NCBI RefSeq assembly: GCF_036226525.1
Contig: NZ_CP108487.1
Coordinates: forward strand, 8,370,001-8,434,000
DNA length: 64,000 nt
Reading direction: 5' to 3'
From: Kribbella sp. NBC_01245
Lineage (GTDB): Bacteria > Actinomycetota > Actinomycetes > Propionibacteriales > Kribbellaceae
Positions 1 through 64,000 of the stretch are shown here, one piece after another. Each line of letters begins with the position of its first letter. Position 1 is the first letter of the stretch. The position numbers and the translations under genes are program-made. The notes beneath the pieces were generated by a model that saw nothing but the letters and a program-made list of their open reading frames with translations, was not told the DNA's origin and ran no database searches.

Positions 1-1681
1 TCGACAGGTACGCCCGGAGGTTGGCGAGCTGCTTCCACCGATCGCCCGGCATCTTGCGCAGCAGCGAACCCTTACCGTGCACCACCTCGTCGTGCGAGAG
101 CGGCAGCACGAAGTTCTCCGAGTAGGCGTACATCATCGAGAACGTCAGCTCGTGGTGGTGGTACTGCCGGTGGATCGGGTCATGCTCCAGATAGCGGAGC
201 GAGTCGTTCATCCAGCCCATGTTCCACTTGAACCCGAAGCCGAGACCGCCCAGATGCGTGGCCCGGGTGACGCCCGGCCAAGAGGTCGACTCCTCGGCGA
301 TCGTCACGACGCCCGGCACGCGCCGGTAGATCGTGGCGTTCATCTCCTGCAGGAACGAGACGGCCTCGAGGTTCTCCCGGCCGCCGAACTGGTTCGGTAC
401 CCACTGGCCTTCACTGCGGGAGTAGTCGAGGTACAGCATCGAGGCCACCGCGTCGACCCGCAGGCCGTCGATGTGGAACTCCTCCGCCCAGTAGAGCGCA
501 TTCGCGACCAGGAAGTTGCGCACCTGTGGCCGGCCGAAGTCGAAGACCAGCGTGCCCCAGTCCGGTTGTTCGCCGCGGCGCGGATCCGGGTGCTCGTACA
601 GCGGGGTGCCGTCGAATCGCGCCAGCGCCCAAGCGTCCTTCGGGAAATGCGCGGGCACCCAGTCCACGATCACGCCGATACCGGCCTGGTGCAGCGCATC
701 GACCAGGAACCGGAAGTCGTCGGGATTCCCGAACCGCGAGGTCGGCGCGAAGTACGACGTGACCTGGTACCCCCACGAACCGCCGAACGGGTGCTCCATC
801 ACCGGCATCAACTCGACGTGCGTGAACCCCATCTCGCTCACGTAGTCGACCAGTTCGGTGGCGAGATCGGTGTACGACCGGCCCTTACGCCACGACCCGA
901 GGTGCAACTCGTACACGCTCATCGGCTCGGCATAAGCCTGCGAGCTGGCCCGTTTCGCCAGCCATTCGTCGTCTTTCCACTCGTACGTCGACTCGAACAC
1001 GACCGACGCGTTCGCCGGGGGAGTCTCGGCCAAGTTGGCCATCGGGTCGGCCTTCTGCCGCCAGACGCCATCCCGCCCGCAGATGTCGTACTTGTAGCGC
1101 GTGCCGGATCCGACGCCCGGGACGAACAGCTCCCACACGCCAGACGAGCCCATCGAGCGCATCGGATGCGCCCGGCCATCCCAGAAGTTGAAGTCGGCGG
1201 TGATTCGCACGCCCTGCGCATTCGGCGCCCAGACCGCGAACGAAGTCCCGGTCACGACGCCGGTCGGACCCTCGTAGCGCCGCACATGCGCGCCCAGCAC
1301 ACTCCAGAGCTGCTCGTGCCGTCCTTCACCGATGAGGTGCAGGTCCATCTCGCCTAACGACGGGAGATAGCGGTACGGGTCGTCGACCTCCTGCGCGGGA
1401 GCATCGCCGTACGCCACCTCTAGCCGATAGTCCGGCACGGTCGGCGTATTCAGCACGCCCACCCAGATGCCGTCGAACTCGTGCTCAAGCTCGGTCCGCT
1501 GCCCGTCTACCACAGCGGCGACACTCTTGGCGAACGGCCGGAGCACCCGCAACGTCACGGACTCCTCGCCGAGGTGCGGACCGAGCACCTGATGCGGGTC
1601 GTGATTGGTCCCACTGACAAGTCGTTCGAGCTGACCACTGTCGACCGGTACGGGAGTGATCTGACGCTCGCTCGATTCCAT
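1..1681 (-). CDS. glgB: 1,4-alpha-glucan branching enzyme GlgB, C-terminus cut by window edge
   Basis: Forms alpha-1,6 branches in the linear alpha-1,4-glucan made by GlgE; cytosolic, GH13. I read this frame directly from the minus strand: it is open to the window edge, giving about 560 of the roughly 730 residues usual for the family. An N-terminal domain (DPHQVLGPH near residue 30) precedes the catalytic barrel. The catalytic Asp lies in [17 protein letters not shown] (about residue 412), the acid Glu in AEESTSWPG (about 462) and the transition-state Asp in [14 protein letters not shown] (about 527). I chose the ATG at 1681 because AGGA lies 9 bases upstream; an in-frame ATG at 1690 has no good ribosome site. 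It follows mak by about 34 bases and is the last gene of the treS-mak-glgB operon. Confidence 0.95.
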
Positions 1682-1714
1682 GAACCCCATCCTGCCCGAT
1701 AGCTGTGCTTGACG

Positions 1715-3123
1715 TTATTCGTGACTCAGTTGGGCGGCCGCGGTGAGCGGGATCGGGAGCCACGACGGGCGGTTGCGTGCCTCGTACAACGTTTCGTAGA
1801 TGACCTTGTCCGCGGTGAAGGCTCGCAGCAGCACGCCCTGCTCGCGTGGGTCGCTGCCGTAGACCTCGGCATAGCCCTCGCAGAACGCGCGACGGTTGCG
1901 GTTGGCCCATTCGCCTGACCGGTAAGCGATTTGCTGGTCGCCCGGGTGATCGGCGAGCAGACTCTTGGCGGCGTAGTCGAACGACCGGAGCATGCCGGCG
2001 ATGTCCTTGATCGGGGTGTCGAGGGCGCGCCGTTCCACCAGGGACTTGGCCGGTTCGCCTTCGAAGTCGATCAGCTTCCAGCCGTCGATCGTGCGCAGGG
2101 TCTGACCGAGGTGGAAGTCGCCGTGGATCCGCTGCACCAGCACGGCATCGTCGTACTCGGCGAGGGCATCGAAGGCCCGGCCCAGTCCTTCGGCGAATTC
2201 GCCCAGCTCGGGCACGGCCTCGACGGCCACGGTCAGACGACGACGCATGGCGGCGGCGTGCTTGACCATCTCCGCCGGCTCCCACACGTCCGTGCCGAGG
2301 GCCTTGGCCAGCTCGAGGTGGACGGCGGCGGTGGTGGAACCGAGGCGGTGGGATTCGCCGGCGAAGTCGCCACCGACCTCTTCGGCGTGCAGATCGGCCT
2401 CGGCGTACAGATCCCGGACCGAGGTGGATGCGTAGTTCCAGCCGTCGGTCGCCGACCTCTGGAACGCTGTCATCATCGCCAGGTCACCCGAATCGGTACC
2501 GCCACCGGCGCGTGGCCAGGAACCGCGCACCGAGCCGAGCACCTCGGGCACCAGGTCGGAACCCGCCTCGGTGAGCGCCGACTCGATCTCGACCCCGGGG
2601 TTGCTGCCCGGTTCGAGCCGGCGGAACACCTTCAGCAGGGCCACGTCGCCGAAGACCAGCGACGTGTTGCTCTGCTCGACCGTCAGCACCAGCGACTGGG
2701 AGTCCTCGGGCACGACCGTGGCGTGCTCCGGCGCGTGCACGGGGTGGAAGACCAGGCCGTCCAGCGTCCGCCCATGGGTGAGGGCGTCCAGCCAGTACGG
2801 CGTGGCCTCCTTGTCGTGCAGCGCGTCGTACACCCAGACCTGGGTGTCGCCGAGATCCTGCTCGTCCCAGTCGCCGATCAGGGCGTGGCCCATGTTCTCC
2901 ACCGGTTCACGGTGATAGCTCAAGGGCAACTGGTAGACCCTGATGGCCGCCTCCGCGCCGGGCGGACCGGCGCAGTAGACGAATCCGATCCGGACCGCGG
3001 GCCAGACGCCCTTGTCCGACAGCCACGCGGACGTGGCCATCGCGTCGACATGGACGTCATGTCCCTTCTCACCGAACCAGCGCTGGCCGGTACAGAAGGA
3101 CTGGACCTGGTCCAGATGCGAAG

Positions 3124-3127
<4 letters not shown>
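1715..3127 (-). CDS. mak: Maltokinase (Mak/Pep2)
   Basis: Phosphorylates maltose with ATP to maltose-1-phosphate, the donor for GlgE; cytosolic. The 470-residue length fits the family (about 450-470). The N-terminus has the GQRWFGEKG motif typical of maltokinases. The aminoglycoside-phosphotransferase-like catalytic core is visible: IHGDFHLGQTL (catalytic Asp, near residue 335) and KLIDFEGEP (metal-binding Asp). The start ATG overlaps the treS stop by four bases (ATGA), so the two are translationally coupled. In many actinobacteria Mak is fused to, or complexed with, TreS; here they are separate adjacent genes. glgB follows directly. Confidence 0.95.
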
Positions 3128-4836
<1,709 letters not shown>

Positions 4837-4938
4837 GCTCACCTCCATCTGATTTCGACCCCTTGTGTCCAACCTAACCGTTATCGCGCGCATGGGCAGG
4901 TGCACGGGATTCGGCGAACGCCGGTGGGGAATTCTGAC

Positions 4939-4960
4939 TGTCCGGAAGGACTTCCGGACA
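4939..4960. promoter_or_regulatory. 22-bp perfect palindrome upstream of treS
   Basis: TGTCCGGAAG, two bases, then its exact reverse complement. It lies about 100 bases before the treS start, in the only non-coding gap upstream of the treS-mak-glgB operon. The short spacer suits a dimeric protein site better than an RNA terminator. No regulator is assigned. Confidence 0.4.
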
Positions 4961-5041
4961 TTGTGAACCACGATCCGGCACTACCGGCTTTCGCCCCGCC
5001 GGTTTTGGACGGACGTCATACAAGCGGACCAACTGGTACTG

Positions 5042-5611
5042 CTATTTCTTACGGCGCCGTTCGTACTTGGTGAAGCCCGCGGCCGCCGCGTCCGCCTCGG
5101 TCCGGAACCAGACCTCAGGCTTGGTCCGACCGTAATACGGTGAATCGGTGGTGTGGAACAGCATGGACTGCGCATTGCCTTTGACCGTGTATCCATCAGG
5201 CACCGATCCATCCGCCGGCGACGCGATCGACCCCGGCCCGTACGGCCCAACCTCCGCGTCGACGCCGTCCGTCTGGTCTTCAGCCTGTACGTCGAACAGC
5301 GTCGCCGCCTCGGCCTTTGGTGCGGGGGATTCGGCCTTTGGCACACGCGGTTCGGCTTTTGGCGCAGGCGGTTCCACCTTGGCCGCAGGCGTTTCCACCT
5401 TAATCGCGGGCTGTTCGGGCTTCGGCCGGGTCGGCTCCGGCGCCGTACGAGCTGGGGGAGCCGTACGGGCTAGGGGAGTCGTAGCGACTCGGGCCGTTGC
5501 GGGAGTGGTCATTCGTGGATCCCGCCGGATCAGGAGGATCCAGGTGATGACGGCGCCGAGGAGGAAGGCGAGGACCTCCCAGAGCCAGTTGTGCCGAAAT
5601 AACCAGGACAT
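5042..5611 (-). CDS. ArfC-like membrane-anchored protein with C-terminal sunset-type domain
   Basis: 189 residues. One N-terminal membrane helix (LWEVLAFLLGAVITWILL, about 10-28) is followed by a long Pro/Ala/Lys-rich linker with imperfect repeats of the kind PAPKAE/PAAKVEP (about 65-105). The C-terminus (about 140-185) has GYTVKGNAQSMLFHTTDSPY and then YGRTKPEVWF with an Ala-rich end. This is the short module called a sunset domain in actinobacterial annotations; its function is unknown. The ATG overlaps the stop of the 37-codon gene upstream (TGATG). Position after an ArfA-like and an ArfB-like gene suggests the ArfC role (acid adaptation in Mycobacterium). That assignment is inference from gene order, not sequence identity. 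Confidence 0.75.
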   Translation of the reverse strand: MSWLFRHNWLWEVLAFLLGAVITWILLIRRDPRMTTPATARVATTPLARTAPPARTAPEPTRPKPEQPAIKVETPAAKVEPPAPKAEPRVPKAESPAPKAEAATLFDVQAEDQTDGVDAEVGPYGPGSIASPADGSVPDGYTVKGNAQSMLFHTTDSPYYGRTKPEVWFRTEADAAAAGFTKYERRRKK

Positions 5612-5724
5612 CAGCGAACCTCCTTCGAGCCGGCGCGGGCCTTCGCCAGTAGCCAGGCGGCGAGGCTGCCCAGCACGAAGGCGATCACCACCAGGATCCA
5701 GGTCTGCAGGATCAGCCAGCTCAT
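5611..5724 (-). CDS. 37-residue ArfB-like membrane protein
   Basis: A very short frame read by eye: MSWLILQTWILVVIAFVLGS followed by LAAWLLAKARAGSKEVR. It is one membrane helix with a basic C-terminal tail, which predicts a cytoplasmic C-terminus. Its stop overlaps the start of the next gene as TGATG, supporting translation. Its first residues resemble the N-terminus of that neighbour (both MSWL, then AF-LG and a conserved Trp), so the two may share ancestry or pack together. The position between ArfA-like and ArfC-like genes matches arfB (Rv0900) of M. tuberculosis. Standard gene finders would easily miss it. Confidence 0.72.
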   Translation of the reverse strand: MSWLILQTWILVVIAFVLGSLAAWLLAKARAGSKEVR

Positions 5725-5754
5725 CGGGTATCTCCCTAGTGGCCCGTCACAAAG

Positions 5755-6900
5755 TCAGCGGACCCTGAATTCGGCCCGGCGGTTGACGATCCGGCCGGCC
5801 TGGGTGTCGTTGGCGGCGATCGGGCGGGTGTGCCCATAGCCCTTGACGGTGATCCGGTCGGCGGCGATACCGAGGTGGACCAGTTGCGTCTTCACCGCGA
5901 CGGCCCGGTCGGTCGACAGCGGCAGACTGGTGGACGGGTGGCCGAGGTTGTCGGTGTGCCCGCTGACCTGCACCTTGACCGAACCGCACTGGCGGAGCAA
6001 TTCGGCCACCCGGATCACGGTCAGCTGGCCGTCCGCCGTGGTCTCGGCAGTACCGCCGCGGAAGAGCACGGGGTTCTGCGCGACCAGCCGGTCGAGCCAG
6101 GTCTGCGGGCTTTCGCAGACGCTGACCTCCCGCGGGGGTTTGACGTTCGGGGCGTGCAGTTCGTTGGCCAGCACGGCGCCCGGCACAGCTGCGGCGGCAG
6201 CGCGGCCGGCCGTCGCCTTGGTGGCCTGGTCCGGGACGTCGCCGGTGAGCGTCATCACCTTGCCGTCGTACCGGACGGAAACGTCGCCCTTGGCGCGCGC
6301 CAACGTGGCGAGTAGGGCGCCGATGGACTGCAGGTCTGGCCGGCCGACGGTGGCGTCGACCTCGATCTCGTCCTTGAGTTCGCCGCCGGGCAATAGTTGC
6401 GGTTGCGCGGCCGCGAGCAACGATTGTTCGGTCGACTCGTCGGGCACGATGGCCTGGACGCGGACGTTGTTGCCCGTCCGTTCGACGGCGAAGGGCTCGA
6501 TCGCCACCTGGAGGCCGCCCGTCGGGGTGGTGGACGGCGACGGAGTCGGTTGCGCCTTGAAGGCCGGGTCGAGCGAGACCGTGCGCACGCCGTCGACACC
6601 GGCGACGATCTGCCGGACCTGTTCGATATCGATATCGGCATCGATGGAGACCCGGGCATCGCGCCCGGTGAACTCGACCTTGGCGCCGATGATGCCGGCC
6701 GAGGCCAGCGCGTCCATCGAACGGCGCTGCAGATCTTCCTCGATCGGACCGGTGCGCAGGCTCAGCAGAACGGCCGTGATCAGCACCGGGACGAGTAATA
6801 ACGCCAGCAGCCAAAGCACCCAGGGTCGCCGGAAAAAACTGGTGGCCGGGCCGGATCCAGTGGCGGGGCCGGGTGACGTCTCACCCGAGGATGCTGGCAC
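5755..6900 (-). CDS. ArfA/OmpATb-like BON and OmpA domain protein
   Basis: 381 residues. A short cytoplasmic N-terminus and one membrane helix (WVLWLLALLLVPVLITAVLL, about 27-46) are followed by two BON-like segments (about 55-110 and 185-240). A C-terminal OmpA-like peptidoglycan-binding domain (about 285-381) carries VSGHTDNLGHPSTSLPLSTD, RAVAVKTQLV and the end motif GRIVNRRAEFRV. This architecture is that of M. tuberculosis ArfA/OmpATb (Rv0899), which is anchored in the membrane and implicated in acid adaptation. The start is GTG with GGAGGA just upstream. Two small membrane-protein genes follow in the order arfA-arfB-arfC. The role as ArfA is inference from architecture plus gene order. 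Confidence 0.85.
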   Translation of the reverse strand: MPASSGETSPGPATGSGPATSFFRRPWVLWLLALLLVPVLITAVLLSLRTGPIEEDLQRRSMDALASAGIIGAKVEFTGRDARVSIDADIDIEQVRQIVAGVDGVRTVSLDPAFKAQPTPSPSTTPTGGLQVAIEPFAVERTGNNVRVQAIVPDESTEQSLLAAAQPQLLPGGELKDEIEVDATVGRPDLQSIGALLATLARAKGDVSVRYDGKVMTLTGDVPDQATKATAGRAAAAAVPGAVLANELHAPNVKPPREVSVCESPQTWLDRLVAQNPVLFRGGTAETTADGQLTVIRVAELLRQCGSVKVQVSGHTDNLGHPSTSLPLSTDRAVAVKTQLVHLGIAADRITVKGYGHTRPIAANDTQAGRIVNRRAEFRVR

Positions 6901-6990
6901 TGCTCCTCCGTGTCTGAGGCATTGTGACCGTCTGCGAGGAGGTTACTCCGTACGGAAGTCACGGCACACGGCAGTCTCACCACTGGAACG

Positions 6991-7059
6991 GCTGGTCTCC
7001 CACCACAGTGCCAACTGGTCTCTCACCATGGTTGCAACTGGTCTGCTGAGGCTTTAATT
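6991..7059 (+). promoter_or_regulatory. Three 23-bp-spaced CTGGTCT direct repeats before the chitinase gene
   Basis: TGGTCT begins at 6993, 7016 and 7039, exactly 23 bases apart. The first two copies extend to CTGGTCTC-CACCA (one variable base). A possible promoter, TTGCAA (7032) and TTAATT (7054) with a 16-base gap, lies within repeats two and three. Streptomyces chitinase promoters are known to carry short TGGTC-type direct repeats over the promoter, so this is probably the inducible control site of the chitinase gene. The promoter hexamers are weak guesses. Confidence 0.6.
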
Positions 7060-7133
7060 TAGGATTCTCCATTTGTTAACCGCCAGTGCTGGGCAGAGTG
7101 CGCTTAGTTGCCCCGCCTTCAGGAGGAACAACC

Positions 7134-8411
<1,278 letters not shown>

Positions 8412-8425
8412 CCTCTGTACGACGG

Positions 8426-8452
8426 AGCGCCCGGGGCACCCACCCGGGCGCT
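8426..8452 (+). terminator. Hairpin terminator of the chitinase gene
   Basis: AGCGCCCGGG, a 7-base loop, then the exact complement, 15 bases after the chitinase stop. There is no U-tract, as is common in actinobacteria. Confidence 0.75.
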
Positions 8453-8567
8453 ACCGCGTGTCACCGTGGTGTCACGTCTCTTCCGGGCCGTGTAATCGCT
8501 TGACTTCAGCCAGTTGCACGCCAGTACTTGTCTCTGCGCTACAACGTTGTGAATGGAGGGGGAATCC

Positions 8568-9077
8568 ATGCGAGATCCAGCCGCCACGTCCCTGGTGATC
8601 GGTGTCGCGAGCACCCCCGCCGAACGAGTCCGGCTGGCCGGTCTGCTGGCCGGCGCCGACGCGTTCCTGCTGGTCTCGACCCCCGAACAGGCCCGCGCCT
8701 TCCTGGACCTGACCGGCGTCCAGGCACCGGAGCCGGCTGCCACCAAGACCGAGCTGGCCGTCGTACGACCGCCGCTGTCCGTCGTGGTGTCACCCGAACT
8801 CCAGCTCGACATCGAACGGCGCATCCTGCGCTGGCGTGATCGCGAGGTCGGTCTGACCCGGCTCGAGCACGACTTCCTGCACTGCCTGGTCGCCGAACCA
8901 GGAGAGGTGTGGACGTACCAACGGCTGCATTCCGCCGTCTGGGGTAACGAGCATCTCGGCCACGGCTCGCACATCCACTCCGTGGTCAAACGCCTCCGCC
9001 GCAAGCTGGCCCGGGTGGGCGCGAACACCACCATCCACGCCATCCGCGGCGTCGGCTTCCACCTACTGCCGGTCTAA
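8568..9077 (+). CDS. Orphan winged-helix regulator with degenerate receiver-like N-terminus (paralogue 1)
   Basis: 169 residues from ATG 8568 (GGAGGGGG five bases before). The C-terminal half (about 75-169) is an OmpR/PhoB-type winged helix: LTRLEHDFLHCLVAEPGEVW, the recognition segment HIHSVVKRLRRKL and the wing TTIHAIRGVGFHLL. The N-terminal 55 residues look like the start of an alpha/beta receiver fold (LVIGVASTPAERVRLAGLLA) but are far too short and lack a visible phospho-acceptor Asp. No histidine kinase is adjacent. A clear paralogue lies at 13876-14388 on the other side of the large protease gene. Its target is unknown; the protease gene is the obvious candidate. Confidence 0.85.
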   Translation: MRDPAATSLVIGVASTPAERVRLAGLLAGADAFLLVSTPEQARAFLDLTGVQAPEPAATKTELAVVRPPLSVVVSPELQLDIERRILRWRDREVGLTRLEHDFLHCLVAEPGEVWTYQRLHSAVWGNEHLGHGSHIHSVVKRLRRKLARVGANTTIHAIRGVGFHLLPV

Positions 9078-9084
9078 ACGTGGA

Positions 9085-9120
9085 CCGGCCCCTTCAAGTC
9101 CGAAGACTCGAAGGGGCCGG
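9085..9120. terminator. Bidirectional terminator between regulator 1 and the protease
   Basis: A 16-bp stem with one mismatch around a CGAA loop (CCGGCCCCTTC at the outer left, GAAGGGGCCGG at the outer right). It lies between two convergent stop codons and so can serve both genes. Confidence 0.85.
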
Positions 9121-9140
9121 CTACTAGCTCACTGCGACCG

Positions 9141-12100
9141 CTAGCACTTCACAGGCTTGAGGGCGAAGTCCTCCACTGTCGGTTCGGCGACGTTCACCGA
9201 GCTCTGACGGACCTGGGGCTTCCAGCCGTCCTTGGCCGCGATGATCGTCAACGGGTTGTTGCGACGGTCGAGCCAGTAGGCGTAGCCGCCCGTGGCGTCG
9301 GTGGTGAAGGTGAACGACATCGCCCACGAGTCGACCTGGACGGTCGCGCCGGGAATGGCGACGCTGATGCCCTGGCAGTTGATACCGGTGACGGTGCCGG
9401 AGAGCTTGCCCCAGGTGGTCGGTGGGTTCACGTTCATCGTGACGCCCACGGGTGCGACCGAGTAGGGGGTGTTCTCCTTGATGCTGATCCCGGCGGTGTA
9501 CTTACCGGGCTGGTCGACGGCCGCGGTGGTGGTCACCTTGACCACTACCTTGGCAGCCGGGGCCAGGGTGACCGACTTCTGGTCGATCGTCAGCCAGCTG
9601 ACGTCGGCCGCGGCCTCGTCGCAGTCCTCGAAGCCGGGCAGCACCTCACTGTCGACGGTGGCGGTGAAGCCACCCGAGGAACCACCGACCTTGTAGAACC
9701 CACAGGCCGCGCCACCGCGGTACCGCGCGGTGTTGGCGTTCGGCAGGCTCGACCACGCGTTGGCGTCGGCGTCGTACGCGAAGCCGGCGTTGGTGACGGC
9801 CGCGCCCTGGACACCACCGACGACGAGCAGCTTGCCACCGCCAGTGGCGACGGAAGCGGCCCAGTTGTCGGCCGGAGCGTCGGCGATCGGCGTCCAGGTG
9901 TTGCTCGACGGGTCGTAGGAGGCACCCGTCTTCTGGCCGGCCGTGCCGTTGTTACCACCGGTGCAGACCACCGCGTCACCGACCGCGCCACAGGCGGCGA
10001 AGGCCACCGATGCCGGGTAGTTGGCGAGGGTCTCCCAGGTGTCGGACGCCGGGTCGTAGCGCACCACGGTGTTGGACATCGGGGTACAGGCGGCCGTGGT
10101 GCAGCCACCGATCGCGTACAGCTTGCCGTCGAGCACGGCCTGGCCGGCGGCCGCACGCGGTGCCGGGTTGGCCTTCACCGCGGTCCAGGCGTTGGCAGCC
10201 GGGTCGTACGACCAGGTCGCCGCGTCCGGACCGGAGGCGCCCCAACCGGAGCTGACGATGATCTTGCCACCGACGGCGCCGGCCGTGACCGCGTTACGAG
10301 CACCCGGCAGCGGCGCGATGGCCGTCCAGGTCTTCGCGGCCGGGTCGTACACATAGTTGTTGGCGCTGGAGGCCGAGCCGTTGCCACCCGCGATGGAGTA
10401 GATCTTGCCGTCGAGGCTGACCGTGCGGTTGTCCATCACGGTCGACGGGTAGTTGGAGATACCCGCCCACGGGTCGGCGCTGATACCGGGCTTCGCGGCC
10501 GGCACCGGCATCTTGCCGTTCAGCTTCTGACCGAACGAGGTGGCCACCTGCAACCGCTGCAGGGGAGCGCCCTCGGACTGCTCGATCTCGGACCGGGTCT
10601 TGCGGCTGCCGTCGGCGCCGAGGATCTCGACGTCGCCCTCGACCTCACCGAACTCGACGTCCACCGGCGCCTTACCCGTGTTGGTCACGGTGAAGGACTT
10701 GGTGGTCTTGCCGGTCGGCATCCGCAGGGTGGTCTCGATGGTGCCGGGGCTGACGCTGAGCCGGCCCGCGTCGAGCGCGAAGCTCGCCAGGGTGGTCCAG
10801 TCGGCCTCGACATCAACCGCGGTGGTCTTGCTGGTGTAGTTGCCGGCCTTCGCGGTGAACGGGTGCGAACCCGTGACCGAGGAGAACAGCCAGTAGAAGC
10901 CGTCCGCCAGACCGGTGTCGGCCGGGGTTGAGACCGTGGTGGTGGTCTCGGCCGGCTTGTCGCCACTGGTGACGACCGCGCCGTTCACGGCCGCACCGGT
11001 GTTGGTGTCGGTGACGTGTCCGGTGACCAGACCGCCGTTGACCGGCTGGCAGATGACCTTGCTGCCGATCAGTACGTTGTCGACCTGCCACCACCAGTCG
11101 TACGAGGCGTCGAAGTAGTGGAAGCGCACCTGTACCTCGGCCTTACCGGCCGCCTGCGGGATGGCGATCTCCTTGACGCCGCGGACGTCGGCCGTGGCCT
11201 GCGTCAGCACGGTCTCCCAGGTGGCGCCGCCGTCGATGGAAAGCTCGACGTTGGCCTTCTCGCCGCCCAGGTAGTTGAAGTCCTGGCCGAACTTGATCAC
11301 CGGAGCGGCAACCGCGGTCAGGTCCACCTTCGGGCTGACCAGCGAGGTGTTCTGCTTGCCGCCCGAGCCGTACTTGTCGCTGTCGGCGATCGCGAACTTG
11401 CCGCTGCCGCCGGTCAGGTTGGCCCGGTTGCCCGGGTTGTTGAAGGTCCACACCTGGCCGTTGGCCGGCACCTGGTTGTCGACGACGGTCCAGCCGGTCG
11501 GCGCCGCGCCGGACTCGAACGTCTCGTAGACGCCGTCCGAACCGTTGACGTAACCGGGAGCCGAGAGGCAGGAGTCACCGCGAACGGGCACGGCGACGTT
11601 CAGAGTGGCGTTACCCGCACCCACGACGACGGGCTTGGTGACCGTCTCGTAGCCGGGGATCTGCGACTCGATCTTGACGTTGTACGTCGCGTTGGACGGC
11701 ACCTGGAAGCTGTACCGGCCGTTGGTCGGCGTGGTGAAGTCGAACACGCCACCCGGGCCCTCGACGGTCACCTTCGCGTACAGCGGCCAGCCGTGGCCGG
11801 AGCCGTCCGTGATGGTGCCACCGACGTTGACGGTCGGGGCGGACTCGAGCGCGAAGTCCTTGGTAGTGGTCGCGTTCGCGGTCACTGTGGCGGTACCGGT
11901 GACCGACTTGAAGCCGAACGCCGCGACCGCGAGTGAGTAGTCGCCGGCGGTGACCTGGGTGGTGTAGGTGCCATCGGCGCCGGTGGTGAGCTGACGCTCG
12001 GTCGGGCCGGTGACGGTGATGGTGGCGCCGGCGATACCCGCACCGGTGGCGGTGTTGGTGACCTTGCCGGTCAGGGTGCCGGTGTCGCCGATCGGGGCCG

Positions 12101-13556
12101 CGTTGAGCAGCGCGAGGGCGTCGAGCCGGCCCTCACCGTAGACGTTGTTGTCGTCCGCGGTGCCGCCGCACTGGGCGCTGTCCTTGTCGCTCGCGGTGTT
12201 GTCGAGCAGCGCCTTGGTGGCCGCGACATTGCCGACCAGGCTGGGCGCCGCGGACCAGAGCAGCGCGATCGCGCCCGCGACGTGCGGGGAGGCCATCGAC
12301 GTACCGCTGAAGTTGGCGTAGCCGCTGCCGGGAATGGCGGAGCGGACGTTGGTACCGGGCGCGGAGATGTTCGGCTTGATCTCGCCGTCCTGACCGGTGC
12401 CACGGCCCGAGCCGTTGTTGATGTTGTTGTTGATGTCGTAGTTACCGGCCGAGTAGTTGATGATCCGGCTGCCCGGCGAACCACTCGACTGGCAACCCAG
12501 CGCACCACTGTTGCCGTTGGCCCACATCCCGAAGATGCCGGACGCCTCCCATGCGAGGGCGATGTCCTCCATGAACGGGTCGTTGGACGGCTGCTGGCTG
12601 CCCCACGAGTTGTTGATGATGTTCGGCCGCTTGCTCGCGTCCGGGTTCTGCCCGGCGAGGTTGGTCGGCTCGAGCATCCACTGGCCCGACGTGATCAGCG
12701 CGGCGTCGCTCGGGCAGCACCCGTTCGCGGCGATCCACTTGACGTCGGGAGCCACCCCGATCTGGTTCGCGCCACCGTCGGAACCGGCCATGGTGCCCAT
12801 CGTGTGGGTGCCGTGCCCGTTGGCGTCACAAGGCGCCGCGGCACAGGTGCCGGCCGCGTTGAACCAGTTGTAGTTGTGGTCGAACGTGCCGTCGGCCTTC
12901 TTGCCGCGGTACTGGTTCACCAGCGCCGGGTGGTCGAACTGCACCCCGGTGTCGATGTTCGCGATCACGATGCCGGCACCCTTGGCGCCGTACGTCGACC
13001 ACACGTCGTCGGCGTTGATGTTGGCGATACCCCACTCCACCGCCATGGTGGTGTGGTCGCCGGAGGTGTCCTTGTCGACCTTCGGCGCCACGTACTGGAC
13101 CGGCGCGTAGAGGCCCTCGACCTCGGAGAACGCGGCCAGCTTCTGTACGTGCGCCATCGAGCCGCCCGACACCTTGATGGCGTTGGTGCCCCAGAAGGCC
13201 TCGTACTTCAGGTGCATGCCGTCGAGTTCGGCACGGACCTTCGCCTGGCTCTCCGCCGCGGTCTTGCGCAGGGCGGCGGCGACGGCGGTGCCGCGCTCGT
13301 TCCAGTCGGTGATCCGGCCGGCCTGGCTCAGATCGGCCTGGTCGCCGAAGCGGACCCAGAAGTCCGTGGCCATTTTGGCCTGCAAGGCCTTGGTCAGTTC
13401 AGGCTTGATCTTCTCCGCGGCGGGCGGCGGGTCCGCCTGAGGTGCGGCCTGTGCGCCCACACTTGTGGCCGCCAGACTCGTCGCGACGACGGCCGCGGCG
13501 GCGATGGCACTCACCAGTGATCTGGCGATGCCCCTTCTTCGGTTGCGTGATGACAT
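9141..13556 (-). CDS. Large secreted S8 subtilase with MAM-like, CarboxypepD_reg and Kelch regions
   Basis: 1471 residues; an extracellular serine endopeptidase. The signal peptide (basic [14 protein letters not shown], hydrophobic core, cleavage near AQA, about 37) precedes an inhibitor-like propeptide. The subtilase triad is Asp in [13 protein letters not shown], His in [13 protein letters not shown] and Ser in [15 protein letters not shown]; the first third resembles bacillopeptidase F. Then come carboxypeptidase-regulatory-like modules ([18 protein letters not shown]; a second; [17 protein letters not shown]), a MAM-like Cys-containing lectin fold ([11 protein letters not shown]), Kelch repeats ([24 protein letters not shown]) and a final regulatory-like module. 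I chose ATG 13556, with GGAGG about 12 bases upstream, over an upstream in-frame start. The gene lies between two paralogous regulators. Confidence 0.93.
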
Positions 13557-13875
13557 GGTTCTGCAGCCCCTCCTTGTACGACTCCGTGAACTCCCCCGAG
13601 CCATGGAGAAAGGGGACAGAAGACCGCCCACCGGCAGATGAACCGGTTCGGAACGATCATTCAGCGCCCAGAGCCAGACCGGATGACAGTCGTGACCTGC
13701 TGTGGACCTTATGTGTCACAGAGTGATGCCAACAAGCACCCCACGTGAGCAACTTGTCACTAACCGTCGAGGCAGAAATGCAGGTTTTTGCCAATCATTG
13801 TCAATTCATTGACGATTTCGGGCAGCTGTTGACATCGTTGCCTCCGTGCGTGGGGCAACCGGGGGAGAAGTGCCA
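13557..13875. other. Divergent control region of protease and regulator 2, with 14-bp palindrome
   Basis: No credible gene is visible in these roughly 320 bases, which must hold the promoters of the leftward protease and rightward regulator. The clearest element is GTCAAT-TC-ATTGAC at 13800-13813, a perfect dyad set in an AT-richer stretch with repeated CATTG. TTGACA at 13829 could be a -35 box for regulator 2, but no good -10 follows. The dyad is a candidate operator. Confidence 0.4.
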
Positions 13876-14388
13876 GTGGGTGGATCCGGCCGTCCCGAGG
13901 GGGAGTCGCTGCCGTTGCTGATCGCGGTGAGCGCCGATCCGGAGCAACGGATGCGCCTGGCCGAGCTGCTCGACGGCGTCGGCCCGCTGCTGATGGTCTC
14001 CGGTCTGGACGAACTCCGCCGCCTCCTTGACGAGGGAAAGCCCAGCCCGCCGGCCGTGATCGAGCCCGAGCCCGAACCGGACGGCCTCAAGGTCGACGCG
14101 GATCGCCTGGTCGCGAGCTGGAGCGATCGCGAGGTACCGCTCACCATGCTCGAACGCGACCTGCTGACGCACTTGCTCACCGAACCCCTCCAGGTCTGGA
14201 CCTACGAGGCGTTGCACCAAGCGGTCTGGGGCACGGGCCACCTACGCAGTACGGCGGACGTGCACTCCCTGGTCAAACGCCTGCGCCGCAAACTCGCCGA
14301 CCTCGGCAACGCCGTCACCATCGACGCCGTCCGCGGCATCGGCTTCCGCCTGACCGACCACCAGAACCCGGTACGCCGTACAGGCTGA
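13876..14388 (+). CDS. Orphan winged-helix regulator (paralogue 2)
   Basis: 170 residues from GTG 13876 (GGGGGAG eight bases before); in-frame GTGs at 13846 and 13870 are alternatives. The chosen start gives nearly the same length as paralogue 1. The winged helix is clear: LTMLERDLLTHLLTEPLQVW, TYEALHQAVWGTGHLRST, HSLVKRLRRKL and VRGIGFRLT. The N-terminus has the same shortened receiver-like segment (LLIAVSADPEQRMRLAELLD) without a phospho-acceptor Asp. Motif by motif it matches the protein at 8568-9077 (WSDREVPLT against WRDREVGLT, AVWG then HSLVKRLRRKL). It is divergent from the subtilase gene and probably acts on the shared control region. That role is inference. Confidence 0.83.
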   Translation: MGGSGRPEGESLPLLIAVSADPEQRMRLAELLDGVGPLLMVSGLDELRRLLDEGKPSPPAVIEPEPEPDGLKVDADRLVASWSDREVPLTMLERDLLTHLLTEPLQVWTYEALHQAVWGTGHLRSTADVHSLVKRLRRKLADLGNAVTIDAVRGIGFRLTDHQNPVRRTG

Positions 14389-14415
14389 ACCGGGTGCCGG
14401 TGGTTCTAGACCAGG

Positions 14416-16404
14416 TCAGGCTTGGCCGCGGCGGACGGCGAGGATGTGGGCGGGTTCGCCGTTGGGGTCGAGTTTGACGTAGTTCTGGCGGCCCCAGCGC
14501 CAGGTCGCGCCGGTGATCTCGTCGTGCACGGTGAAGGTGTCCTCGGGGCGCATGCCGAGTGCGGCCATGTCGAGATTGACCAGGCTTTCGCGAACGGTGT
14601 GCGGGTCGGTGTTGACGACCACGATGACGATGTCGCTGTGACCGTCCGGCCCGGTGGTGCGCTTCGACCAGCAGCTGATCGCCTCGTCGTCCACCTGGTG
14701 CAGGGTCAGGTTGCGCAACTCCTGCAGGGCCGGGTGGCGACGGCGGATGTCGTTCAGCTTGGTGATGTACGGCGCGAGCGAGCGCCCCTCGGCCTCGGCT
14801 GCCGCAAAGTCGCGCGGGCGGAGCTGGAACTTCTCGGTGTCGAGGTATTCCTCCGAGCCGGGCCGCAACGCGACGTGCTCGAACAACTCGAACCCGGCGT
14901 ACACGCCCCAGCTAGGAGACGAGGTGGCCGCGATGGCCGCGCGGATCTTGAAGGCGCCCGGGCCGCCGTACTGCAGGTAAGCGGTGAGGATGTCCGGGGT
15001 GTTGACGAAGAAGTTGGGCCGCAGGAAATGGCCGGTCTCCTTGGTCATCTCCTCCAGGTATTCCTCGAGCTCCCACTTCTCGTTGCGCCAGGTGAAGTAG
15101 GTGTACGACTGGTGGAACCCGACCTTCGCGAGCTCGCGCATCATCGGCCGGCGCGTGAACGCCTCGGACAGGAACAGCACGTCCGGGTCGGTCTTGCGCA
15201 CCTCGCCGAGCAGCCACTCCCAGAAGTTGACCGGCTTGGTGTGCGGGTTGTCGACGCGGAAAACCGTCACGCCATGCGCGATCCACAGCTTCACGACCCG
15301 CAGCACCTCGGCGTAGATGCCCTCGGGATCGTTGTCGAAGTTGATCGGGTAGATGTCCTGGTACTTCTTCGGCGGGTTCTCGGCGTACGCGATGGAGCCG
15401 TCGGCCCGGACGCTGAACCACTTCGGGTGTTCCTCCACCCACGGGTGGTCCGGCGAGGCCTGCAGGGCAAGGTCGATCGCGACCTCCAGGCCGACCTCGC
15501 GGGCCCTGCTGACGAACGCGTCGAAGTCCTCGAACGTGCCGAGCTCGGGGTGGATCGCGTCGTGCCCGCCCTCGGACGAACCGATCGCCCACGGCGAACC
15601 CGGGTCACCCGGCTTCGGGTCGAGCGTGTTGTTCGGGCCCTTGCGGAACGACTTCCCGATCGGGTGGATCGGCGGCAGGTAAAGGATGTCGAAGTTCATC
15701 GCGGCCACCGCGTCGAGGCGCTGCGCGGCGGTCTCGAACGTGCCGGAGATCCAGCGCCCGGCCCCCTCGTCGTACCGCGCGCCCTCCGAGCGCGGGAAGA
15801 ACTCGTACCACGAGCCGTACAGCGCGCGCTTGCGGTCGACCCAGATCGGGTACGCCGCGGAGGCCGTGATCAGCTCGCGGACGGGATACCGGCTGAGCGC
15901 GCCGACGACCTGCGGCGACGTACCGGCGGCCAGGCGAGCCTCGGGCGGAAGGGCCGGGTTCGCGACGGCCTGCGCGGCATCGCTCAGCGTGGCCCGGTCG
16001 ACTCGGACCGCGGGCGGCACCCCGGCCGCGGCGCGATCGAAGAACGCCGCGCCCTCGGCGAAGACCAGGTCGACGTCGATGCCCGCGGGGATCTTGATCT
16101 CGGCCGCGTGCCGCCAGGTGCCGTACGGATCGCTCCAGCCCTCGACCGCGAACGTCCACGGGCCGGGCTCGGCGAGCACCACTTCGACCTGCCAGTCGTC
16201 GGTGCCCTGGCCGAGCGGGACCATCAGCATTCGCCGGGTCTGCCCGCTCGGTGAGGTGAGTACGACGTTCGCGTTGACGGAATCGTGTCCCTCCCGGAAC
16301 ACGGTCGCCCCTACGGTGAAGGTTTCGCCGACCGCCGCCTTGGCGGGATAAGCCCCGTTGTCGACGGTCGGGCTGACGTCGGTGATCGGGATGCGGCCTG
16401 TCAT
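14416..16404 (-). CDS. glgE: Alpha-1,4-glucan:maltose-1-phosphate maltosyltransferase GlgE
   Basis: Extends alpha-1,4-glucan with maltosyl units from maltose-1-phosphate; GH13, cytosolic dimer. 662 residues, normal for GlgE. The N-terminal domain starts with the family hallmark (ITDVSPTVDNGAYPAKAAVG). Motifs: YGSWYEFFPRSEGA, the catalytic Asp region TVFRVDNPHTKPVNFWEWL and the catalytic Glu in LFLSEAFTRRPMM. It forms a pathway with treS-mak-glgB some 11 kb away. Only six bases separate the start codon from the left end of a decayed TnpB element, so the native leader appears to have been replaced. It is divergent from glgP, as in Mycobacterium. Confidence 0.95.
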   Translation of the reverse strand: MTGRIPITDVSPTVDNGAYPAKAAVGETFTVGATVFREGHDSVNANVVLTSPSGQTRRMLMVPLGQGTDDWQVEVVLAEPGPWTFAVEGWSDPYGTWRHAAEIKIPAGIDVDLVFAEGAAFFDRAAAGVPPAVRVDRATLSDAAQAVANPALPPEARLAAGTSPQVVGALSRYPVRELITASAAYPIWVDRKRALYGSWYEFFPRSEGARYDEGAGRWISGTFETAAQRLDAVAAMNFDILYLPPIHPIGKSFRKGPNNTLDPKPGDPGSPWAIGSSEGGHDAIHPELGTFEDFDAFVSRAREVGLEVAIDLALQASPDHPWVEEHPKWFSVRADGSIAYAENPPKKYQDIYPINFDNDPEGIYAEVLRVVKLWIAHGVTVFRVDNPHTKPVNFWEWLLGEVRKTDPDVLFLSEAFTRRPMMRELAKVGFHQSYTYFTWRNEKWELEEYLEEMTKETGHFLRPNFFVNTPDILTAYLQYGGPGAFKIRAAIAATSSPSWGVYAGFELFEHVALRPGSEEYLDTEKFQLRPRDFAAAEAEGRSLAPYITKLNDIRRRHPALQELRNLTLHQVDDEAISCWSKRTTGPDGHSDIVIVVVNTDPHTVRESLVNLDMAALGMRPEDTFTVHDEITGATWRWGRQNYVKLDPNGEPAHILAVRRGQA

Positions 16405-16410
16405 CGATTG

Positions 16411-16691
16411 TCCGGCGTGAAACCCCGTCCGTCAGGGCGGGGAGGAAGCGCCGGTCCCTCCATTCAGGTTTTGTCGGGGGTGTCGGTTAGGTTTGTGGTG
16501 CTGGTCCGCGAGAACCAAGCGGCCAGTACAAGCACCATAGTTGGACCTTGCGGTGACTGCGGCCAGACGGGCCGTGGCAGCGCGGTGAGCCTTCTTGCGC
16601 AGTGGGCACGGCTACGATCCGCGAACCTCATCTCGCTACCTTCGGGTGGTGGGTTGGAATCCCCCGCCTTCAGGTGGGTGGAGGACGTCAA
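16411..16691 (+). mobile_element. Deletion relic of a TnpB-type (IS1341-like) element with both ends retained
   Basis: The left end (16411 to about 16468) aligns with the left end of the intact element at 43689-44998: TCCGGCG, CCCCGTCC, AGGGCGGGG, GCGCCGGT and CCTCC-TTCAG in order. The right end (16618-16691) aligns with that element's right end: GAACCTCATCTCGCTACC, GGAATCCCCCGCC and GGAGGACGTCAA. In between only shreds of the tnpB 3' end survive (GAGAACC, AAGCGG, GACGGGCCGTG), so about 1 kb is gone and no nuclease can be made. The retained right end should still encode the omega-RNA scaffold. The relic sits in the glgE-glgP divergent gap, with its left end against glgE. Confidence 0.85.
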
Positions 16692-16779
16692 GGCGAGAGT
16701 TGACCTTCGCTTCTTCCGGGTAGATGTAATGACCAGGTGTAACGCTATCGGTTCCCGTACCCACTGAGGCGCAGAACTG

Positions 16780-16824
16780 TCCCGTAAAAGAGGTGGCTTG
16801 ATCGATGCCACCTCTTTTACGGGA
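16780..16824. repeat. 18-bp perfect hairpin between the relic and glgP
   Basis: TCCCGTAAAAGAGGTGGC, nine bases, then the exact reverse complement. It lies about 90 bases before glgP and is followed by a weaker ATTTTGC/GCAAAAT dyad (16846-16866). It lies outside the similarity between the two TnpB elements. It is strong enough to be a terminator, but no gene ends here. It could be leader attenuation for glgP or another small mobile repeat. Confidence 0.7.
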
Positions 16825-16917
16825 TGCCAGGTCAAGCACTGCAAGATTTTGCTTGTGTTGCAAAATAGATGCATCCCACCTGTGTGCCAGCGCGGGGAGG
16901 GCTAGTACGGTGTCCCG

Positions 16918-19500
16918 GTGCGAGCGATACGACGATTCTCCGTCCGCCCAGTCCTGCCCGAGCCGTTGACCGGTCTCGGCACACTGGTCAACAACCTGCG
17001 ATGGGCCTGGCACCCGGATACCCAGGACGTTTTCGAGGCGGTGGACGCCCAGCTGTGGCGGGCCACCGGCGGCGATCCGGTCCGCCTCCTCGGCGAGGTC
17101 TCGGCCGCCCGGCTGGAGCAACTGGCCGGTGACGGTGCGTTCCTGCGCCGGCTCGAGCTGGCCGTTGCCGACCTCAACGAGTACGTCGGTGGGCAGCGCT
17201 GGTTCCAGACCGAGGCGGGCAGCGCCGTCAGCGCGGTGGCCTACTTCTCCCCGGAGTTCGGCATCACGCACGTGCTGCCGCAGTACTCCGGCGGTCTCGG
17301 CATCCTGGCCGGCGACCACCTCAAGGCCGCGAGCGACCTCGGCGTACCGCTGATCGGGGTCGGCCTGCTCTACCGGCACGGCTACTTCGTTCAGTCGCTG
17401 AACCGCGAGGGCTGGCAGCAGGAGCGTTACCCGTTGGTGGATCCCGATGATCTGCCGATCAGCCAGCTGCGTGACGGCGACGAGCCCGCCACGATCAGCG
17501 TGACCCTGCCGGGCGGCCGCAAACTCGGCGCGCAGATCTGGGTCGCCCAGGTCGGCCGGGTGCCGTTGCTGATGCTCGACTCCGACATCGAGGACAACGA
17601 GTCCGCCGAGCGTGAGGTGACCGACCGGCTGTACGGCGGTACCACCGAGCACCGCCTGCTGCAGGAGCTGCTGCTCGGCGTCGGTGGCGTCCGCGCCGTC
17701 CGCGAGTACTGCCGGATCAACGGCACGCCCGCGCCCGAGGTCTTCCACACCAACGAGGGCCACGCCGGCTTCCTCGGCATCGAGCGCATCCGCGAGCTGT
17801 CGGTCGACGAGGGTCTCGACTTCGACACCGCGCTGGAGGTGGCCCGGGCCGGCACGGTCTTCACCACCCACACGCCCGTTCCCGCCGGTATCGACCGGTT
17901 CCCGCAGGAGCTCATCCAGCAGCACTTCTCGCCGGACGCCTTCGGCGAGGGCGTTCCGGTGGACCGGATCCTCGCGCTCGGTTGCGAGGACTTCGAGGGC
18001 GGCGACCCGTCCGTCTTCAACATGGCCGTGATGGGCCTTCGCCTCGCGCAGCGCGCCAACGGCGTCTCCCAGCTGCACGGTGTGGTCAGCCGCGGCATGT
18101 TCGCCGGGCTGTGGCCGAGCTTCGACCCGGTCGACGTACCGATCAGCTCGATCACCAACGGCGTGCACGCGCCGACCTGGGTGGCGCGCGAGATCTCGGA
18201 GCTGACCCACGCGGCCGCCTCCGAGGGCGATAGCGAGACCATGTTCGACGCGCTCGACCAGGTCTCGGACGACCAGCTCTGGGACACCAAGCGGATCCTG
18301 CGCCAGCGCTTCATCGACGACACCCGGTCCCGCGTCCGCGCGTCCTGGGTGAACCGTGGCGCCAGCGAGGCCGAGCTCGGCTGGGTGGACGAGATCCTCG
18401 ACCCGGACGTGCTGACGATGGGATTCGCCCGCCGCGTTCCGTCGTACAAGCGCCTCACCCTGATGCTGCGCGACCCCGCGCGGTTGAAGGCGATGCTGCT
18501 GCACCCGGAGCGGCCGATCCAGATCGTCATCGCCGGTAAGGCTCACCCCGCCGACGAGGGTGGCAAGAAGCTGATCCAGGAGATGGTGCGTTTCGCCGAC
18601 GACCCCGAGGTCCGGCACCGCATCGTGTTCGTGCCGGACTACGACATCGCGCTGGCCCAGCCGATGTACCCGGGTTGCGACGTCTGGCTGAACAACCCGC
18701 TCCGTCCCTACGAGGCGTGCGGCACGTCCGGGATGAAGGCCGCCCTCAACGGCGCCCTCAACCTGTCGATCCGCGACGGCTGGTGGGACGAGTGGTACGA
18801 CGACGAGTTCGGCTGGGCGATCCCGTCCGCCGAGGGTGTCGACGACGTTGACCGCCGGGACGACCTCGAGGCCAAGGCGCTGTACGACCTGATCGAGAAG
18901 CAGGTCGCGCCGCGCTTCTACGACGGCAAGACGCCCGCCCGCTGGATCGAGATGCTCCGGCACACCATCAAGGAGCTCGGCCCGAAGGTGCTCGCCACCC
19001 GAATGGTCCGCGACTACGTCCAGAAGCTGTACGTGCCGGCCGCCGAGGCCTCGCACAAACTCAACGAGACGTACGACGGTGCGCGCGACCTGGCTGTCTG
19101 GAAGGCGAAGGTGCGCGCTGCCTGGCCCGAGGTCCGCGTCGACCACGTGGAGCTGCAGGGTCTTGGTGACGTGCCTCAGCTGGGTACGACGGTGGGCGTG
19201 CGCGCCTTCGTCACCCTGCCGGCCGGCTTGAACCCGACGGACCTCGACGTCCAGGCCCTCCACGGCCGGGTGGATTCGTCCGACGAGATCACGGACGCCG
19301 TCGCGGTATCGCTCCACCTCGCGGAGTCCTACGACGACAACCGCCACCGGTTCGAGGGCGACCTCAAACTGGACCGCACGGGGGCCTTCGGCTACACCGT
19401 CCGGGCGCTTCCCACCCACCCGCTCCTGGCGACGTCAGCCGAACTCGGCCTGGCGACCGCCCCTTCCACCCCCGACGTTCCTGCCGGGACTGAGTTCTAA
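16918..19500 (+). CDS. glgP: Alpha-glucan phosphorylase GlgP
   Basis: Releases glucose-1-phosphate from alpha-1,4-glucan; PLP-dependent GT35. 860 residues, the long actinobacterial type with an N-terminal DUF3417 domain (TLVNNLRWAWHPDTQDVFEA). Motifs: FSPEFGITHVLPQYSGGLGI, VFHTNEGHAGFLG, FTTHTPVPAGIDRFP and the PLP region ACGTSGMKAALNGALNLSIR, where the Lys binds PLP. The GTG start has no close ribosome site; the nearest GGGAGGG is about 17 bases away. The gene is divergent from glgE, as in mycobacteria. It is monocistronic, ending in a strong terminator. Confidence 0.95.
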   Translation: MRAIRRFSVRPVLPEPLTGLGTLVNNLRWAWHPDTQDVFEAVDAQLWRATGGDPVRLLGEVSAARLEQLAGDGAFLRRLELAVADLNEYVGGQRWFQTEAGSAVSAVAYFSPEFGITHVLPQYSGGLGILAGDHLKAASDLGVPLIGVGLLYRHGYFVQSLNREGWQQERYPLVDPDDLPISQLRDGDEPATISVTLPGGRKLGAQIWVAQVGRVPLLMLDSDIEDNESAEREVTDRLYGGTTEHRLLQELLLGVGGVRAVREYCRINGTPAPEVFHTNEGHAGFLGIERIRELSVDEGLDFDTALEVARAGTVFTTHTPVPAGIDRFPQELIQQHFSPDAFGEGVPVDRILALGCEDFEGGDPSVFNMAVMGLRLAQRANGVSQLHGVVSRGMFAGLWPSFDPVDVPISSITNGVHAPTWVAREISELTHAAASEGDSETMFDALDQVSDDQLWDTKRILRQRFIDDTRSRVRASWVNRGASEAELGWVDEILDPDVLTMGFARRVPSYKRLTLMLRDPARLKAMLLHPERPIQIVIAGKAHPADEGGKKLIQEMVRFADDPEVRHRIVFVPDYDIALAQPMYPGCDVWLNNPLRPYEACGTSGMKAALNGALNLSIRDGWWDEWYDDEFGWAIPSAEGVDDVDRRDDLEAKALYDLIEKQVAPRFYDGKTPARWIEMLRHTIKELGPKVLATRMVRDYVQKLYVPAAEASHKLNETYDGARDLAVWKAKVRAAWPEVRVDHVELQGLGDVPQLGTTVGVRAFVTLPAGLNPTDLDVQALHGRVDSSDEITDAVAVSLHLAESYDDNRHRFEGDLKLDRTGAFGYTVRALPTHPLLATSAELGLATAPSTPDVPAGTEF

Positions 19501-19513
19501 CTACCTGTAAGCG

Positions 19514-19547
19514 ACAACGCCCTCCCTGAGCTTTGGGAGGGCGTTGT
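19514..19547 (+). terminator. Intrinsic terminator of glgP
   Basis: A 13-bp perfect stem (ACAACGCCCTCCC with its complement) around an 8-base loop, followed by a T-rich run (TGTTTGT). It lies 14 bases after the glgP stop. Confidence 0.88.
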
Positions 19548-19553
19548 TGTTTG

Positions 19554-19937
19554 TCAGGAGCGGAGCCATTTGGCGGTGCCGCCGACGGCCGTCATGCCTA
19601 CTCCGACCATGACGAGGACGACCGAGAGCAAGAGCATCCCGGCCCCTGGGTCGCTGTCCTCGGCCACGAATGCCAGCATCGCTCCGCCGCCGAGGCCGAG
19701 GATGGCGGTGCCGGCCGACAACAGGACATCGGTCCAGCCACCGCTGGTACGACGGATTCTGACGGTGTGCGCAGCCTGCTCGACGTAACTTGCCGATACC
19801 GAGTCCGAGCCGGAACGATGGGCGACCCGTTCTGCCTCCTCGTACAGCTCTAGCGCGTGCTCGCGCAGAATCTGGCGAGCCTTCGCATCGGAGGCAGGTG
19901 GCCAGCTCTTCTGCCGGGCCACTCCACCATCCGTCAC
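19554..19937 (-). CDS. Hypothetical two-helix membrane protein
   Basis: 127 residues. A soluble N-terminal helical part (about 15-62, with ILREHALELYEEAERVAHRS and YVEQAAHTVRIRR) is followed by two membrane helices (LLSAGTAILGLGGGAMLAFV and MLLLSVVLVMVGVGMTAVGG). No catalytic motif is seen. The start overlaps the stop of the upstream gene by four bases (ATGA), so the two form a coupled pair. The helical part vaguely resembles a histone-fold-like or coiled dimerisation region. Function unknown. Confidence 0.7.
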   Translation of the reverse strand: MTDGGVARQKSWPPASDAKARQILREHALELYEEAERVAHRSGSDSVSASYVEQAAHTVRIRRTSGGWTDVLLSAGTAILGLGGGAMLAFVAEDSDPGAGMLLLSVVLVMVGVGMTAVGGTAKWLRS

Positions 19938-20374
19938 GCCCGGCCCTCTCCAGGTCGGAAGATGTTCGTCCGGGGCCGCTTCTGCAGCACGATCTCCGCC
20001 CAGGCCGCGTCAGCGGTACGCATGGCGCGAACGTCGGTCTGCGTGGGCCGATGTCGCTGACTCCGCAGCAGGCCGGTGACCACCGATGCGAGCAACACCG
20101 AGAGCACCAGGATCAGGCCGATTCCTGGCGCCGCTGCATAACCGGCACTGTCCGACCCGGGCACAGGGAACGGCTCTGGATCAGTTCCGCCGCCTGGTCC
20201 CGACGAGATGATGAGGTCCACTGCCAGCCAGGTCGATACAACGACCAGCACCAAGGTCACGAGTCCAAGGCCGAGCACTGCCTTGCGCCGGCGCCGTTCA
20301 TGCGTCGCCATCTCCGCGAGGAGCCTCTCGGCACTCACCTCGCGCTCTGGTCGCGGCTCCTCCGGACTCGACAT
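19934..20374 (-). CDS. Hypothetical two-helix membrane protein, partner of the downstream gene
   Basis: 146 residues from ATG 20374; the frame is open further upstream, but that part is Arg-rich and unlike protein. The N-terminus MSSPEEPRPEREVSAERLLA is charged, followed by a basic patch (ERRRRKA) and two membrane helices (AVLGLGLVTLVLVVVSTWLA and IGLILVLSVLLASVVTGLL) separated by a Pro/Gly loop. The C-terminal tail includes MRTADAAWAEIVLQKRPRTN. It is co-transcribed with the small membrane protein at 19554-19937 through an ATGA overlap. No family was recognised. Confidence 0.68.
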   Translation of the reverse strand: MSSPEEPRPEREVSAERLLAEMATHERRRRKAVLGLGLVTLVLVVVSTWLAVDLIISSGPGGGTDPEPFPVPGSDSAGYAAAPGIGLILVLSVLLASVVTGLLRSQRHRPTQTDVRAMRTADAAWAEIVLQKRPRTNIFRPGEGRA

Positions 20375-20596
20375 GCCCCCAATCGTATCCACGCCACGGT
20401 CCCCTAAGCCTCTGCCGCCGTCCGGGTTTGCGCCCGCCAGGTCCACGCGGTGAGCGTTTCGCCGCGACTCGACGCGGCGGGACGCGGTGCACCCCGGCGC
20501 GGCAGCGAACCGGCACCACCTGATGCGGCAGCGAACCGGCCGCCTAACCCGGTCAGACTCCACCCGGCCGAAAAGTCCTTACCGGGCAGGCGTTTA

Positions 20597-20684
20597 GCGT
20601 TGATTCGTCCGAATCCGCCCGCCCACGCCCGCGACCAATCGACCCGCCGCGTAAGGGGGCGAGCGGATGCAGACGAATCAACGC
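20597..20684. repeat. Imperfect 27-bp inverted repeat of a REP-like family
   Basis: Arms at 20597-20623 and 20658-20684 match at 24 of 27 positions, with a 34-base centre. The left arm contains ATTCGTCCGAATCCGCCC, which differs at one of 18 positions from the arm of the larger inverted repeat at 22525-22624, so both may belong to one dispersed family. The rest of the gap 20375-20755 shows no gene. Confidence 0.65.
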
Positions 20685-20762
20685 AAGAGTGGGGGCAGGC
20701 GGATCAACGCAAGAGTGGGGGCAGGCGGATCAACGCAAGAGCGGATACGGGCGAATCAGCGG
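20675..20762. repeat. 26-bp tandem repeat, about 3.4 units
   Basis: Units begin at 20675, 20701, 20727 and 20753. The first two are nearly identical (ATCAACGCAAGAGTGGGGGC core), the third diverges in its second half, and the fourth is truncated and runs into the last codons of the transglutaminase-like gene. The first unit shares bases with the right arm of the adjacent inverted repeat. Confidence 0.85.
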
Positions 20763-21628
20763 AGGGAGGAAGGCGTTCGGAGAGGTGTGGGGCGGTGGTG
20801 GCCGGTGGGGGAGAGTGTCTGGATGGTGGCGGTGGGCCGGAGGGGTGGGACGTAAAGGGCCGTAAGAGTGGCGTCGGCGTCGGCGGTGTCGGCGGTGTCG
20901 GCGGCTAGGAGAAGGGTGGCGAGGGTGTCGGTGGGGGTTAGGTCTTCGGGGAGGTCGGCGGACATTTCGCCCCAGATGTCCCAGAGGAGGAGTTCGTCGC
21001 GCATGCGGTGGGCTAGTTCCAGGTAGACGTAGTCGCGGATGAACCAGGGGCCCTTGAGGTCGTCGGTCGCGCCGTACAGGTCGGGGTCGATCAGGCCCTT
21101 GCGGTAGTCGGTCCACACCTGGGCAGCACTGAGCATTACGCCAGGCGGCAGGTCCAACGGGTCGAACGACCAGTCGCCGGCAGGGTCCAGTTGGGTGTCG
21201 GCCCAGACCCAGCGGGAGCCGTTCCAGTATTCGGTGACTACGTGGTCGTGGTTGAAGTCCGGCGCGAAGTACGTGGCGAAGCCGATTCGGCTCCGGGCCG
21301 GGATGCCCTTGTGGCGAAGGGCGGAGACCGTCAGCAGGGTGTAGTCGCGGCAGCAGCCGACCACTCGGTCGAAAGACTCGCGCGGCACCGCCAGCTCACA
21401 ACCATTGCGGTTCTGGTCGACGGTGAGCAGGGTGTCGATCCAGCGGTTGTCGATCTCCGCGAGGCGGTCGCCGGTGAACTCGATACCGCCGCCGCGATAG
21501 TGGATCAGCGTGTTGCGTACGACTTCGCCGATCCCCGGCAGGTCCGACGGCAAGGCGTCGATCAGGCCGACGTACGGGCCAGGGTCGCTGTAGACGGACT
21601 GGCGGGCGTAGTCATCCAGCGTAGGCAT
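20756..21628 (-). CDS. Transglutaminase-like protein
   Basis: 290 residues from ATG 21628 (GGAG six bases before). The transglutaminase/protease-like core has the Cys-His-Asp triad in order: Cys in VVGCCRDYTLLTVSALRHKG, His in NHDHVVTEYWNGSRW and Asp in VWADTQLDP. No signal peptide is visible, so it is probably cytosolic. The last 60 residues are low complexity (ADTADTADADA, then a Pro/Thr/Arg-rich tail) and are encoded over GTCGGCG repeats and the edge of a 26-bp tandem repeat, suggesting that this end has drifted. It follows the MerR gene by 15 bases and is likely its operon partner. Substrate unknown. Confidence 0.82.
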   Translation of the reverse strand: MPTLDDYARQSVYSDPGPYVGLIDALPSDLPGIGEVVRNTLIHYRGGGIEFTGDRLAEIDNRWIDTLLTVDQNRNGCELAVPRESFDRVVGCCRDYTLLTVSALRHKGIPARSRIGFATYFAPDFNHDHVVTEYWNGSRWVWADTQLDPAGDWSFDPLDLPPGVMLSAAQVWTDYRKGLIDPDLYGATDDLKGPWFIRDYVYLELAHRMRDELLLWDIWGEMSADLPEDLTPTDTLATLLLAADTADTADADATLTALYVPPLRPTATIQTLSPTGHHRPTPLRTPSSLR

Positions 21629-21643
21629 GGTTGCTCCTAGCAA

Positions 21644-22462
21644 CTAGCGGGAAACAGGTTGGGCGATGTGCACGCTCGGCTGGTCGGTGGGACCGGCCAT
21701 GAAAGCGGGCAGGTAGATCTCGCGTACGGAGCCGGCGCGGGGGAGTGCGGAGTCGGCGATCCACACCTCGAGCAGGTCGTAGGCGAACATGATGCGCGGG
21801 AAGAAACACTCGTCCCGGCTGATCGTGCAAAAGGCTTCGGTATGCGCCGGTTCGACCCGCAGCGCGATCGGCCCACGCGGGTCCGCCGTACCCTCAAATG
21901 GCACGCAGATCTCGATCTCGCCCGCGCTGTCCGGCGTCACGTACCCGTGGTAAATCACCCAGCTCTCGCCAGTCATCGCAACACCGGCGGCGGCAAGGTG
22001 CTCACAGATGTACGTCGTATTGCCGACGATCTCGCCAACCAACCCAGGCTGATCGGTCGACGTACGGATCGACGCGATCTTGGTATCCGGCACGTCCCGA
22101 GTACTCACCGGCCGCGCCGGAAAATCCCCACCGGTCCGGGTGAACCGGGCCCGGATCCACTCGAGCGCACTCTTCCGCGCAGCGACTTCGGCCTGCTGCT
22201 CGTGCCACCAACGGTCCAACTGGTGCGCAGCCTCTTCGTCGGTCCCACGCAGTACGTCGGTGACGGTGGCGAGCGGCATCCCCAGCTGCCGCAGCACGCT
22301 GATCCGCCGGGCGCGTTCGAGCTGCGACGGCGAGTACAGGCGATACCCGTTCGACGGATCGACTGACGCCGGCGGCAGCAGGCCGGATTCGTCGTACAGC
22401 CGAAGGGCCTTTTGCGACAACCCCGCCCGGCGCCCGAACTCCCCGATCGTCAGTGCATCCAT
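21644..22462 (-). CDS. MerR-family regulator with GyrI-like effector-binding domain
   Basis: 272 residues. The N-terminal MerR winged helix is clear (LTIGEFGRRAGLSQKALRLY, then DPSNGYRLYSPSQLERARRI), followed by a dimerisation helix (about 75-105). A C-terminal domain of the BmrR/GyrI effector-binding kind (about 125-250) contains IYHGYVTPDSAGEIEICVPF and IALRVEPAHTEAFCTISRDE. These regulators usually bind small organic ligands and activate promoters with long spacers. Such a promoter is seen just upstream (19-base spacer), consistent with self-control. It lies in an operon with the transglutaminase-like gene. Confidence 0.9.
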   Translation of the reverse strand: MDALTIGEFGRRAGLSQKALRLYDESGLLPPASVDPSNGYRLYSPSQLERARRISVLRQLGMPLATVTDVLRGTDEEAAHQLDRWWHEQQAEVAARKSALEWIRARFTRTGGDFPARPVSTRDVPDTKIASIRTSTDQPGLVGEIVGNTTYICEHLAAAGVAMTGESWVIYHGYVTPDSAGEIEICVPFEGTADPRGPIALRVEPAHTEAFCTISRDECFFPRIMFAYDLLEVWIADSALPRAGSVREIYLPAFMAGPTDQPSVHIAQPVSR

Positions 22463-22469
22463 GCCAGGA

Positions 22470-22500
22470 AGTCTGGCCCCTACCCCAAGGTCAAGGTCAA
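22470..22500 (-). promoter_or_regulatory. Probable MerR-type promoter with 19-base spacer
   Basis: On the minus strand TTGACC (22500-22495) and CAGACT (22475-22470) are separated by 19 bases, the stretched spacing typical of MerR-controlled promoters. GACCTTG motifs repeat across the spacer. The predicted transcript start would fall at the merR ATG (22462), implying a leaderless mRNA. Confidence 0.45.
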
Positions 22501-22524
22501 AGAACCCGAGGCAAGGTCAACCAT

Positions 22525-22624
22525 CACTTTGCATTCATTCGTCGGAATCCGCCCTCTGGCCACAGCGGACCGGTGCGGGTTGGCAGTCGGGTGAGGGCGG
22601 ATTCCGACGAATGAATGCAAAGTG
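22525..22624. repeat. 32-bp perfect inverted repeat with 36-base centre
   Basis: Arms at 22525-22556 and 22593-22624 are exact reverse complements over 32 bases (left arm starts CACTTTGCATTCATTCGTCG). It lies between the end of glgX and the start of the merR operon, so it could terminate glgX. The arm length and shared core with the repeat at 20597 point instead to a dispersed palindromic element. Confidence 0.9.
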
Positions 22625-22707
22625 GGAAGGGCCCGCGCCTTTGGTCAGAGGGGACCGATGATGGGCGACACGCCGTGTCACAAGGGCCCGATGATCGGAA
22701 GGGGAGG

Positions 22708-24798
<2,091 letters not shown>

Positions 24799-25014
24799 AT
24801 TCTGCCCGTCACCACCGACAGGCCAAGGGGACGAGGGTCACATCACCCCTCTTTGTCACGTCAAACCTAGGTAAAACCGCGCAAATAGCTGAACCGGTGT
24901 CCATGAGATAGCCATTGCGAGCACTAGCGCGCAGTGATAGAAACGAATGAACTGTAACTAACTGTCCGCGGAATACGCCTTCCATGTTCATGCTTTACGG
25001 CAAGGAGACAGTTG

Positions 25015-26289
25015 ATGCGCACCCCCAAGTTCCTCATCACTCTCACCACCCTCCTCGCCGTACTCACGGCATGCGGCGGTGAGGGCGGTTCCGGTGCCGG
25101 TGACGTGAAGGTCCCGGACGACCCGGCCCAGGTCAAAGGCGACATCACGTACGCCATCTGGGACGTGAACCAGCAGCCCGCCATGCAGGAGGTCGTGAAG
25201 GCCTTCAACCAGACCTATCCGGGCGTGAAGGTCTCGATCTCGCTGGCCACCTTCGACCAGTACTTCACCAAGCTGAAGACGCAGGCCTCCAGCGACAACC
25301 TGCCCGACGTGTTCTGGATGAACGGCCCGAACTTCCAGCTCTTCGCGGCGAACAAGCAGCTCGCGCCGGTCGCCAACCTCGCCGACGCCAAGAACTACCC
25401 GCAGGCGCTCAACGACCTCTACTCGCTCGACGGCACCCAGTTCGGCGTTCCGAAGGACTTCGACACGATCGCCCTTTGGTACAACAAGAAGCTCTTCGCG
25501 GACGCCGGCGTGGCCGCGCCGACGGCCGAGTGGACCTGGGACGACTACAAGTCCACCGCGGCCAAGCTGAAGACGGCGCTCGGGCCCAAGGGCATCTTCG
25601 CCACTGGTGACGAATTGGGGAACCAGGGCAACTGGTACCCGGCGATCCTCAGCAATGGCGGCCACATCATCAAGGACGGCAAGTCCGGGTTCGGCGATGC
25701 CAAGACGGTCGAGGCGCTGCAGTTCTGGTCGGACATGGTCAAGCAGGGCTACACCCCGAGTGCGGCCCAGGGCGCCGACATCCGCGGGCGCGACCGGTTC
25801 TTCGCCGGCAAGGCCGCGATGATGTGGAACGGCAACTGGCTCGTCTCGGCCGCGCTCAAGTCGCCGGTCAAGGACGATCTGGCCATCCTGCCGTTGCCCA
25901 AGGCCCCTAGTGGTGACCGCAAGACCGTCATCCACGGCATCGGCAACGTGATGAGCGCCAAGACGAAGAGCCCGGAGGCGGCGGCCGCGTTCCTCTCGTT
26001 CCTCGGTGGCAAGGAGGCCGCTCTGATCCAGGCGAAGGCGGGCGCCGCCAACCCGGCGTACAACGGGACTCAGACCGACTTCGTGAAGTCCGCGCCGTAC
26101 GCGTTGCAGACGTTCATCGACGCGGCCGCGCAGTACTCCGAGCCGTATCCGGTCAGCAAGGACACCGCCGTCTGGAACAAGCTCGAGACCGACCTGATCC
26201 TCCCGGCCCTCGGTGGCGACAAGCCGATGTCCGAGGTCGGCGCGGAGGTCGCCGCCAAAATGGACGAGGCACTGGGCAAGGAGAAGTGA
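25015..26289 (+). CDS. Sugar ABC transporter substrate-binding lipoprotein
   Basis: 424 residues; captures an unidentified oligo- or monosaccharide outside the membrane (family 1 solute-binding protein). A lipoprotein signal is visible: MRTPKFLITLTTLLAVLTAC, lipidated Cys at about 20. The mature part has YAIWDVNQQPAMQEVVKAFN and the usual mid-protein region GKAAMMWNGNWLVS. ATG 25015 is preferred over the adjacent TTG because GGAGA lies eight bases upstream. It is the first gene of a five-gene operon (two permeases, two oxidoreductases). No ATPase is encoded, so a shared MsiK-type ATPase is expected elsewhere. Confidence 0.93.
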   Translation: MRTPKFLITLTTLLAVLTACGGEGGSGAGDVKVPDDPAQVKGDITYAIWDVNQQPAMQEVVKAFNQTYPGVKVSISLATFDQYFTKLKTQASSDNLPDVFWMNGPNFQLFAANKQLAPVANLADAKNYPQALNDLYSLDGTQFGVPKDFDTIALWYNKKLFADAGVAAPTAEWTWDDYKSTAAKLKTALGPKGIFATGDELGNQGNWYPAILSNGGHIIKDGKSGFGDAKTVEALQFWSDMVKQGYTPSAAQGADIRGRDRFFAGKAAMMWNGNWLVSAALKSPVKDDLAILPLPKAPSGDRKTVIHGIGNVMSAKTKSPEAAAAFLSFLGGKEAALIQAKAGAANPAYNGTQTDFVKSAPYALQTFIDAAAQYSEPYPVSKDTAVWNKLETDLILPALGGDKPMSEVGAEVAAKMDEALGKEK

Positions 26290-27158
26290 AGTCCGACGGC
26301 CGCTGGCCCTGGCTTTTTGTCGGGCCGACGTTCGCCGGGGTGCTCGTCTTCTACCTGTGGCCGTTGGGTAAGACGCTGTACGACAGTTTCACCGAGATCG
26401 GGCCGTTCGGCGGCAGCACCTGGGTCGGCGCTGAGAACTACAGCCGGCTCGTCGCCGACGGCGAGGTCTATCGGGCGATCCTCAACACCGTCGTCTACAC
26501 CGCGATCGTGCTGCTCGGCATCCCGTTGGCGGTGGTCTTCGCGAGCCTGATGAACCGCCCGGGCCTGCGCTTCGCGATGGTCTACCGCACCCTGTTCTTC
26601 CTGCCGTACGTCGCGATGCCGACGGCCATCTCGCTGGTCTGGCGGATCATCTACAACGGCGACTACGGCGTACTCAACCAGGCCCTCGGGGTGATCGGGA
26701 TCGACGGCCCGACGTGGATCTCGACCGAGTGGTTCGCGTTGGTCGCGGTCGGCCTGGTCGGGTTGTGGATGTCGATCGGGTTCAACCTGATCGTGCTGTC
26801 GGCCGGGCTCAAGGGCATCCCCTCCGAGCTGTACGAGGCGGCCGCGCTCGACGGCGCCGGCCGGTTGCAGCAGTTCCGGGCGATCACCGTGCCGTTGCTG
26901 ACGCCGTCGATCTTCTTCCTCTCGGTCATCACCACGATCGCCGGCTTCCAGCTGTTCGACATGTTGTTCGCGCTGCTCGGCCCGACGAACCCGGTGATGC
27001 CGAAGACCCAGTCACTGGTCTTCCTCTTCTACAACGCCGCCTTCGATAACAACGAGCGCGGGTACGGCGCTGCCGTCGCCGTCCTGATCCTGCTGGTGGT
27101 CGGGCTGCTGACGTTGTTCCAGTTCCGCTTCCAGCGCCGGTGGGTGAGTTATGACTAA
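26286..27158 (+). CDS. Sugar ABC transporter permease (MalF type)
   Basis: 290 residues with six predicted membrane helices, beginning WLFVGPTFAGVLVFYLWPLG. The EAA loop that contacts the ATPase is EAAALDGAGRLQQFRAITVP. The GTG start overlaps the stop of the binding-protein gene by four bases, so translation is coupled. It forms the membrane channel with the next gene. The length is that of MalF-like sugar permeases lacking the large periplasmic insert. Confidence 0.93.
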   Translation: MKSDGRWPWLFVGPTFAGVLVFYLWPLGKTLYDSFTEIGPFGGSTWVGAENYSRLVADGEVYRAILNTVVYTAIVLLGIPLAVVFASLMNRPGLRFAMVYRTLFFLPYVAMPTAISLVWRIIYNGDYGVLNQALGVIGIDGPTWISTEWFALVAVGLVGLWMSIGFNLIVLSAGLKGIPSELYEAAALDGAGRLQQFRAITVPLLTPSIFFLSVITTIAGFQLFDMLFALLGPTNPVMPKTQSLVFLFYNAAFDNNERGYGAAVAVLILLVVGLLTLFQFRFQRRWVSYD

Positions 27159-27969
27159 AGGCAGCAATCGCTGGGCGCACGTCGTGCTCATCGTCGGCAG
27201 TCTGGTGATGATGTTCCCGTTCATCTGGCAGCTCAAGCTCTCGATCTCGACCCAGGCCGAGGCGACCGCCGTACCGCCCGACCTCGTGCCCGGCGGCATC
27301 GAATGGCGGAACTTCGTCGAGGTCTTCGAGCGGCTGCCGTTCCTCGACCAGTTCTGGGTCTCGGTGGCGGTCACCTCGGCCCGGACCATCGGCCAGTTGG
27401 TGCTCTGCTCGATGGCCGGCTACGCCTTCGCGCGGATGCGGTTCCGGCTCAAAGGCGTACTGCTTGCGTTGATCCTGTCGATCCTGATGGTGCCGTCTCA
27501 GGTCTACCTGATCCCGCAGTACCAGCTGATCCAGAAGCTGGGCTGGCTGGACACGATCCAGGGCATCGTTGCCCCCGGCATCTTCAGCGCGTTCGGCACC
27601 TTCCTGATGATGCAGTTCTTCCGGTCGATCCCGGTCGAGCTGGAGGAGGCCGCCCGGCTCGACGGCTGCAACCCGTGGCAGACGTTCTGGCGAGTAGTGC
27701 TGCCGGTCGCCAAACCCGGCCTGATCTCACTGGCCATCATCACCACGCTCACCTCATGGGGTGATCTGCTCTGGCCGCTGGTCGTCAGCTCGTCACCCGA
27801 GCGGATGCCGCTGGCGGTGGGACTCGCCACGCTGAGTGGGTACCAGGGCAGTATCTCGGTGGGCGTCATGATGGCGGCGGCCCTGATGGCGATGGCGCCG
27901 ATCCTGGTGCTGTTCGTCGTACTGCAGCGCCGGGTGGTCGAAGGCATCGCGTTCTCCGGACTCAAGTAA
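27151..27969 (+). CDS. Sugar ABC transporter permease (MalG type)
   Basis: 272 residues, six predicted membrane helices, starting inside the end of the preceding gene (8-base overlap). The family pattern is clear: MMFPFIWQLKLSIST near the N-terminus, the EAA loop EEAARLDGCNPWQTFWRVVL and a C-terminus RRVVEGIAFSGLK typical of MalG/MsmG proteins. It pairs with the upstream permease. Confidence 0.93.
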   Translation: MTKGSNRWAHVVLIVGSLVMMFPFIWQLKLSISTQAEATAVPPDLVPGGIEWRNFVEVFERLPFLDQFWVSVAVTSARTIGQLVLCSMAGYAFARMRFRLKGVLLALILSILMVPSQVYLIPQYQLIQKLGWLDTIQGIVAPGIFSAFGTFLMMQFFRSIPVELEEAARLDGCNPWQTFWRVVLPVAKPGLISLAIITTLTSWGDLLWPLVVSSSPERMPLAVGLATLSGYQGSISVGVMMAAALMAMAPILVLFVVLQRRVVEGIAFSGLK

Positions 27970-27981
27970 AGGACCTCTGAC

Positions 27982-28989
27982 TTGCTGAACGATCTGACCG
28001 TTGGCCTGATCGGCGCGGGCAATATCGCCCACGTCCACATCGCCGCCTGGAAAGCCCTCGGCGCCCGCGTCCTCGTGCACTCCGCGGCGGGTGCACCCGA
28101 GTTCGCCGCACAGTACGGCGTGGAGGCTGTCGCGTCGTACGACGAGTTGCTGGCGGAGGTGGAGTTCGTCGACATCGTCACGCCTTCGCCGACGCACAAG
28201 CAGGTCGCGCTGCAGGCGATTGGCGCAGGGCGTGACGTCATCTGTGAGAAACCGCTGTCGCTCACGGCCGAGGACGCCGCCGAGATGTCCGCAAAGGCCA
28301 TAGCGGCCGGGGTACGGCTCTACCCGGCACACGTTGTCCGGTACTTCCCGGCGTACGCGTCGGCCCATGCCGCCGTACAGGAGGGACGGATCGGCAAGGT
28401 GGCCGTGGCGCGCTACTTCCGGGTGGCGAGCACTCCGGCGGTAGCAGGTTGGTACCGGGAGGTGGCCCGCTCTGGTGGCGTGATCATGGACCTGATGGTT
28501 CACGACCTCGACCAGGCCCGGTGGACGTGTGGCGAGGTGGACACCGTGTACGCCGTGCAGAGCCCGCCAACCGTGGATGGGATCAGCCCTGTCAACGTGG
28601 CGGCACACGTGACGCTTACGCACACCAGTGGCGCGATTAGCCATCTACGGGCGACGTGGGGCGCTACTGGTACCAAGTTCCGCTCTGGCTTCTCTATTGC
28701 GGGGGAGCGCGGGAAGCTCGAGTACTCGTCTGCTGTCCAGACTGGCATCGAGGAAGAGCTGCAAGAGGCAGAGGCGGGTGACCTGCTCATACCCGCGTCA
28801 ACGCTCTACGAGAGCCCGTACCTGACACAGCTGCGGGAGTTCGCTCAAGCGCTCAGAGGCGGTCCACCCCCGCGGGTGACGGCCGAAGACGGCGCGGCCG
28901 CGGTCTACCTGGCCGAGGCGGCCCGCGAATCCATGGCGACCGGCCAAGCCGTCTCGATGTCCGCCTTCCGGAACGGAGCAACCGCATGA
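27982..28989 (+). CDS. Gfo/Idh/MocA-family oxidoreductase
   Basis: 335 residues; probably an NAD(P)-dependent sugar or inositol dehydrogenase. The Rossmann motif VGLIGAGNIAHVHIAAW is near the N-terminus, the catalytic Lys lies in ICEKPLSLTAED (about 90) and the C-terminal domain has GGVIMDLMVHDLDQARW with the family Asp and His. The TTG start has AAAGGA eight bases before. It is co-transcribed with the sugar transporter and overlaps the next paralogous gene by four bases. The pair suggests oxidation of the imported sugar or its glycoside, as in stepwise keto-glycoside routes; the substrate is unknown. Confidence 0.88.
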   Translation: MLNDLTVGLIGAGNIAHVHIAAWKALGARVLVHSAAGAPEFAAQYGVEAVASYDELLAEVEFVDIVTPSPTHKQVALQAIGAGRDVICEKPLSLTAEDAAEMSAKAIAAGVRLYPAHVVRYFPAYASAHAAVQEGRIGKVAVARYFRVASTPAVAGWYREVARSGGVIMDLMVHDLDQARWTCGEVDTVYAVQSPPTVDGISPVNVAAHVTLTHTSGAISHLRATWGATGTKFRSGFSIAGERGKLEYSSAVQTGIEEELQEAEAGDLLIPASTLYESPYLTQLREFAQALRGGPPPRVTAEDGAAAVYLAEAARESMATGQAVSMSAFRNGATA

Positions 28990-29993
28990 AGGTCGCTCTC
29001 GCGTCGTTCGCCCACACCCACGCAGCGTCATACGCACGGATCCTCAAGAGCCTCCCGGATGTCGAGGTCCTCTCGGCCGACCCCGACGGTGCCGCGGCGC
29101 CCGACCCCGGCCCGCGCGGTCTGGCCTTCGCCGTCGAACAGGGCATCCCGTACGTCGACACCTATGACCAGTTGTTCGCGTGGGGCCCGGACGCGGTCGT
29201 CGTCACCAGCGAGAACGCGTACCACCGAGCCCTGGTCGAACGCGCCGCGGCGGAAGGCGTGCACGTGCTGTGCGAGAAGCCGCTCGCGACTGAGGTCGCC
29301 GACGCCGAAGCCATGGTCGAGGCGTGTACGGCGGCCGGGGTGATCCTGATGACGGCGTATCCCGTCCGCTTCGCGCCGTCGTACGCGAGTCTGCGCGCCT
29401 CGGTCGAAGCCGGCCGCGTGGGAGACCTCTTCGCCGTACTCGGGACGAACAATGGGCAGATCCCGCACGCTCAGCGGCAGTGGTTCACCGATCCGGAGTT
29501 GGCCGGAGGTGGTGCGTTGGTCGACCACACCGTGCACTGCGCCGACCTGATCGACGGTTTGACCGGGGGAGTGGAGGCGGCTCGTGTCTACGCGGCGGCG
29601 AACCACGTCCTCCATGCGGACAAGGGCGTTTCGGTCGAGACCGGCGGGCTGGTCACCATCCAGTACAAGAACGGGCTGATGGCAACGATCGACTGTTCGT
29701 GGAGCCAGCCGGACAACGCGCCGACCTGGGGCGGGCTGACGCTGCAGGTCACGGGCACGCACGGCTCCATCGAGATCGCGCCGTTCGCTCCGCACGTCGG
29801 CGGGACCGACGCGACTGGCGAGGTCCATCTGCCGGTGGGCGCCGATCTCGACGGGTTGATGCTGGCCGAGTTCCTCACCGCGGTTCGCACTGGCACAATT
29901 CCCCAGCCGGATGGTTACGTCGGCGTCCGCACCCTGAAGATCGTGGACGCCGCGCGGCGGTCCGCCAAGACTGGTCAGCCTGTGGACCTGTGA
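28986..29993 (+). CDS. Gfo/Idh/MocA-family oxidoreductase (second copy)
   Basis: 335 residues, the same length as its upstream neighbour but clearly divergent. The N-terminus reads VALASFAHTHAASYARILKS, without the classical GxGxxG, which is seen in some members of the family. The catalytic Lys is in VLCEKPLATEV (about 97), and GGALVDHTVHCADLIDGLTG supplies the Asp and His. It is translationally coupled (ATGA) to the preceding gene and is the last gene of the sugar uptake operon. Because the first motif is altered, the cofactor may be bound differently or held tightly. Confidence 0.87.
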   Translation: MKVALASFAHTHAASYARILKSLPDVEVLSADPDGAAAPDPGPRGLAFAVEQGIPYVDTYDQLFAWGPDAVVVTSENAYHRALVERAAAEGVHVLCEKPLATEVADAEAMVEACTAAGVILMTAYPVRFAPSYASLRASVEAGRVGDLFAVLGTNNGQIPHAQRQWFTDPELAGGGALVDHTVHCADLIDGLTGGVEAARVYAAANHVLHADKGVSVETGGLVTIQYKNGLMATIDCSWSQPDNAPTWGGLTLQVTGTHGSIEIAPFAPHVGGTDATGEVHLPVGADLDGLMLAEFLTAVRTGTIPQPDGYVGVRTLKIVDAARRSAKTGQPVDL

Positions 29994-30086
29994 TGTGAGT
30001 GGTCCGATACCGTGCCTGAAGTGACTGGCGGGTAGCAGTAGGGTGGCCAGTTGAGTCTGGAACGGGATCAACCGAGGAGCTGAGGC

Positions 30087-30866
30087 ATGGGCGAGTTCGT
30101 CAATCTGACGGTGGCCGACGGAGTGGGCACGATCCGGCTGGACCGGCCGAAGATGAACGCGCTGAACGTGCAGGTCCAGGAGGAGATCCGGGCCGCCGCC
30201 ACCGAGGCCGCGACGAACGACGACGTGCGCGCCGTGGTGATCTGGGGTGGCGAGCGGGTTTTCGCCGCCGGCGCGGACATCAAGGAGATGGCCGACATGT
30301 CGTACGCCGACATGGTCAAGCGCTCCGGCCCGCTGCAGTCCTCGCTCAGCGCGGTCGCGTCGATCCCGAAACCGACTGTGGCGGCCATCACCGGCTACGC
30401 CCTCGGCGGCGGGTGTGAGCTCGCGCTCTGCGCCGACTACCGGATCGCGGCCGATGACGCCAAACTCGGCCAGCCCGAGATCCTGCTCGGCATCATCCCC
30501 GGCGCCGGCGGTACCCAGCGGCTGTCCCGGTTGATCGGCCCGTCCAAGGCCAAGGACCTGATCTACACCGGCCGCTTCGTCGACGCGGCCGAATCGCTCC
30601 AGCTCGGCCTGGTGGACAAGGTCGTCCCGGCCGCCGAGGTGTACGACGCCGCCGTCGCGTGGGCCTCGCAGTTCAGCAAGGGCGCGTCCCTGGCACTGCG
30701 CGCGGCCAAGGAGTCGATCGACAGCGGCCTCGGGGTCGACCTGGCCACCGGCCTGGAGATCGAGCGTCAGCAGTTCGCGGGCCTCTTCGCCACCGAGGAC
30801 CGTTCCATCGGCATGAAGTCATTCGTACAGAGCGGCCCCGGCAAGGCCGAGTTCAAGGGACAGTGA
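30087..30866 (+). CDS. Enoyl-CoA hydratase / crotonase family protein
   Basis: 259 residues, usual length for crotonases. Hydrates 2-enoyl-CoA in beta-oxidation-type pathways. The oxyanion-hole segments are present: FAAGADIKEMADM and ITGYALGGGCELALCADY. The second catalytic Glu falls in LGQPEILLGIIPGAGGTQRL, so the enzyme should be a true hydratase rather than one of the many family variants. Its stop overlaps the start of a methyltransferase gene (TGATG). Specific substrate unknown. Confidence 0.92.
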   Translation: MGEFVNLTVADGVGTIRLDRPKMNALNVQVQEEIRAAATEAATNDDVRAVVIWGGERVFAAGADIKEMADMSYADMVKRSGPLQSSLSAVASIPKPTVAAITGYALGGGCELALCADYRIAADDAKLGQPEILLGIIPGAGGTQRLSRLIGPSKAKDLIYTGRFVDAAESLQLGLVDKVVPAAEVYDAAVAWASQFSKGASLALRAAKESIDSGLGVDLATGLEIERQQFAGLFATEDRSIGMKSFVQSGPGKAEFKGQ

Positions 30867-31804
30867 TGACCGCTAAGCCATCCGCCACCGCTGAAGAAGT
30901 CGAAGCGGCGTGGAGTGACAACAAGCTCGCCCAGGTGCTGTACCACGACTGGGAGGCGTCCACGTACGACGAGAAGTGGTCGATCTCGTACGACGAACGC
31001 TGCGTCGCGTATGCCCGCGAGCGGTTCACCGACGTCGCCGGCACCGACGGTTGGCCGTATGCCAAGTCCCTCGAGATCGGCGCCGGGACCGGCTTCTTCA
31101 CCCTGAACCTCAAGCTGGCCGGGGTAATGGCCGAGGCGCACGTCACGGACCTCTCGCCGGGCATGGTCGAGGCGGCCAAGCGCAACGCGGAGACACTCGG
31201 ATTCGCGATCGAGGGCCGGGTCGCGGACGCGGAGAAGCTGCCGTACGACGACAACGAGTTCGACCTGGTCGTCGGTCACGCCGTCATCCACCACATCCCG
31301 GACGTCGAGCTGGCCTTCCGCGAGATGCTGCGCGTGCTCAAGCCCGGCGGCCGCTTCGTCATCTGCGGCGAGCCGACCAAGTACGGCGACTTCGTGGCGC
31401 GCCGCCTCTCCCGGTTGACCTGGTGGGCCGCCACGAACGTGACGAAGCTCCCGGCCCTGACCGAGTGGCGCCGGCCGCAGGCGGAGCTGGACGAGTCGTC
31501 CCGGGCGGCAGCGCTCGAGGCGGTCGTGGATCTGCACACGTTCGACCCGGACGAGCTCAAGCGGACGGCCTTGCGCGCGGGCGCGGTCGACGTACGGACG
31601 GTGACCGAGGAATTGCTCGCCGCCTGGGTCGGTTGGCCGATCCGGACGTTCGAGGCCGCCGTACCCGAGCAGAAGCTCGGGTTCGGCTGGCGGATGTTCG
31701 CCTACCGGTCGTGGCAGCAGCTGTCCAAGGTGGACCGCGTGCTCGCGAAGGTCGTACCGGACGAGCTCTACTACAACGTGTCGATCAGCGGTACCAAGCC
31801 CTAG
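30866..31804 (+). CDS. SAM-dependent methyltransferase coupled to enoyl-CoA hydratase
   Basis: 312 residues from the ATG that overlaps the upstream stop. The class I Rossmann fold is clear: motif I LEIGAGTGFFTLNL (about 72), then VTDLSPGMVEAAKRNAETLG and LVVGHAVIHHIPD, and RVLKPGGRFVICGEP. The C-terminal 110 residues are extra to the minimal domain (WWAATNVTKLPALTEWRRPQ, later RMFAYRSWQQLSKVDRVLAK) and probably shape the substrate pocket. Translational coupling suggests action on a lipid or acyl-derived molecule, but that is inference. Confidence 0.86.
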   Translation: MTAKPSATAEEVEAAWSDNKLAQVLYHDWEASTYDEKWSISYDERCVAYARERFTDVAGTDGWPYAKSLEIGAGTGFFTLNLKLAGVMAEAHVTDLSPGMVEAAKRNAETLGFAIEGRVADAEKLPYDDNEFDLVVGHAVIHHIPDVELAFREMLRVLKPGGRFVICGEPTKYGDFVARRLSRLTWWAATNVTKLPALTEWRRPQAELDESSRAAALEAVVDLHTFDPDELKRTALRAGAVDVRTVTEELLAAWVGWPIRTFEAAVPEQKLGFGWRMFAYRSWQQLSKVDRVLAKVVPDELYYNVSISGTKP

Positions 31805-31852
31805 CGAGCGGCCCAGACTTCCGATCGGCACTGTTGAGGGACACTGAGGGTT

Positions 31853-32623
31853 ATGCGGTTGCTGACGGCGGCGAATCTGCGCTGGGTGCTTAAGCATCGG
31901 GCGTGGACGCCGTACTACCTCAAGCGGTACTGGCGGTATGCCATTTTCCGCTTGCGGCACCCGCAGGTCGTGCTGGAGGGGTTCGTCTTCCTCGGTAAGA
32001 AGATCGAGGTGACGGCCCGCCGCGGTCACGGTCGGCTGGTGATCGGCAAATGGGTGCATCTCGGCGATGCCACCCGGCTGCGGGCGCACGAGGGCACGCT
32101 GCGGATCGGCGACAAGGTCGTCTTCGCGCGCGACGTGACCGTGAACTGCTACCTGGACATCGAGATCGGCGCCTCCACGCTGATCGCGGATTGGGTCTAC
32201 ATCTGCGATTTCGACCACAAGACGGACGATCTGGGCCTGCCGATCAAGGACCAGGGCCTGGTGAAGTCGCCGGTCCGGATCGGGCCCGACTGCTGGCTGG
32301 CGACCAAGGTCAGCGTGCTGCGTGGCGCCGATATCGGGCAGGGCTCGGTGATCGGCGCGAACAGCGTCGCCCGGGGCCGGATTCCCGAGTTCAGCATCGC
32401 GGTCGGCGTGCCCGCGACCGTGGTCAAGGATCGCGTCAGCGCGTACGCCGCGGCGGCGGACCGGCGGGCGTACCTGGAGAAGATCGCGCGTCAGGACGCC
32501 GCGGCGCTGGCCCGGGCTGGCAGTGTGGGTGCTGGAGCAGACGTGCCCGAGGGGTTCTCAAGTTACTCACCGGTCGGGCACTATGTTCCGAACGTTGCCG
32601 GAGAGGAGAGCCAGCGTGGCTGA
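31853..32623 (+). CDS. Left-handed beta-helix acyltransferase
   Basis: 256 residues. Hexapeptide-repeat pattern of the LbH/WcaF-type acetyltransferases: GRLVIGKWVHLGDATRLRAH, LRIGDKVVFARDVTVNCYLD, IEIGASTLIADWVYICDFDH and VRIGPDCWLATKVSVLRGAD, then the C-terminal GVPATVVKDR. The His in DFDH is where the catalytic His normally sits. The N-terminal 45 residues are basic and amphipathic (LKHRAWTPYYLKRYWRYAIF), suggesting membrane association. M. tuberculosis has an acyltransferase gene in the equivalent neighbourhood (the Rv3026c/Rv3027c area). Acceptor unknown. Confidence 0.85.
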   Translation: MRLLTAANLRWVLKHRAWTPYYLKRYWRYAIFRLRHPQVVLEGFVFLGKKIEVTARRGHGRLVIGKWVHLGDATRLRAHEGTLRIGDKVVFARDVTVNCYLDIEIGASTLIADWVYICDFDHKTDDLGLPIKDQGLVKSPVRIGPDCWLATKVSVLRGADIGQGSVIGANSVARGRIPEFSIAVGVPATVVKDRVSAYAAAADRRAYLEKIARQDAAALARAGSVGAGADVPEGFSSYSPVGHYVPNVAGEESQRG

Positions 32624-33392
32624 CAAGCCAGGACCGGATGGGGCGGAGGTCGTCTCGAGTCTGGACAAAGCCGTGTCCAGACAACGCGGCCCGCTGCCGA
32701 ATCCGGACGCGCGTGGCAAAGCCGGCCCGATCTCCGGCGCCCGTCGCAGCAAACCACTGCGAAAGACGGAGCGGGTAACCGCCGAGGAACCAACACCGAC
32801 ACCGACACCGACATCGACACCGGCTGGGGAGATGGACGACGTGGCCATACGCAACAAGGCGGGCCAAACCGCCGAACCAACGGCCGAAGAGGCCAAGGTC
32901 GAGGAAACGCCTGCCGCAGCTGAGGTCACGAGCGAGGCTGACGACAGCACGAAGACGACGCAACTGAAGCCGATGGCGGCGCCTACGGCCACGAAGACCG
33001 CGGCCGCGGCCGCTACGGCCACGAAGCCTGCGGCCGCCAAGACGGCGCCGGCTGCCAAGGGTGGCGCGGGTGAGAAGGGTAAGGCCGCACTGACGGCCGT
33101 CGGATCCGGGGTGGCCCGGTTGCGTAACCTGATCGCCTCGATCGTCTGGCTCGCGGCAGTGCTTTGTGCGGCGCTACTGGCGCTCGGTGCGTTGTTCACC
33201 GCGCTGGACCAGGCGAACCAGAGCAACGAGATCGTGAAGTGGGTGCTCGATCGCGGTCACGACCTGGTCGGGCCGTTCGCCGACGTGTTCCGCCTGGAGA
33301 CCGCGAAGAACACCCTGCTGGTCAACTGGGGTATCGCCGCGCTGGTCTACCTGATCGCCGGCAAGGTCCTCGAGCGCGTCATCCGGCCGTAG
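32616..33392 (+). CDS. Membrane protein with Ala/Thr/Lys-rich cytosolic region
   Basis: 258 residues from GTG 32616, which has GGAG seven bases before and overlaps the end of the acyltransferase gene by eight bases. The N-terminal 165 residues are disordered-looking and repetitive (TPTPTPTSTPAG; ATKTAAAAATATKPAAAKTA). Two membrane helices follow (LIASIVWLAAVLCAALLALG and, near the C-terminus, LLVNWGIAALVYLIAGKVL) with a polar loop between. No enzyme motif is seen. The loop could be extracellular with both ends inside. Function unknown. Confidence 0.75.
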   Translation: MADKPGPDGAEVVSSLDKAVSRQRGPLPNPDARGKAGPISGARRSKPLRKTERVTAEEPTPTPTPTSTPAGEMDDVAIRNKAGQTAEPTAEEAKVEETPAAAEVTSEADDSTKTTQLKPMAAPTATKTAAAAATATKPAAAKTAPAAKGGAGEKGKAALTAVGSGVARLRNLIASIVWLAAVLCAALLALGALFTALDQANQSNEIVKWVLDRGHDLVGPFADVFRLETAKNTLLVNWGIAALVYLIAGKVLERVIRP

Positions 33393-33408
33393 TTCATTCG
33401 GCGGAAAG

Positions 33409-34137
33409 TCACTCGGCCGTGAGGATCAGGTCGAGTGAGCCGTCGAGGTCGGCGTCGGTTCGCGGCGCGCGGATGGTGAAGTCCGTGTGCCGCACCGAGC
33501 GGACGAGCGCCTGCAGCTCGATCGACCAGTCGTCCGGTTCGGCGGCCAGTTGCGCGTCCACGACGGAACCGTTGGCCTCTTCCCAGGAGGTCAGACGTGG
33601 CCCATGCCACAGTCCGAGCATCTCCACGGCCTTGAACTCCGCGCTCACCAGCTCGGCCAATTCCGGCCCGGTCAGCTCGGTCGTGTGATACCAGTTGCCG
33701 CTCGGAAAGGTCAGCCGGTTCGGCGTTGAGAGCACCAGTGTGCCGCCCGGCCGCAGCACCCGGCGGCACTCGGTGATGAACCTCGGCTGCTCCCACAAAT
33801 GCTCGATCGTCTGCATCGAAACGACCAGGTCGAAGCTGTCCTCCGCGAACCCGGTCTGGACGAGATTCCCTTGTGCACAAGGGATTTCGTAACGCTTCCG
33901 GACATGCCGGATGGCTGCGGTGTCGTAGTCCAGGCCGACCACGGTCGCCGTACCCGATGCTGCGATCAGCCCAGCGCCGTACCCCTCGCCGCAGCCGGCC
34001 TCGAGGATTCGGCCGGAGGAGGTGAGGCCCGTACGAGTGAGCCACCGGTACGCTGCCTCGTGCCGGGCGAACCAGTAGTTCTCGTGCCAGATCCCCGGCG
34101 CTGTTCTTTCGCCGGTCAGCGGTAACGTCTCAGTCAC
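33409..34137 (-). CDS. SAM-dependent methyltransferase, Rv3030-like by position
   Basis: 242 residues. Class I methyltransferase: motif I RILEAGCGEGYGAGLIA, acidic motif VVGLDYDTAAIRHVRKRYE, then FDLVVSMQTIEHLWEQPRFI and RRVLRPGGTLVLSTPNRLTF. The N-terminal HENYWFARHEAAYRWL is typical of the subgroup. It is divergent from etfB, as is Rv3030 in M. tuberculosis, where the neighbouring genes act in methylglucose lipopolysaccharide synthesis. The other genes of that pathway (Rv3031/Rv3032 equivalents) are not in this gap, so the role here is uncertain. Confidence 0.88.
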   Translation of the reverse strand: MTETLPLTGERTAPGIWHENYWFARHEAAYRWLTRTGLTSSGRILEAGCGEGYGAGLIAASGTATVVGLDYDTAAIRHVRKRYEIPCAQGNLVQTGFAEDSFDLVVSMQTIEHLWEQPRFITECRRVLRPGGTLVLSTPNRLTFPSGNWYHTTELTGPELAELVSAEFKAVEMLGLWHGPRLTSWEEANGSVVDAQLAAEPDDWSIELQALVRSVRHTDFTIRAPRTDADLDGSLDLILTAE

Positions 34138-34255
34138 CCGGTGAGCCTAACGGTGAGCAGGACTGTGATCGGACTCGCACCGAACATAAGTTCCTCGCGA
34201 GTAACATCCGTGGCAGGCTGGGAGAGACCGCAAACCAGAAGGGGTCCCACAAGCT

Positions 34256-35047
34256 ATGAAGATCGTCGTCTGCGCGAAGTTCGTGCCGGATGCCACCGCG
34301 GACCGCCGGTTCCGTGCCGAGGACAACACGGTGGACCGGGCCGGTGTCGACGGCCTGCTGTCCGAGCTGGACGAGAACGCGGTTGAGGCCGCACTCGCCG
34401 TTAAGGACAGTGGGGGTGACGCTCCTGATATCACAGTGACCGTGCTGACCGTTGGCCCCGAGCAAGCGGCCGACGCAGTCAAGAAGGCTCTGCAGATGGG
34501 CGCGGACGCCGGCGTGCACGTCGTCGACGACGCGATCCACGGCTCCGACGCGCTGGCCACCTCGCTGGTGATCGCCAAGGCGCTGGAGAAGATCGAGCAC
34601 GACCTGGTCGTCTTCGGCATGGCCTCCACCGACGGCTCGATGGGCGTTGTCGCCGCGATGGTGGCCGAGCGCCTCGGCGTGCCCGCGGTGACGCTGGGCT
34701 CGGAGGTGACCGTCGACGGCACGACCGTGAAGATCCGCCGTGACGGCGACACCGCCAGCGAGACCATCGAGGGCACGCTGCCGCTGGTGCTGAGCGTGAC
34801 CGACCAGGCCAACGAGCCGCGGTACCCGTCGTTCAAGGGCATCATGGCCGCCAAGAAGAAGCCGGTGCAGACCTGGTCGCTGGCCGACCTCGGTCTTGAC
34901 GCCGCGCAGGTCGGCGCCTCCGCCGCCTGGTCGCAGGTCACCGAGGTGACCGCGCGTCCGCCGCGGACCGCCGGCACCATCGTCACCGACGACGGCACGG
35001 GCGCGACCCAGCTCGTCGAGTTCCTGTCCACCAACAAGTTCCTCTGA
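34256..35047 (+). CDS. etfB: Electron transfer flavoprotein beta subunit
   Basis: 263 residues. Forms the heterodimer with EtfA and passes electrons from acyl-CoA dehydrogenases to the quinone pool; cytosolic. Typical features: MKIVVCAKFVPD at the N-terminus, the AMP-binding region MASTDGSMGVVAAMVAERLG and the C-terminal arm that inserts into EtfA. AGAAGGGG lies 11 bases before the ATG. etfA follows after 14 bases. The pair is the equivalent of Rv3029c-Rv3028c. Confidence 0.94.
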   Translation: MKIVVCAKFVPDATADRRFRAEDNTVDRAGVDGLLSELDENAVEAALAVKDSGGDAPDITVTVLTVGPEQAADAVKKALQMGADAGVHVVDDAIHGSDALATSLVIAKALEKIEHDLVVFGMASTDGSMGVVAAMVAERLGVPAVTLGSEVTVDGTTVKIRRDGDTASETIEGTLPLVLSVTDQANEPRYPSFKGIMAAKKKPVQTWSLADLGLDAAQVGASAAWSQVTEVTARPPRTAGTIVTDDGTGATQLVEFLSTNKFL

Positions 35048-35061
35048 GGGGCGACCAGAGC

Positions 35062-36018
35062 ATGTCGAACATTCTCGTTCTCGTTGACCACGTCGGTGGC
35101 ACGGTTCGCAAGACGACCACCGAGCTGCTCACGATCGCCCGCCGCCTCGGCGAGCCGGTCGCGGTCTTCATCGGTGATGGCGTTGCCGAGGCTCTGCCGG
35201 TGCTGGGTCAGTACGGCGCGACCAAGGTGATCACGCTGACCAACCCGGAGCTCGGGCAGTACCTGGTGGCCCCCAAGGCCGAGGCGCTGCAGCAGGTCGC
35301 GGCCAAGCTCGAGCCGGCCGCGATCCTGATCCCGTCGAGCGCGGAGGGCAAGGAGATCGCCGCCCGCCTCGCGGTCAAGCTCGAGTCGGGTCTGATCACC
35401 GACGCGAATGACGTCCAGGTCGCCGATGGCGGTCCGGTCACCACCCAGTCCGTGTTCGCCGGCAACTACTCGGTGCAGGCCAAGGTCACCAAGGGCACGC
35501 CGATCATCACGGTCAAGCCGAACTCCGCCGCTCCCGAGGTCGCCGAGACCTCGCCCGAGGTGGAGGAGTTCGACGTCTCGATCTCCGACGGCGCGAAGAC
35601 GGCCCGCATCACCGACTCGCAGCCGCGTGCGGCGACGGGCCGCCCGGAGCTGACCGAGGCCGCGATCATCGTCTCGGGTGGCCGCGGTACCGGTGGTGAC
35701 TTCGCCGGGGTCGAGGCCTTCGCGGACTCGCTCGGTGCGGCCGTTGGCGCTTCCCGCGCGGCGGTCGACTCGGGTTGGTACCCGCACGCCTACCAGGTCG
35801 GCCAGACGGGTAAGACCGTCTCCCCGCAGCTGTACGTCGCCGCCGGTATCTCGGGCGCCATCCAGCACCGCGCGGGTATGCAGACCTCGAAGACGATCGT
35901 GGCCATCAACAAGGACGAAGAGGCCCCGATCTTCGAGCTGGTCGACTTCGGCGTCGTCGGCGACCTGCACAAGGTCCTCCCGACCGCCACGGAAGAAGTG
36001 ACCAAGCGCAAGGGCTGA
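35062..36018 (+). CDS. etfA: Electron transfer flavoprotein alpha subunit
   Basis: 318 residues. It holds the FAD of ETF. The C-terminal FAD domain is obvious: [40 protein letters not shown], then [20 protein letters not shown] and the end region [20 protein letters not shown]. The N-terminal domain includes [20 protein letters not shown]. It is co-transcribed with etfB and is followed by a hairpin terminator. Confidence 0.95.
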
Positions 36019-36033
36019 TAGCTGTTCCTCCTG

Positions 36034-36064
36034 CTGCCGCGCCCGGATCTCTCGGGTGCGGCAG
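36034..36064 (+). terminator. Terminator of etfBA
   Basis: A 12-bp stem (CTGCCGCGCCCG with CGGGTGCGGCAG, one G-U pair) with a 7-base loop, followed by CGGTTTT. It lies 16 bases after the etfA stop and just before the end of the convergent hydrolase gene. Confidence 0.8.
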
Positions 36065-36074
36065 CGGTTTTATG

Positions 36075-36758
36075 TCACGACGTGAAGCTGTTGAGCATTG
36101 CCGCGAGCTCTGCGGGGCGGCTGAGGGCGGGGCAGTGACCGCTGCGGAGCTCGTCGGGAGTGATTCCGAGGCGGTCGTGTGCCAGCTGGCGCTGGAATGG
36201 GGCGGGGAACAGGCGGTCCTCGGTGCAGACGATGTATCGAGCCGGTGTGGCCGGATGGGCGTCGAGGGGCCAGGGCTCGTAGTAGGCCGTGTTCGAGGGC
36301 GGGCTGGGTTCCCTACTCTCCACCTGGTCGGCCAGCTCCTTGGGTACGTCGTGGAAGTAGCCCACGTAGGGGTCGGAGGAGCCGGTGAGTCCGCCGTCTT
36401 TGGCGGCCTGGATTCGGACTGCCTCCGGGTATCCGGTGTTGTCCCACCAGTCGGCCGGCGGTTCGCCGGGCCGGGGGACCATGGCCGTGACATAGACCAG
36501 TCCGGCGGTCGGAACGCGGTCGGCGACCAAGGGCGCGGTGAATCCGCCGAAGGAATGGGCAACGACGAAGAGTTCGTCGGACGTGTCGATCAGGTTGACG
36601 ACAGTGTCGGCGTAGTCGGACAAGGTGTCCGTATCGTCGCCGGTCCACAGGGTGGGAGCGACGGTGGTGTGTCCGAGGGATCGGAGCTCGGCTTCTACCA
36701 GGTGCCAGAACCAGCCGCCACCGACGCCGGCGCCGTGGATCAACGCGAAGGTACTCAT
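36075..36758 (-). CDS. Alpha/beta hydrolase (methylesterase-like)
   Basis: 227 residues. Alpha/beta-hydrolase fold of the short plant-methylesterase/hydroxynitrile-lyase-like type: FALIHGAGVGGGWFWHLVEA carries the oxyanion residues, VAHSFGGFTAP the nucleophile Ser (about 69) and SGHCPALSRPAEL the catalytic His. GGAGG lies nine bases before the ATG. An inverted repeat with TGATCG arms lies about 85 bases upstream, between it and the LysR gene. It is probably a target of that regulator. Substrate unknown. Confidence 0.87.
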   Translation of the reverse strand: MSTFALIHGAGVGGGWFWHLVEAELRSLGHTTVAPTLWTGDDTDTLSDYADTVVNLIDTSDELFVVAHSFGGFTAPLVADRVPTAGLVYVTAMVPRPGEPPADWWDNTGYPEAVRIQAAKDGGLTGSSDPYVGYFHDVPKELADQVESREPSPPSNTAYYEPWPLDAHPATPARYIVCTEDRLFPAPFQRQLAHDRLGITPDELRSGHCPALSRPAELAAMLNSFTS

Positions 36759-36841
36759 AGCTCATTGCCTCCCTTGCTGTGGTGAGGCTGACGACGCTAG
36801 CTCCGGGATTGGCATCGGGTATAGCGATGCTTTGAGATATA

Positions 36842-36864
36842 AATGATCGTTGCAGGCGATCATT
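36842..36864. promoter_or_regulatory. Inverted repeat upstream of hydrolase 1
   Basis: AATGATCG, seven bases, then CGATCATT. It overlaps the end of the lysR gene and lies upstream of the leftward hydrolase. The arm core TGATCG is shared with the inverted repeat at 37833-37865, pointing to one regulator for both. Confidence 0.5.
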
Positions 36865-37814
36865 CAGTGGCTGGCTCCGCGATGTGGTGTCCGCTGGGTC
36901 AGCGCGCGAGATACCTCGACGGCGATCTCGATGGCGTGCGCGGCGAGCGGCGACCTTGCGGTGTGTCCGGGCGGCCAGTGCAGGTAGATCTCGCGCGTGG
37001 GGGTGGGGTCGAGCTCGTGCACCCGCAGCGGTTGATCCGCACCGCCGTCCGAACCGTGGATGTCACCGCAGGACGGACAGATGAGATGGCGGATCGCCAG
37101 CCAGGGCAGGACGGCGGACCCCATGCCGGCTCGCACCATCGACAGGATCGTGTCGTTACCTGGCGTTCGGAACACGATTCGCAGCTGGGCGCCCGCTGCT
37201 GCCAGGGCTTCTTCGAGTCGCGGCTGGCCGTAGGTCGCCGGCCAGGCCACTACCCCTTTCCCGTCCAACGCTGCCAGGGGCAGCTTGCCGGCGGGCAGGT
37301 CGTCCGGACGTGCCACCACCAGATAGGGGTCGTCCGTCAGCAGCACATGTTCCGCGTCGTCGCCGATCGGCCGGTCATAGAACAGGAGGTCAAGTTCGCC
37401 AAGCTGCTCTTGGTCGGGCGCTTCTTCCGAGAGGCGTATCTCGCAGTTGGGATGTTCGACCTGGAGGCGACGCACGACCGTGGGAAGGATGACGTTGGAG
37501 ATGCTCGGCAGGGTGCCGATGTCGATTCGGCCGTCGCCGGCCTTGAACCGGTCAACCGCGTCTTCCAGTGCTTCGGCGTTCGACAGCAGTTCCCTGCCGT
37601 GCTCGATCACGACGGCTCCCAGCGGGGTGATCCGCACCGGCTTCGGGCCGCCGGGCCGATCGAAGACCGGACCCCCGACAGCCTTCTCGAGTACGGCGAT
37701 GTGCTGGCTCACGCTCGATTGGGTGTAACCAAGCCGGCTCGCGGCCTTGGCGAAAGTCCCCTCTTCGGCAATCGCCACCAGCGTCCTGAGGTGCCGCAGT
37801 TCCGTGTCGCCCAT
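36864..37814 (-). CDS. LysR-family transcriptional regulator
   Basis: 316 residues, the family's usual length. The N-terminal winged helix is standard (LRHLRTLVAIAEEGTFAKAA, then RLGYTQSSVSQHIAVLEKAV and a Pro/Gly turn), followed by a linker helix and a periplasmic-binding-like effector domain (IDIGTLPSISNVILPTVVRR; later TPGNDTILSMVRAGMGSAVL). It is flanked by two alpha/beta hydrolase genes, one co-directional downstream and one divergent. Both sides carry inverted repeats with TGATCG arms. Likely it controls both hydrolases and itself. Confidence 0.92.
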   Translation of the reverse strand: MGDTELRHLRTLVAIAEEGTFAKAASRLGYTQSSVSQHIAVLEKAVGGPVFDRPGGPKPVRITPLGAVVIEHGRELLSNAEALEDAVDRFKAGDGRIDIGTLPSISNVILPTVVRRLQVEHPNCEIRLSEEAPDQEQLGELDLLFYDRPIGDDAEHVLLTDDPYLVVARPDDLPAGKLPLAALDGKGVVAWPATYGQPRLEEALAAAGAQLRIVFRTPGNDTILSMVRAGMGSAVLPWLAIRHLICPSCGDIHGSDGGADQPLRVHELDPTPTREIYLHWPPGHTARSPLAAHAIEIAVEVSRALTQRTPHRGASH

Positions 37815-37832
37815 CTACATAATGATAGTTCA

Positions 37833-37865
37833 AAGCGATCACTAACATCGAAGATGATCGCTTTT
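37833..37865. promoter_or_regulatory. Probable LysR operator in the lysR/hydrolase 2 gap
   Basis: AAAGCGATCA, 13 bases, then the exact complement TGATCGCTTT. It lies 19 bases before the lysR start and 60 before hydrolase 2, the usual place for a LysR site governing a divergent pair. Confidence 0.6.
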
Positions 37866-37924
37866 CTTTGTATTCCCGCGCTTCTAGGGTCGTACTTCAG
37901 CAGCCCACTAGAAAGGCAACCGCC

Positions 37925-38779
37925 ATGACCGAGCAGACCCTGAGCGCCGACGGGATAGAGCTGTGCTTCGAGACGTTTGGCGACCCAGTCGATGCGACGG
38001 TGTTGTTGATCGCCGGCGGAGCCCAATCGATGGTCTGGTGGGAGGACGAGTTCTGTGACCGGCTCGCCAAGGCCGGTCGCCACGTCATCCGGTACGACCA
38101 CCGTGACACCGGCCGCTCGTCCAGCTCACAGCCCGGACGGCCGTCGTACACCTCTCGCGATCTGCTCACCGACCCGCTGCGAATCCTGGATGCCGTGGGG
38201 GTGGAACGCGCACACCTGGTGGGCTTGTCGATGGGCGGCGGCATCGCGCAGCGCATCGCGCTCGAGTACCCCTCGAGAGTGCGCACGCTGTGCCTGGCCT
38301 CCACCAGCCCTGTGGTCCCCGCCGACCATGCGCGTGAGCTGCCACCGCCGAGTCAGCAGGTGATGGCCACGTTCACCGAATCCGAACCCGAACCCGACTG
38401 GAACGACCGGGACGCCGTGGTGGCCTATCGGGTCGACGCCGAACGGCCGTATGCGGGAAGTCTTGGGTTCGACGAGGCGCGCTACCAGCAGCTCGCGGCC
38501 CGGGAGGTGGATCGAACCCGGGACATGGCTTGCTCGATCACCAACCACTTCGTGCTCGACGACGACACCCCGGCCGATGCCCGGCTCGAACAGATCACCG
38601 CGCCCACCTTGGTCCTGCATGGCACCACCGACCCGATGTTCCCGATCGAGCATGGCCAAGCCCTCGCCGCTGAGATCGCTGGCGCACGGCTTGTGCCACT
38701 CCCGGGTGCCGGACATCAACAGCCGCCACCGGAACTCTGGGACCTGGCCATCGCGGCCATCGTCGAACACACCAAATAA
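37925..38779 (+). CDS. Alpha/beta hydrolase
   Basis: 284 residues from ATG 37925 (GAAAGG eight bases upstream); the open frame extends further upstream but overlaps the operator. The fold is clear: TVLLIAGGAQSMVWWEDEFC, RYDHRDTGRSSSS, nucleophile Ser in VGLSMGGGIAQRIALEYPSR, catalytic Asp in LVLHGTTDPMFPIEHG and His in PGAGHQQPP. It resembles the large group of esterases and haloperoxidase-like hydrolases. It is divergent from lysR and likely controlled by it. Substrate unknown. Confidence 0.88.
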   Translation: MTEQTLSADGIELCFETFGDPVDATVLLIAGGAQSMVWWEDEFCDRLAKAGRHVIRYDHRDTGRSSSSQPGRPSYTSRDLLTDPLRILDAVGVERAHLVGLSMGGGIAQRIALEYPSRVRTLCLASTSPVVPADHARELPPPSQQVMATFTESEPEPDWNDRDAVVAYRVDAERPYAGSLGFDEARYQQLAAREVDRTRDMACSITNHFVLDDDTPADARLEQITAPTLVLHGTTDPMFPIEHGQALAAEIAGARLVPLPGAGHQQPPPELWDLAIAAIVEHTK

Positions 38780-38818
38780 CCCTGAGCCCAGGTGGCCGGC
38801 GTTCGGTAGCGTGAGCGG

Positions 38819-39475
38819 GTGGAGACCAGGCATTGGTATGCGGAGGGGCTGGATCCGGAGGAACTGCAGTTCCAGCGGCAGTACGGGCCGGTGCTGCCGG
38901 CGACGCGGGCGGAGGCCAAGGCGTTGCTCGAGGGGTACGACGGGCCCTGGTGGATCGCGGGTGGGTGGTCGATCGAGGCCTTCACCGGGATTCCCCGGCC
39001 GCACGAGGACCTGGACGTGTCGTTCTGGCGTAAGGACGTCGGCGCGTTGCGCGAGCAGGTCAAGGACCGGTACCACGTCTGGGCCATCGGTGAGGGCATG
39101 CTGCAACTCGTCACCGACGAGAGGCCCGGGATTCCGGACACCGCCGACCAGGTGTGGCTGCGGGAGCACGCGCTCGCGCCCTGGAAGTACGACTGCGTCC
39201 TCAATCCGGATCGCGACGGCCGCTGGGTCTTCCGGCGGGATCCCTCGCTGGACTACGACCTGGACGACGTGACCTGGGTCGCATCCGACGGCATTCGCTA
39301 CATCAATCCCGAGATGGCGCTCGCCTATAAGGCGAAGCTGCACCGGCCGAAGGATGAGCGGGACCTGGCGGTCACGCTGCCGCTGCTGCCCAAGGCCAAG
39401 CGCGTCTGGCTCGGTGAGATGGTCGAGCACTTGCACCCCGGTCACGCCTGGCTGGAGCAGATCGTCCAGGCGTGA
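38819..39475 (+). CDS. Nucleotidyltransferase-like protein (aminoglycoside adenylyltransferase-like)
   Basis: 218 residues, GTG start. The fold marker of small nucleotidyltransferases is seen: WWIAGGWSIEAFTGIPRPHE followed by DLDVSF, giving the GG...D.D metal-binding pattern (about 46-70). The rest (DQVWLREHALAPWKYDCVLN; LAYKAKLHRPKDERDLAVTL) resembles the family of proteins annotated as aminoglycoside adenylyltransferases, but resistance cannot be inferred. It sits just upstream of the cysteine desulfurase with a 48-base gap. Confidence 0.75.
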   Translation: METRHWYAEGLDPEELQFQRQYGPVLPATRAEAKALLEGYDGPWWIAGGWSIEAFTGIPRPHEDLDVSFWRKDVGALREQVKDRYHVWAIGEGMLQLVTDERPGIPDTADQVWLREHALAPWKYDCVLNPDRDGRWVFRRDPSLDYDLDDVTWVASDGIRYINPEMALAYKAKLHRPKDERDLAVTLPLLPKAKRVWLGEMVEHLHPGHAWLEQIVQA

Positions 39476-39523
39476 CACACCGGTTCGGGGAATCAACCCG
39501 GCGGACTTACCCTTGATGGTGTT

Positions 39524-40729
39524 ATGACCATCCCAGCCGCCCGTCGCACGGTTTATCTCGACCATGCCGCGACGACGCCGATGCTGCCGGCCGCCATCGA
39601 GGCGATGACCTCGTTGCTCGGCCGCACCGGCAACCCCTCCTCTTCGCACGGATCAGGTCGCGTCGGCCGGCGTACGGTCGAGGAGGCGCGCGAGGCGATC
39701 GCGGACGCGCTGAACGCCCGGCCGAGCGAGGTGGTGTTCACCTCGGGTGGCACCGAGTCCGACAACCTCGCCCTGAAGGGGTTGTGGTGGGCCCGGCTCG
39801 CCGAGGACCCCAAGCGCCGGCGGATCCTGCTGAGCGGGATCGAGCACCACGCCGTCCTCGACCCGGCGGTCTGGCTGGCCGAGCATGAGGGCGCCGAGCT
39901 CGAGTGGCTTTCGGTGGACGAGTTCGGCCGGGTCCGGCCGGAGGCGGTTCAGGCCGCCATCGAGAGTGATCCCGGCAGCGTCTCGTTCGTCACGCTGATG
40001 CTCGCGAACAACGAGGTCGGCACGCTTCAGCCGGTCGAGCAGGTGGCGGCGATGGCCGCGGCCCACGGCATTCCCGTGCACACCGACGCGGTTCAGGCCG
40101 TCGGGCAGGTGCCGGTGGACTTCGCCGGTCTCGGCGTGGACGCGATGACCGTGTCCGCGCACAAGGTGGGCGGCCCGTTCGGCATCGGTGCGCTGGTGGT
40201 CCGGCGGGAGACGAAGCTGGTGCCGATCCTGCACGGCGGCGGCCAGGAGCGCGACGTACGGTCCGGCACCCTGGACGCCCCCGCCGCGGCGGCCTTCGCG
40301 ATCGCGCTCGAGCACGCCGTCGCGCACCAGCAGGGCGAGGCCGACCGTCTCCGTGGGCTGCGCGACGAGTTGATCGAGGGCGTGCTGAAGGCCGTGCCGC
40401 AGGCGCTGCTCTCGGGCGATCCGGTCGACCGTTTGCCCAATAACGCACACTTATCCTTCAGCGGCTGCGAAGGTGATTCGCTGCTGATGCTGCTCGACGC
40501 CCGCGGTATCGAGTGCTCGACCGGTTCCGCCTGCAACGCGGGTGTCGCCGAGCCGAGCCACGTGCTGCTCGCGATGGGGTACGACGACCAGCGGGCGCGC
40601 GGGTCGCTCCGGTTCACACTGGGGCACACGACCGAGCAGGCGGATGTCGATGCCGTGCTGGAACACATCGGGCCGGTGGTGGAGCGTGCGCTCTCCGCGG
40701 GTCTGCAGAACATACGAAAGGTGAGCTGA
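39524..40729 (+). CDS. iscS: Cysteine desulfurase (IscS/NifS type)
   Basis: 401 residues. Removes sulfur from cysteine, supplying persulfide to MnmA and other acceptors; PLP enzyme. Motifs: YLDHAATTPMLPAAIEAMTS, VFTSGGTESDNLALKG, PLP-binding Lys in TVSAHKVGGPFGIGALVVRR and the catalytic Cys in ECSTGSACNAGVAEPSHVLL. The SSGSAC-type short loop is that of IscS/NifS-class enzymes. mnmA starts three bases downstream. The same pair occurs as Rv3025c-Rv3024c in M. tuberculosis, so its main partner is probably tRNA 2-thiolation. Confidence 0.95.
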   Translation: MTIPAARRTVYLDHAATTPMLPAAIEAMTSLLGRTGNPSSSHGSGRVGRRTVEEAREAIADALNARPSEVVFTSGGTESDNLALKGLWWARLAEDPKRRRILLSGIEHHAVLDPAVWLAEHEGAELEWLSVDEFGRVRPEAVQAAIESDPGSVSFVTLMLANNEVGTLQPVEQVAAMAAAHGIPVHTDAVQAVGQVPVDFAGLGVDAMTVSAHKVGGPFGIGALVVRRETKLVPILHGGGQERDVRSGTLDAPAAAAFAIALEHAVAHQQGEADRLRGLRDELIEGVLKAVPQALLSGDPVDRLPNNAHLSFSGCEGDSLLMLLDARGIECSTGSACNAGVAEPSHVLLAMGYDDQRARGSLRFTLGHTTEQADVDAVLEHIGPVVERALSAGLQNIRKVS

Positions 40730-40732
40730 CAA

Positions 40733-41824
40733 ATGCGGGTACTCGCCGCCATGTCGGGTGGGGTCGATTCGGCCGTCGCCGCGGCGCGGATGGCCGAAGC
40801 CGGGCACGAGGTGGTCGGGGTGCACCTGGCCCTCTCACGCAACCCGCAGTCCTACCGCAGTGGGGCGCGCGGATGCTGCACGCTGGAGGACTCCCGCGAT
40901 GCGCGGCGGGCCGCCGACGTGATCGGCATCCCGTTCTACGTCTGGGACCTGGCCGAGCGCTTCCACGAGGATGTCGTACAGAACTTCGTCGACGAGTACG
41001 CCGCCGGCCGGACGCCGAACCCGTGTCTGCGCTGCAACGAGAAGGTCAAGTTCAGCGCGGTGCTGGACCGGGCCATCGCGCTCGACTTCGACGCCGTCGT
41101 CACCGGGCACTACGCGCAGATCGTCGAGACCTCTGCCGGGCGTGAGCTGCACCGGGCCGTGGACCACGGCAAGGACCAGTCGTACGTGCTCGGCGTGCTG
41201 ACCCAGGAGCAGCTCTCGCGGGCGTTCTTCCCGCTGGGCGATACGCCGAAGTCCGAGGTGCGGGCCGAGGCCGAGCGTCGTGGTCTGGCCGTCGCGGACA
41301 AGCCGGACAGCCACGACATCTGCTTCGTTGCCGATGGCAACACTCCGGACTTCCTCAGCGAGCGCCTCGGGGCGAACCCGGGCGACATCGTCGACTCCAC
41401 CGGCGCGAAGCTCGGCGAGCACGAAGGCACCCACCGGTACACGGTCGGCCAGCGCAAGGGGCTGCGGATCGGCACGCCTGCCGCCGATGGCAAGCCGCGA
41501 TTCGTGCTCGATATCTCTCCAGTGGATCGGACTGTCACGGTCGGCTCGCGGGAGGAGCTCGCCGTACGGCGCCTCTCCGCCTCCCAGCCGCGCTGGTGTG
41601 GCCCGGTGCCCGAGTCGACGATCAGCTGCCGCGCGCAGCTTCGCGCTCACGGTGACGAGGTCGCGGTGACGGCCCGGCTGGACGGCGACAAGGTGCTGGT
41701 CGACTTCGACGAGCCGGCCGACGCGGTCGCGCCCGGTCAGGCGGTCGTGCTGTACGACGGCACCCGGGTGATCGGGTCCGCCACCATCGACACGGTCGAG
41801 CGCGCCAGCCAGCAGCCGGTATGA
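40733..41824 (+). CDS. mnmA: tRNA-specific 2-thiouridylase MnmA
   Basis: 363 residues, normal length. Adds sulfur at U34 of Lys, Glu and Gln tRNAs using ATP. The N-terminal P-loop is [18 protein letters not shown]. The two catalytic Cys residues lie in [15 protein letters not shown] and [17 protein letters not shown]. The C-terminal beta-barrel (about 205-360) includes [17 protein letters not shown]. The gene is coupled to the desulfurase upstream and overlaps the MetE-like gene by four bases. Confidence 0.96.
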
Positions 41825-42825
41825 CAGGCCCATTCGGCGCCGCTCCCACCACGGGCCTCGGCTCGTTGCCGGGGGAGGACCTGCGCGAGTGGACCAAGTT
41901 CGTGCTCGAGGGTTTGTCGATCCCGTTCCTGCCGGAACTGCCCGCACGTCCGTACGGCGACATGGTCAGCCGGGCGGTCGCCGTACTGGCCGAGCTCACG
42001 GTTGACCTGCAGCCTGCCGGTTGGCGTTTGACCGGCGGCAGCGGTACGACGGGCAGCCTCGACCAGCGCCGGGCGAAATCCCTGCTGAACCAGGATCTCG
42101 ACACCCTGGAGGAACAGGCCGACGGATATGCCGGGCCGTTCAAGATCCAGGTCGTCGGACCGTGGACGCTGGCCGCGATGATCGAGCGGCCGCGTGGCGA
42201 CAAGGCGCTCGCGGACCATGGCGCCCGGCGCGATCTCGCCGAGGCGCTTGCGTATGGGGTCGAGCAGCACGTCGCCGAGGTGCGTAAGCGTGTACCGGGC
42301 GCGGACTTGGTCGTGCAGTTTGACGAGCCGGCGCTGCCCGCCGTACTGGCTGGTGCCATCCCGACGGCCAGTGGGTGGGGCAAACACCGCAGCGTTGACG
42401 GGCCGGGCGCGGTCGAACTGCTGAGTCGTCCGATCGAGGCGGCCGGTCCGGCGCACACGCTGGTCCATTGCTGTGCCGCGAACCCGCCGATCGAGGTCTT
42501 CCGCAAGTCCGGCGCCGAGGGCGTCGCGATCGACCTCGCCTTGGTCAACGACGCCGGATGGGATCGCGTCGCCGAAGCGATCGAGGCCGGCACCATCCTG
42601 TACGCCGGGGTGCTCCCGACGTCCGGCCCGATCCCGCATCCGGAACAACCCGCGGACGCCCTCGCCCAACGCTGGCACCGCCTCGGCCTCCCGGTCTCGC
42701 GCCTCGCCGACGTCGTCATCACCCCCGCCTGCGGCCTATCCGGCGATTCCCCCACCGACGCCCGCACCCGCCTGGAAACCCTGCGCCGGATCGCGGACGT
42801 ACTCGGGGAGAAGTCCCAGGCCTAA
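41821..42825 (+). CDS. MetE C-terminal-domain-like protein (Rv3015c type)
   Basis: 334 residues, half of a full MetE. It resembles the zinc-bearing C-terminal barrel of cobalamin-independent methionine synthase: [14 protein letters not shown] at the N-terminus, [37 protein letters not shown], the possible ligand segment [14 protein letters not shown] and [17 protein letters not shown]. The standalone form next to mnmA and ligA matches Rv3015c. Whether it synthesises methionine is not established. It is coupled to mnmA (ATGA) and its stop overlaps the end of the convergent flavin reductase gene. Confidence 0.85.
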
Positions 42826-43445
42826 GGCGTCAAGGCCGGCATCTCCCAGCCGCGGGCGAGTGCGGACGGGTGGACCAGGCTGCCGCCGGCGAAGAACTCG
42901 GTGAATTTCATGATCAGCGGGTCCCACCTGAGCGGATCGATGTAGTGATCCGTCAACGGCATCACCAGCTCCTCGTCGACGTGGGTGCGCAGGATGTCGA
43001 CCTCGAGCGTACGCAGATTGCCCTCGCCGATCTGGTGGATGGCCCGGACGCGGCCCTCCATCCGGATCGGGCTCTCGTACACGCCCTGAACTCCGACGAC
43101 GTCACTGTCCACCGGCGTCAACCCGGCGGCCGCGAACTTGTCCGGCTCGAAGGTGTAGCCGCGCTTCAGCTTGCGCTCCGGTATCTCCCGCGACCCCGTC
43201 AGCAGCGCGATCCGGTCCACCGCGGACACCATCGACGCGTCGGTCAAATTGAGCACACACTCCGGCCGCTCGACCAGATTCCGCACGGTCTGCGACGAAA
43301 GACTCATGCCCAGCACCGCCGTCCGATCCAACCACCACGCCGACGACATGGGCGCCAGATTCGTACTCCCATCAGGGCTGGCCGAGCTGACCAACAGCAC
43401 CGGAGTACCGAAGTACAACGCCTTGAGATCCACCACGCGCTTCAT
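42822..43445 (-). CDS. Flavin reductase-like FMN-binding split-barrel protein
   Basis: 207 residues. The N-terminal segment VVDLKALYFGTPVLLVSSAS, followed by NLAPMSSAWWLDRTAVLGMS and LVERPECVLNLTDASM, is the pattern of flavin-reductase-like proteins that bind FMN. The C-terminal part (HIDxxLRWDPLIMKF-like, with DHYIDPLRWDPLIMK) is a conserved extension in this subgroup. Probably reduces flavin or a small substrate with NAD(P)H. It is convergent with the MetE-like gene, with stop codons overlapping. Not obviously linked to its neighbours. Confidence 0.85.
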   Translation of the reverse strand: MKRVVDLKALYFGTPVLLVSSASPDGSTNLAPMSSAWWLDRTAVLGMSLSSQTVRNLVERPECVLNLTDASMVSAVDRIALLTGSREIPERKLKRGYTFEPDKFAAAGLTPVDSDVVGVQGVYESPIRMEGRVRAIHQIGEGNLRTLEVDILRTHVDEELVMPLTDHYIDPLRWDPLIMKFTEFFAGGSLVHPSALARGWEMPALTP

Positions 43446-43688
43446 CGATCACCTTTCGTCCGTACAGGTCACCGATAGAACGCCCACCCGCCCGACCATG
43501 TGAGCCCACGCTCCACGTCCGCCGTCCTTCAGCCGCGGGTGGTCCCGACATGACGTGCCCGCTCCCGGGATTTGAGCACGAGTGGACGCGTCAGCCGTGA
43601 TCGCTCGCGGATGGTTCAAAGGTGACCACTGGCGGCAGACGCCGTACTTGTGGGCGTGGGATGGGTGTGGTGGCGGTAGGTTTTGGCT
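43446..43688. other. Gap between flavin reductase and the TnpB element
   Basis: No gene or strong hairpin is seen in these 243 bases. Before the element inserted, this stretch was probably directly upstream of ligA and may hold its displaced promoter. The first 20 or so bases next to the element (minus strand) would be the guide of the element's omega-RNA. Confidence 0.35.
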
Positions 43689-43829
43689 TTGACGTCCTCC
43701 CCTGCTTGGGGGGCGGGGGATTCCAGCCCACTACGCGGAGGTAGCGAGATGAGGTTCACGCTTCAACGGCACAGACCTCGTGCCTCGGCGTGCGGTCACG
43801 GCCCGTCCGGCCGCGATGTTCCTAGCTGC
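43689..43829 (-). ncRNA. Predicted omega-RNA (reRNA) of the TnpB element
   Basis: By analogy with characterised TnpB systems, the guide RNA scaffold spans the 3' end of tnpB and the right end of the element. Here that is the conserved block GAACCTCATCTCGCTACC through GGAATCCCCCGCC to GACGTCAA, shared with the relic. The end TCAA is where the scaffold should stop and the guide begin, so the guide is the sequence just below 43689 read on the minus strand. The 5' boundary given is approximate. Confidence 0.55.
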
Positions 43830-44906
43830 ATTCACATCAGCGTGCGCGGTGTGCCCGCAGGCGAGGCATCGGAACACCGCTTGGCTCTCGCGGTTCTCCG
43901 ACGCGCAATGCCCGCACTCTGCGCACGTCTGACTCGTAAACCTTGGGTTGACCCTCTCGACCCGGCCCGGCGCCTTGTGTTCAAGACGCTGGACCAGCAG
44001 TCCCCAGCCGTTGGCGAGGATGCCCCGGTTCAGCCCGGCCTTCTGCCGGACGTTGCGGCCCGGCTGCTCGATGGTGCTGCGAGCCGAACGGGTCATGTTC
44101 GCGATCTTGAGGTCCTCGACCCCGATCACGTCGAACCGGCGGGCCAGGGCGGTGCTGATCTTCTCGACCCAATCCTTGCGCCGAGCCGTCTCCCGAGCCT
44201 TGATCTGGGCGATCGCCACCTTCAACCGGGTGCGCCGGTTCGACCCGCGCCGGCACCGCGCGAACTGCTGTTGCAGCCGCTTCAACCGGGCCTGTTCGGT
44301 AGCGCGCAGCCCCGGGCACATGAGCAGCACGCCGGTGGACAGTGCTGCCGACACGGCAACACCCCGGTCCATGCCGACCACCTCGCCCGTTCCGGGTGCC
44401 GGGATCGGGTCGGGGATGGTGGCGAAGGCGATGTGCCACCGGCCTATCCGGTCGCGGGTGATCCGGTACGACTTCGCGTCGGGTATCTGCCGGGACCAGC
44501 GGAACTTGATCCAGCTGGCTTTCGGCACCAGCACCCGGCCCCATTTACGGTTCAACCGTTCCACTCGTTGGGCTTGTGGCCCGACGATGCGGAATCCCTC
44601 GTGCCGGCCGGCGCTGCGCCACGTCGGCCTGGAGTGAGTGCCGCCCCAGTAGTTCCGCCAGGCTTGGTCGAGGTCGCGCAGTGCTTGTTGTTGTACCGTC
44701 TGCGACCCGGCCGCCAGCCACGGTTCCGCCGCGCGGGCCTCGGTCAGTTGCGCTGCCTGGGCCACGTACCCGGGGGTGGGCGGCCGCCCTGGTCGCCACA
44801 TCAGCCGTTGTTCCAGTCCGAGGTTCCACATGTACCGGGCGTGCGCACAGTGTCCCAGCAGCGCGGTCTCCTGCGCGGGGGTTGGGACAAGCCGGTACCT
44901 GGACAT
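43731..44906 (-). CDS. tnpB: RNA-guided nuclease TnpB
   Basis: 391 residues from ATG 44906, giving the usual N-terminus (MSRYRLVPTPAQETALLGHC). The RuvC-like triad appears intact: Asp in VVGMDRGVAVSAALSTG (about 185), Glu in FDVIGVEDLKIANMTRSA (about 265) and Asp in TAHADVNAARNIAAG (about 360). The zinc finger between the last two has SQTCAECGHCASEN and FRCLACGHTAH. On sequence the nuclease should be active; it would cut DNA matching its omega-RNA guide next to a target-adjacent motif, helping retain the element. It lies on the strand opposite to ligA and has no tnpA partner. Confidence 0.93.
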   Translation of the reverse strand: MSRYRLVPTPAQETALLGHCAHARYMWNLGLEQRLMWRPGRPPTPGYVAQAAQLTEARAAEPWLAAGSQTVQQQALRDLDQAWRNYWGGTHSRPTWRSAGRHEGFRIVGPQAQRVERLNRKWGRVLVPKASWIKFRWSRQIPDAKSYRITRDRIGRWHIAFATIPDPIPAPGTGEVVGMDRGVAVSAALSTGVLLMCPGLRATEQARLKRLQQQFARCRRGSNRRTRLKVAIAQIKARETARRKDWVEKISTALARRFDVIGVEDLKIANMTRSARSTIEQPGRNVRQKAGLNRGILANGWGLLVQRLEHKAPGRVERVNPRFTSQTCAECGHCASENRESQAVFRCLACGHTAHADVNAARNIAAGRAVTARRGTRSVPLKREPHLATSA

Positions 44907-44944
44907 GCCACTAATGGTGGCGGCTGCCACCGACACTTTTCTGA

Positions 44945-47134
<2,190 letters not shown>

Positions 47135-47237
47135 ACTGCGCCCAAATCGTTGACGGAACTCGTGGGATCCACCGGCCACGCTGATCCGTCGGACTGTTAG
47201 TTTCGACCCGACCAGTGGTTTTTTTGAAGGAGCGCAT

Positions 47238-48632
47238 ATGACGACGCCGCCGCAGGGGCCGTGGGGTCCTGGGCAGCCGGGGGGACAACCGGGAGGACAG
47301 CCGGGTCAGGGTGGCTGGGGACAGCAGCCCGGCCAGCCGCCTCAGGGTCAGCCCGGACAGACGCCTCAAGGCGGTGGCTGGGGCGGTCAGCAGCCCCCGG
47401 CACAGGGCGGCGGCTGGGGCCAGCAGCCAGGTCAGCAGCCGGGCCAACAGCCCGGCCAGACGCCGGGTTACGGCGGCTACAGCCAGCAGCCGTGGGGCCA
47501 GCAGGGTCAGCAGCCGGGCGGTCAGTCCGGCTGGCAGCAGCAGCACAGCCAGCAGCCGTGGTCGCCGGGCGGTCAGCCGCCGAGTGGTGGCGGCAACAAG
47601 AACCTGTTCATCATCGGTGGCGCTGTCGCCGGTGTGCTGGTCATCGCGCTGATCATCTTCGGCGTGATCAAGCTGACCGGTGGTGAGGAGCCGACCAGCA
47701 ACCCGACCCCCGGCCCGACCGCGACCGACCCGTCCGCGAACCCGACCACGGATCCGAGTGGCGACCCGAGCACCCAGCCGAGTGGGCAGCCGAGCGGCCA
47801 GCCCACCGGCCAGCCGCTGGGCAATGCGACCGGCCAGGCCAAGAACGCGACCGACAAGCTGACGGCCGCCGGCTACGAGTGCAGCGACCTGTTCAACGGG
47901 CCGCAGGGCGCTCACCGCGGCTGCTTCAATTTCGCCGGTACGACGGAGGCCGAGGTCCGCTTCCAGTTCCAGCCCGACGGCGTGATCATGGGTGTGAGCA
48001 TGCGCACCTATGACCGCGAGAACGTCAACAACGGAGCGAAGGCCTTCGACACCGCGCTCAACGGTCTCGCGGCCGAGGCCTTCGGCGCCGACCTGCAGAA
48101 GGTCCGGGCGGCCGTCGCCTCCGGGCAGAAGTCGGCCGACGTCGAGATCGGCTGGGGTGACCTCAGCCTCTCCAACAGTGGCGACAGCTTGCGGCTGCGT
48201 GGCCACAAGGACGGCACCGACGAGCTGCAGATCCCGAAGAAGCAGCTCGAGACCAGCGAGGCCGATCTGCAGGCCGCGCTGAAGGGCAAGGGCTACGAGT
48301 GCACCTCGTCGTGCAGCAAGAGCTTCGGCGACTACGGCCGGCAGCGGATCTACACCTACGCCTCTCAGGGCAGCAACATCCGCACGCTGGACCTCAGCGT
48401 CAGCGGTGACACCGCGCAGACCAAGGCGGCCTTCCCGGCCGTGCAGGCTGACGCGTTCGCGGCGGCGAAGGGTGCCGACCTGGGTGCCATCCAGGCCTGG
48501 GTCAAGGCCCACAGCGACGGCAAGAGCCACGTCGCCTACGTGAACGGCTGGCGGGTCGAGCTGCTGAACCGGGACCGCGGCGAGTCCCTCTCCATCGACC
48601 TCAACATCGACAACGAGTCGTACTACACCTGA
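47238..48632 (+). CDS. Membrane-anchored protein with duplicated extracellular domain
   Basis: 464 residues; GGAG six bases before the ATG. Residues 1-115 are a Gly/Gln/Pro-rich cytosolic region (repeats such as GQQPGQQPGQ). One membrane helix (LFIIGGAVAGVLVIALIIFG, about 119-140) leads to a Thr/Pro/Ser linker and an extracellular part of about 260 residues. That part appears to be two copies of one domain: each begins with a Gly-Tyr-Glu-Cys motif (AAGYECSDLF; GKGYECTSSC), has a second Cys and contains the matching segment FGADLQKVRAAVASG or KGADLGAIQAWVKAH before a final strand (DSLRLRG; ESLSIDL). No known family was recognised. It is coupled to a small membrane protein gene downstream (TGATG). 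Confidence 0.85.
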   Translation: MTTPPQGPWGPGQPGGQPGGQPGQGGWGQQPGQPPQGQPGQTPQGGGWGGQQPPAQGGGWGQQPGQQPGQQPGQTPGYGGYSQQPWGQQGQQPGGQSGWQQQHSQQPWSPGGQPPSGGGNKNLFIIGGAVAGVLVIALIIFGVIKLTGGEEPTSNPTPGPTATDPSANPTTDPSGDPSTQPSGQPSGQPTGQPLGNATGQAKNATDKLTAAGYECSDLFNGPQGAHRGCFNFAGTTEAEVRFQFQPDGVIMGVSMRTYDRENVNNGAKAFDTALNGLAAEAFGADLQKVRAAVASGQKSADVEIGWGDLSLSNSGDSLRLRGHKDGTDELQIPKKQLETSEADLQAALKGKGYECTSSCSKSFGDYGRQRIYTYASQGSNIRTLDLSVSGDTAQTKAAFPAVQADAFAAAKGADLGAIQAWVKAHSDGKSHVAYVNGWRVELLNRDRGESLSIDLNIDNESYYT

Positions 48633-48865
48633 TGAGCGACAACGGCGAGCTCCAGCCGCCTCAAGAGCAGCCGGGCCTAGTGGCCCGGCCGCCTGAGGAG
48701 GCGGCTGGGCGCGTCGCTAACGGTGGGCCGTGGGGGCCGACGGATTTCGAACTGCCGGACCCCCGCGGCGACCAGTTCCCGGTCTTGATGGTCTCGGTGG
48801 TCGGCGGCCTGGTGCTGGTCCTACTGGTGGGCGTGCTGACGATCTTCTACTTCAACCTCACCTGA
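48632..48865 (+). CDS. Small single-helix membrane protein
   Basis: 77 residues. The acidic, Pro/Gln-rich N-terminus (MSDNGELQPPQEQPGLVARP) is followed by one C-terminal membrane helix (FPVLMVSVVGGLVLVLLVGV) ending in FYFNLT, a tail-anchored topology. The ATG overlaps the stop of the duplicated-domain gene, so the two proteins are made together and may interact. Function unknown. Confidence 0.75.
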   Translation: MSDNGELQPPQEQPGLVARPPEEAAGRVANGGPWGPTDFELPDPRGDQFPVLMVSVVGGLVLVLLVGVLTIFYFNLT

Positions 48866-48891
48866 AAGCTGAAAGACCGAAAACCGAACGG

Positions 48892-49560
48892 TCAGCCGAT
48901 GCCGGAGCGGATCGCGACGGCGAGGCTAGCCAGGTAGCTCAACCGAGCCACCTCGGACCCGAGGAACTCCGGTCCACCCCGACGCCCGATCACCAGGATC
49001 CGGCGATCCGAGTCCAGCGGTGCCGCAACCAGCACGGATTCGGCCAGTCCCTGGCCTTCCGGGGCCGACAAGGCGGTCGCCCGCTCCATCGGCAGCCACT
49101 TCTCGGCGATCTCCTTGCCGAACTGCGGCGTCGCACTCGTCTCGAGCGCGACCTTGACCTCACTGCCGGTGCCGTCGATCAAGGCGGCCCAGTCGGCATG
49201 GAGCACCGCGGGCGCCTGCTCGACCAGGATGTCGATCGCCTCGGCCGGAGCGGACGTCATCTGCTCAACGGCCTCGAGGTCCATGTGCAGCCCGCCACCG
49301 GCGCCGTACCTGGAGAACCAGATCACCTCGACGTCGGGCACGCTGTTACACGCGGAGACGAGGCGGTCGGGCAGCACGCCGGGCGGCAGATCGACGACGA
49401 CATCGTCGACGGCCGTAGCGTTCTCGCGGCGGTGCTCGACGATCTCGATCGCATGAATGTCGGCACCAACCTCGCCAAGAGCGGAAGCCACGGTGCCGAG
49501 CGAACCGGGGCGGTCGGGAAGGATTACACGCAGCAGGAACACCGACCGATCATCTCCCAC
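48892..49560 (-). CDS. ACT-domain protein (Rv3013-like)
   Basis: 222 residues from GTG 49560; an in-frame TTG at 49596 is an alternative with no ribosome site. An ACT domain (about 5-75) is evident: SVFLLRVILPDRPGSLGTVA, then GADIHAIEIVEHRREN. ACT domains usually bind amino acids. The C-terminal part (APAVLHADWAALIDGTGSEV; LAESVLVAAPLDSDRRILVI) resembles a GAF-like sensor segment. The position between ligA and gatC matches Rv3013. Its ligand and partner are unknown. It is transcribed opposite to both neighbours. Confidence 0.82.
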   Translation of the reverse strand: MGDDRSVFLLRVILPDRPGSLGTVASALGEVGADIHAIEIVEHRRENATAVDDVVVDLPPGVLPDRLVSACNSVPDVEVIWFSRYGAGGGLHMDLEAVEQMTSAPAEAIDILVEQAPAVLHADWAALIDGTGSEVKVALETSATPQFGKEIAEKWLPMERATALSAPEGQGLAESVLVAAPLDSDRRILVIGRRGGPEFLGSEVARLSYLASLAVAIRSGIG

Positions 49561-49691
49561 CGAAAAACCCCGCGCGTTACGCCCTGTCGCGGCCAATGTT
49601 ACAGAGCGGGACCCGTTTCCGCGCAGTCGCTCTCATCAGGTGGTCAAATTCGCGCCATCCCAGGCGGGGGAAAAGTAGTCGTCGACGACTG

Positions 49692-49852
49692 GTGGCCTGC
49701 GTCAGAGGCTCGTGCCCCAGCTCCGGCGCCCAGGCACGCACCTCGCGGCGTTGTCGTCGGGTCACAATCGAAAAAGATTGCTCCCCTCCTCCGCCTTGCG
49801 ATGCACGCACCTGAACACCGGAGCTGGGGCACGAGCCTCTGACGCAGGCCAC
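49692..49852. repeat. 161-bp element with 35-bp perfect inverted ends
   Basis: Arms at 49692-49726 and 49818-49852 are exact reverse complements over 35 bases (left arm begins GTGGCCTGCGTCAGAGGCTC). The 91-base centre has GCACGCACCT twice as a direct repeat and a small CAATC/GATTG hairpin. No frame inside encodes a plausible protein and no convincing target duplication is visible. It lies in the divergent gap between the ACT gene and gatC (49561-49923), which otherwise shows nothing. It could be a MITE-like element or a palindromic regulatory structure. Confidence 0.85.
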
Positions 49853-49923
49853 TAGGATGAACCGGTCCGCACTCACTACCGGCGGGCCGTCAAGCTTCGC
49901 GTTTCGACCATTGGACCATCTCC

Positions 49924-50223
49924 ATGTCATCGATTACCCGTGACGAGGTCGCGCACCTCGCGCGCCTGGCGCGGATCGAGCTCACCGATGACGAGCTCGA
50001 CCACCTCGCTCCGCAACTCGATCTGATCATCGGCTGGGTCGCGCACGTCAGCGACGCGGCGGCCGGCGACATCCGGCCGACCTCGCATGCGCTGCCGCTG
50101 ACCAACGTGATGCGCGCGGACGTCAACGTTCCGTGCCTCACCCCCGAGCAGGCGCTCTCCGGCGCGCCCGCCGCCGAGGACCAGCGCTTCCGGGTGCCGC
50201 GGATCCTGACCGAGGAGGCGTGA
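49924..50223 (+). CDS. gatC: Aspartyl/glutamyl-tRNA amidotransferase subunit C
   Basis: 99 residues, normal. The small subunit that stabilises GatA-GatB. The family pattern is [20 protein letters not shown], with a later helix [15 protein letters not shown] and the C-terminal FRVPRIL. Its stop overlaps the gatA start (TGATG). The first gene of the gatCAB operon; any leader includes the region next to the 161-bp inverted-repeat element. Confidence 0.95.
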
Positions 50224-51728
50224 TGACCGACCTGACCCGCAAGACCGCCGTCGAGCTGTCCGAGCTGATGGCGTCCGGCCAGACCAGTTCGGTGGAGATC
50301 ACCCAGGCCCACCTGGACCGGATCGCCGCCGTCGACGGTGCCGTGCACGCGTTCCTGCACGTCGACACCGAGGGCGCGCTCGCGCAGGCCGCCGCGGTCG
50401 ACGCCAAGCGCGCCGCGGGGGATGACCTCGGCCCGCTCGCCGGTGTGCCGCTGGCGCTGAAGGACGTGCTCGCCCAGGAGGGTGTGCCGACCACGGCCGG
50501 TTCGAAGATCCTCGAGGGCTGGAAGCCGCCGTACGACGCGACCGTGGTGAGCCGTCTGCGCGCCGCCGGCATCGTCATCCTCGGCAAGACCAACATGGAC
50601 GAGTTCGCCATGGGCTCCAGCACGGAGAACTCGGCGTACGGCGTGACCCACAACCCGTGGGACCTCTCCCGTATCCCGGGCGGTTCCGGTGGCGGCTCTT
50701 CGGCGGCCCTCGCGTCGTACGAAGCGCCCCTGGCCATCGGCACCGACACCGGCGGCTCGATCCGTCAGCCCGGTTCCGTCACCGGCACGGTCGGGATCAA
50801 GCCGACGTACGGCGGGACCTCGCGCTACGGGCTGATCGCGCTCGCGTCGAGCCTGGACACGCCCGGCCCGTGCGCCCGTACGACGCTGGATGCGGCGCTC
50901 TTGCACGAGGTCATCGCCGGGTATGACCCGCGCGACTCGACGTCGATCAACGAGCCCGTGCCGCCGGTCGTCGAGGCCGCGCGCCGTGGCGACGTGCAGG
51001 GCATGCGCATCGGTGTCGTCAAAGAGCTCGGTGGCGAGGGCTACCAGCCGGGTGTCGAGGCGCGGTTCCACGAGGCGGTCGAGCTGCTGACCAAGCTCGG
51101 CGCCGAGGTGGTCGAGGTCTCGTGTCCCAACTTCGAGTACGCCTTGCCCGCGTACTACCTGATCCTGCCGAGCGAGGCCTCGTCCAACCTGGCCAAGTTC
51201 GACGCGATGCGGTTCGGCCTGCGCGTCGGCGACGACGGGGTGAACGACGCGGAGAAGGTGATGGGCCTGACCCGGGCGGCCGGTTTCGGTGCCGAGGTCA
51301 AGCGCCGGATCATGCTCGGCACGCACGCGCTCTCGAGCGGTTACTACGACGCGTACTACGGTCAGGCCCAGAAGGTCAGGACCCTGATCGTGCAGGACTT
51401 CGAGCGCGCCTTCCAGCAGGTCGACGTGCTGGTCTCGCCGTCGACGCCGACCACCGCGTTCCCGATCGGCGAGCGGGTCAACGATCCGATCGCGATGTAC
51501 AAGAACGACCTGTGCACCATCCCGACGAACCTGGCCGGTAACGCCGCGGCCTCGTTCCCCTGCGGCCTCGCGGATGAGGACGGCCTGCCGGTCGGCTTCC
51601 ACGTGATGGCGCCGGTGCTGCGCGACGAGCGGCTCTACACCGTCGGCGCCGCGCTCGAGTCGGCCCTGGCCGAACAGTGGGGTGGCACGTTGATGTCCAA
51701 GGCTCCGGAGCTGGAGGTCTCCCGATGA
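50223..51728 (+). CDS. gatA: Aspartyl/glutamyl-tRNA amidotransferase subunit A
   Basis: 501 residues. The amidase subunit, releasing ammonia from glutamine to amidate Glu-tRNA(Gln) and Asp-tRNA(Asn). The Ser-cisSer-Lys triad is seen: Lys in [14 protein letters not shown] (about 80), the Gly/Ser-rich [16 protein letters not shown] (cis-Ser) and the nucleophile Ser in [14 protein letters not shown] (about 180). The start overlaps gatC and the stop overlaps gatB (ATGA), so all three subunits are translationally coupled. Confidence 0.97.
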
Positions 51729-53227
51729 CTGTCACCGCTGAAGTGCTGGACATCGACACCGCGCTCGCGACGTTCGACCCGGTGATGGGCCTCGAGGTCC
51801 ACGTCGAGCTGAACACCAAGTCGAAGATGTTCTGCGGCTGCCCGACCGAGTTCGGCGCCGAGCCGAACACGCAGACCTGCCCGGTCTGCCTCGGTCTGCC
51901 GGGCGCGTTGCCGGTGGTGAACGCGCGCGCCGTCGAGTCGGCCATCAAGATCGGTCTCGCGCTGAACTGTGAGATCGCCGAGTGGTGCCGCTTCGCCCGG
52001 AAGAACTACTTCTATCCGGACATGCCGAAGAACTTCCAGACCTCGCAGTACGACGAGCCTATCGCCTTCAACGGCTGGACCGAGGTGGTCGTCGACGGCG
52101 AGACGTACCGGATCGAGATCGAGCGCGCGCACATGGAGGAGGACACCGGCAAGTCCCTCCACGTGGGTGGCGCGACCGGCCGGATCCACGGCGCCTCGCA
52201 CTCGCTGGTCGACTACAACCGCGCCGGTATTCCGCTGATCGAGATCGTCACCAAGACCATCGAGGTCCCCGGTGACAAGGCGGCCGCCGTCGCGAAGGCG
52301 TACGTCAGCATGTTGCGCGACCTGCTGCTGGCGCTCGACGTGTCCGACGTCCGGATGGACCAGGGCTCGCTGCGCTGCGACGCGAACGTCTCGCTCAAGC
52401 CGCGCGGTTCTTCAACGTTGGGGACGCGGACCGAGACCAAGAACGTGAACTCGTTCCGTTCGGTCGAGCGCGCGGTGACGTACGAGATCACCCGGCAGGC
52501 GGCGATCCTGACCGGCGGCGGCAAGATCATCCAGGAGACCCGCCACTGGCATGAGGACACCGGTATCACCACGGCCGGCCGGGAGAAGTCGGACGCCGAG
52601 GACTACCGGTACTTCCCCGAGCCCGACCTGGTTCCGGTCGCGCCCTCGCGGGAGTGGGTCGAGCAGCTGCGTGGCACCCTGCCGGAGCAGCCCGCGCTGA
52701 AGCGGGCGCGGCTGCAGAAGGAGTGGGGTTTCACCGATCTGGAGATGCGCGACGTCGTCAACGGCGGCGTGCAGACCCTGCTGGAGCAGACCATCGCGCT
52801 CGGTGTCGCCCCGGCGGCGGCCAAGAAGTGGTGGCTCGGTGAGCTCGCCCGTGCGGCGAACGAGGCCGGTCAGGACATCGACAGCCTCGGGGTCGGCCCG
52901 GCCGAGGTCGCGGCCGTGCAGCAGTTGGTCGACGCCGGCGAGCTGAACGACAAGCTGGCCCGGCAGGTCTTCGACGGCCTGGTCAAGGGTGAGGGCACGC
53001 CCGCGGAGATCGTCGCCGCCCGCGGTCTCAAGCTCGTCTCGGACGACTCGGCTCTACAGGCCGCCGTCGACAAGGCGATCGAGGCCAACCCGGATGTGGT
53101 CGAGAAGGTTCGTTCCGGCAAGCCCGCCGCCGCCGGTGCGCTGATCGGCGCGGTGATGAAGGACATGCGCGGTCAGGCCGACGCCGCCAAGGTCCGCGAG
53201 CTCGTCAACGCCAAGCTCGGTATCTAA
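51725..53227 (+). CDS. gatB: Aspartyl/glutamyl-tRNA amidotransferase subunit B
   Basis: 500 residues. Binds the misacylated tRNA and activates its carboxylate. N-terminal motif [20 protein letters not shown], with the zinc-type Cys pattern CGCPTEF then [17 protein letters not shown], then [20 protein letters not shown]. The C-terminal YqeY-like tail ends [20 protein letters not shown]. Together with GatC and GatA it is the only Gln/Asn-tRNA amidation route visible here. A convergent gene and shared terminator follow. Confidence 0.97.
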
Positions 53228-53231
53228 AGAA

Positions 53232-53275
53232 AGGTGACCAGCGGTGCCATCAGAGCATCGCGCCGCTGGTCACCT
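53232..53275. terminator. Terminator of gatCAB overlapping the end of the convergent gene
   Basis: A 13-bp perfect stem (AGGTGACCAGCGG with its complement) around an 18-base loop, starting five bases after the gatB stop. The right half encodes the last residues of the convergent HTH protein, whose stop codon lies in the loop. Confidence 0.75.
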
Positions 53276-54725
53276 CGCCGGGCAGGTTGAGCCACCACCC
53301 GGCGATCCCGCGTGCCTTTGCCGGTAGCGTCGTGTCGTCGCGAATGGCGCGCACGGCGAGCCACTCACGAGTGGTGCCCGCGCCATAGGCAAGGCCTTCC
53401 AGTACGTCGGAACAGCCCTGGCTCTTGTCCCGGCGCCACCGATTGGCCTGCCGCTCGATCGCGGCCAGCCAGTACGTCGGCGAGGTGCTGCCGCCGATAT
53501 GCGCGAGCGCGAACGCGGCCGACTGAGCCACCTCGGTTGGAACGCCTTCCGCCATCACCAGCCGCTCGGCCAATCGGCGTTCGGCCGGTCCGCCCAGCAG
53601 TTGCAACGCGCTGAGCAGGTCGGCCGCCCACGCGGGCTGATCCGGAATCGTCCGGCCGCTGGTCAGCTCGATCGCCAACGCCCGGGCCAAGGCCGGCTTG
53701 TACGGCGTCGCGGCCAGCAGGGTGGTCGCGATCAACTGTGCGTCCGACAACGGGTGGAACAGCATGTCGGCGACCATGACCGGCAGGATCGGGTCGTGTA
53801 ACGGCTGGTCCAGCCGGCCGAGGCACAGGTTCACGATCCGGCTCACCACAATCTCTTCGCGGCGGAGCGTATCGGCCGACTTCGGCGCCGGCGGCGAACC
53901 GGTCAACGCCCGCTGGACCGCGGCAACGGCCGGACCTTGCGGCAACTCGCGGGTGAGCTCGACGATCCGGCGTCGCTGCGTGGGAGTGAAATGACCCGCC
54001 TTGAGTTTGCGGATCGTGCCGCGCAGGGCGCCGAGTTGTGCGGCCGGGTTGGACGGATTCTCCAGCTGGGTGAGGATGCCGCTGTTCGCATCGGCATGAC
54101 CGGTGTTGTCGAGCACGCTCACCACTTCGACGAATCCCTGGCCGATCGTCTCCCGGCCGAACGTCACGCACGCGTCGATGGCTGCCGCCTGCCCGGCCGG
54201 ATGGGCCATCATCCGGTTGAACGCCTCGAACCGGCGATGCCAGTTCAGCCCGTCCGCGATCCGCATCTCGCTCAGCAGCCGCTCGGTCATCCGTGCCCAG
54301 GTCCGCCGGGACAAGTAGATCCCCGGGTCCGCCGCGAGCGCCGCGGTGAGGTCATCCCAGTCGTGCCCGGTCATCGCCCCCTCGTCGGCGACGGCGGCCA
54401 GCAGCACGTCCAGCCGCGGATCGTTGACCTCGCGATGTGGCGGCCGGGTGAGCGTCGGCTCGGATCGTCGTTCGGCGGACCAATAGCGGTTCATCGTGTC
54501 GAGCACTGCGACCAGGGAGTTCGGCTCGAGTTCGAGGACGTCCTCATAGCGTCGTACGGCGCTGTGGGGTGCCGCGAGAATGCCCGCCTCCCAACGCGAA
54601 ACCGTGCCCGGCGTGACGCCGTGGGCGCGGGCCATCGCGGCCATCGTGCGGTACTTCGGACTGCCCCCAAGCGTGCGAGTGCTGCGCAGCAACCAGCCTG
54701 CCAGCACCCGTGGACGTACCCCCAT
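53250..54725 (-). CDS. HTH (XRE-like) protein with large helical C-terminal region
   Basis: 491 residues from ATG 54725. Residues about 15-70 form a Cro/C1-type helix-turn-helix (YRTMAAMARAHGVTPGTVSR, then WEAGILAAPHSAVRRYEDVL). The remaining 400 residues are mainly helical, with segments such as LLAATPYKPALARALAIELT, LLSALQLLGGPAERRLAERL and AQSAAFALAHIGGSTSPTYW, which suggest a HEAT-like stack, but no known domain was recognised. It is divergent from a membrane-anchored NPCBM-like protein. A regulatory role is inferred from the HTH only. Confidence 0.8.
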   Translation of the reverse strand: MGVRPRVLAGWLLRSTRTLGGSPKYRTMAAMARAHGVTPGTVSRWEAGILAAPHSAVRRYEDVLELEPNSLVAVLDTMNRYWSAERRSEPTLTRPPHREVNDPRLDVLLAAVADEGAMTGHDWDDLTAALAADPGIYLSRRTWARMTERLLSEMRIADGLNWHRRFEAFNRMMAHPAGQAAAIDACVTFGRETIGQGFVEVVSVLDNTGHADANSGILTQLENPSNPAAQLGALRGTIRKLKAGHFTPTQRRRIVELTRELPQGPAVAAVQRALTGSPPAPKSADTLRREEIVVSRIVNLCLGRLDQPLHDPILPVMVADMLFHPLSDAQLIATTLLAATPYKPALARALAIELTSGRTIPDQPAWAADLLSALQLLGGPAERRLAERLVMAEGVPTEVAQSAAFALAHIGGSTSPTYWLAAIERQANRWRRDKSQGCSDVLEGLAYGAGTTREWLAVRAIRDDTTLPAKARGIAGWWLNLPGEVTSGAML

Positions 54726-54885
54726 GGTCGTCACATCGTGTAACCGGCCCAATGCGTTACCACCAGTCTCAGCTGCTGGCAAGCGATGTTGCGTAAGCCG
54801 GTGGATCGCGCAACAACGCGCCCGCTCGCGAGTTGGCGGACACAGGCTGGATGCTCTCAGTCCGCCCTGCCCGAGGAGCACCCCG

Positions 54886-55584
54886 ATGTCGGTCAAGGAG
54901 AAGTCGGTCCCGGCCAAGAAGGCCGAAGATCGCTGGCATCGCCATCCGGTCTTCGTCGGCGGCGTGGTCGCCCTGCTCACCGCGCTGATCGGCATCGTTT
55001 CAACCCTGATCGCGGGTAAGACCGGAAACCTGCCCGAAGCCCTTTCGCCGACGCCGTCCTTCACGACCGTGACCATTCCCGGCCCGACGACGACCGTTGC
55101 CGGCCCCACGGTCACCACGACGACCACGGCCACGGTGACGATCACACCGGTCGGCACCATCGACACGGCGGCCCCTCCGGTCGCCGCGAAGCTCACCGCG
55201 TTGACGTCCAATGATGGCTGGGAGGACGGGCCGCTGGAACTGAACGGCAGCCCGTACGGCGACTCGGTCCGGTCCGGCCTGAGTACGTGCCGGCAGACCA
55301 AGACGAGTACCTGGCGGATGTCGCGCGACTACGCGAAACTCACCACGACCGTCGGCCTGACGGATGACTCGGCGCCGGACCTCCGGGTGCAGTTCCGGGC
55401 GTACGTCGATGGGCGGAGCGTTCTCACGCCGGTGAACCTGACCAAGGGCACGACCCGGAAACTCGAGATCCCTCTCAACAAGGGTCTCGACCTCAAACTC
55501 GAGATCGCGATGATCGCCGGGAACAAGAACACTTGCAGCATCCAGGGGTACGGCGTGTGGGCGGACCCGACCGTCTACCCCTGA
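54886..55584 (+). CDS. Membrane-anchored NPCBM-like protein
   Basis: 232 residues; GGAG seven bases before the ATG. A short basic cytosolic start, one membrane helix (VFVGGVVALLTALIGIVSTL, about 22-43), then a Thr/Pro linker (TVTTTTTATVTIT) and an extracellular domain of about 130 residues. That domain (LNGSPYGDSVRSGLSTCRQT; TTTVGLTDDSAPDLRVQFRA; YVDGRSVLTPVNLTKGTTRK; LEIPLNKGLDLKLEIAMIAG) has the layout of the NPCBM fold of sugar-binding modules. One Cys pair could form a disulfide. It is divergent from the HTH protein and its end overlaps the PQQ dehydrogenase gene tail to tail. Ligand unknown. Confidence 0.78.
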   Translation: MSVKEKSVPAKKAEDRWHRHPVFVGGVVALLTALIGIVSTLIAGKTGNLPEALSPTPSFTTVTIPGPTTTVAGPTVTTTTTATVTITPVGTIDTAAPPVAAKLTALTSNDGWEDGPLELNGSPYGDSVRSGLSTCRQTKTSTWRMSRDYAKLTTTVGLTDDSAPDLRVQFRAYVDGRSVLTPVNLTKGTTRKLEIPLNKGLDLKLEIAMIAGNKNTCSIQGYGVWADPTVYP

Positions 55585-56747
55585 GTGACGGTCAGCCGAA
55601 GGATGCGGTCGTCGCCGTCGCGTGGGTCGGCCCGGCCGTCCGTGTTGGAGGTGGTGAGCCAGAGCGACCCGTCCGGCGCGGTCTCGACGGTACGAAGCCG
55701 GCCGAGCTGGTTCGTCAGGTAGGCGACGGGTTCACCGGTCCGGCGGCCGGCGTTGTCGACCGGGATGGCCCAGAGCCGTTCGCCGCGTAGGCCCGCCATG
55801 AAGATGTTGCCCTGGGCAAAGGCGATCCCCGAGGGCGAGGCGACGTCCACGGTCCACTGGGCGATCGGATTCGTCATCCCGTCGAGCGACTCGATGCCCT
55901 CGGCTGCGGGCCAGCCGTAGTTCGCGCCGGCCTTGATCGCGTTCAACTCGTCCCACTCGTCCTGCCCGAACTCCGCGGCGTACAACTGGTTGCCCCCGAA
56001 AGCCAGCCCTTGCACGTTGCGATGGCCCTTGCTGAACACGGGGGAGCCGGCCCGGGGATTGCCGGGGGCAGGCTGGCCGTCGCCGGTGATGCGCAGGATC
56101 TTGCCGCCGAGCGTGTTGTCGTTCTGGGCGTTCTCGCGCTCCCGGCCGTCACCCGTGCCGACGTACAGGAAGCCGTCCGGGCCGAACTTGATCCGGCCGC
56201 CGTTGTGCACCGCGGACATCGGAATGCCCTCGAAGATGACGCGTGGTTCGGTGATCTGGTTGTTCCGCCAGGTGAAGCGCGCGATCCGGTTGTCGTCGCC
56301 GGTGCTGTAGTAGGCGTAGACGTACGGCCGGGTCGCGAACTTCGGGTCGACCGCCAGCCCGAGCAGGCCGCCCTCCGACGATGGATCGACGTCCGGTACC
56401 GTGCCGACCTCGGACACCTGGCCGCCCACGATCCGCTTCACCTTCGCCGAATCCCGCTCGGCCACCAACGCCGACTTGTCGGGCAAAAACGCCAAGCCCC
56501 ACGGCACTTCCAGCCCTGTCGCCACCGTGCCGGCGACCACGACCTTGGCTGCCTTGCCCGGCCCGCTGCTCGCCGTAGGCGTCGACGGCGTCGAGGGCTT
56601 CGGGGACGTCGTCGATGGCGGCGGCTCGGTTGAAGGCGTCAACGTGGTCGTCCGCCCAGGCGTCGGCGACGCCTCGCCGTCACCGCCGGAACAACCAGTC
56701 GCGACCAACGCCATGGCGACCGCACCCCAGATAACCCGCCGACTCAT
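55575..56747 (-). CDS. PQQ-dependent sugar dehydrogenase-like lipoprotein
   Basis: 390 residues from ATG 56747. The lipoprotein signal RVIWGAVAMALVATGCSGGD puts the lipidated Cys near 20; a Thr/Pro/Ser linker follows. The catalytic beta-propeller is that of soluble aldose/glucose dehydrogenases: VPWGLAFLPDKSALVAERDS, EGGLLGLAVDPKFATRPYVY, HNGGRIKFGPDGFLYVGTGD (with the family His) and GHRNVQGLAFGGNQLYAAEF. Probably oxidises an aldose at the cell surface with PQQ and calcium. Substrate and whether the organism makes PQQ are not known from this window. Confidence 0.9.
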   Translation of the reverse strand: MSRRVIWGAVAMALVATGCSGGDGEASPTPGRTTTLTPSTEPPPSTTSPKPSTPSTPTASSGPGKAAKVVVAGTVATGLEVPWGLAFLPDKSALVAERDSAKVKRIVGGQVSEVGTVPDVDPSSEGGLLGLAVDPKFATRPYVYAYYSTGDDNRIARFTWRNNQITEPRVIFEGIPMSAVHNGGRIKFGPDGFLYVGTGDGRERENAQNDNTLGGKILRITGDGQPAPGNPRAGSPVFSKGHRNVQGLAFGGNQLYAAEFGQDEWDELNAIKAGANYGWPAAEGIESLDGMTNPIAQWTVDVASPSGIAFAQGNIFMAGLRGERLWAIPVDNAGRRTGEPVAYLTNQLGRLRTVETAPDGSLWLTTSNTDGRADPRDGDDRILRLTVTQG

Positions 56748-56820
56748 CCGCCCGAGCACCTTCCGTTGGAAACCGAGAGCCCCACGGTAGCCACCTGGAC
56801 CGAAAGCCGGGCGTAAGCGG

Positions 56821-58113
56821 TCAGCTCAGCCAGGTCGGCCGGAGCGGGAAGTCGGAGGTGGCGTCGGGGTGGAGTTTTACGGCGAGGACTTGGTGGAGTT
56901 GCACCTCGTTGCGCTCGAAGCCGACCCGGCAGGCGGCCAGGTAGAGCCCCCAGACCTTGGCGGTGGCCGGCCCGACCTCTTCGACGGCCTCATCCCAATG
57001 GGCCTGAAGATTGTCGGACCAGGCGGCAAGGGTCTTGGCGTAGTGCTCGCGCAGGTTCTCCGAATGCCGGACCTCGAAACCGGTGTCCTGCATTTCGGTG
57101 ATGATCCGGCCCGATCCGGTCAGCTCGCCGTCCGGGAAGATGTAGCGGTCGATGAACGCGCCGGTCGGGCGCAGCCGGTTGTCGGACCGCGTGATGCTGT
57201 GGTTGAGCAGGCGCCCGCCCGGCTTGAGCCGCTCCAGCAGGAAACCGAAGTACGACGGGTAGTTCCGGATGCCGATGTGCTCGGTCAGACCGATCGAGCT
57301 GATCGCGTCGAACTCCCGCTCCGGCACATCGCGGTAATCCCCGAACCGCACCTCCGCCACACCACCCAGGCCGTCGCGCTCGATCGCCGAGCGGGCCCAA
57401 GACGCTTGCTCCGAGGACAACGTCACCCCGAGCGCCTGGACGCCGTACTCGCGAGCCGCATGCCGGACCATGCCACCCCAGCCGCAACCCACGTCGAGCA
57501 GGCGCATGCCTGGTTTGAGGTCGAGCTTGCGGGCGACCAGGTCGAACTTCTCCGTCTGGGCCTGCTCCAGCGTCGCGTCATCGCTGGGGTAAACCGCGCA
57601 GGTGTACGCCATCGACGGGCCGAGAACCCACTCGTAGAACGTGTTCGACACGTCGTAGTGGTGGTGGATCGCGGCCCGATCGCGGGTCTTCGAATGCCGC
57701 AGGCCCTCGAACGTACGCCGCCAGCGGGGGAGGTGCTCCTGCGGCGGAGGTGGCGGCGGCTTGAGGTGGTTCCAGCCCAGACCGCGGACGATTCGCAAGG
57801 CCTCCGCGGGCGTTGGGCGCTGGAACGACAACTGGCGCAGCATCAACCGCATCAGCTCGTACGGATTGGCCGGGTGCGAGCCCTCGATCTCGAGGTCGCC
57901 CGCGACATACGCACGGACCAGGCCGAGATCGCCGGGGGCGGTCAGGATGTACGACAGGCCGCGCTCGTTGGCGAGGTGCATGTGCACGGCCGCGTCCTCG
58001 GGACCGGCCGAGCTTCCGTCGTACGCCGTGAAGCGGAACGGCAGACCGGCCGGGGTCACGGCGGTCAGGGCATCCGCGATCAATACCTGAGTCGGGTTCA
58101 TCGTCGCCGTCAT
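56821..58113 (-). CDS. TmsB-like fatty acid methyltransferase (CFA synthase family)
   Basis: 430 residues. SAM-dependent methylation of a phospholipid double bond. The cyclopropane-synthase core is clear: HHHYDVSNTFYEWVLGPSMA, YTCAVYPSDDATLEQAQTEK, motif I LLDVGCGWGGMVRHAAREYG, then AISSIGLTEHIGIRNYPSYF and RYIFPDGELTGSGRIITEMQ. It is coupled (ATGA) to a FAD oxidase-type gene. In mycobacteria and relatives this pair (TmsB, related to UfaA1, with TmsA) makes 10-methyl-branched fatty acids such as tuberculostearic acid. The pairing, not this sequence alone, is the reason for preferring that role over plain cyclopropanation. Confidence 0.85.
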   Translation of the reverse strand: MTATMNPTQVLIADALTAVTPAGLPFRFTAYDGSSAGPEDAAVHMHLANERGLSYILTAPGDLGLVRAYVAGDLEIEGSHPANPYELMRLMLRQLSFQRPTPAEALRIVRGLGWNHLKPPPPPPQEHLPRWRRTFEGLRHSKTRDRAAIHHHYDVSNTFYEWVLGPSMAYTCAVYPSDDATLEQAQTEKFDLVARKLDLKPGMRLLDVGCGWGGMVRHAAREYGVQALGVTLSSEQASWARSAIERDGLGGVAEVRFGDYRDVPEREFDAISSIGLTEHIGIRNYPSYFGFLLERLKPGGRLLNHSITRSDNRLRPTGAFIDRYIFPDGELTGSGRIITEMQDTGFEVRHSENLREHYAKTLAAWSDNLQAHWDEAVEEVGPATAKVWGLYLAACRVGFERNEVQLHQVLAVKLHPDATSDFPLRPTWLS

Positions 58114-59453
58114 CGGCGCGTCACCGCCTTCTCGTAAAGCCCGGTCAACCGGGACTGCGGGTCGTAGCGTTCTTTCACCTCTGCCAGGGCCGGCACGTTG
58201 TAGAGCCGGTCGAACGTCTCCCGGTCGTAGTAAGCGTCCGAGTAGAGCGATTTGTGCCCATCGAAGTCGGCGACGGCGGCCTCGATCTTGCGGTTCACGT
58301 CGCCGTCGTGAGCACCTGGCGCGATCGCCACCGTGCCCCAGAAGCCGACGTTGACGTACGTCTCGCCCGGCTTGAGCGGGTAGAGCGGCCAGTCCGCCTT
58401 AGCCCGCAGCGGGCACAGCCAAACCGGCCGCATCCCGACCTCGGCGTCGAACCAGCGCAGGAATCCCGCCAGCCGGTCGAGCGGGATCTCGACATCCTGG
58501 ACCACGCGTTCGCGCGGCGGTTTGCCCTTGCGGGCGTCGAGCTTGGCCGCGATGTGCCAGCGGTTCTCCAGCCCGATCAGCTTGTGGAAGACGTCGCTGC
58601 GTCGGAATCGCTTCGGCCACAAGCGCCGTACGTAAGGGTTCTGCACGCCGAACGCCGAGGAGCACCAGAACCAGTCGGTGTCCCAGCGCCAGAGGTAGTC
58701 GTTGGCGGTCAACGTATCTTTCGATCGTTGCCGGATCGACCGATAGAAGATGTGCTGACCCGTGTAGTCGCTGGTCTTCGTCACGGCATCGCTGTTCCGC
58801 CCGAGGGTCAGGTAGGCCTCGTCCGGGCTGAAGGCCACACCGTCGAGGAAATGCACCGGCTCGTCGCGGTACTTGCCCTCAGCAATGATCTCGGCGATCA
58901 CCTCTGCCAGGTCGTCCAGGGCGACGGGGATATGCCGGAGCGCGACGTACGGCGAGATGCGGTCGAGGTCGATCCGGAGCCGGGTGGCGTATCCCAGCGA
59001 GCCGTAGGAGTTCGGGAAAGTGCGGAACAAGTCGGCGTGCTCGTTGTCCGGCCGGGCAGTCACGATCTCCCCGGCACCGGTGAGGATGTCCATCTCGACG
59101 ACGGACTCGTGCGGCAGCCCCTCGCGGAACGAGGACGACTCGATGCCGAGGCCGCTCACCGCACCGCCGAGGGTGATCGTGCGCAACTGCGGCACGACCT
59201 TGGGGGTGAGGTTGTACGGCAGGGTGGCCGCGACCAGGTCCTCGTACGTGCACATGCCCTGGACATCCGCCGTACGGGCCTCGGCGTCGATCGAGATCAC
59301 GCCGGTCAGACCGGATACGTCGAGCCCTGGGGTGTCCACCGCCGTTCTGGGCCGGAACAGGTTGGAACTGCGCTTCGCGAGACGGACCGGCCGGCCCAGG
59401 GGAATCTGCCGGTACGACGCCCGAAGCTGCTCGACTGCCGAACCGTGGTCCAT
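58110..59453 (-). CDS. TmsA-like FAD-linked oxidoreductase
   Basis: 447 residues from ATG 59453 (AGGTG nine bases before); an in-frame GTG at 59465 is possible. The VAO-type FAD domain is at the N-terminus (GVISIDAEARTADVQGMCTY, then VVPQLRTITLGGAVSGLGIE and SSFREGLPHESVVEMDILTG, then YGSLGYATRLRIDLD). The C-terminal part resembles DHCR24-like reductases. With TmsB it would reduce the 10-methylene intermediate to a saturated 10-methyl branch. It is the first gene of the two-gene operon, and overlaps tmsB by four bases. Confidence 0.83.
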   Translation of the reverse strand: MDHGSAVEQLRASYRQIPLGRPVRLAKRSSNLFRPRTAVDTPGLDVSGLTGVISIDAEARTADVQGMCTYEDLVAATLPYNLTPKVVPQLRTITLGGAVSGLGIESSSFREGLPHESVVEMDILTGAGEIVTARPDNEHADLFRTFPNSYGSLGYATRLRIDLDRISPYVALRHIPVALDDLAEVIAEIIAEGKYRDEPVHFLDGVAFSPDEAYLTLGRNSDAVTKTSDYTGQHIFYRSIRQRSKDTLTANDYLWRWDTDWFWCSSAFGVQNPYVRRLWPKRFRRSDVFHKLIGLENRWHIAAKLDARKGKPPRERVVQDVEIPLDRLAGFLRWFDAEVGMRPVWLCPLRAKADWPLYPLKPGETYVNVGFWGTVAIAPGAHDGDVNRKIEAAVADFDGHKSLYSDAYYDRETFDRLYNVPALAEVKERYDPQSRLTGLYEKAVTRR

Positions 59454-59564
59454 TGTCGGAGGCACCTAACCAGAGTACGACGCGGTGCCCCGTCCCGGCA
59501 GGCGTTTTCCACAAGGCGGCCCACCTGTTCGGAAACTGTCGGAGGGCGCGGGTAAGTTGCTGAC

Positions 59565-60494
59565 ATGGCTGACGATGTGAAGACGTTGCTCCCCTGGCAG
59601 GACCCGGATGCGTTCCTCGGTGGCATGCCGAGCGGGTTCGACGTCCGGTTTTACGCCGGTGGCCCGCGGCCGGAAGGGCTCGACGAGATCGAGTTCTACG
59701 TGCCGCACTACATGGGCGGGCAAGAGGTCGTCGAGGTGATCGCGGACATGCCCGCGCTCAAGGTGGTGCAGACGCAGACCGCCGGTTTTGAGAACGTGCT
59801 GCCCTTCCTCGGGGAGGACGTGACGCTGTGCAATGCGCGCGGGGTGCACGACGCCTCGACCGCCGAGATCACGGTGGCGCTGATTCTCGCGTCGTACCGG
59901 CGGATCCCGCGCGCCGTGCGGAACCAGGGCGAGCAGATCTGGCCGCCGTATGACGGGCCCGACGACTCGCTCGCGGACCGGACCGTGCTGATCCTCGGTT
60001 ATGGCTCGATCGGGGAGGCGCTGGAGCGGCGGCTGGCCGGGTTCGAGTGCGACGTGGTCCGGGTGGCGCGGCGTGCTCGCGAGGGTGTGCACCCGATCGA
60101 GGAGCTGCCGGCACTGCTGCCGAAGGCCGACGTGGTGGTGTTGCTGACGCCCGCGACCGAGCAGACGAAGGGCATGGTCGACGCCAAGTTCCTGGGCCAG
60201 CTCAAGGACGGCGCCCTGCTGGTGAACGTTGCTCGTGGTGTCGTGGTGAACACGGACGACCTCGTCGCGGAGCTGACCACCGGCCGGATCCGGGCCGCCC
60301 TGGATGTCACCGACCCCGAGCCATTGCCTGCCGGCCACCCGTTGTGGTCGGCTCCGAATGTGTTGATCAACCCGCATCGCGGCGGCGCCTCCACGGCCTT
60401 CGCACCGCGGGCTGCCCGGCTGGTGCGCGCCCAGCTGGAGCGATATGCCAAAGGAGAACCACTGATCAACGTGGTGGCGGGGCCGCCGCGTTAG
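59565..60494 (+). CDS. D-2-hydroxyacid dehydrogenase family protein
   Basis: 309 residues. NAD-binding domain with VLILGYGSIGEALERRLAGF (about 140), then the family motifs LPKADVVVLLTPATEQTKGM, LKDGALLVNVARGVVVNTDD with the catalytic Arg, LDVTDPEPLPAGHPLWSAPN (Glu) and LINPHRGGAST (His). The Glu and His of the catalytic set are present. Probably reduces a 2-keto acid or oxidises a D-hydroxy acid; the exact substrate is unclear. It stands between the divergent tmsA gene and the BNR-repeat gene. Confidence 0.9.
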   Translation: MADDVKTLLPWQDPDAFLGGMPSGFDVRFYAGGPRPEGLDEIEFYVPHYMGGQEVVEVIADMPALKVVQTQTAGFENVLPFLGEDVTLCNARGVHDASTAEITVALILASYRRIPRAVRNQGEQIWPPYDGPDDSLADRTVLILGYGSIGEALERRLAGFECDVVRVARRAREGVHPIEELPALLPKADVVVLLTPATEQTKGMVDAKFLGQLKDGALLVNVARGVVVNTDDLVAELTTGRIRAALDVTDPEPLPAGHPLWSAPNVLINPHRGGASTAFAPRAARLVRAQLERYAKGEPLINVVAGPPR

Positions 60495-60534
60495 TGGTCC
60501 GTTAACGATCCACTCGACCTGAGAAAGGACAACG

Positions 60535-61623
60535 ATGTCCGAGGCCGTACTGCTGATCGGGACCAAGAAGGGTCTCTGGATCGGTCACAGCGATGCCGAG
60601 CGCCGGGAGTGGAAGCTAACCGAGCCAGCCTTCGAGATGCAGGGAATCTACTCCGTCGGTATCGATACCCGCGGTGATCGGCCTCGTCTGTTCGTCGGCG
60701 GGACCAGTGAGCACTGGGGCCCGGCGGTGTTCCACTCCGACGACCTGGGTCAGACCTGGGACGAGCCACCGCAGGGATCGATCACGTTCCCGGCCGACGC
60801 GGAGGCCTCGCTCGAGCGGGTCTGGCAGATCCAGCCGGGTCCGCTGGCTGAGCCGGGTGTCGTCTACGCGGGCGCGCAACCGTCGTCACTGTGGAAGTCG
60901 ACCGATGGGGGAGTGACGTTCGAGCTCGTCCGCGCACTCTGGGACCACCCGCACCGCAAGGACTGGGGTGCCGGTTTCGGCGGCCAGGCGATCCACAGCG
61001 TGCTGCCGCATCCCGACGACCCGAACCAGGTCACCGTCGCGATGTCGACCGGCGGGGTCTACCGCACCACCGACGGCGGCCAGAGCTGGCATCCGTCCAA
61101 CCACGGCATCTCGGCGTACTTCATGCCCGATCCGAACCCCGAGTTCGGCCAGTGCGTGCACAAGATCGCGGCCCACCCGAGCCGTCCCGAGCGGCTGTTC
61201 GCGCAGAACCACCATGGCGTCTACCGCAGCGACGACGCCGGCGCCAGCTGGAAGTCGATCGCCGGCGGCCTGCCCTCGGACTTCGGCTTCCCGATCGTGG
61301 TGCACCCGCATGAGCCCGACACCGTTTACCTGTTCCCGTTGATTGCCGACGGCAACCGAATCCCGCCCGACGCGCGCTGCCGGGTCTACCGATCCCGCGA
61401 TGCGGGCGAGACCTGGGAGGCTCTGTCCAACGGCCTTCCCGACGTCCCGTCGTATGCGCCGGTCCTGCGCGACGCGATGTGCGCCGACAACGCCGAGCAA
61501 GCCGGCGTGTACGTCGGAACGCGGGACGGCTGCGTCTACGCGAGCGCGGACGCGGGCGACACCTGGACCGAGGTGGCCCGCCATCTGCCCGACGTCCTGA
61601 CCGTGCGCGCGGCGGTGGTCTGA
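60535..61623 (+). CDS. BNR/sialidase-like beta-propeller protein
   Basis: 362 residues without a signal peptide, so cytosolic. Several Asp-box (BNR) repeats of the S-x-D-x-G-x-T-W kind are seen: HSDDLGQTWDEPP, KSTDGGVTFELV, RTTDGGQSWHPSN, RSDDAGASWKSI, RSRDAGETWEAL and ASADAGDTWTEV. The start MSEAVLLIGTKKGLWIGHSD is typical of a widespread actinobacterial family annotated as sialidase or VPS10-like, though the catalytic residues of sialidases are not evident. Its stop overlaps the start of a MoaD/ThiS gene, suggesting a joint function. Confidence 0.85.
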   Translation: MSEAVLLIGTKKGLWIGHSDAERREWKLTEPAFEMQGIYSVGIDTRGDRPRLFVGGTSEHWGPAVFHSDDLGQTWDEPPQGSITFPADAEASLERVWQIQPGPLAEPGVVYAGAQPSSLWKSTDGGVTFELVRALWDHPHRKDWGAGFGGQAIHSVLPHPDDPNQVTVAMSTGGVYRTTDGGQSWHPSNHGISAYFMPDPNPEFGQCVHKIAAHPSRPERLFAQNHHGVYRSDDAGASWKSIAGGLPSDFGFPIVVHPHEPDTVYLFPLIADGNRIPPDARCRVYRSRDAGETWEALSNGLPDVPSYAPVLRDAMCADNAEQAGVYVGTRDGCVYASADAGDTWTEVARHLPDVLTVRAAVV

Positions 61624-61907
61624 TGCCCGTCACCGTTCGCCTGCCGACGGTCTTGCGGCCGTTCGCCGGTGGTGCCGAGCGGGTCGAGGTCGACGTACCG
61701 GCCGAGGCGACGGTGGGTCGCGTCATCGAGGTGCTGGAGGTGGAGCACCCCGCCCTCCGCCGCCGCCTCACCGACGAACAAGGCGAGCTCCGGCGTCACG
61801 TCAACGTCTTCCTCGGCGACGACAACATCCGCGACCTCAACGCCCTCGACACCCCACTCCAAGACGGCGCCGAACTGCTGGTGCTCCCCTCAGTGGCAGG
61901 AGGCTAA
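61623..61907 (+). CDS. MoaD/ThiS-family sulfur carrier-like protein
   Basis: 94 residues, ubiquitin-like fold. MPVTVRLPTVLRPFAGGAER and VEVDVPAEATVGRVIEVLEV, then HVNVFLGDDNIRDLNALDTP and the C-terminal LLVLPSVAGG. The terminal Gly-Gly is what sulfur carriers use for thiocarboxylation, so it is probably functional. The start overlaps the BNR gene (TGATG). No E1-like activator or molybdopterin/thiamin gene is adjacent, so the pathway is unknown. Confidence 0.9.
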   Translation: MPVTVRLPTVLRPFAGGAERVEVDVPAEATVGRVIEVLEVEHPALRRRLTDEQGELRRHVNVFLGDDNIRDLNALDTPLQDGAELLVLPSVAGG

Positions 61908-62714
61908 CTACGGCGTGGCCTGCTGGTCGGTGTAGGCGATGACCTGCGCGGCGAGATCCTGGACGATCGGGATCGCGCCGGGCAGGAGTAAGACGCCCGC
62001 GATCAGCAGGACCGGCGCGATGATCAATCGCTCGATCCAGCTGTCCGTGCTGAAGCGCAGCCCGCGCGGCGGGCGGATCTCGAACCAGGTCTCGCCGCGG
62101 ATCGGCAGTGGCCAGAGCCAGGGGCAGCCCGAGCGGGTCAGGCTGTCGCCGAGGCAGTGCACGAACATGCCGACGGCGACCGCCGCGCCGATCCAGCTGC
62201 CGATCTGGTCGAAGCCGGCTTGCAGTGCGACGGCCGCATCCGCGCCGGGCAGGTGCGAGCCGGACACGGTCCAGAAGGCGGCCGCCGCGACGACGAACAA
62301 CAGCCAGTCGCCGAGCACATCCGCCGCCAGGATCAACCCGAACAACGCCACCCCGAACACGGCCCATTGCCCACCACTCGCACCGGCTCCGGCGGCGAGC
62401 CAGCCGAGCAACAACGCGGCGGCCAAGGTGTGGCTCGCATGCCGGTGTTTGCCGGTGCTGTCCTCATCGCGAGGGCCCTTGGTCGCGGCGTACAGGATCG
62501 AGGAGAAAGCCCGCACCGCACGGGAGATCAGGCCGGTGATCGGTCCGAGCAACCGGGACGCGCTCGCGCCCGTATGGTCGAGATCGGGCACCAGCGCATA
62601 GCCCGCGGTCGCGGCCGCGAACGGCACGATCTCCGCCATCGTGGTCAGGCCGACCATCGGCGCCACGGCCAGGCCCGCGACCCAACCGGACAAGGCATGT
62701 GAGCGACCCATCAT
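61908..62714 (-). CDS. YdjM-type membrane-bound metal-dependent hydrolase family protein
   Basis: 268 residues with about six membrane segments. The start [20 protein letters not shown] carries the family His; [20 protein letters not shown] has the conserved DxDH pattern and [20 protein letters not shown] the following His residues. [20 protein letters not shown] is the second conserved block, with His and Asp. The combination is that of the DUF457/YdjM family, named from E. coli YdjM. Catalysis has not been established for most members. It is convergent with the MoaD-like gene, meeting it with no gap. Confidence 0.87.
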
Positions 62715-62863
62715 CGGCCCTCACCACCGGAAATGCGCGTCACTCAGCAGCCCCTCTGTCGTTGTGCAAGAAGACGAATGCAGCGGCTGAGTATGTCAGC
62801 GAGCACCGACAGTTTTTGGTCCCGGATCCGCAGGCCCGCCTGCCTGGTCATACAGTGAGATGC

Positions 62864-64000
62864 ATGTCCACGAATACTCCGTCTGGCACTCCCGACATCA
62901 AGCCCCGGAGCCGCGTCGTCACCGACGGGCTCGAAGCCACCGCCTCCCGGGGCATGCTCCGTGCCGTCGGCATGGGCGATGACGACTGGGTCAAGCCGCA
63001 GATCGGCGTAGCGTCCAGCTGGAACGAGATCACCCCGTGCAACCTCTCCCTCGACCGGCTCGCCAAGGCCGTCAAGGAAGGCGTGCACGCGGCCGGCGGG
63101 TATCCGCTGGAGTTCGGCACGATCAGCGTGTCCGACGGGATTTCGATGGGCCATGTCGGCATGCACTACTCGCTGGTGAGTCGCGAGATCATCGCCGACT
63201 CGGTGGAGACGGTCGTCGAGGCCGAGCGGCTCGACGGTTCGGTGCTGCTCGCGGGCTGTGACAAGTCGCTGCCGGGCATGCTGATGGCCGCCGCGCGTCT
63301 GGACGTGTCCTCGGTGTTCCTCTACGCCGGGTCGATCATGCCGGGCAAGCTCGGCGACAAGGACGTCACGATCATCGATGCGTTCGAGGCCGTCGGTGCA
63401 TGCGCCCGTGGGCTGATCACCCGCGAGCAGGTCGACGCGGTCGAGCGCGCGATCTGCCCGGGCGAAGGCGCCTGCGGCGGCATGTACACCGCGAACACGA
63501 TGGCCTCGGCCGCCGAGGCGCTCGGTATGTCGCTGCCGGGTTCGGCCGCGCCGCCCGCGGTGGACCGCCGCCGGGACGGGTTCGCCCGCAAGTCCGGTGA
63601 GGCCGTCGTCGAGCTGCTGCGCCAGGGCATCACCGCGCGCCAGATCCTCACTCGCGAGGCCTTCGAGAACGCGATCGCGGTCGTGATGGCGCTTGGCGGT
63701 TCCACCAACGCCGTACTGCATCTGCTGGCGATCGCGCGTGAGGCCGAGGTCGAGCTGACCCTGGACGACTTCAACCGGGTCGGCGACAAGGTCCCGCACC
63801 TCGGTGACCTGAAGCCGTTCGGGCGGTACGTGATGACCGATGTGGACCGCGTCGGCGGTATCCCGGTGGTCATGCGCGCGCTGCTCGACGCAGGGCTGCT
63901 GCACGGTGACGTGATGACCGTGACCGGCAAGACCATGGCCGAGAACCTCGCGACCATCAACCCGCCGGACGTCGACGGCACCATCATCCGCGCGCTGGAC
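62864..64000 (+). CDS. ilvD: Dihydroxy-acid dehydratase IlvD, C-terminus cut by window edge
   Basis: 379 of roughly 600 residues are present. Dehydrates dihydroxy acids in valine, leucine and isoleucine synthesis; Fe-S enzyme. N-terminal [20 protein letters not shown], then [20 protein letters not shown] with a cluster Cys, [20 protein letters not shown] with the second Cys, and [20 protein letters not shown] with the third. [19 protein letters not shown] follows. The frame is open to the window end. The ATG at 62864 has GTGAG close upstream. Confidence 0.96.

Follow-up and report, generated by a model that had tools for sequence, protein, structure and literature searches.

Gene-less IS200/IS605-type elements of Kribbella carry an omega-RNA scaffold behind a promoter motif matching the RecA-NDp/PafBC type

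What is a short stretch of DNA that has both ends of a tnpB transposon, no tnpB, and a position between a glgE-type gene and an alpha-glucan phosphorylase gene? The original prediction for this locus, which lies in a 64,000-nucleotide stretch of the Kribbella sp. NBC_01245 genome (the window), described a relic of an intact tnpB element 27 kb away that had kept its guide-RNA scaffold and might regulate the glgE-glgP region. Two IS200/IS605-type tnpB-element ends with tnpB missing between them can indeed be read directly from the window (Table 1). Subterminal palindromes are present and TCAA stands at the right end, as in IS200/IS605 elements, and IS605-type ends around a body without any gene are the marks of palindrome-associated transposable elements (PATEs). 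A sigma-70 style scan of 16300-17000 found no promoter or terminator, and no Rfam family matched the window at gathering scores. When seven loci were compared with Rfam at E-values up to 10, there were four weak matches, none of them to a transposon-associated RNA.

The limits of the element were set by comparison with related genomes. We matched 37 sister genomes and read the loci of 29 of them. In all 29, TCAT runs without interruption into the counterpart of the sequence that follows 16691. This gives exact boundaries and indicates that TCAT was kept on the left with no duplication. The right limit had therefore been predicted exactly, but the left limit lies at 16405 and not at 16411. The insertion rule holds within the family, as TCAT precedes 11 of the 12 full-length copies in this genome, the twelfth (L008) being preceded by TAAT. 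The accessible text of PMC5934647 describes IS608 as inserting precisely 3' of its tetranucleotide, with TCAA as the right cleavage site.

Table 1. Features of the short element and its surroundings in the window (positions count from the first letter of the window; E-values of the covariance model are rough).
Feature	Position	Strand	Remarks
Whole non-autonomous IS200/IS605-type element, 287 bp	16405-16691	+	
Target tetranucleotide TCAT on the left flank	16401-16404	+	the TAM expected at the empty site
Left-end subterminal imperfect palindrome CCGGCG...CCCCGTCCGTCAGGGCGGGG...CGCCGG	16412-16454	+	from sequence; tnpB elements have it too
Motif TTGTCGG-N10-TAGGTT, matching the RecA-NDp/PafBC consensus	16471-16493	+	in 12/12 full-length own copies
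Predicted omega-RNA transcript body	16500-16691	+	start inferred about 7 nt past the -10 from the promoter position; guide from 16692
Omega-RNA scaffold	16559-16691	+	tnpB-scaffold model, 98.6 bits, E 6.7e-23, positions 1-128 of 128
Stem 1 hairpin GCGGCC-AGACG-GGCCGT	16559-16575	+	
Pseudoknot strand 1, GACG in the stem 1 loop	16566-16569	+	
Stem 2, 5' strand CGCGG	16581-16585	+	partner 16619-16623
Stem 2, 3' strand CCGCG	16619-16623	+	
Right-end subterminal palindrome	16660-16682	+	
Pseudoknot strand 2, CGTC of GGACGTCAA	16686-16689	+	
TCAA, right cleavage site	16688-16691	+	as IS608 CR
Predicted guide, first 16 nt of the right flank	16692-16707	+	16-nt length as in ISDra2
glgE-type gene	14416-16404	-	GlgE domains
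Alpha-glucan phosphorylase gene	16918-19500	+	
tnpB-bearing, tnpA-less relative	43689-45004	-	
tnpB, 391 aa, RuvC and zinc-ribbon motifs	43731-44906	-	guided_TnpB 223 bits, cut-off 100
Weaker RecA-NDp-like motif GTGTCGGTG-N8-CACCAT	44914-44936	-	7 nt ahead of the predicted leaderless tnpB ATG

The element is one of a family. We found 14 short copies in the same genome, a single 8.68-Mb contig, of which 12 are full-length and two are truncated on the left; the 11 other full-length copies are 86-89% identical to the one in the window. A covariance model trained only on 32 tnpB-element scaffolds, with the short copies kept out, gave 26 matches in this genome among 150 scored candidates, out of 9794 at first look. 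These were 11 tnpB elements at 129-146 bits, the 14 short copies at 84-106 bits and one match from another TnpB lineage at 41 bits. At least five of the 37 sister species have related short copies: two copies in G008, four in G021 and one each in G024, G026 and G033, all lower bounds that rest on 14-19 scored candidates per genome and on fetched matches (G021:C1:1490398, for example, is not included). The copies in G024, G026 and G033 are a single common insertion. The family-level search took in the same 38 genomes as the genus search.

Beyond these genomes, an exact-pattern scan of one genome per species in 84,980 species, which may omit the record of the window itself, matched four stretches, all in Kribbella. 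A scan of viral contigs matched two. One of them, L094, has both element ends and the scaffold, and codes for a tail terminator and a head-tail adaptor, which marks it as a phage. The other, the IMG/VR contig L093, has a scaffold core at 1772-1892 without a recognisable transposon right end; the promoter motif described below is absent from it, and a GCGATAACCAAGC motif stands after the scaffold core instead of before it. A plasmid search gave no matches. Annotated phages gave none to the L094 element, and eight records with short matches only, 10-14% of the query, to the window element.

A tree of 55 scaffolds has one branch that parts the 23 short rows from the 32 tnpB rows, with support of 100/100, some of the short rows having been found via a shared block. 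This split is consistent with one origin of the short form. The alignments and the tree omit L053, which has lost its right end, and L093, and alignment A1 also omits L079 and L080. Membership in a 14-copy short family on a separate side of the tree contradicts the proposal that the window element is a one-off remnant of the intact tnpB element 27 kb away. One old insertion of a short element (L081, L082, L083) is common to three related Kribbella species, K. soli, VKM Ac-2569 and a third. It sits in a decaying gene identified by eye as symporter-like, and its left end is gone in all three while the core is kept. We considered domestication of this insertion and rejected it, since the core stretches are 82-85% identical and the flanks mostly 88-96%.

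Judged by sequence, the omega-RNA scaffold of the window element is intact, including the TnpB-type pseudoknot. That the guide-RNA scaffold had been kept is borne out by the match of the tnpB-scaffold model at 98.6 bits. Pairing was tested in a joint alignment of 55 rows (A3) with 20 named pairs, including the 4-bp pseudoknot, and 1090 cells; L065 is without its last bases, and the corresponding cells were set aside, while L094 counts as gaps along its stem 1 strand. Standard pairs fill 99.4% of the 1090 cells, a percentage reached by none of 500 shuffles, and 50 cells have changes on both sides, versus a shuffled mean of 19.5. In a control with the partners shifted by 1-3 columns, pairing fell to 29-42%. 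The observed count of further pair types was reached by 31 of 500 shuffles. Folding energies were unremarkable, with z-scores of -0.14 to -0.96 that do not separate these RNAs from shuffles.

Two of the five pairs in stem 2 differ on both sides, mainly between the short and tnpB types: the stem is mostly CACGC/GCGTG in tnpB elements and CGCGG/CCGCG in short elements, and copy L080 again has the A-U form. Three pseudoknot pairs are standard in 23/23 short rows and the fourth in 22/23. The variable pair is A-U in 10 of these rows, G-U in 11 and G-C in two, and the window copy keeps all four pairs. Loss of the pseudoknot, named beforehand as the observation that would speak against a working guide RNA, is thus not the case here, as compensatory changes have preserved the pairs. 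At the first loop base of stem 1 the window copy differs from the other 54 rows, with A in place of G. Among the full-length own copies, the scaffold is the most conserved segment after the promoter motif, with a mean of 0.944 versus 0.883 for the left end and 0.905 for the middle. The short scaffold also has an inner block that is missing from all 32 aligned tnpB scaffolds. The resident TnpBs may therefore fail to bind the short scaffold.

Upstream of the RNA, all 12 full-length own copies have the motif TTGTCGG-N10-TANNNT, ending about 65 bases ahead of stem 1. As given in the available part of PMC5656591, the RecA-NDp consensus is tTGTCRgtg-8 nt-TannnT, like the LexA-independent recA P1 promoter. 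The consensus spacing is exact in the own copies and the gtg part is matched only partly. PafBC works via the RecA-NDp motif (PMC6789036) and is activated by single-stranded DNA (PMC11804915), according to the accessible sections of both papers. The window element thus carries a promoter motif matching the RecA-NDp/PafBC DNA-damage type, and its RNA may be induced by damage. The pattern occurs at 41 sites in the own genome, 12 of them in full-length copies, versus two sites for the reversed pattern. In a column-conservation test of the 12 full-length copies, with the two truncated copies omitted, all 10 motif columns are invariant while mean identity in the spacer columns is 0.846. Of 20000 random draws of 10 non-scaffold columns, six equalled this invariance. 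Shared ancestry accounts for part of the conservation of both motif and scaffold. Copies in other species have the motif with exact spacing in seven of nine cases (five of seven independent insertions), as does the phage copy L094. TGTCGG is present in L071 and L080 with a different spacing, and the motif opens with C in L052 and L054 and with G in L094.

The motif also stands at 29 sites outside the element family. We read 26 of these, 25 with a testable ORF and one without an ORF of 90 aa, and a start codon follows 1-10 nt past the motif in 18 of the 26. Repair or replication genes make up eight of the 25: NAD-dependent ligase, gyrase A, gyrase B, a PcrA-type helicase, DnaX, DnaB, a DEDD exonuclease with a UvrC-like part and an SNF2 helicase. 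Ten proteins had been picked at the start for looking like repair genes, and the rest of the 25 were tested afterwards. The remaining 17 are not repair genes and include YajC, a CBASS-type cyclase, regulators, transporters and metabolic enzymes. This share lowered our confidence both in a guide-RNA-only reading and in a PafBC switch. recA was not identified among the 25 testable genes. This genome has pafB and pafC in tandem, about 6 kb away from one of its two Pup-ligase-family genes, and the first of the pair matches the solved PafBC structure 6sj9 (E 1.3e-49). At one non-family site (L099; G000:C1:1415307-1415329) the RecA-NDp-type motif stands 1 nt before the predicted start of the CBASS-type nucleotide cyclase gene, whose position suggests a defence gene under DNA-damage control.

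Besides the short copies, 11 longer own copies carry tnpB or its remains, and in at least six of these an uninterrupted ORF has all the motifs sought. TnpB genes that could in principle serve in trans, as had been proposed, are thus found in the same genome. All 11 elements have TGTCGGTG, eight nucleotides, a CACCAT box (CACTAT in L039, CACAAT in L035), seven nucleotides and a predicted leaderless tnpB start. In other species, TGTCGG stands at the matching place in 20 of the 21 tnpB loci fetched, a subset of those found, with -10 boxes that lack TA. The simplest account of the short element is that deletion of tnpB joined the tnpB promoter, with a better -10, straight to the omega-RNA. No intact Y1 TnpA was found in the own genome, which has one fragment with broken frames. 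An intact match occurs in one of 38 genomes, with no GGACGTCAA-type end within the 3.3 kb read. The tnpB element in the window sits exactly before the ATGA start (45004-45008) of a gene for a 709-aa NAD-dependent DNA ligase; another ligA-type gene, at L098, follows a RecA-NDp-type motif.

We think it probable, if far from certain, that the window element is a non-autonomous, PATE-like IS200/IS605-type element whose cargo is a self-contained omega-RNA unit that uses TnpB in trans for its retention. Here we infer transcription, damage induction and binding of the short-element RNA by TnpB. Accumulating single-stranded DNA would render PafBC active, and the promoter would then make omega-RNA. The TnpB of a resident tnpB element would bind this RNA in trans, and the guide from the right flank would direct it to TCAT followed by the empty-site sequence. 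Sister chromosomes or newly emptied sites would be cut, and the copy would be restored through repair. TCAA, not TCAT, adjoins the guide sequence at the window copy, so the element's own copy should escape cutting. The short element would in this way exploit TnpB for its own retention, and its mobility would require just a Y1 transposase.

More tentative is a wider possibility, namely that these guide-RNA-only transposons form a lineage in which PafBC switches on the omega-RNA in response to single-stranded DNA, a kind of DNA that both damage and IS200/IS605 excision produce. Kribbella tnpB would be wired likewise, RNA-guided homing would be timed to excision and repair, solo elements would hijack the common nuclease, and phages would aid their spread. 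If these ideas are true, an omega-RNA can persist as an independent selfish unit that uses a nuclease encoded elsewhere. PafBC and single-stranded DNA would be a concrete switch tying TnpB activity to the DNA state of transposition. The timing of TnpB relative to transposition would also become directly testable, with a genome from a soil genus that offers 14 natural solo guides.

The element might instead be a plain PATE, a DNA parasite of a Y1 transposase whose omega-RNA region is an inherited passenger from which no RNA is made or used. The common ancestry of the copies and the near-zero folding z-scores fit this, as does a described PATE-like locus that has kept a tnpB 3' end together with a right end (PMC7290912, accessible text). 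A transposase, however, reads the right-end hairpin and cleavage site, whereas the stem 1/pseudoknot loop and stem 2 lie outside these and are kept with compensatory changes. Nor does a passenger account for 10 promoter positions that stay invariant in 12 copies while the spacer columns vary, or for scaffold columns that are conserved second only to the motif; we regard it as unlikely. A decoy, in which short RNAs fill TnpB with guides lacking a genomic target and so lower self-cleavage or block tnpB elements, seems improbable. Short copies do outnumber tnpB copies (14 versus 11), the altered inner block could permit binding without cleavage, and TCAA rather than TCAT is found beside the guide sequence of the window copy. 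Empty sites nevertheless exist in relatives, although they have diverged from the window guide.

That the guide RNA was adapted to regulate the glgE-glgP region, as first suggested, we consider very improbable. The appeal of the idea lies in the position of the element, which splits the glgE-type start codon exactly from its former leader, ATGA being the reverse complement of the TCAT on the left flank. But none of the 29 sister loci read has an insertion at the site, and equivalent copies adjoin genes from other families: hemolysin-III-like, hydrolase, ABC transporter, response regulator, DoxX and Dak1 genes (Pfam match in seven of eight tested). In TldR-type regulation the guide matches a host promoter. 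A search for guide matches next to a target motif, one of the checks originally proposed, gave no own-genome site for the window guide with an intact TCAT and fewer than three mismatches, so the TldR-type pattern was not found. The window guide plus TCAT matches eight places beyond its own flank at 2-3 mismatches, and a reversed control matches five.

Many short and tnpB copies adjoin the start codons of neighbouring genes and displace their leaders, TCAT being ATGA read on the other strand. Among own short copies preceded by TCAT, nine of 11 have an ORF of 150 aa or more that starts at the flank ATGA, as do eight of the 10 tnpB copies examined (of 11; L041, with its left end unresolved, is omitted). 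As a rough background, 21 of 51 non-interior TCAT sites are start-like (182 interior sites omitted), which gives P of about 0.007 for 9/11. We dropped enrichment at start codons as a claim, since the genes were called only roughly and the pattern may reflect selection against disrupting them. Other repeats occur in the window. Between the element and the phosphorylase gene lies a perfect inverted repeat with 18-nt arms and a 9-nt loop (16780-16824), whose arm is not found elsewhere among the fetched loci. An operator-like repeat, TGCAAGATTTTGC...TTGCAAAATAGATGCAT, stands at 16838-16873 upstream of the phosphorylase gene, with similar sequences at several sister loci. Long imperfect inverted repeats with 47- and 58-nt arms, possibly miniature elements, lie at 22525-22624 and 49689-49855.

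Guide RNAs encoded away from their nuclease have a reported precedent in IscB, for which Altae-Tran 2021 reportedly describes stand-alone omega-RNAs. The nuclease there is IscB, in contrast to TnpB for the Kribbella short elements, and we know of no damage-type promoter in those RNAs. The TnpB and IscB papers of the Sternberg group and of Altae-Tran may also mention solo guide RNAs. Our full-text literature search, which covered few subscription journals, found, in the text available to it, no TnpB guide-RNA element that stands alone behind a damage-type promoter of its own. The accessible parts of a 2025 paper on archaeal circular omega-RNAs and of a preprint on a TnpB gene drive in plasmids likewise have no passage on solo guide-RNA elements.

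Among known systems, the Kribbella short elements resemble PATEs, described from Haloquadratum (PMC3119063), and the PATE-like locus of Halanaerobium hydrogeniformans, which retains 28 nt of left end, the final 58 nt of tnpB and a right end (PMC7290912). Like these, they are short and gene-less, with IS605-type ends and a deleted core. Unlike them, the Kribbella lineage is multi-copy and has a conserved promoter motif and a scaffold with compensatory changes, while an RNA unit is undescribed for PATEs in the accessible text of these papers. The ISDra2 omega-RNA, in which the stem 1 loop pairs with bases -5 to -3 and the contact of -2A is non-canonical, likewise has a scaffold made of the tnpB 3' end and the right end, a stem 1 loop that pairs just before the guide, and a flank-derived guide (PMC10097598, available sections). 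It differs from the RNA of the short elements, which lies apart from tnpB behind its own promoter motif and has an expected TAM of TCAT instead of TTGAT.

Mycobacterial RecA-NDp/PafBC promoters share the consensus motif and the repair genes with Kribbella, and the portions of PMC5656591, PMC6789036 and PMC11804915 at hand do not mention transposons or omega-RNAs among their targets. Irradiation raises ISDra2 transposition through single-stranded DNA without induction of the transposase (PMC2806898, accessible text). IS200/IS605 activity is there tied to single-stranded DNA after damage; in the Kribbella elements such a link would be at the level of the promoter. Gene-less IS605-type PATEs are thus already known, whereas a solo omega-RNA element with its own damage-type promoter motif is new relative to the literature that we found, as far as its accessible text extends.
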